Part shown: positions 1-15,128 of the stretch, piece after piece
How positions within the stretch are numbered: the first letter of the stretch is position 1
Layout of the letters: each line of letters begins with the position of its first letter
Source of the DNA: Bacteroidota bacterium
GTDB taxonomy: Bacteria; Bacteroidota; Bacteroidia; Sphingobacteriales; Sphingobacteriaceae
Length of the DNA stretch: 15,128 nt
Assembly (NCBI GenBank): GCA_013286985.1
Contig: JABDEQ010000062.1
Location: forward strand, 1 to 15,128
Direction of reading: 5' to 3'
Translations under genes and position numbers: made by a program
The notes under the pieces: generated by a model
What the model saw: only the letters and a program-made list of their open reading frames with translations
What the model was told of the DNA's origin: nothing
The model's database searches: none

Positions 1-374
1 GCCAGGGCATACGCCTGCGCTTTTTGATCGCGCGAGTCATATACCCGCAATTTAAAGTTATAGCCCGATGCTGTTAAAGAATCAAGCGCCATTTTAAAGC
101 CTTTGTAGTAACCAAGGGCTATATCTGCTTCCCGCAAGGATACAGGGGTATAGCTTGCACCGGGTGCCAAATGATCTAACCCAAACGGCAATACCAAAGC
201 TATGGTTGGCACCTTTGGCGCAACCGGTTTTACTACAGGCTGCGTAGCCTGGTTATTGGCTGCGGATTTTGGCGCCGATTTAACAGGTTGCGTTGAAACC
301 GGCTGCAGTTTTGGTGAACATGCAGCCACTGTTAATGCCAATATTATGAAAAGGAACCGTCTATTCCCACTCAA
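1..374 (-). CDS. Lipoprotein with type 1 periplasmic-binding (LivK/LpoA-like) fold, partial
   Basis: This reading frame is open to the left edge of the window, so only about 124 N-terminal residues are visible. No ATG fits. The best start is a TTG at 372-374, which overlaps the last codons of guaA and gives [19 protein letters not shown]. That is a short basic and hydrophobic signal peptide ending in a lipobox (VAAC, lipidated Cys19). A Pro/Lys/Ala/Gln-rich linker (about residues 20-50) follows. Then comes a segment typical of type 1 periplasmic-binding proteins: [12 protein letters not shown], then [15 protein letters not shown] and a strand ending in VYDSRD. Such proteins are usually annotated as ABC-transporter substrate-binding proteins; the same fold occurs in LpoA-like peptidoglycan regulators. 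The ligand cannot be told from this part. Overlap with guaA suggests co-transcription. Confidence 0.72.
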
Positions 375-1890
375 TGGTTGCAGGCGGTTTTGAGCTGATA
401 TCATATACTACCCGGTTAATTCCTTTTACGTTGTTAATGATTTCGTTACTGATTTTTGCCAGCAGGTCATAAGGCAGATGACACCAGTCGGCGGTCATCC
501 CATCTAATGATTCTACGGCACGCAGGCAAATTACGTTTTCATAGGTTCTTTCATCACCCATAACACCTACCGACTGTACCGGTAAAAATATGGATCCCGC
601 CTGCCACACTTTATCATAAACATTGGCCGACCGCAAATTGTTGATGTAAATTGCATCAGCCTCTTGTAATATATGAACTTTTTCCGGAGTTACCTCACCT
701 AAAATTCTGATTGCCAAACCCGGCCCCGGGAATGGATGACGGCCCAATATATTAGGATCAATGCCCAATGCCTTACCTACGCGCCTAACCTCATCTTTAA
801 ACAAAGTATTAAGCGGTTCAACAACTTTAAGCTTCATAAAATCAGGCAAACCACCTACGTTGTGGTGCGATTTTATAGTAGCCGATGGGCCCTTTACCGA
901 TACTGATTCAATAACATCGGGATAGATGGTGCCTTGACCAAGCCATTTAACATCCTGTACTTCGTGAGCGGCATCGTCAAATACTTCAATAAACACGCGG
1001 CCAATAGCTTTACGTTTTTTCTCGGGATCGGTTAGGCCGGCAAGTGCATCGTAAAAACGTTGTTTGGCATCAATGCCCTTTATATTCAGGCCCATGTGCT
1101 GGTACGAGTCCAGTACGGATTGGTATTCGTCTTTACGCAGTAAACCGTTATCAACAAATATACAATGCAGGTTTTTGCCGATGGCATGGTGCAGCAATAC
1201 CGCCGCTACCGATGAATCGACACCGCCCGAAAGACCAAGCACTACTTTATCATCGCCCAGTTTTTCTTTCAGGGCAGCAATGGTGGTTTCAATAAATGAA
1301 TCGGGTGTCCAATCCTGTTTGCAACCGCAAATATCAACCAAAAAATTAAAAAGCAACTGTTTACCATCCGAGCTATGAGTAACCTCCGGGTGAAACTGGA
1401 TACCATAAGTATGACTGTCCTTAACATGGTAAGCCGCAACTTTAACCGTATCGGTACTGGCAATTACTTCAAAGTTACTGCCTATGCTGGCAATGGTATC
1501 CGCATGCGACATCCATACCTGTGAACCGGGCGTTATCAGCTTAAAAAGCGGGTTATGTTCTTCAATATATTGCAGGTTAGCACGGCCATATTCGCGGGTG
1601 CTTGATGGCAATACCTCACCACCGTGAAAATGCGCCATATACTGTGCGCCATAACAAACACCCAAAATAGGCAGGGTGCCATGATACTTTTTGAAATCGA
1701 AATGAGGGGCATCGTCCTGCCTTACAGAATAAGGACTGCCCGAAAGGATAATTCCTTTTACCGTGCTGTCAACTTCCGGAAAGTGATTGAAGGGGTGGAT
1801 CTCGCAGTAAATATTGAGCTCCCTGACACGGCGCGCAATTAACTGCGTAAACTGCGAACCAAAATCAAGAATGAGGATTTTTTCTTGCAT
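361..1890 (-). CDS. guaA: GMP synthase (glutamine-hydrolysing)
   Basis: GuaA converts XMP to GMP with glutamine and ATP in the cytoplasm, the last step of guanine nucleotide synthesis. I chose the ATG at 1890 ([14 protein letters not shown], 509 residues), the usual start in the family, over a TTG two codons upstream. The class I glutamine amidotransferase domain is at about 1-190: nucleophile Cys79 in GVCYGAQ, and His167 and Glu169 in GIQFHPEV. The ATP pyrophosphatase domain follows, with its PP-loop SGGVDSS at 221-227. The C-terminal dimerisation domain ends in the family signature KPPATIEWE. Length and all catalytic residues are normal. A TAnnTTTG promoter element lies only 3 bp before the ATG, and a 7-bp tandem repeat lies just upstream of that. 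The next gene, a lipoprotein, overlaps the end. Confidence 0.97.
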
Positions 1891-1893
1891 GGG

Positions 1894-1901
1894 CAAAGAT
1901 A
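1894..1901 (-). promoter_or_regulatory. Probable -7 promoter element of guaA
   Basis: On the minus strand the sequence is TATCTTTG, a perfect match to the Bacteroidota -7 consensus TAnnTTTG, followed by CCC and the guaA ATG. Transcription would then start at or within a few bases of the start codon. I see no clear -33 TTTG at the usual distance; a heptamer repeat occupies that area. Confidence 0.5.
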
Positions 1902-1907
1902 GGATTT

Positions 1908-1942
1908 AGATATGAGATGTGAGATAAGAGATTTGAGATTTT
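1908..1942. repeat. Degenerate 7-bp tandem repeat, five units, upstream of guaA
   Basis: Reading the plus strand, five consecutive heptamers follow the pattern AGATnnG: AGATATG, AGATGTG, AGATAAG, AGATTTG, AGATTTT. The array starts 6 bp upstream of the guaA -7 element and covers the place where its -33 element would be expected. Two other 7-bp-period arrays with different unit sequences occur in the window, inside and upstream of folC. Confidence 0.8.
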
Positions 1943-2027
1943 TAAATTAACTCCTTAATTAAAATTTAAACAATAACTTGAAAACTAGTGTCATCTTTTG
2001 TAATATAGCGAACCAATTGTACACCTT

Positions 2028-2423
2028 ATGCAAAAAATCACTAACTTTTTAATGTTCAACGGCAGGGCCGAGGAAGCAATGGACTTTTATATTTCCTTGT
2101 TTAACGATGCCCAAATTGTTAGTATTAAGCATTATGGCCCTAATGAAGCGGGTATTAAAGACACGGTGATGCATGCCTTGTTTACCCTTAATGGCCAGTT
2201 GTTTATGTGTATTGATAGCTCGGTACAGCATGGTTTTACGTTTACCCCGGCTATGTCGCTTTATATTAATTGCGAATCGAACGAGGAGATTGAGACGTTG
2301 TTTAATGCGCTATCGGCCAATGGAGATATATTGATGCCTTTAGATGAATATCCTTTCAGTAAAAAATACGGTTGGCTTACGGATCAGTTCGGGGTTTCGT
2401 GGCAATTAAATTATAACAGGTAA
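2028..2423 (+). CDS. VOC-superfamily protein, PhnB/3-demethylubiquinone methyltransferase-like
   Basis: This is a single-domain protein of 131 residues in the vicinal-oxygen-chelate fold, PhnB/YjdN subgroup. The N-terminus (ITNFLMFNGRAEEAMDFY, then SLFNDAQI) is the first beta-alpha-beta unit with the usual 'FNGRAEEAMDFY' helix. The central TVMHALFTLNGQLFMCID and the C-terminal YGWLTDQFGVSWQL are signatures of this subgroup. The family name 3-demethylubiquinone-9 3-methyltransferase is historical; no methylation activity should be assumed, and the substrate is unknown. The start is ATG at 2028, with no obvious Shine-Dalgarno. It lies divergent from guaA and appears to be a stand-alone gene; the next gene begins 41 bp downstream with its own promoter-like element. 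Confidence 0.88.
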   Translation: MQKITNFLMFNGRAEEAMDFYISLFNDAQIVSIKHYGPNEAGIKDTVMHALFTLNGQLFMCIDSSVQHGFTFTPAMSLYINCESNEEIETLFNALSANGDILMPLDEYPFSKKYGWLTDQFGVSWQLNYNR

Positions 2424-2452
2424 TTGGTTCAGGTTATAAAGGATGGATTTGC

Positions 2453-2460
2453 TTTATTTG
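2453..2460 (+). promoter_or_regulatory. Possible -7 element of the GNAT gene
   Basis: TTTATTTG matches the Bacteroidota TAnnTTTG consensus at five of its six fixed positions and ends 4 bp before the ATG at 2465. This again implies little or no 5' leader. A TTGG at 2424-2427 is somewhat too far upstream to be a convincing -33 element. Confidence 0.3.
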
Positions 2461-2464
2461 TATT

Positions 2465-3004
2465 ATGTCAATAACCACGAGGCTTGCCACGGCCGCAGAT
2501 ATTCCCCAACTGAATATAATGATAGCCCGTTCTGTTCGCGGGTTAAGTACCGATTATTATACACCGGGTCAGATAGAAAGTGCCATTAAATACATTTTTG
2601 GGGTAGATACGCAATTAGTGATTGATGGTACCTATTACATTGCCGAAAAAGACGGCATGCTTGCCGGCTGCGGCGGATGGAGCAAGCGCAATACGCTGTA
2701 TGGCGGTGATCAGCACAAGGAGGTGGAAGATCCCTTGCTTGACCCGGCAAAGGATGCGGCCCGCATAAGGGCATTCTTTGTGCACCCTGATTATGCCAGG
2801 CAAGGTGTTGGTACACATATTATTAATGTTTGCGAGACTACAGCCCAGCAAAATGGATTTACCAGTTTTGAGCTGGGCGCTACCTTACCGGGCGTGCCAC
2901 TTTATAAAGCAATGGGATATAATGAACTGGAAAGAATAGATGCCCATTTACCGGATGGTGAACTTTTAGGCATCGTGAAAATGAGAAAGGTTTTAAACGG
3001 ATAA
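2465..3004 (+). CDS. GNAT-family N-acetyltransferase
   Basis: The gene encodes a protein of 179 residues, the typical size of a GNAT domain. The start MSITTRLATAADIPQLN is the common first strand and helix of these enzymes. The acetyl-CoA-binding motif A is clear: FFVHPDYARQGVGTHII, with the pyrophosphate loop RQGVGT at 112-117. Motif B follows, with FELGATLPGVPLYKAMGY and the conserved aromatic near residue 152. GNAT enzymes move an acetyl group from acetyl-CoA to an amine; the acceptor cannot be read from the sequence. The insert around residues 75-100 (NTLYGGDQHKEVEDPLLDP) is seen in a widespread subgroup of uncharacterised GNATs. The flanking genes do not suggest a pathway. Confidence 0.92.
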   Translation: MSITTRLATAADIPQLNIMIARSVRGLSTDYYTPGQIESAIKYIFGVDTQLVIDGTYYIAEKDGMLAGCGGWSKRNTLYGGDQHKEVEDPLLDPAKDAARIRAFFVHPDYARQGVGTHIINVCETTAQQNGFTSFELGATLPGVPLYKAMGYNELERIDAHLPDGELLGIVKMRKVLNG

Positions 3005-3055
3005 GTTAAACCTTGCAACCTGCTAACCGTCAATTGCATTATAATTTTTGATTTT

Positions 3056-3952
3056 ATGAAATACGGCGCTTTAATTATTTTATTGATGCTTACCATAAAA
3101 GTATCGGCCCAATCTCAGCAAAAAAGAGAGCATATTACGGTTGATGGAATAACCCGCGAATTTATTGTATATACGCCTGCTGTGAGTTCGCCGGATAAAT
3201 TACCGGTTTTAATTTCGCTGCACGGCAGGTTAGGCACCGGCAATGGCATGATGAAGTTTGCAGATTTTAGGCCAATTGCCGATAAGGAAAAGTTTATAAT
3301 AGTTTGCCCAGATGGTATTGACAGAAGCTGGAACGACGGGCGCGAAACACCTGCACATAAAAAAGGAATTAACGACATAAAGTTTATTGATCAGCTTATT
3401 ACCTATATTTTAAATATCTATCATGCCAATGAACAGCGTATTTACGTAACTGGCATGTCAAACGGAGGGTTTATGACATCAAGGCTTGCGTGCGAACTGA
3501 GTAACCGGATAGCAGCAATTGCTGTAGTAGGTGCCTCAATGGATAAAGGAATGGAATATCACCCGGTTAAACCTATGCCCGCAATGTATATACAAGGAAC
3601 AAAAGATCCTTTAGTGCCTTATAACGGCGGTACAATGAAAGGTGCAGGCGGCGAAATCTACAGCCACACAGATATGCTTAAGCTGTGGGCAGAAACGGCT
3701 CATTGCCAGGACAACCTCGACTTAACTAACTTACCGGATAGCGTGAATGATGGCACCAGTATTAAAAAGGAACGGTACAGCAATCCGGCTACAGGCATCA
3801 AGATTGTTGGCTATTCGGTAATTAACGGCGGCCATACCTGGCCCGGAGGAACACAGTACCTGCCAAAATTTATAGTAGGTACTGTGTCGCATAATATCAA
3901 CGCCTGTGAAGCGATATGGGCATTTTTTAAGAATTGTAAGCTGAGGGAATAA
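3056..3952 (+). CDS. Secreted alpha/beta-hydrolase esterase, LpqC/PHB-depolymerase-like
   Basis: The protein has 298 residues with an N-terminal signal peptide (MKYGALIILLMLTIKVSA, probable cut before Gln19). It is an alpha/beta-hydrolase of the poly(3-hydroxybutyrate) depolymerase / feruloyl esterase (LpqC, carbohydrate esterase family 1-like) group. The oxyanion region is LHGRLGTG (55-62), the nucleophile elbow GMSNGG carries Ser135, the acid is probably Asp184 in GTKDPLVPY, and the histidine is His260 in GGHTWPGG. The catalytic triad is therefore complete. It probably hydrolyses ester links in polymers or polysaccharide side chains outside the cytoplasm; the actual substrate is unknown. 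The last 104 bp of the gene are duplicated 836 bp downstream, beyond a toxin-antitoxin pair. Its stop lies 13 bp from the convergent toxin gene. Confidence 0.88.
   Translation: MKYGALIILLMLTIKVSAQSQQKREHITVDGITREFIVYTPAVSSPDKLPVLISLHGRLGTGNGMMKFADFRPIADKEKFIIVCPDGIDRSWNDGRETPAHKKGINDIKFIDQLITYILNIYHANEQRIYVTGMSNGGFMTSRLACELSNRIAAIAVVGASMDKGMEYHPVKPMPAMYIQGTKDPLVPYNGGTMKGAGGEIYSHTDMLKLWAETAHCQDNLDLTNLPDSVNDGTSIKKERYSNPATGIKIVGYSVINGGHTWPGGTQYLPKFIVGTVSHNINACEAIWAFFKNCKLRE
3841..3944 (+). repeat. Direct repeat copy 1 (3' end of the esterase gene)
   Basis: These 104 bp are the end of the esterase coding sequence and match 4677-4780 at 101 of 104 positions. The first 64 bp are identical; the three differences fall at 3905, 3912 and 3913. 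Weaker similarity may reach back to 3834. The segment between the two copies is 732 bp long and contains the toxin-antitoxin pair. Confidence 0.95.
3851..3887. repeat. 11-bp perfect inverted repeat inside direct repeat copy 1
   Basis: ACACAGTACCT (3851-3861) and AGGTACTGTGT (3877-3887) are exact reverse complements separated by 15 bp. The same structure is present in the second copy at 4687-4723. It lies in coding sequence, so it may be chance, an RNA hairpin or a recombination or protein-binding site. Confidence 0.85.
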
Positions 3953-3965
3953 GTTTAGATATGCT

Positions 3966-4370
3966 CTAATTCTCACCTTTAGAGTCAGTAAGTTTTATAC
4001 TATGCTGATACGTGGTTAATCTTAGTTCATCTATTGTTTTAAATTGCTTGTCAGACGAAATGATCGGCATATTAAATACTATTGATGTAGCAGCAATAAC
4101 TGCATCGGCTAATTTCAAAGGATATTTTTTTCTTAGCTCAACGTACTTTTCTTTTATGGGCTTAATCATCGGAATTATTGTGCAATCACTCAAAAGTTCT
4201 GCGATTTGCTTTTCTTCTTTTATTGTAATGTTCTTAAAGCCTATTAGCTCAAGTTCTGTAATAAACGAGATGTAAATATCCTTGCCTTGTAAAAACTCTT
4301 CTAACGTATCACTCCCGGTTAGGAGATATAAAATTATGTTAGTATCAATTAGGATCGCTTTCCCACTCAT
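3966..4370 (-). CDS. PIN-domain ribonuclease toxin, VapC-type
   Basis: This 134-residue protein is a single PIN domain of the VapC type, a metal-dependent RNase that acts as the toxin of type II toxin-antitoxin systems. The acidic metal-binding residues are all visible: Asp9 in LIDTNI, probably Glu41 in ITELEL, Asp89 in KLADAVIAAT, and Asp107 in IISSDKQF. It should therefore be catalytically intact. The RNA target is unknown; many VapC toxins cut tRNA or rRNA. The ATG at 4370 lies inside the preceding antitoxin gene (26-bp overlap), the usual translational coupling of such pairs. The whole pair sits between direct repeats of the 3' end of the neighbouring esterase gene, which suggests acquisition by transfer or a local rearrangement. 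Confidence 0.88.
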   Translation of the reverse strand: MSGKAILIDTNIILYLLTGSDTLEEFLQGKDIYISFITELELIGFKNITIKEEKQIAELLSDCTIIPMIKPIKEKYVELRKKYPLKLADAVIAATSIVFNMPIISSDKQFKTIDELRLTTYQHSIKLTDSKGEN

Positions 4371-4530
4371 TTCTAAGGTTCTTTTGGATAGTTAGGGGAT
4401 CTTCTTTCAGAGTCATAATACCATTGTATTTTTTTGCATTGAATCCGCCTGTAGCTTTCTCCTTATAAAGAGCTTTCTCAATCGCTTCTATATCCTTTTT
4501 GGTAGCCCCCTTTTTTAATACTAATACCAT
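4345..4530 (-). CDS. Probable antitoxin of the PIN toxin
   Basis: The gene encodes a 61-residue charged protein beginning MVLVLKKGATKKDIEAIEKAL and ending NLRNEWESDPN. It precedes and overlaps the PIN toxin gene, the canonical antitoxin position. I recognise the overall pattern, a Lys-rich start followed by GGFNAKKYNGI and LKEDPLTIQKNLRNEWE, from small proteins next to PIN genes in many Bacteroidota. I cannot name a DNA-binding fold: it does not look like a classical AbrB, ribbon-helix-helix or Phd domain. By analogy, the C-terminal acidic and aromatic segment probably blocks the toxin's active site. The start is ATG at 4530; a TAnnTTTG promoter element lies 19 bp upstream. Confidence 0.75.
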   Translation of the reverse strand: MVLVLKKGATKKDIEAIEKALYKEKATGGFNAKKYNGIMTLKEDPLTIQKNLRNEWESDPN

Positions 4531-4549
4531 GATGCTTTTTTTACTAAAA

Positions 4550-4557
4550 CAAATTTA
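4550..4557 (-). promoter_or_regulatory. Probable -7 promoter element of the toxin-antitoxin pair
   Basis: On the minus strand the sequence is TAAATTTG, a perfect TAnnTTTG match, 19 bp upstream of the antitoxin ATG. No clear -33 element was found in the AT-rich stretch upstream. The promoter lies inside the segment bounded by the direct repeats, so the module carries its own expression signal. Confidence 0.45.
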
Positions 4558-4676
4558 ATTAAAATATCACTTAATATATTATTAATTCCACTGGATGTAC
4601 CAAGATGTTTAATAGAGTATAGATATGTTAAACGGGGAGTTTATGATTGACAACTATCCAGTAATCAAAATAGCTA

Positions 4677-4785
4677 GCCCGGAGGAACACAGTACCTGCC
4701 AAAATTTATAGTAGGTACTGTGTCGCATAATATCAACGCCAGTGAAGTAATATGGGCATTTTTTAAGAATTGTAAGCTGAATTGA
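4677..4785 (+). pseudogene. 3'-terminal fragment of an LpqC-like esterase gene (direct repeat copy 2)
   Basis: The fragment is a second copy of the last ~104 bp of the esterase gene at 3056-3952. In the same frame it reads PGGTQYLPKFIVGTVSHN and on to CKLN followed by TGA at 4783-4785. All differences are in or near the last codons: Cys283 to Ser, Ala285 to Val, and a different final residue and stop. Directly before it, the codon matching Trp262 is TAG, and the rest of the esterase is missing. The fragment has no start and cannot make an esterase. It contains the second copy of the 11-bp inverted repeat (4687-4697 and 4713-4723). It may be the original 3' end displaced by an insertion, or the remnant of a tandem paralogue. 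Confidence 0.88.
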
Positions 4786-4790
4786 TTAAA

Positions 4791-5408
4791 CTAGAAGTTT
4801 AAACCAACATTGATGCTTGAACGGGCATTTTCTAACGATGAACCATAATACCCTGGTTCAACATTAGCAAGGCCGGCTTGCCCATCAAACTCAACAAAGA
4901 ATTTAGCATTACGTGAAACCGGAAATTTAAAGCCGATACCAACATCCAGACCGCCATCAACCTTATTAAAAGCCGACGTCAGATTGTCCCCAATCAAATT
5001 GTCTGATGAATTTAAAAGAAACCCGATGTAAGGGCCAAAATTCAAATATACATTGTTGGTTCTTCCAAAATGCCAGCCAGCCATTACGGGCACGGTGATA
5101 TAATTTAACCTGTAATTGATGCCATAAATAGTATTTCCTGAGTTATCGGTTATATAGCCATCGCCCCAGCCTTTTTGGTCATAACTTACTTTTAATTTAA
5201 GGCTCCAGTTTCTTGTGAAATAATAGTCTGCCGAAACTCCTGCGTTAAACCCGTTTACCCACGAGCTGTTTGCGCCTGAATAGGAATCAATAACATAAGC
5301 TTCATTGTAACCTACGTTAACGCCAAATTCAACATTGCTTTTTGTTTGTGCGGATGCTATTGTGCAAGCACCCAGTGCAATAAGTAGTGTAGTAAATATT
5401 TTTTTCAT
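4791..5408 (-). CDS. Outer-membrane beta-barrel protein (porin/PorT-like family)
   Basis: The protein has 205 residues, starting with a clear signal peptide (MKKIFTTLLIALGACTIASA, cut before Gln21). The mature part is an alternation of amphipathic strands with aromatic residues at the ends, such as WSLKLKVSYDQKGWG, INYRLNYITVPVMAGWHFG and NVYLNFGPYIGFLL. It ends in SSINVGLNF, and a terminal Phe is the usual signal for insertion by the BAM complex. The size suits a barrel of about eight strands. It belongs to the broad 'outer membrane beta-barrel' / PorT group common in Bacteroidota; the exact role is unknown. It is convergent with the esterase-gene fragment, whose stop is 5 bp away. It is transcribed alone, divergent from the Ada-like gene. 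Confidence 0.85.
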   Translation of the reverse strand: MKKIFTTLLIALGACTIASAQTKSNVEFGVNVGYNEAYVIDSYSGANSSWVNGFNAGVSADYYFTRNWSLKLKVSYDQKGWGDGYITDNSGNTIYGINYRLNYITVPVMAGWHFGRTNNVYLNFGPYIGFLLNSSDNLIGDNLTSAFNKVDGGLDVGIGFKFPVSRNAKFFVEFDGQAGLANVEPGYYGSSLENARSSINVGLNF

Positions 5409-5511
5409 CGATGTAGTTTTAAGGGGTAAAAGTAATAACTTATGGGCAATTAAGGAGTAGCTTAAAGTAAAATTTCGGCACGGCTTACATAAATCTTAGC
5501 AAGTTCCGGGT

Positions 5512-5541
5512 TTTGTAGCCCACATTACAGCGGTACATTTG
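5512..5541 (+). promoter_or_regulatory. Probable promoter of the Ada-like/oxygenase operon
   Basis: A -33 TTTG (5512-5515) and a -7 TACATTTG (5534-5541), which matches TAnnTTTG, are separated by 18 bp. This is the best-formed Bacteroidota sigma-ABfr-type promoter in the window. The ATG of the Ada-like gene follows 19 bp after the -7 element. Confidence 0.6.
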
Positions 5542-5560
5542 TTGAGTAATAATTAACGTT

Positions 5561-6409
5561 ATGGACACACAGGAAGCACTAAATTATCAACGAATAGCAG
5601 ACGCTATCAACTATATCAAGCTTAACTTTAAGGAGCAACCCAACCTTGATGAAGTAGCCGAAAAGGTACATTTAAGTCCTTTTCATTTTCAGCGCATATT
5701 TACCGAATGGGCTGGCATCAGTCCTAAAAAGTTTTTGCAGTATTTAAGTCTTGATTATGCCAAAGGTATTTTAAAAGATAAAAAAGCCACGCTGTTTGAT
5801 ACCGCCTTTGAAACAGGGTTATCAGGAACCGGCCGTTTGCATGATTTGTTTATGAATATTGAAGGGATGACGCCTGCCGAATACAAAAACGGAGGGCAGT
5901 CCCTATCCATCAACTACAGTTTTGCCGAAAGCCCTTTTGGTAATATCATAGTGGCCTCAACAACCAAAGGCATTTGCTACATGGCTTTTGCAGATGATAG
6001 TGAGCAGGCATTTAAACAACTGAAATTACAGTTCCCGAATGCGAAGTTTACCCAAATGGTTGATGTGCAACAACAAAATGCCTTGTTTATTTTTAAAAAG
6101 GATTGGACCGAGCTATCGGCTATTAAACTGCATCTGAAGGGAACAAGCTTTCAACTCAAAGTATGGGAGGCATTGCTGAATATTCCGGTTGGTGGGCTAA
6201 CAACTTATGCTTCGGTTGCATCAGCAATTCACAATCCTAAAGCCAGCAGGGCAGTGGGCAGCGCTGTTGCTGATAATCCGGTTGCCTTTTTAATACCTTG
6301 TCACCGGGTAATAAAATCAACAGGCGAAATTGGCCAATATCATTGGGGCAGTACCCGTAAGTCGGCAATTATTGGATGGGAAGCCGCTAAAGTTAATTTG
6401 CTTGATTAG
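5561..6409 (+). CDS. AraC-type regulator fused to O6-methylguanine-DNA methyltransferase (Ada-like)
   Basis: The protein has 282 residues and two domains. Residues about 10-112 are an AraC-type double helix-turn-helix (LDEVAEKVHLSPFHFQRIF, then FETGLSGTGRLHDLFMNI, EGMTPAEYKNGG). Residues about 115-277 are an alkylguanine-DNA alkyltransferase, with the active-site loop PCHRV holding Cys247 and the preceding motif ASRAVGSAVADNPVAFLIP. The second domain moves methyl groups from O6-methylguanine in DNA to its own cysteine. Unlike E. coli Ada, it lacks the N-terminal four-cysteine zinc domain that senses methylphosphotriesters; only Cys139 and Cys247 are present. How it senses damage is therefore unclear. 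The downstream oxygenase gene starts 4 bp after its stop, so the two form a repair operon. Confidence 0.93.
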   Translation: MDTQEALNYQRIADAINYIKLNFKEQPNLDEVAEKVHLSPFHFQRIFTEWAGISPKKFLQYLSLDYAKGILKDKKATLFDTAFETGLSGTGRLHDLFMNIEGMTPAEYKNGGQSLSINYSFAESPFGNIIVASTTKGICYMAFADDSEQAFKQLKLQFPNAKFTQMVDVQQQNALFIFKKDWTELSAIKLHLKGTSFQLKVWEALLNIPVGGLTTYASVASAIHNPKASRAVGSAVADNPVAFLIPCHRVIKSTGEIGQYHWGSTRKSAIIGWEAAKVNLLD

Positions 6410-6413
6410 AGGT

Positions 6414-7130
6414 ATGGGCACAATGGGAATTAAAGAGAGAATTGATTCACTTAATTGGGAAGTTATTGCCAGTGATATGAATGACGGGGGATATGCACAT
6501 ATCAGCAATATTTTAACCGGAAGCGAATGTGATGAACTGATTTCACAGTATAACGATGTCGGCTTATATCGCAAAATTATCAATATGGAACGCTACCGTT
6601 TTGGTTTGGGCGAATATAAATATTACCAATATCCGCTCCCAGTATTAATACAGGAATTACGGCAAAATGTGTACCCGGGACTGGCAGCCATAGCCAACAA
6701 CTGGATGCGGGTGCTAAATATCGATAAAACATTTCCTGATAATTTAACCCAATTACTGGAGCTTTGCCACAGTCAGGGTCAGAATAGACCCACGCCATTG
6801 ATTTTGAAATATGGGAAAGGCGGTTACAATACGCTTCACCAGGATCTTTATGGCGATGTTTATTTCCCCATGCAGCTGGTACTGTTTTTGGATGAACCCG
6901 GCATAGATTATAAAGGCGGTGAATTTGTATTAATTGAACAAAGGCCAAGGGCACAATCAAAGGCTATGGTGTTAAATCCTAAAAAAGGAGACTTGTTGCT
7001 TTTTACTACTAATTACCGCCCTGTAAAAGGCAGTAAAGGCTATTACCGGGTAAATATGAAGCATGGTGTAAGCGAATTAACTGAAGGCAAAAGACACACA
7101 CTGGGTATAATTTTTCATGACGCTACCTGA
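6414..7130 (+). CDS. 2OG-Fe(II) oxygenase, DUF2086 family (AlkB-like, damaged DNA)
   Basis: I chose the ATG at 6414 (238 residues); an ATG at 6423 is also possible, with AGAGG about 10 bp before it. A longer frame opening at 6330 would only overlap the Ada-like gene. The core is a jelly-roll dioxygenase: YGKGGYNTLHQDLYGD supplies His142 and Asp144, MKHGVSEL supplies His217, and KRHTLGIIFHDA supplies Arg227 for 2-oxoglutarate. The segment FLDEPGIDYKGGEFVLIEQRPR is typical of the DUF2086 family, described as oxygenases that oxidatively remove methyl groups from damaged DNA. Being 4 bp downstream of an Ada-like methyltransferase supports a role in alkylation repair, as with ada and alkB in E. 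coli. The exact lesion repaired is not known. Confidence 0.85.
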   Translation: MGTMGIKERIDSLNWEVIASDMNDGGYAHISNILTGSECDELISQYNDVGLYRKIINMERYRFGLGEYKYYQYPLPVLIQELRQNVYPGLAAIANNWMRVLNIDKTFPDNLTQLLELCHSQGQNRPTPLILKYGKGGYNTLHQDLYGDVYFPMQLVLFLDEPGIDYKGGEFVLIEQRPRAQSKAMVLNPKKGDLLLFTTNYRPVKGSKGYYRVNMKHGVSELTEGKRHTLGIIFHDAT

Positions 7131-7180
7131 TATTTTATAATACACAAGGCGATTTGACCGTTTAAAGCCGCAGATAATTT

Positions 7181-7188
7181 TATATTTG
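7181..7188 (+). promoter_or_regulatory. Probable -7 promoter element of the TPR gene
   Basis: TATATTTG is a perfect TAnnTTTG match and ends 4 bp before the ATG at 7193, implying a very short or absent leader. A TTTG at 7153-7156 lies 24 bp upstream, slightly beyond usual spacing. Confidence 0.45.
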
Positions 7189-7192
7189 GATT

Positions 7193-7789
7193 ATGCTAAA
7201 AAAGGGCTTTTTGCTATTGTTGTTTTTTGTGATAAGCAGGACTATTTATGCTCAGTCGGCTGATGTGGTGTATAATCAGTATCTTGATTTTAACCTGGCA
7301 AGATTTGACGGCGATCAGGACAAGACTGTGGAACTGGGCGAGCGTATTTTGCCAAATGCCGATAAGCTACCGGAAAAGGCCAGGGTAAATTTTTTCTTTG
7401 GTATTGGAAAAATGTATGAAGACGATGATCAGTACGATAAAGCTATAACTTACTACGAAAAAGTGGCGGCCGTGGTACCCGATTATTATGTTGCACACCG
7501 GGCATTGGGTTATCTATATCTCAATAAGGCTAAGCAGATAGAAAAGCAATTGAGTTCATCGGCGGGTAATAGCGCTATGGAGGCTCAGCTAAAATCAGCT
7601 TACGCAGCCGATGTAAAAATGGCCCTGCCACATCTTGAAAAGGCCCAGGCTTGCGACCCAAGCAGCGATACATTGGAGATTATAAAGAACCTTTATCAAA
7701 ACATTAATGACTCGGCCGACCTGATCGCCTTAACTGACAGGCTAAAAACATTAAGCAAGAATTGTATTGATATTTTGACCGATCAATAG
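7193..7789 (+). CDS. Secreted tetratricopeptide-repeat protein of unknown function
   Basis: The protein has 198 residues with a signal peptide (MLKKGFLLLLFFVISRTIYA, cut before Gln21), so it is probably periplasmic. The mature part is all alpha-helical. Residues about 63-112 (ARVNFFFGIGKMYEDDDQ, then YDKAITYYEKVAAVVPDYY and VAHRALGYLYLNKAKQ) match the tetratricopeptide pattern, with the usual Gly/Ala/Tyr spacing and a Pro ending each helix pair. The segment PHLEKAQACDPSSDTLEIIKN (about 146-166) looks like a third repeat. TPR proteins act as scaffolds for other proteins; no catalytic motif is seen. I do not recognise a specific family. The next gene begins 27 bp downstream and may be co-transcribed. 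Confidence 0.78.
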   Translation: MLKKGFLLLLFFVISRTIYAQSADVVYNQYLDFNLARFDGDQDKTVELGERILPNADKLPEKARVNFFFGIGKMYEDDDQYDKAITYYEKVAAVVPDYYVAHRALGYLYLNKAKQIEKQLSSSAGNSAMEAQLKSAYAADVKMALPHLEKAQACDPSSDTLEIIKNLYQNINDSADLIALTDRLKTLSKNCIDILTDQ

Positions 7790-7816
7790 ATAAATTTTCC
7801 TTTATTTTGGCGTCTG

Positions 7817-8119
7817 ATGAAAGTAAGCAAGTTTGTAACCAAAATTTTTGTCCGTATTTTCTTTATACTGGTTTTTGTTGCCATGATTCCTTTTTTACAA
7901 GGCGATCAAACCAAATATCAGCACATCTATTTTATTTTTAATCATAAATGGGAAATGATATTCCCCATTATTTTAATACTGGGCTTTATCGGTCTGTTAA
8001 TTACCTGTGCTATAAAGAAATATGAAGAGCCCGATTTAAACTGGCTGCTGGTATTAAATACGGTAATATTAATAGCCTATGGGATTGCTATTTTTATCCG
8101 TATCTCTCATATGGTATAA
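7817..8119 (+). CDS. Small three-helix membrane protein of unknown function
   Basis: This is a 100-residue protein with three predicted membrane helices at about 9-26, 48-66 and 75-95, separated by short polar loops. The short N-terminus (MKVSKFVTK) is basic, so it is probably on the inner side. No motif allows a function to be assigned. It ends 3 bp from the convergent permease gene, leaving no room for a terminator. A partial -7-like element, TATTTTG at 7803-7809, lies 7 bp before the ATG and could start it independently of the TPR gene. Confidence 0.7.
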   Translation: MKVSKFVTKIFVRIFFILVFVAMIPFLQGDQTKYQHIYFIFNHKWEMIFPIILILGFIGLLITCAIKKYEEPDLNWLLVLNTVILIAYGIAIFIRISHMV

Positions 8120-8122
8120 ATA

Positions 8123-9232
8123 TCAGCTCTTATCAGCAGTTGCAGGTTTCATCTTTTTCATAGTTGATTTTTTTTGAGGCTGGCCGCTTCCAAATAAAAA
8201 TCCCCAAGGTTTAAGTGTATCAACCCGGTCAAAAATAATCTTCAGGATAGCCAGTATCGGGATAGATAGAAACATACCCGAAAGCCCCCAGATCATCTCG
8301 CCTAAAATAATACCCAAAAAAGTTACCAGTGCATTCAGTTTTACTTTTGAACCAACAATGGTAGGCAATAAAACATTGGAGTCTACAGCATGTATGAGCA
8401 GTACACTTGCGGCTACCTTAATGGCATCGCCGATGCTTCCCGTAGCAAAAGTTATCAGCGTACTTAATAATAAAGCAGTAAAAATGCCAATGTAAGGTAT
8501 CAGATTAAATAAAGCTACTATAATGCCCAATAGTACCGCATATTTTGCTCCTATCAACCAAAATGCGGTGCAGGCTAAACAGGCAACAACAAACATTTCC
8601 AATAGCAGGCCCAATATGTATTGCCGTAAAATGTTTTGTATGTTTTCAACTACATCGTGCACAATGGCAGAATACTCATCACTAAAAACCCATACAATAA
8701 AACGGAAAAGTAAGCTGCGGTAAAGCAGTATAAAAAAAGTAAATATTAAAATGAATACATAAAACAGCATTAATGACGATATAGCGCCAAAGGTTTGGCC
8801 TAAAACATCGCCACCCGAAGCCATAATTTTCGTGGTAGTTTCATGAACGTAGGTAAGCTGTTTGGTAGTATTGATATGAAACACATGCTGAATGTATTGC
8901 GAAAGATCATCCAGTGATTGACTAACCTGGGTTTTCAGCATTGGCCAATCGCTGCCCAGGCTTGATATTTGCGAACCCACAAGGTAAAGAACTCCCCCGA
9001 TAAATGATAACAGCAAAATAATAGATAACAGCGAGGCAATGCTGCGAGGCAGGCGTATTTTTTTTTCAAGAAAACTGGCAACAGGCAATAACAGAATAGC
9101 AAATAAGAAACCAAAAATTAGGGGATCAAGCATGTCTTTACCTAAAATTACAAGGTAACCAAGGGCTATAAGACCGATGAGCACCAGCGATAATTTTTCG
9201 TAAAATGGATGTGTATTTGGTTTTACTGTCAT
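8123..9232 (-). CDS. AI-2E/PerM-family membrane transporter
   Basis: The protein has 369 residues and is a polytopic inner-membrane protein of the AI-2E (PerM, YdgG/YhhQ-like) family. Helices are seen at about 14-31, 36-54, 63-84, 146-171, 204-227, 230-249, 252-268, 272-283 and 303-332, with a soluble loop at about 86-140. The family signatures are LFNLIPYIGIFTALL (241-255) and HAVDSNVLLPTIVGSKVKL (281-299). Members have been linked to export of the signal AI-2, to sodium/proton antiport or to osmotic tolerance; most, like this one, have no proven substrate. The C-terminus is a basic cytoplasmic tail. TACTTTT directly before the ATG could serve as a poor -7 element. Confidence 0.9.
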   Translation of the reverse strand: MTVKPNTHPFYEKLSLVLIGLIALGYLVILGKDMLDPLIFGFLFAILLLPVASFLEKKIRLPRSIASLLSIILLLSFIGGVLYLVGSQISSLGSDWPMLKTQVSQSLDDLSQYIQHVFHINTTKQLTYVHETTTKIMASGGDVLGQTFGAISSLMLFYVFILIFTFFILLYRSLLFRFIVWVFSDEYSAIVHDVVENIQNILRQYILGLLLEMFVVACLACTAFWLIGAKYAVLLGIIVALFNLIPYIGIFTALLLSTLITFATGSIGDAIKVAASVLLIHAVDSNVLLPTIVGSKVKLNALVTFLGIILGEMIWGLSGMFLSIPILAILKIIFDRVDTLKPWGFLFGSGQPQKKSTMKKMKPATADKS

Positions 9233-9453
9233 AAAAGTAGTATTATGGAACCGGCCTTCGAATGGTCGTTTTGTTTATTGCTTTGAAGATACTAATAATT
9301 ATTGTTTCATGATATTTCTTTTGAAAGCACCATACAATTGAAATTGAATGATGGAATTGGGATCCTAAAAAGATAACCGACAACATCCAATTGATTTAAT
9401 TTGGCAGATGTTTTGTATGCGTTAATATTATCTACTTAAAGAAAAATAATATT

Positions 9454-9627
9454 ATGGCAAAGTATTCAGAAAAAGCGCAGGAAAAAGTGCATGAAACTAT
9501 GCGCGAGATGCAGGAAGGCGAATTACGAAGCGGCAGCGGTAAAAAAGTTACCAGCAGAAAACAAGCTATAGCAATAGGTTTGTCTGAAGCCCGTAAAGAA
9601 GGCGCAAAAGTACCCGATAAAAAGTAA
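9454..9627 (+). CDS. Small basic protein, DUF6496-like
   Basis: The gene encodes only 57 residues, starting MAKYSEKAQEKVHETMREMQ and ending with SRKQAIAIGLSEARKEGAKV then PDKK. The C-terminal half is the hallmark of a widespread family of short, Lys/Arg-rich proteins (DUF6496): 'a conserved TSRKQAIAIGLSEAR followed by GAKVP'. The N-terminal half is a helix rich in Lys and Glu. The function is not established. The gene stands alone, flanked by a 220-bp intergenic stretch upstream and by a strong hairpin terminator 13 bp downstream. The ATG at 9454 is the only start that fits. Within the 220 bp a weak TTTTG (9411-9415) and TACTTAAA (9433-9440) at 17-bp spacing may form its promoter. Confidence 0.82.
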   Translation: MAKYSEKAQEKVHETMREMQEGELRSGSGKKVTSRKQAIAIGLSEARKEGAKVPDKK

Positions 9628-9640
9628 AGGCAACTTGAAT

Positions 9641-9680
9641 TTACAGAGACGCGATCCTTTCGTGTCTCTGTAATATTATT
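9641..9680 (+). terminator. Intrinsic terminator after the DUF6496-like gene
   Basis: TTACAGAGACGCG (9641-9653) pairs with CGTGTCTCTGTAA (9661-9673) as a 13-bp stem with one G-U pair and a 7-nt loop. A T-rich run follows on the plus strand. The stem ends 2 bp before the stop of the convergent oxidoreductase gene. On the minus strand no T-run follows, so the hairpin mainly suits the plus-strand gene. Confidence 0.85.
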
Positions 9681-10656
9681 TTTTCACAGTAAAAGCATCC
9701 ATAATATCCATCAGCGTTACGGCCTCATCAATGGAGCAGGGATTTGGCCCTTCATCATTAAAATAAGCTACAATTTTCTCAATCATGGGTTGCTGAATAT
9801 GCGCAGGATGGGTAAAGGTTAATATTTGTTCATCATCATCTGTTTTCCAGCTGACGTAATTACCAAAAAACGGAAATGTGATACTACCCAAGGTGCCTAT
9901 TATTTCGCAGGTATCGGTAGTTTGATTGTCTGCTACGTTAAAACACCATGACCCATTTACCACTATTTGATTTTTGAATAATATCTGGCCGCACACGTGA
10001 TCGTCAGCAGGGGTGGCGTTTGATTGATTTATAGAAAAGCCCTGATAGTATTGCGGTTCACCAAAAAAATAGAGCATCAGATCCAGCTGATGTGGAGCCA
10101 GATCATGAAAGTAGCCGCCGCCCGAAAGCTCTGGCTGTACGCGCCAATTATCAGCAACGTTGGCAACAAGCGCGGGCTTGCGGCTTTGCCACATCCTGAT
10201 TTGTACGGTACGCACATCGCCTATCAGCTTATTTTCCAGCAATTGTTTTACTTTTAAAAACATAGGCACAGCGCGTCGGTAGTGCGCTACGGTAAGCTTT
10301 TGATTTGGGTTTTGCCTCACCTTTTCGGCAATCTGCCTGGCTTCGGCCGCGTTTCGGGATACAGGCTTTTCTACATAAACATTAAAACCTTTATCAAGTG
10401 CTTCGATAGCATAATCCATGTGCGATGCAGGAGGAGTAGCGATATAGATAGCATTAACGTTTTTATTATCCATCAATTCTGCGGCGCTGCTATACCAGTT
10501 GGCAACATGGTGCCGGTGTGCATAATCAGCAGCCTTTTCTGCATCGCGACGCATCACGGCAACCAGGCTGCTGCCCGCTATTTTGCTAAACGCTGGTCCG
10601 CTTTTTTTTTCGGTTACATCGCCACAACCGATAATACCCCAATTAATATTGCTCAT
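9676..10656 (-). CDS. Gfo/Idh/MocA-family NAD(P)-dependent oxidoreductase
   Basis: The protein has 326 residues. The N-terminal Rossmann fold has GIIGCGDV (7-14) with Gly7, Gly10 and Gly12, and the family signature YVEKPVS carries Lys97 of the Glu-Lys-Pro motif. The C-terminal beta-sheet domain holds GGGYFHDLAPHQLDLMLYFF, with the catalytic-type His184/Asp185 and His189. These enzymes oxidise or reduce sugars, inositols or related polyols, or biliverdin; the substrate here is not known. The gene follows the aldo/keto reductase gene with 8 bp between them, so the two form an operon and may act on the same or linked carbonyl and polyol substrates. The start is ATG at 10656. Confidence 0.9.
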   Translation of the reverse strand: MSNINWGIIGCGDVTEKKSGPAFSKIAGSSLVAVMRRDAEKAADYAHRHHVANWYSSAAELMDNKNVNAIYIATPPASHMDYAIEALDKGFNVYVEKPVSRNAAEARQIAEKVRQNPNQKLTVAHYRRAVPMFLKVKQLLENKLIGDVRTVQIRMWQSRKPALVANVADNWRVQPELSGGGYFHDLAPHQLDLMLYFFGEPQYYQGFSINQSNATPADDHVCGQILFKNQIVVNGSWCFNVADNQTTDTCEIIGTLGSITFPFFGNYVSWKTDDDEQILTFTHPAHIQQPMIEKIVAYFNDEGPNPCSIDEAVTLMDIMDAFTVKK

Positions 10657-10664
10657 TATAAATT

Positions 10665-11651
10665 TTATAATATCGATTCGATTTGTGCTAATTCTTCTTT
10701 AGAGAATTCAATATTGTCCAAACATTTCAGTGAATCGGTCAATTGCGCTGGTCTGCTGGCGCCTATTAGTACAGATGTAACCCGGTGATCTTTTAACAAC
10801 CAGGCCAATGCCATTTGAGCCAAAGTTTGGCCGCGTTTAAGGGCAATATTATTTAAACTATTTATCTGGCTTATTCTTTCTGCCGTCACCTGATCTTTTT
10901 TAAGAAACCCGGTTGATTTTGCTGCCCGTGAATCCTCCGGTATACCGTGCAGATATTTGTCGGTTAGTAAGCCTTGAGCTAATGGCGAAAAGGGAATACA
11001 GCCTACACCATTTTCTTCTAATACATCCAACAACCCACCTTCAACCCAACGCTCAAACATGGAGTATTTAGGCTGGTGAATTAAACAAGGTGTACCCAAT
11101 CTTTTTAAAATGGCAATCGCTTCTTTAGCTTTTTCAGCCGGATAGTTAGAAATACCGGCGTACAATGCTTTTCCCTGCCGAACAATCAGATCCAGCGCGT
11201 TCATGGTTTCTTCCAATGGCGTATCAAGATCGGGACGATGATGATAAAATATATCAACATAATCCAGCTTCATTCTTTTCAGGCTTTGGTCGAGGCTTGA
11301 TACCAGATATTTTTTTGAACCCCAATCGCCATAAGGGCCATCCCACATGGTGTAACCTGCCTTGGTGCTGATAATTAGCTCATCGCGATAGCCAATAAAA
11401 TCCTGCTCCATGATCCGTCCAAAATTTTCTTCGGCTGAACCCGGAGGCGGACCGTAGTTGTTGGCGAGGTCGAAATGGGTAATACCGCTATCAAATGCAG
11501 TGTGCAGTATACTCCGGTAGTTTTCAGCAACATCAACACCGCCAAAGTTGTGCCACAGGCCCAAAGAAACTGCCGGTAACTTAATGCCGCTTTTACCGCA
11601 GCGGCGGTATTGCATATTTTTGTATCTTTCTGAAGAGGGAAGGTATGTCAT
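10665..11651 (-). CDS. Aldo/keto reductase, YghZ-like
   Basis: The protein has 328 residues and is an NADPH-dependent (beta/alpha)8 aldo/keto reductase of the YghZ (L-glyceraldehyde 3-phosphate reductase) or AKR14 type. The N-terminus YLPSSERYKNMQYRRCGKSG and LPAVSLGLWHNFGGVD are typical of that subgroup, which supports the ATG at 11651 rather than an internal Met13. The catalytic tetrad is visible: Asp61, Tyr66 in the FDLANNYGPP segment, Lys97 in STKAGY, and the His of YHHRPD (about 138). The cofactor segment near the end is SVLIGASRPAQLTDSL. YghZ relatives reduce methylglyoxal and related aldehydes; the actual substrate here is unproven. It is the first gene of the operon with the Gfo/Idh/MocA oxidoreductase. 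Confidence 0.9.
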   Translation of the reverse strand: MTYLPSSERYKNMQYRRCGKSGIKLPAVSLGLWHNFGGVDVAENYRSILHTAFDSGITHFDLANNYGPPPGSAEENFGRIMEQDFIGYRDELIISTKAGYTMWDGPYGDWGSKKYLVSSLDQSLKRMKLDYVDIFYHHRPDLDTPLEETMNALDLIVRQGKALYAGISNYPAEKAKEAIAILKRLGTPCLIHQPKYSMFERWVEGGLLDVLEENGVGCIPFSPLAQGLLTDKYLHGIPEDSRAAKSTGFLKKDQVTAERISQINSLNNIALKRGQTLAQMALAWLLKDHRVTSVLIGASRPAQLTDSLKCLDNIEFSKEELAQIESIL

Positions 11652-11782
11652 TTTAATGGTAGTAGAAATGATTTTAAGACGAGTAAAAATAACTCTTTTT
11701 AATTACCGCGGGGATGTATTTCAATATTGAAGTATGATTTTTACACACAACATTTACTCTTTAAACACATCGTTTGGAATAG

Positions 11783-11811
11783 TGTAACATTTTAAACACC
11801 CCCGTATCTAA
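11783..11811 (+). promoter_or_regulatory. ECF-type promoter of the sigma-factor operon
   Basis: TGTAACA (11783-11789) and CGTATCTAA (11803-11811) are separated by 13 bp. They resemble the AAC-containing -35 and CGTnTCTAA-like -10 elements seen before many self-regulated ECF sigma genes in Bacteroidota. The start codon is 44 bp downstream. This suggests that the sigma factor activates its own operon. Confidence 0.6.
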
Positions 11812-11855
11812 CGCAGCATAAAACAGGAAACAGCTAAATCATAAATACCCTTTTA

Positions 11856-12332
11856 ATGGAGTTTGAAGAAATTTATTTAAAATATTCTCCCCAGATATTC
11901 AGGGTATGCATGGGCTATATTAATGATCACGAGGCAGCAAAGGATCTTACTCAGGAAACGTTTATCTCTGTTTGGAAAAACCTCGATTCATTTAAAAATC
12001 AATCTAAAATAAGCACCTGGATCTTCAGGATTGCTACTAATAATTGCCTGAGGGCGATTGAGAAGTCGAAACGGGTTAGTACTGAAGAGCTTCCGCTAAA
12101 CCTGGCCGATAAGCTGGAAGAAAATAATGATGAAAAGCTGGCCTTTTTATACAACTGTATTGCCGAATTGGAGGAAACCGAAAGGATTATTATTTCATTG
12201 GTACTGGAAGATCTATCGCGCGATGAAATTGCATCAATTGTAGGTTTAAGCAGCGTGAATACACGAGTGAAAATTCATAGGATAAAAGAAAAACTGGCAC
12301 AAAAATTTAAACAGCATGGACAATTTGAATAA
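11856..12332 (+). CDS. ECF-subfamily RNA polymerase sigma factor
   Basis: The protein has 158 residues, the size of a minimal extracytoplasmic-function sigma factor. Region 2 (about 1-72) has the pattern MEFEEIYLKYSPQIFRVCMG, then DLTQETFISVWKNLDSF and ISTWIFRIATNNCLR, which bind the -10 element and the polymerase. Region 4 (about 96-152) includes LEETERIIISLVLEDL, then SRDEIASIVGLSSVNTRVKI and HRIKEKLAQK, a helix-turn-helix for the -35 element. There is no C-terminal extension. The next gene overlaps its end by 17 bp and encodes a membrane protein, the usual position of an anti-sigma or sensing partner. An ECF-type promoter lies upstream at 11783-11811. Confidence 0.93.
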   Translation: MEFEEIYLKYSPQIFRVCMGYINDHEAAKDLTQETFISVWKNLDSFKNQSKISTWIFRIATNNCLRAIEKSKRVSTEELPLNLADKLEENNDEKLAFLYNCIAELEETERIIISLVLEDLSRDEIASIVGLSSVNTRVKIHRIKEKLAQKFKQHGQFE

Positions 12333-12897
12333 CCTAAAACAAATATGGCTGAGTGCTGATACAACCGGTTTACCCAACTCAGCTGAAATTGTCCGGATGG
12401 CAAAAAGATTCCGTAATGAAAAGCTGAGGAAAAAGATTTTGTTAATTGTGGCTGCCGTGTTGCTGACAGTCATAATGGTGGGTGTTATGTTTTTATATCA
12501 GTCGGAAATGATTACTACAAGAATAGGGGAGGTTTGCATGATAATTAGCGGGGGGATGCTGGTTTATACCAATGTGAGTTCTATCGGTAGGTTTTACCGC
12601 TACAAAGATTATAGCAATAGAGAGTTTCTGGCATTTTTGGAACAGACACGCGCCAATCAAATTTATTACCATCAAAATACACAGGTTGCAGGACTCATTT
12701 TTTCTTCGGCAGGATTAGTACTCTATCTTTTTGAGACCGCTTGTATCGATTTAAAAGCTGGCCTTATTTTGTATGCTATTACAGGGGCATTAATGATGGT
12801 AGTTTGGTTGATAATAAGGCCGCGCGCGTTTAAAAAACACAGAGAAAAGCTGGAAAAAACGATAAATCAATTGCATAAAATATCTGATCAACTTTAA
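12316..12897 (+). CDS. Four-helix membrane protein, candidate regulator of the ECF sigma factor
   Basis: The protein has 193 residues and starts inside the sigma gene (17-bp overlap), so it is translationally coupled. The N-terminal ~40 residues are cytoplasmic in the likely topology. They begin MDNLNNLKQIWLSADTTGLP and contain a basic helix (KRFRNEKLRKK). Membrane helices follow at about 41-61, 70-87, 124-141 and 148-167, with a polar loop between helices 2 and 3. The tail from 170 on is a basic amphipathic helix. There is no zinc-binding anti-sigma motif (HxxxCxxC) and no FecR-like domain. The anti-sigma role is inferred from position only. The short 'LKQIW' start is common among membrane proteins next to ECF factors in this phylum. 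Confidence 0.72.
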   Translation: MDNLNNLKQIWLSADTTGLPNSAEIVRMAKRFRNEKLRKKILLIVAAVLLTVIMVGVMFLYQSEMITTRIGEVCMIISGGMLVYTNVSSIGRFYRYKDYSNREFLAFLEQTRANQIYYHQNTQVAGLIFSSAGLVLYLFETACIDLKAGLILYAITGALMMVVWLIIRPRAFKKHREKLEKTINQLHKISDQL

Positions 12898-12908
12898 AAT
12901 AAACCGTT

Positions 12909-13139
12909 ATGAAATTAATGAACCCATCAAAAACAGCCCGGCAACTTTTAGCTATAGGTCTTTTATCTACGGCATTGCCGGGTATCATCAACGATTTTGT
13001 TCATATTCCCGATTTTTTTCGCGGAGCGATGATGGGCTTAGGACTTGGGGGAGAAATAGTAGGCATTATTTTATTACGGAAGAACAATAGCCCCGTTTGC
13101 AATAATAAAAGTACAGATACTGTTTCTCTGAACGATTAA
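12909..13139 (+). CDS. Small membrane protein of the ECF operon
   Basis: The protein has 76 residues, with a basic start (MKLMNPSKTARQ) and two short hydrophobic stretches at about 12-30 and 37-57 rich in Gly, Ala and Leu. A polar tail, KNNSPVCNNKSTDTVSLND, follows. The gene starts 11 bp after the four-helix membrane protein gene, so it is probably its operon partner. I do not recognise the family. The stop overlaps that of folC on the other strand: the palindrome TTAA at 13136-13139 serves both genes as the stop codon TAA. Confidence 0.65.
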   Translation: MKLMNPSKTARQLLAIGLLSTALPGIINDFVHIPDFFRGAMMGLGLGGEIVGIILLRKNNSPVCNNKSTDTVSLND

Positions 13140-14443
13140 ACAGCTTCGGCTACCACGAAAGTGCTTCCGCCAACAAATACCAAATCATTTTCGCCAGCCG
13201 TTCCCTGTGCCGCTGTTACAGCATCTTTTACCGAAGGATAGCTTTGCCCATGCAGGTTAATGTTTGCGGCCTGTTGTTTTAAGCTTTCGCTATCTAAACC
13301 GCGTGGTATATCAGGCTTGCAGAAATAATAGGATGCATCTTGCGGAAGCATAGCCAATATTTTACTGATGTCTTTATCGTTAACCACCCCTAAAACAAAG
13401 TGAAGATGATCATATTTTACCGATGCTATATTTTGCAGCACTTCTTTAATACCATCCGGATTGTGGCCCGTATCACAAATGGTTAAGGGATGTTTGCTTA
13501 AAACTTCCCATCGTCCGTGCAGGCCGGTAAGCGTTTTTACCTGGCTCAATGCGGTTTTTAAATGATCTTCTGTTATTTGGAAACCTTGTAACCGCAATTC
13601 ATCAACAGCGGCCAAAACTGTTTTTATATTTTTAAGCTGATAAGTTCCGGTTAGGTCAAGTCCTAAGTCTATAGTCTTAAGTCCTTCAGTTGTGGATTGA
13701 GTAACTGTAATAGTTAACAGCTCATTCGGTATACGATTTCCAGACTCCGGACTCCGGACTTCAGACTTCATATCTGATGCAAAAGAAATCCGACTATTTT
13801 CTCTTTTTGCTTTCTCTATAAAAATGTCTGCAACCTCGGGCTGATTTTGTCCTACAATAACGGGTATGCCTGGTTTAATGATCCCGGCTTTTTCGGTTGC
13901 GATTAATTGCAATGTGTTACCCAGCAAATTCATATGATCCCAGCCAATATTGGTAATTACAGATAAAAGCGGTGTGATAACGTTGGTCGAATCCAGTCGG
14001 CCGCCTAAGCCGACCTCAACAATGGCGATATCAACTTTTTCCTTTGCGAAAATATCAAATGCCAGGGCAACCGTCATTTCAAAAAAGGATGGCTGTATAT
14101 TATCAAAATCAGGCTGATAAGCAGCTACAAAATCAACAACAACTTGCTCACTTATCATGGTACCATTAATGCGGATACGTTCCCTGAAATCCTTTAAATG
14201 GGGCGAAGTATATAATCCTGTTTTGTAGCCTGCCGTTTGCAATATGGCCGCCAGCATATGTGAAGTGGAGCCTTTGCCGTTGGTGCCTCCAATATGTACG
14301 CTTTTAAATTTATGTTGCGGATTGCCTAATCGTTCGCATAAAGCTATGGTATTGGTAAGATCGGCTTTATAGGCTGATGCGCCATCGCGGGTAAATAGCG
14401 GCAGCTGACTGAATAGATATTGAACGGTTTCCTGATAGTTCAT
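13136..14443 (-). CDS. folC: Folylpolyglutamate synthase / dihydrofolate synthase
   Basis: The enzyme adds glutamate to dihydropteroate and folates with ATP in the cytoplasm. It has 435 residues. The ATP-binding P-loop GTNGKGST is at 53-60, followed by GLYTSPHLKDFRERIRING (76-94), the metal- and folate-binding VEVGLGGRLDSTN (142-154) and NIGWDHMNLLG (165-175). The C-terminal domain contains LHGRWEV, then CDTGHNPDG, as expected. The segment MKSEVRSPESGNRIPN (about 225-240) is unusual: it is encoded by four 7-bp tandem repeats and looks like an insertion in a variable linker. The start is ATG at 14443; another 7-bp repeat array lies 7 bp upstream. A TonB-like gene precedes it on the same strand, with 81 bp between. 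Confidence 0.93.
   Translation of the reverse strand: MNYQETVQYLFSQLPLFTRDGASAYKADLTNTIALCERLGNPQHKFKSVHIGGTNGKGSTSHMLAAILQTAGYKTGLYTSPHLKDFRERIRINGTMISEQVVVDFVAAYQPDFDNIQPSFFEMTVALAFDIFAKEKVDIAIVEVGLGGRLDSTNVITPLLSVITNIGWDHMNLLGNTLQLIATEKAGIIKPGIPVIVGQNQPEVADIFIEKAKRENSRISFASDMKSEVRSPESGNRIPNELLTITVTQSTTEGLKTIDLGLDLTGTYQLKNIKTVLAAVDELRLQGFQITEDHLKTALSQVKTLTGLHGRWEVLSKHPLTICDTGHNPDGIKEVLQNIASVKYDHLHFVLGVVNDKDISKILAMLPQDASYYFCKPDIPRGLDSESLKQQAANINLHGQSYPSVKDAVTAAQGTAGENDLVFVGGSTFVVAEAV
13740..13767. repeat. 7-bp tandem repeat inside folC, four units
   Basis: On the minus strand the units read AGTCTGA, AGTCCGG, AGTCCGG, AGTCTGG without gaps. They encode roughly SEVRSPESG. The length of 28 bp is not a multiple of three, so the repeat alone cannot be an in-frame insertion; flanking bases must have been involved. 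Confidence 0.85.
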
Positions 14444-14450
14444 TTGAAGA

Positions 14451-14485
14451 ATTTCGGAATTCGGATTTTCGATTTCGAATTTGGT
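14451..14485. repeat. 7-bp tandem repeat upstream of folC, five units
   Basis: On the plus strand the units are ATTTCGG, AATTCGG, ATTTTCG, ATTTCGA, ATTTGGT. The array starts 7 bp before the folC ATG and lies in the 81-bp gap between folC and the TonB-like gene, where a folC promoter would be expected. No recognisable TAnnTTTG element is present in this gap. Confidence 0.72.
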
Positions 14486-14524
14486 TACTATAAAAATTGC
14501 CGGTTTGCGGGATTTCTGACTATA

Positions 14525-15128
14525 CTAATCTACCTTAAATCTGAAAACGTATTCGCCTTTTTGGTTACCTGTTGCCGGAGTTGAGGATACAAATTTGGTG
14601 TTTTTTATGGCTTCTTTACAACTGGAAATAAGGCTCTCATCTGCTATTGATCCCCTAGTTGATATTGATGCGGGAATCACATTACCATTTTGATCTACAG
14701 TAAAATAAACATAGACCGTTCCCGGTACTCGGTGTATATTTTGAGGATCGGGCGCGCTCACAAATTTCCAGTTGGGCATATTGAGGCCGTTACCTGATCC
14801 ACCCGGGCCATAATTGTTGCTTAAGGTCGATCCGTTGGGGCTTCCCTGGTTACCGGGTGTGCCTGTTGTGCCATCGCCTGCACCCGTTCCTTTGCTTGAT
14901 GGGCCTTTATATAGTGCGTTGGCATTTACCACTTCTTTTTTTACCGGTTTGGGTTGCGGAGTAGCAACGGTAGTACTTGTTTTTTTAGAGTTGGCTGCTA
15001 CCTCGGGTGCGTCTTCCGCATTTTGGGTGACCACTTTTTGAGCGCTATTATCAACCTGTGTTTTTTCTTCGGTTGGCTTGGTTTCGGTTACCTTATCGGG
15101 CGGGGTTTGGTTGGCTTTTTCTGCAACT
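14525..15128 (-). CDS. TonB-family energy transducer, C-terminal part
   Basis: The frame is open to the right edge of the window, so about 200 C-terminal residues are visible; the N-terminal membrane anchor is missing. A GTG at 15034 is inside the frame and is not a likely start. The region before about 15000 encodes a Pro/Lys/Glu/Thr-rich segment (ANQTPPDKVTETKPTEEKTQ), typical of the periplasm-spanning part of TonB. A Gly/Ser/Asn-rich linker (GTGAGDGTTGTPGNQGSPNG) follows, then a TonB-like C-terminal domain with VYVYFTVDQNGNVIPASIS and ending in YVFRFKVD. It would couple ExbBD energy to outer-membrane receptors. TonB genes are often found next to folC in this family. I rate the TonB assignment as likely but not certain. 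Confidence 0.82.
   Translation of the reverse strand, partial: VAEKANQTPPDKVTETKPTEEKTQVDNSAQKVVTQNAEDAPEVAANSKKTSTTVATPQPKPVKKEVVNANALYKGPSSKGTGAGDGTTGTPGNQGSPNGSTLSNNYGPGGSGNGLNMPNWKFVSAPDPQNIHRVPGTVYVYFTVDQNGNVIPASISTRGSIADESLISSCKEAIKNTKFVSSTPATGNQKGEYVFRFKVD

Follow-up and report, generated by a model that had tools for sequence, protein, structure and literature searches.

The 15,128-nucleotide stretch of DNA analysed here (hereafter the window; contig JABDEQ010000062.1 of the Sphingobacteriaceae assembly GCA_013286985.1) contains a toxin-antitoxin (TA) pair that lies between two copies of the 3′ end of an esterase gene. We consider it moderately probable that this pair, already resident in the neighbourhood, became trapped between the two copies through a single recombination event, after which it would have been removable through the repeat. 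The evidence includes the same architecture in a second genome, a relative that has no TA pair at the site, the older residence of the pair in the genus, and the similarities among the repeat copies.

The repeat pair and its surroundings

The esterase gene (EST) is an open reading frame at 3056..3952 (+) and encodes a 298-residue PHB-depolymerase-like alpha/beta hydrolase ending in KLRE*. Its best NCBIfam match was NF050058 (E 1.6e-42; 145.9 bits, just under the cut-off of 150), and the orthologue in Mucilaginibacter sp. X4EP1 is annotated as an alpha/beta hydrolase family esterase. Repeat copy 1 (3841..3944, +) is located inside this gene. Copy 2 (4677..4780, +), an orphan esterase 3′ end, begins 836 bases after the start of copy 1, with 732 bases between the two. 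They are identical at 101 of 104 positions without a gap, and a repeat finder extended the pair to 3834-3944/4670-4780 (95% over 111 bases). The longest exact direct repeat in the window, 64 bases, falls within this pair, the maximum in 200 dinucleotide shuffles being 17; the match is far beyond chance. The first-pass annotation, made from the window's letters, had described the repeated segment as the last 104 bp of the esterase gene. The repeat and its spacing were as described, but the segment is not strictly the gene's end: given the reading frame of 3056-3952, it stops 8 bases early and lacks the final two codons and the stop codon. Copy 1 continues to KLRE*, and copy 2 has a codon and stop of its own, reading KLN*.

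Copy 2 stands tail to tail with an outer membrane beta-barrel protein gene (OMP; 4791..5408, −; PF13568, E 7.9e-24), and the junction between them (4781..4793) is collinear with the EST-OMP junction of a relative, G019, described below. The stretch on the other side of copy 2, up to the TA promoter (4591..4676), is shared by the window and X4EP1 (64/82 identical); none of the other genomes among the 149 searched matched it, up to five candidates being scored in each. No recombinase domain was detected by a Pfam scan of 20 window ORFs, in agreement with the first-pass remark that the segment has no integrase, and no tRNA gene was found in the window. Further downstream (5561-7130, +), a fusion of an AraC-type HTH with an O6-methylguanine methyltransferase is followed by a DNA-damage 2OG oxygenase, together an alkylation-repair pair.

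The enclosed toxin-antitoxin pair

The segment between the copies contains, as originally proposed, a PIN toxin and its presumed antitoxin. The toxin gene (3966..4370, −) encodes a VapC-like PIN-domain protein of 134 residues (PF01850, E 4.3e-18), whose X4EP1 orthologue, 88% identical, is named VapC family toxin; the NCBIfam VapC models matched it only far under their cut-offs. The presumed antitoxin gene (ANT; 4345..4530, −) encodes 61 residues and overlaps the toxin start by 26 bases. It corresponds to no family model, with no match of accepted score in Pfam or NCBIfam, and PADLOC returned no match for either protein. A search for relatives of the presumed antitoxin gave 196 at E 1e-5, with the listed names being hypothetical or 'UPF0335 family'; among the matches listed, most were from Mucilaginibacter and Flavihumibacter was included. 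The protein has a conserved core, GFNAKKYNG, and the 61-residue ORF adjoins the PIN gene in all 12 TA regions that were fetched besides the window. The promoter side of the antitoxin gene (4531..4590, −; 55/60 identical to X4EP1) has a ACAAATTTAA-like stretch, which occurs beside most other copies of the pair too and which can be read as a Bacteroidetes -7 box. The combination of a PIN toxin with a conserved small partner ORF points to a putative type II TA module of the VapC-like kind, the two products of which would act as toxin and antitoxin.

The locus in related genomes

The window comes from Mucilaginibacter or close kin. The nearest genome found, that of Mucilaginibacter sp. X4EP1 (G001), is 86-90% identical to the window in two blocks of 6.9 and 1.9 kb. 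It has the same gene order: guaA, VOC, GNAT, EST, PIN, antitoxin, EST end, OMP and Ada. Its repeat copies are also offset by 836 bases, and are identical to each other at 86 of 104 positions. The unit of repeat plus module was found at no second place in X4EP1, and a plasmid search for it gave no match.

EST matches were present in 41 genomes, three of which have two, always on different contigs. EST and OMP stand tail to tail with no TA between them in 7 of the 13 EST regions fetched (G019, G131, G120, G023, G084, G085 and G071). The remaining regions are that of X4EP1; G075, with the order EST-TA-Ada and neither copy 2 nor OMP; G094 and G130, with EST beside Ada; G069, with EST alone; and G086, which ends inside EST. 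In G131 (L068:8279-10571), related OMP genes lie on both sides of the esterase (49% and 41% to the window OMP). G019, the closest of the seven tail-to-tail genomes, had no TA match genome-wide at E 1e-10. There the stop codons of EST and OMP overlap, and window copy 2 lines up with this junction apart from a 3-base length difference. Since this single EST end meets OMP where copy 2 lies, the old end of the gene is most likely represented by copy 2. The DNA of G019 thus presents an empty site, and the position of its lone EST end is in keeping with the form recognised by the first-pass annotation, in which the gene carries a new end and the old one is left at the far side.

We searched 149 genomes of Mucilaginibacter for the PIN gene with a match threshold of E 1e-10, and 77 of them had a match at this level or better. 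All regions were fetched for a close-copy set of 12 genomes with at least 54% identity, a cut chosen after viewing the list, where the next value was 44%. In 10 of these 12, the pair is located in the guaA-to-Ada neighbourhood, as recognised by an adjoining guaA, GNAT, EST, OMP or Ada gene or, in G023, by a position between guaA and the TPR gene; all of these are genes of this window. G079 and G010 have the pair elsewhere, outside this neighbourhood. The ten genomes with the neighbourhood-resident pair span both main groups of the gyrB tree, in which several branches are weakly supported. Nine other TA loci (those besides the window and X4EP1, with G010 and G046 left out) had no comparable direct repeat within 2.5 kb on each side, the longest match being 26 bases at 85% (G106), and in the other TA genomes no copy 2 was seen between ANT and the Ada or OMP gene. 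Judged by this distribution, the PIN/antitoxin pair is an old resident of the guaA-Ada neighbourhood and no newly integrated element.

The guaA-Ada interval (1911-5560 of the window, and L064-L082) is a spot of gene turnover in the genus, where VOC, GNAT, EST, TA and OMP genes are gained, lost or reordered. In G063 (L081:6954-7061), the 3′ side of the toxin gene abuts a VOC gene remnant of 36 residues, a further sign that broken genes occur beside the TA.

Comparison of the repeat copies

Because the arrangement predates the split between the window and X4EP1, the two copies within a genome are expected to differ no less than either copy does between the two genomes. Copies 1 and 2 differ at 18/104 positions in X4EP1 and at 3/104 in the window (p 0.0008), or at 13/96 and 3/96, respectively, without the first 8 columns (p 0.016). 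Between the window and X4EP1, copy 2 differs at 9/104 positions and copy 1 at 13/104. Columns 25 and 58 have letters common only to the window's two copies. The small number of differences within the window, together with these two columns, would be explained by gene conversion in the window's lineage, by which its two copies look homogenised.

At columns 16, 34, 73 and 93, copy 2 agrees with G019 and X4EP1 copy 1 has the outgroup letters, a pattern that homology-facilitated illegitimate recombination predicts. At columns 70, 92 and 99, all four copies of the window and X4EP1 are alike against G019, a pattern that a later duplication predicts. A gene-end tree of 96 columns rejected none of the seven groupings tried or found, and thus leaves the donor and the direction unproven.

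The 9/104 differences of copy 2 from X4EP1 compare with 18/82 in the 86 bases before it (p 0.012); without the first 8 columns, four of which differ, the figures are 5/96 versus 18/82 (p 0.0013), these tests having been chosen after the data were seen. By this measure, copy 2 is better conserved than might be expected of an orphan gene end. It includes a perfect 11-base inverted repeat, ACACAGTACCT/AGGTACTGTGT (4687-4723), which is also present in copy 1 (3851-3887) and in the G019 end and is broken in X4EP1 copy 1. The predicted RNA fold has an energy of about −21 to −22 kcal/mol for copy 2 of both genomes and for G019, and −13.8 kcal/mol for X4EP1 copy 1. We considered a dispersed hairpin element, but a search of three genomes allowing up to three mismatches located it only at EST ends (two in G001, one in G019, none in G075). 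We also considered a terminator, but the hairpin is not followed by a T-run and a terminator scan did not report copy 2. As a guess, the OMP or the EST message may have its 3′ end at this hairpin.

A candidate deletion product

The first-pass annotation had suggested that the module could be unstable, with recombination between the repeats deleting it and leaving an intact esterase gene. We obtained 675 esterase relatives in total, of which 120 were listed. Among these listed matches, P0003 is a protein of 297 residues, 272/297 identical to the X4EP1 esterase and its sister in the tree (99/94, a bootstrap not fully settled). Recombination between the X4EP1 repeats is predicted to yield a product of 297 residues ending in HNLNACEVIWAFFKNCKLN; P0003 ends in HNLNACEIIWAFFKSCKLN, an NCKLN-like end of the copy-2 type. 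The two ends have two differences, and the serine of P0003 fits X4EP1 copy 1, not copy 2. Three PIN proteins of at least 80% identity, among the best 120 of 241 matches, are each on one contig, and none of these contigs has the size of that of P0003. The suggested instability is thus supported, at the level of a protein only, by the length and C-terminus of P0003, which correspond to those predicted. P0003 is likely a natural product of repeat recombination that deleted the module, as read from its protein sequence only, and loss of the module by this route is likely as well. Alternatively, P0003 may come from an allele that never contained the module, or from an assembly that skipped from one repeat copy to the other.

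Discussion

These comparisons lead us to favour the following course of events. The PIN/antitoxin pair is an ordinary chromosomal one and a long-time resident of the guaA-Ada interval in Mucilaginibacter. A single recombination in the ancestor shared by the window organism and X4EP1 would have placed it between EST and OMP, so that EST acquired a second 3′ end (copy 1) while its old one (copy 2) stayed against OMP. The likely route is homology-facilitated illegitimate recombination, in which incoming EST-TA DNA from a relative with a G075-like gene order would have recombined with the homologous sequence within EST and, at its other end, been attached to the old gene end by a chance, non-homologous join. 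It counts against a G075-like donor that the window's TA is closer to those of G121, G063, G104 and G112 (antitoxin 88-90%) than to that of G075 (75%). The copies would then serve as homology for RecA-type recombination: in the window's lineage, gene conversion would have brought them to 97% identity, and crossing over would delete the module cleanly, leaving a whole 297-residue esterase ending in KLN. We infer the direction of these events, the donor, the deletion in P0003 and the activities of the toxin and antitoxin.

It is possible, though unlikely, that the order EST-TA-EST end-OMP predates the split from G019, and that the TA was deleted from both G019 and P0003 when the ends recombined; its absence from these two could represent two losses. 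Most members of the wider clade have the TA at this locus, and such a deletion would yield exactly the tail-to-tail EST/OMP junction of G019. In the other TA genomes, however, copy 2 is not seen in the gaps between ANT and Ada or OMP, and the tail-to-tail arrangement of EST and OMP occurs in both groups of the gyrB tree and therefore looks ancestral. We find it rather improbable that copy 2 is the leftover of a tandem duplication, as had been proposed initially, in which a whole esterase was duplicated around or beside the TA and the second gene was mostly deleted, with its last 104 bases left. Although copy 2 is stop-free in the EST frame up to KLN* and the four copies agree with one another but not with G019 at columns 70, 92 and 99, the 41 genomes with EST matches include no tandem pair, the three double matches being on different contigs. 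Moreover, a low-stringency comparison of EST with the next 0.9 kb yielded the 111- and 93-base repeats and otherwise nothing but short, weak matches.

Many integrative elements attach at the 3′ ends of genes, leaving a new end on the gene and the old one at the far side. This form would fit a very small non-autonomous element that a recombinase supplied in trans had inserted at the 3′ end of EST, and the first-pass annotation had raised such a passenger. Yet many species have the TA at this locus with no repeats, and the pair belongs to the neighbourhood in 10 of the 12 close-copy genomes; no comparable repeats flank the nine other TA loci; neither a recombinase gene nor a tRNA was found in the window; and the unit was found nowhere else in X4EP1. 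The old residence and the repeat-free flanks led us to discard this explanation as highly improbable. Short repeats are also prone to mis-assembly, which had been named as a way in which the structure could prove false. Since the independently sequenced X4EP1 has the same order and 836-base spacing, with copies differing at 18/104 positions, an assembly artefact is very unlikely, to a degree that we regard as negligible. Capture of a resident TA by one recombination event accordingly remains our preferred reading.

A more far-reaching proposal is that the locus is a scarless, recurrently removable TA cassette, with gene conversion maintaining the similarity of the repeats and crossover deletion leaving a whole esterase with an altered last residue, with toxin addiction counterselecting. 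We consider this doubtful; if true, the locus would be a natural assay of chromosomal TA self-protection against recombinational loss. As a natural repeat-bounded TA with a precise, scorable loss, it is useful for asking whether TA pairs resist deletion. It also provides a base-level case of a chromosomal TA that mimics an integrated element though an old resident, and cautions that duplication of a gene end is no proof of site-specific integration. Among titles and abstracts, we found nothing on Mucilaginibacter TA pairs or on precise excision of repeat-flanked TA pairs, and we do not claim their absence from print.

Comparison with known systems

The locus resembles 3′-end integrative elements in having a new gene end, an old end beyond it and an empty site in the DNA of G019. 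It differs from them in that the window has no recombinase, the cargo is an old resident and other copies of it lack such ends. The module is like VapBC type II modules in its PIN/VapC-like toxin and small overlapping upstream ORF, and is convergent on the neighbouring gene; unlike them, its presumed antitoxin has no accepted Pfam or NCBIfam match. This locus of a soil bacterium is a case of ordinary gene turnover and no new mobile element. According to PMC2884548, 10-18% of variable segments in bacterial genomes are repeat-flanked, and homology-assisted illegitimate recombination is named as a route to dimorphic loci. Like the segments described there, the present one is short, present or absent among relatives, and located between direct repeats capable of recombination. 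In contrast to those, whose repeats are typically shorter than 30 bases, its repeat is a gene end and is longer, with an uninterrupted identity of 64 bases, and what varies is a TA pair. We class the locus with the short variable segments that have direct repeats on both sides, the TA being its variable part.
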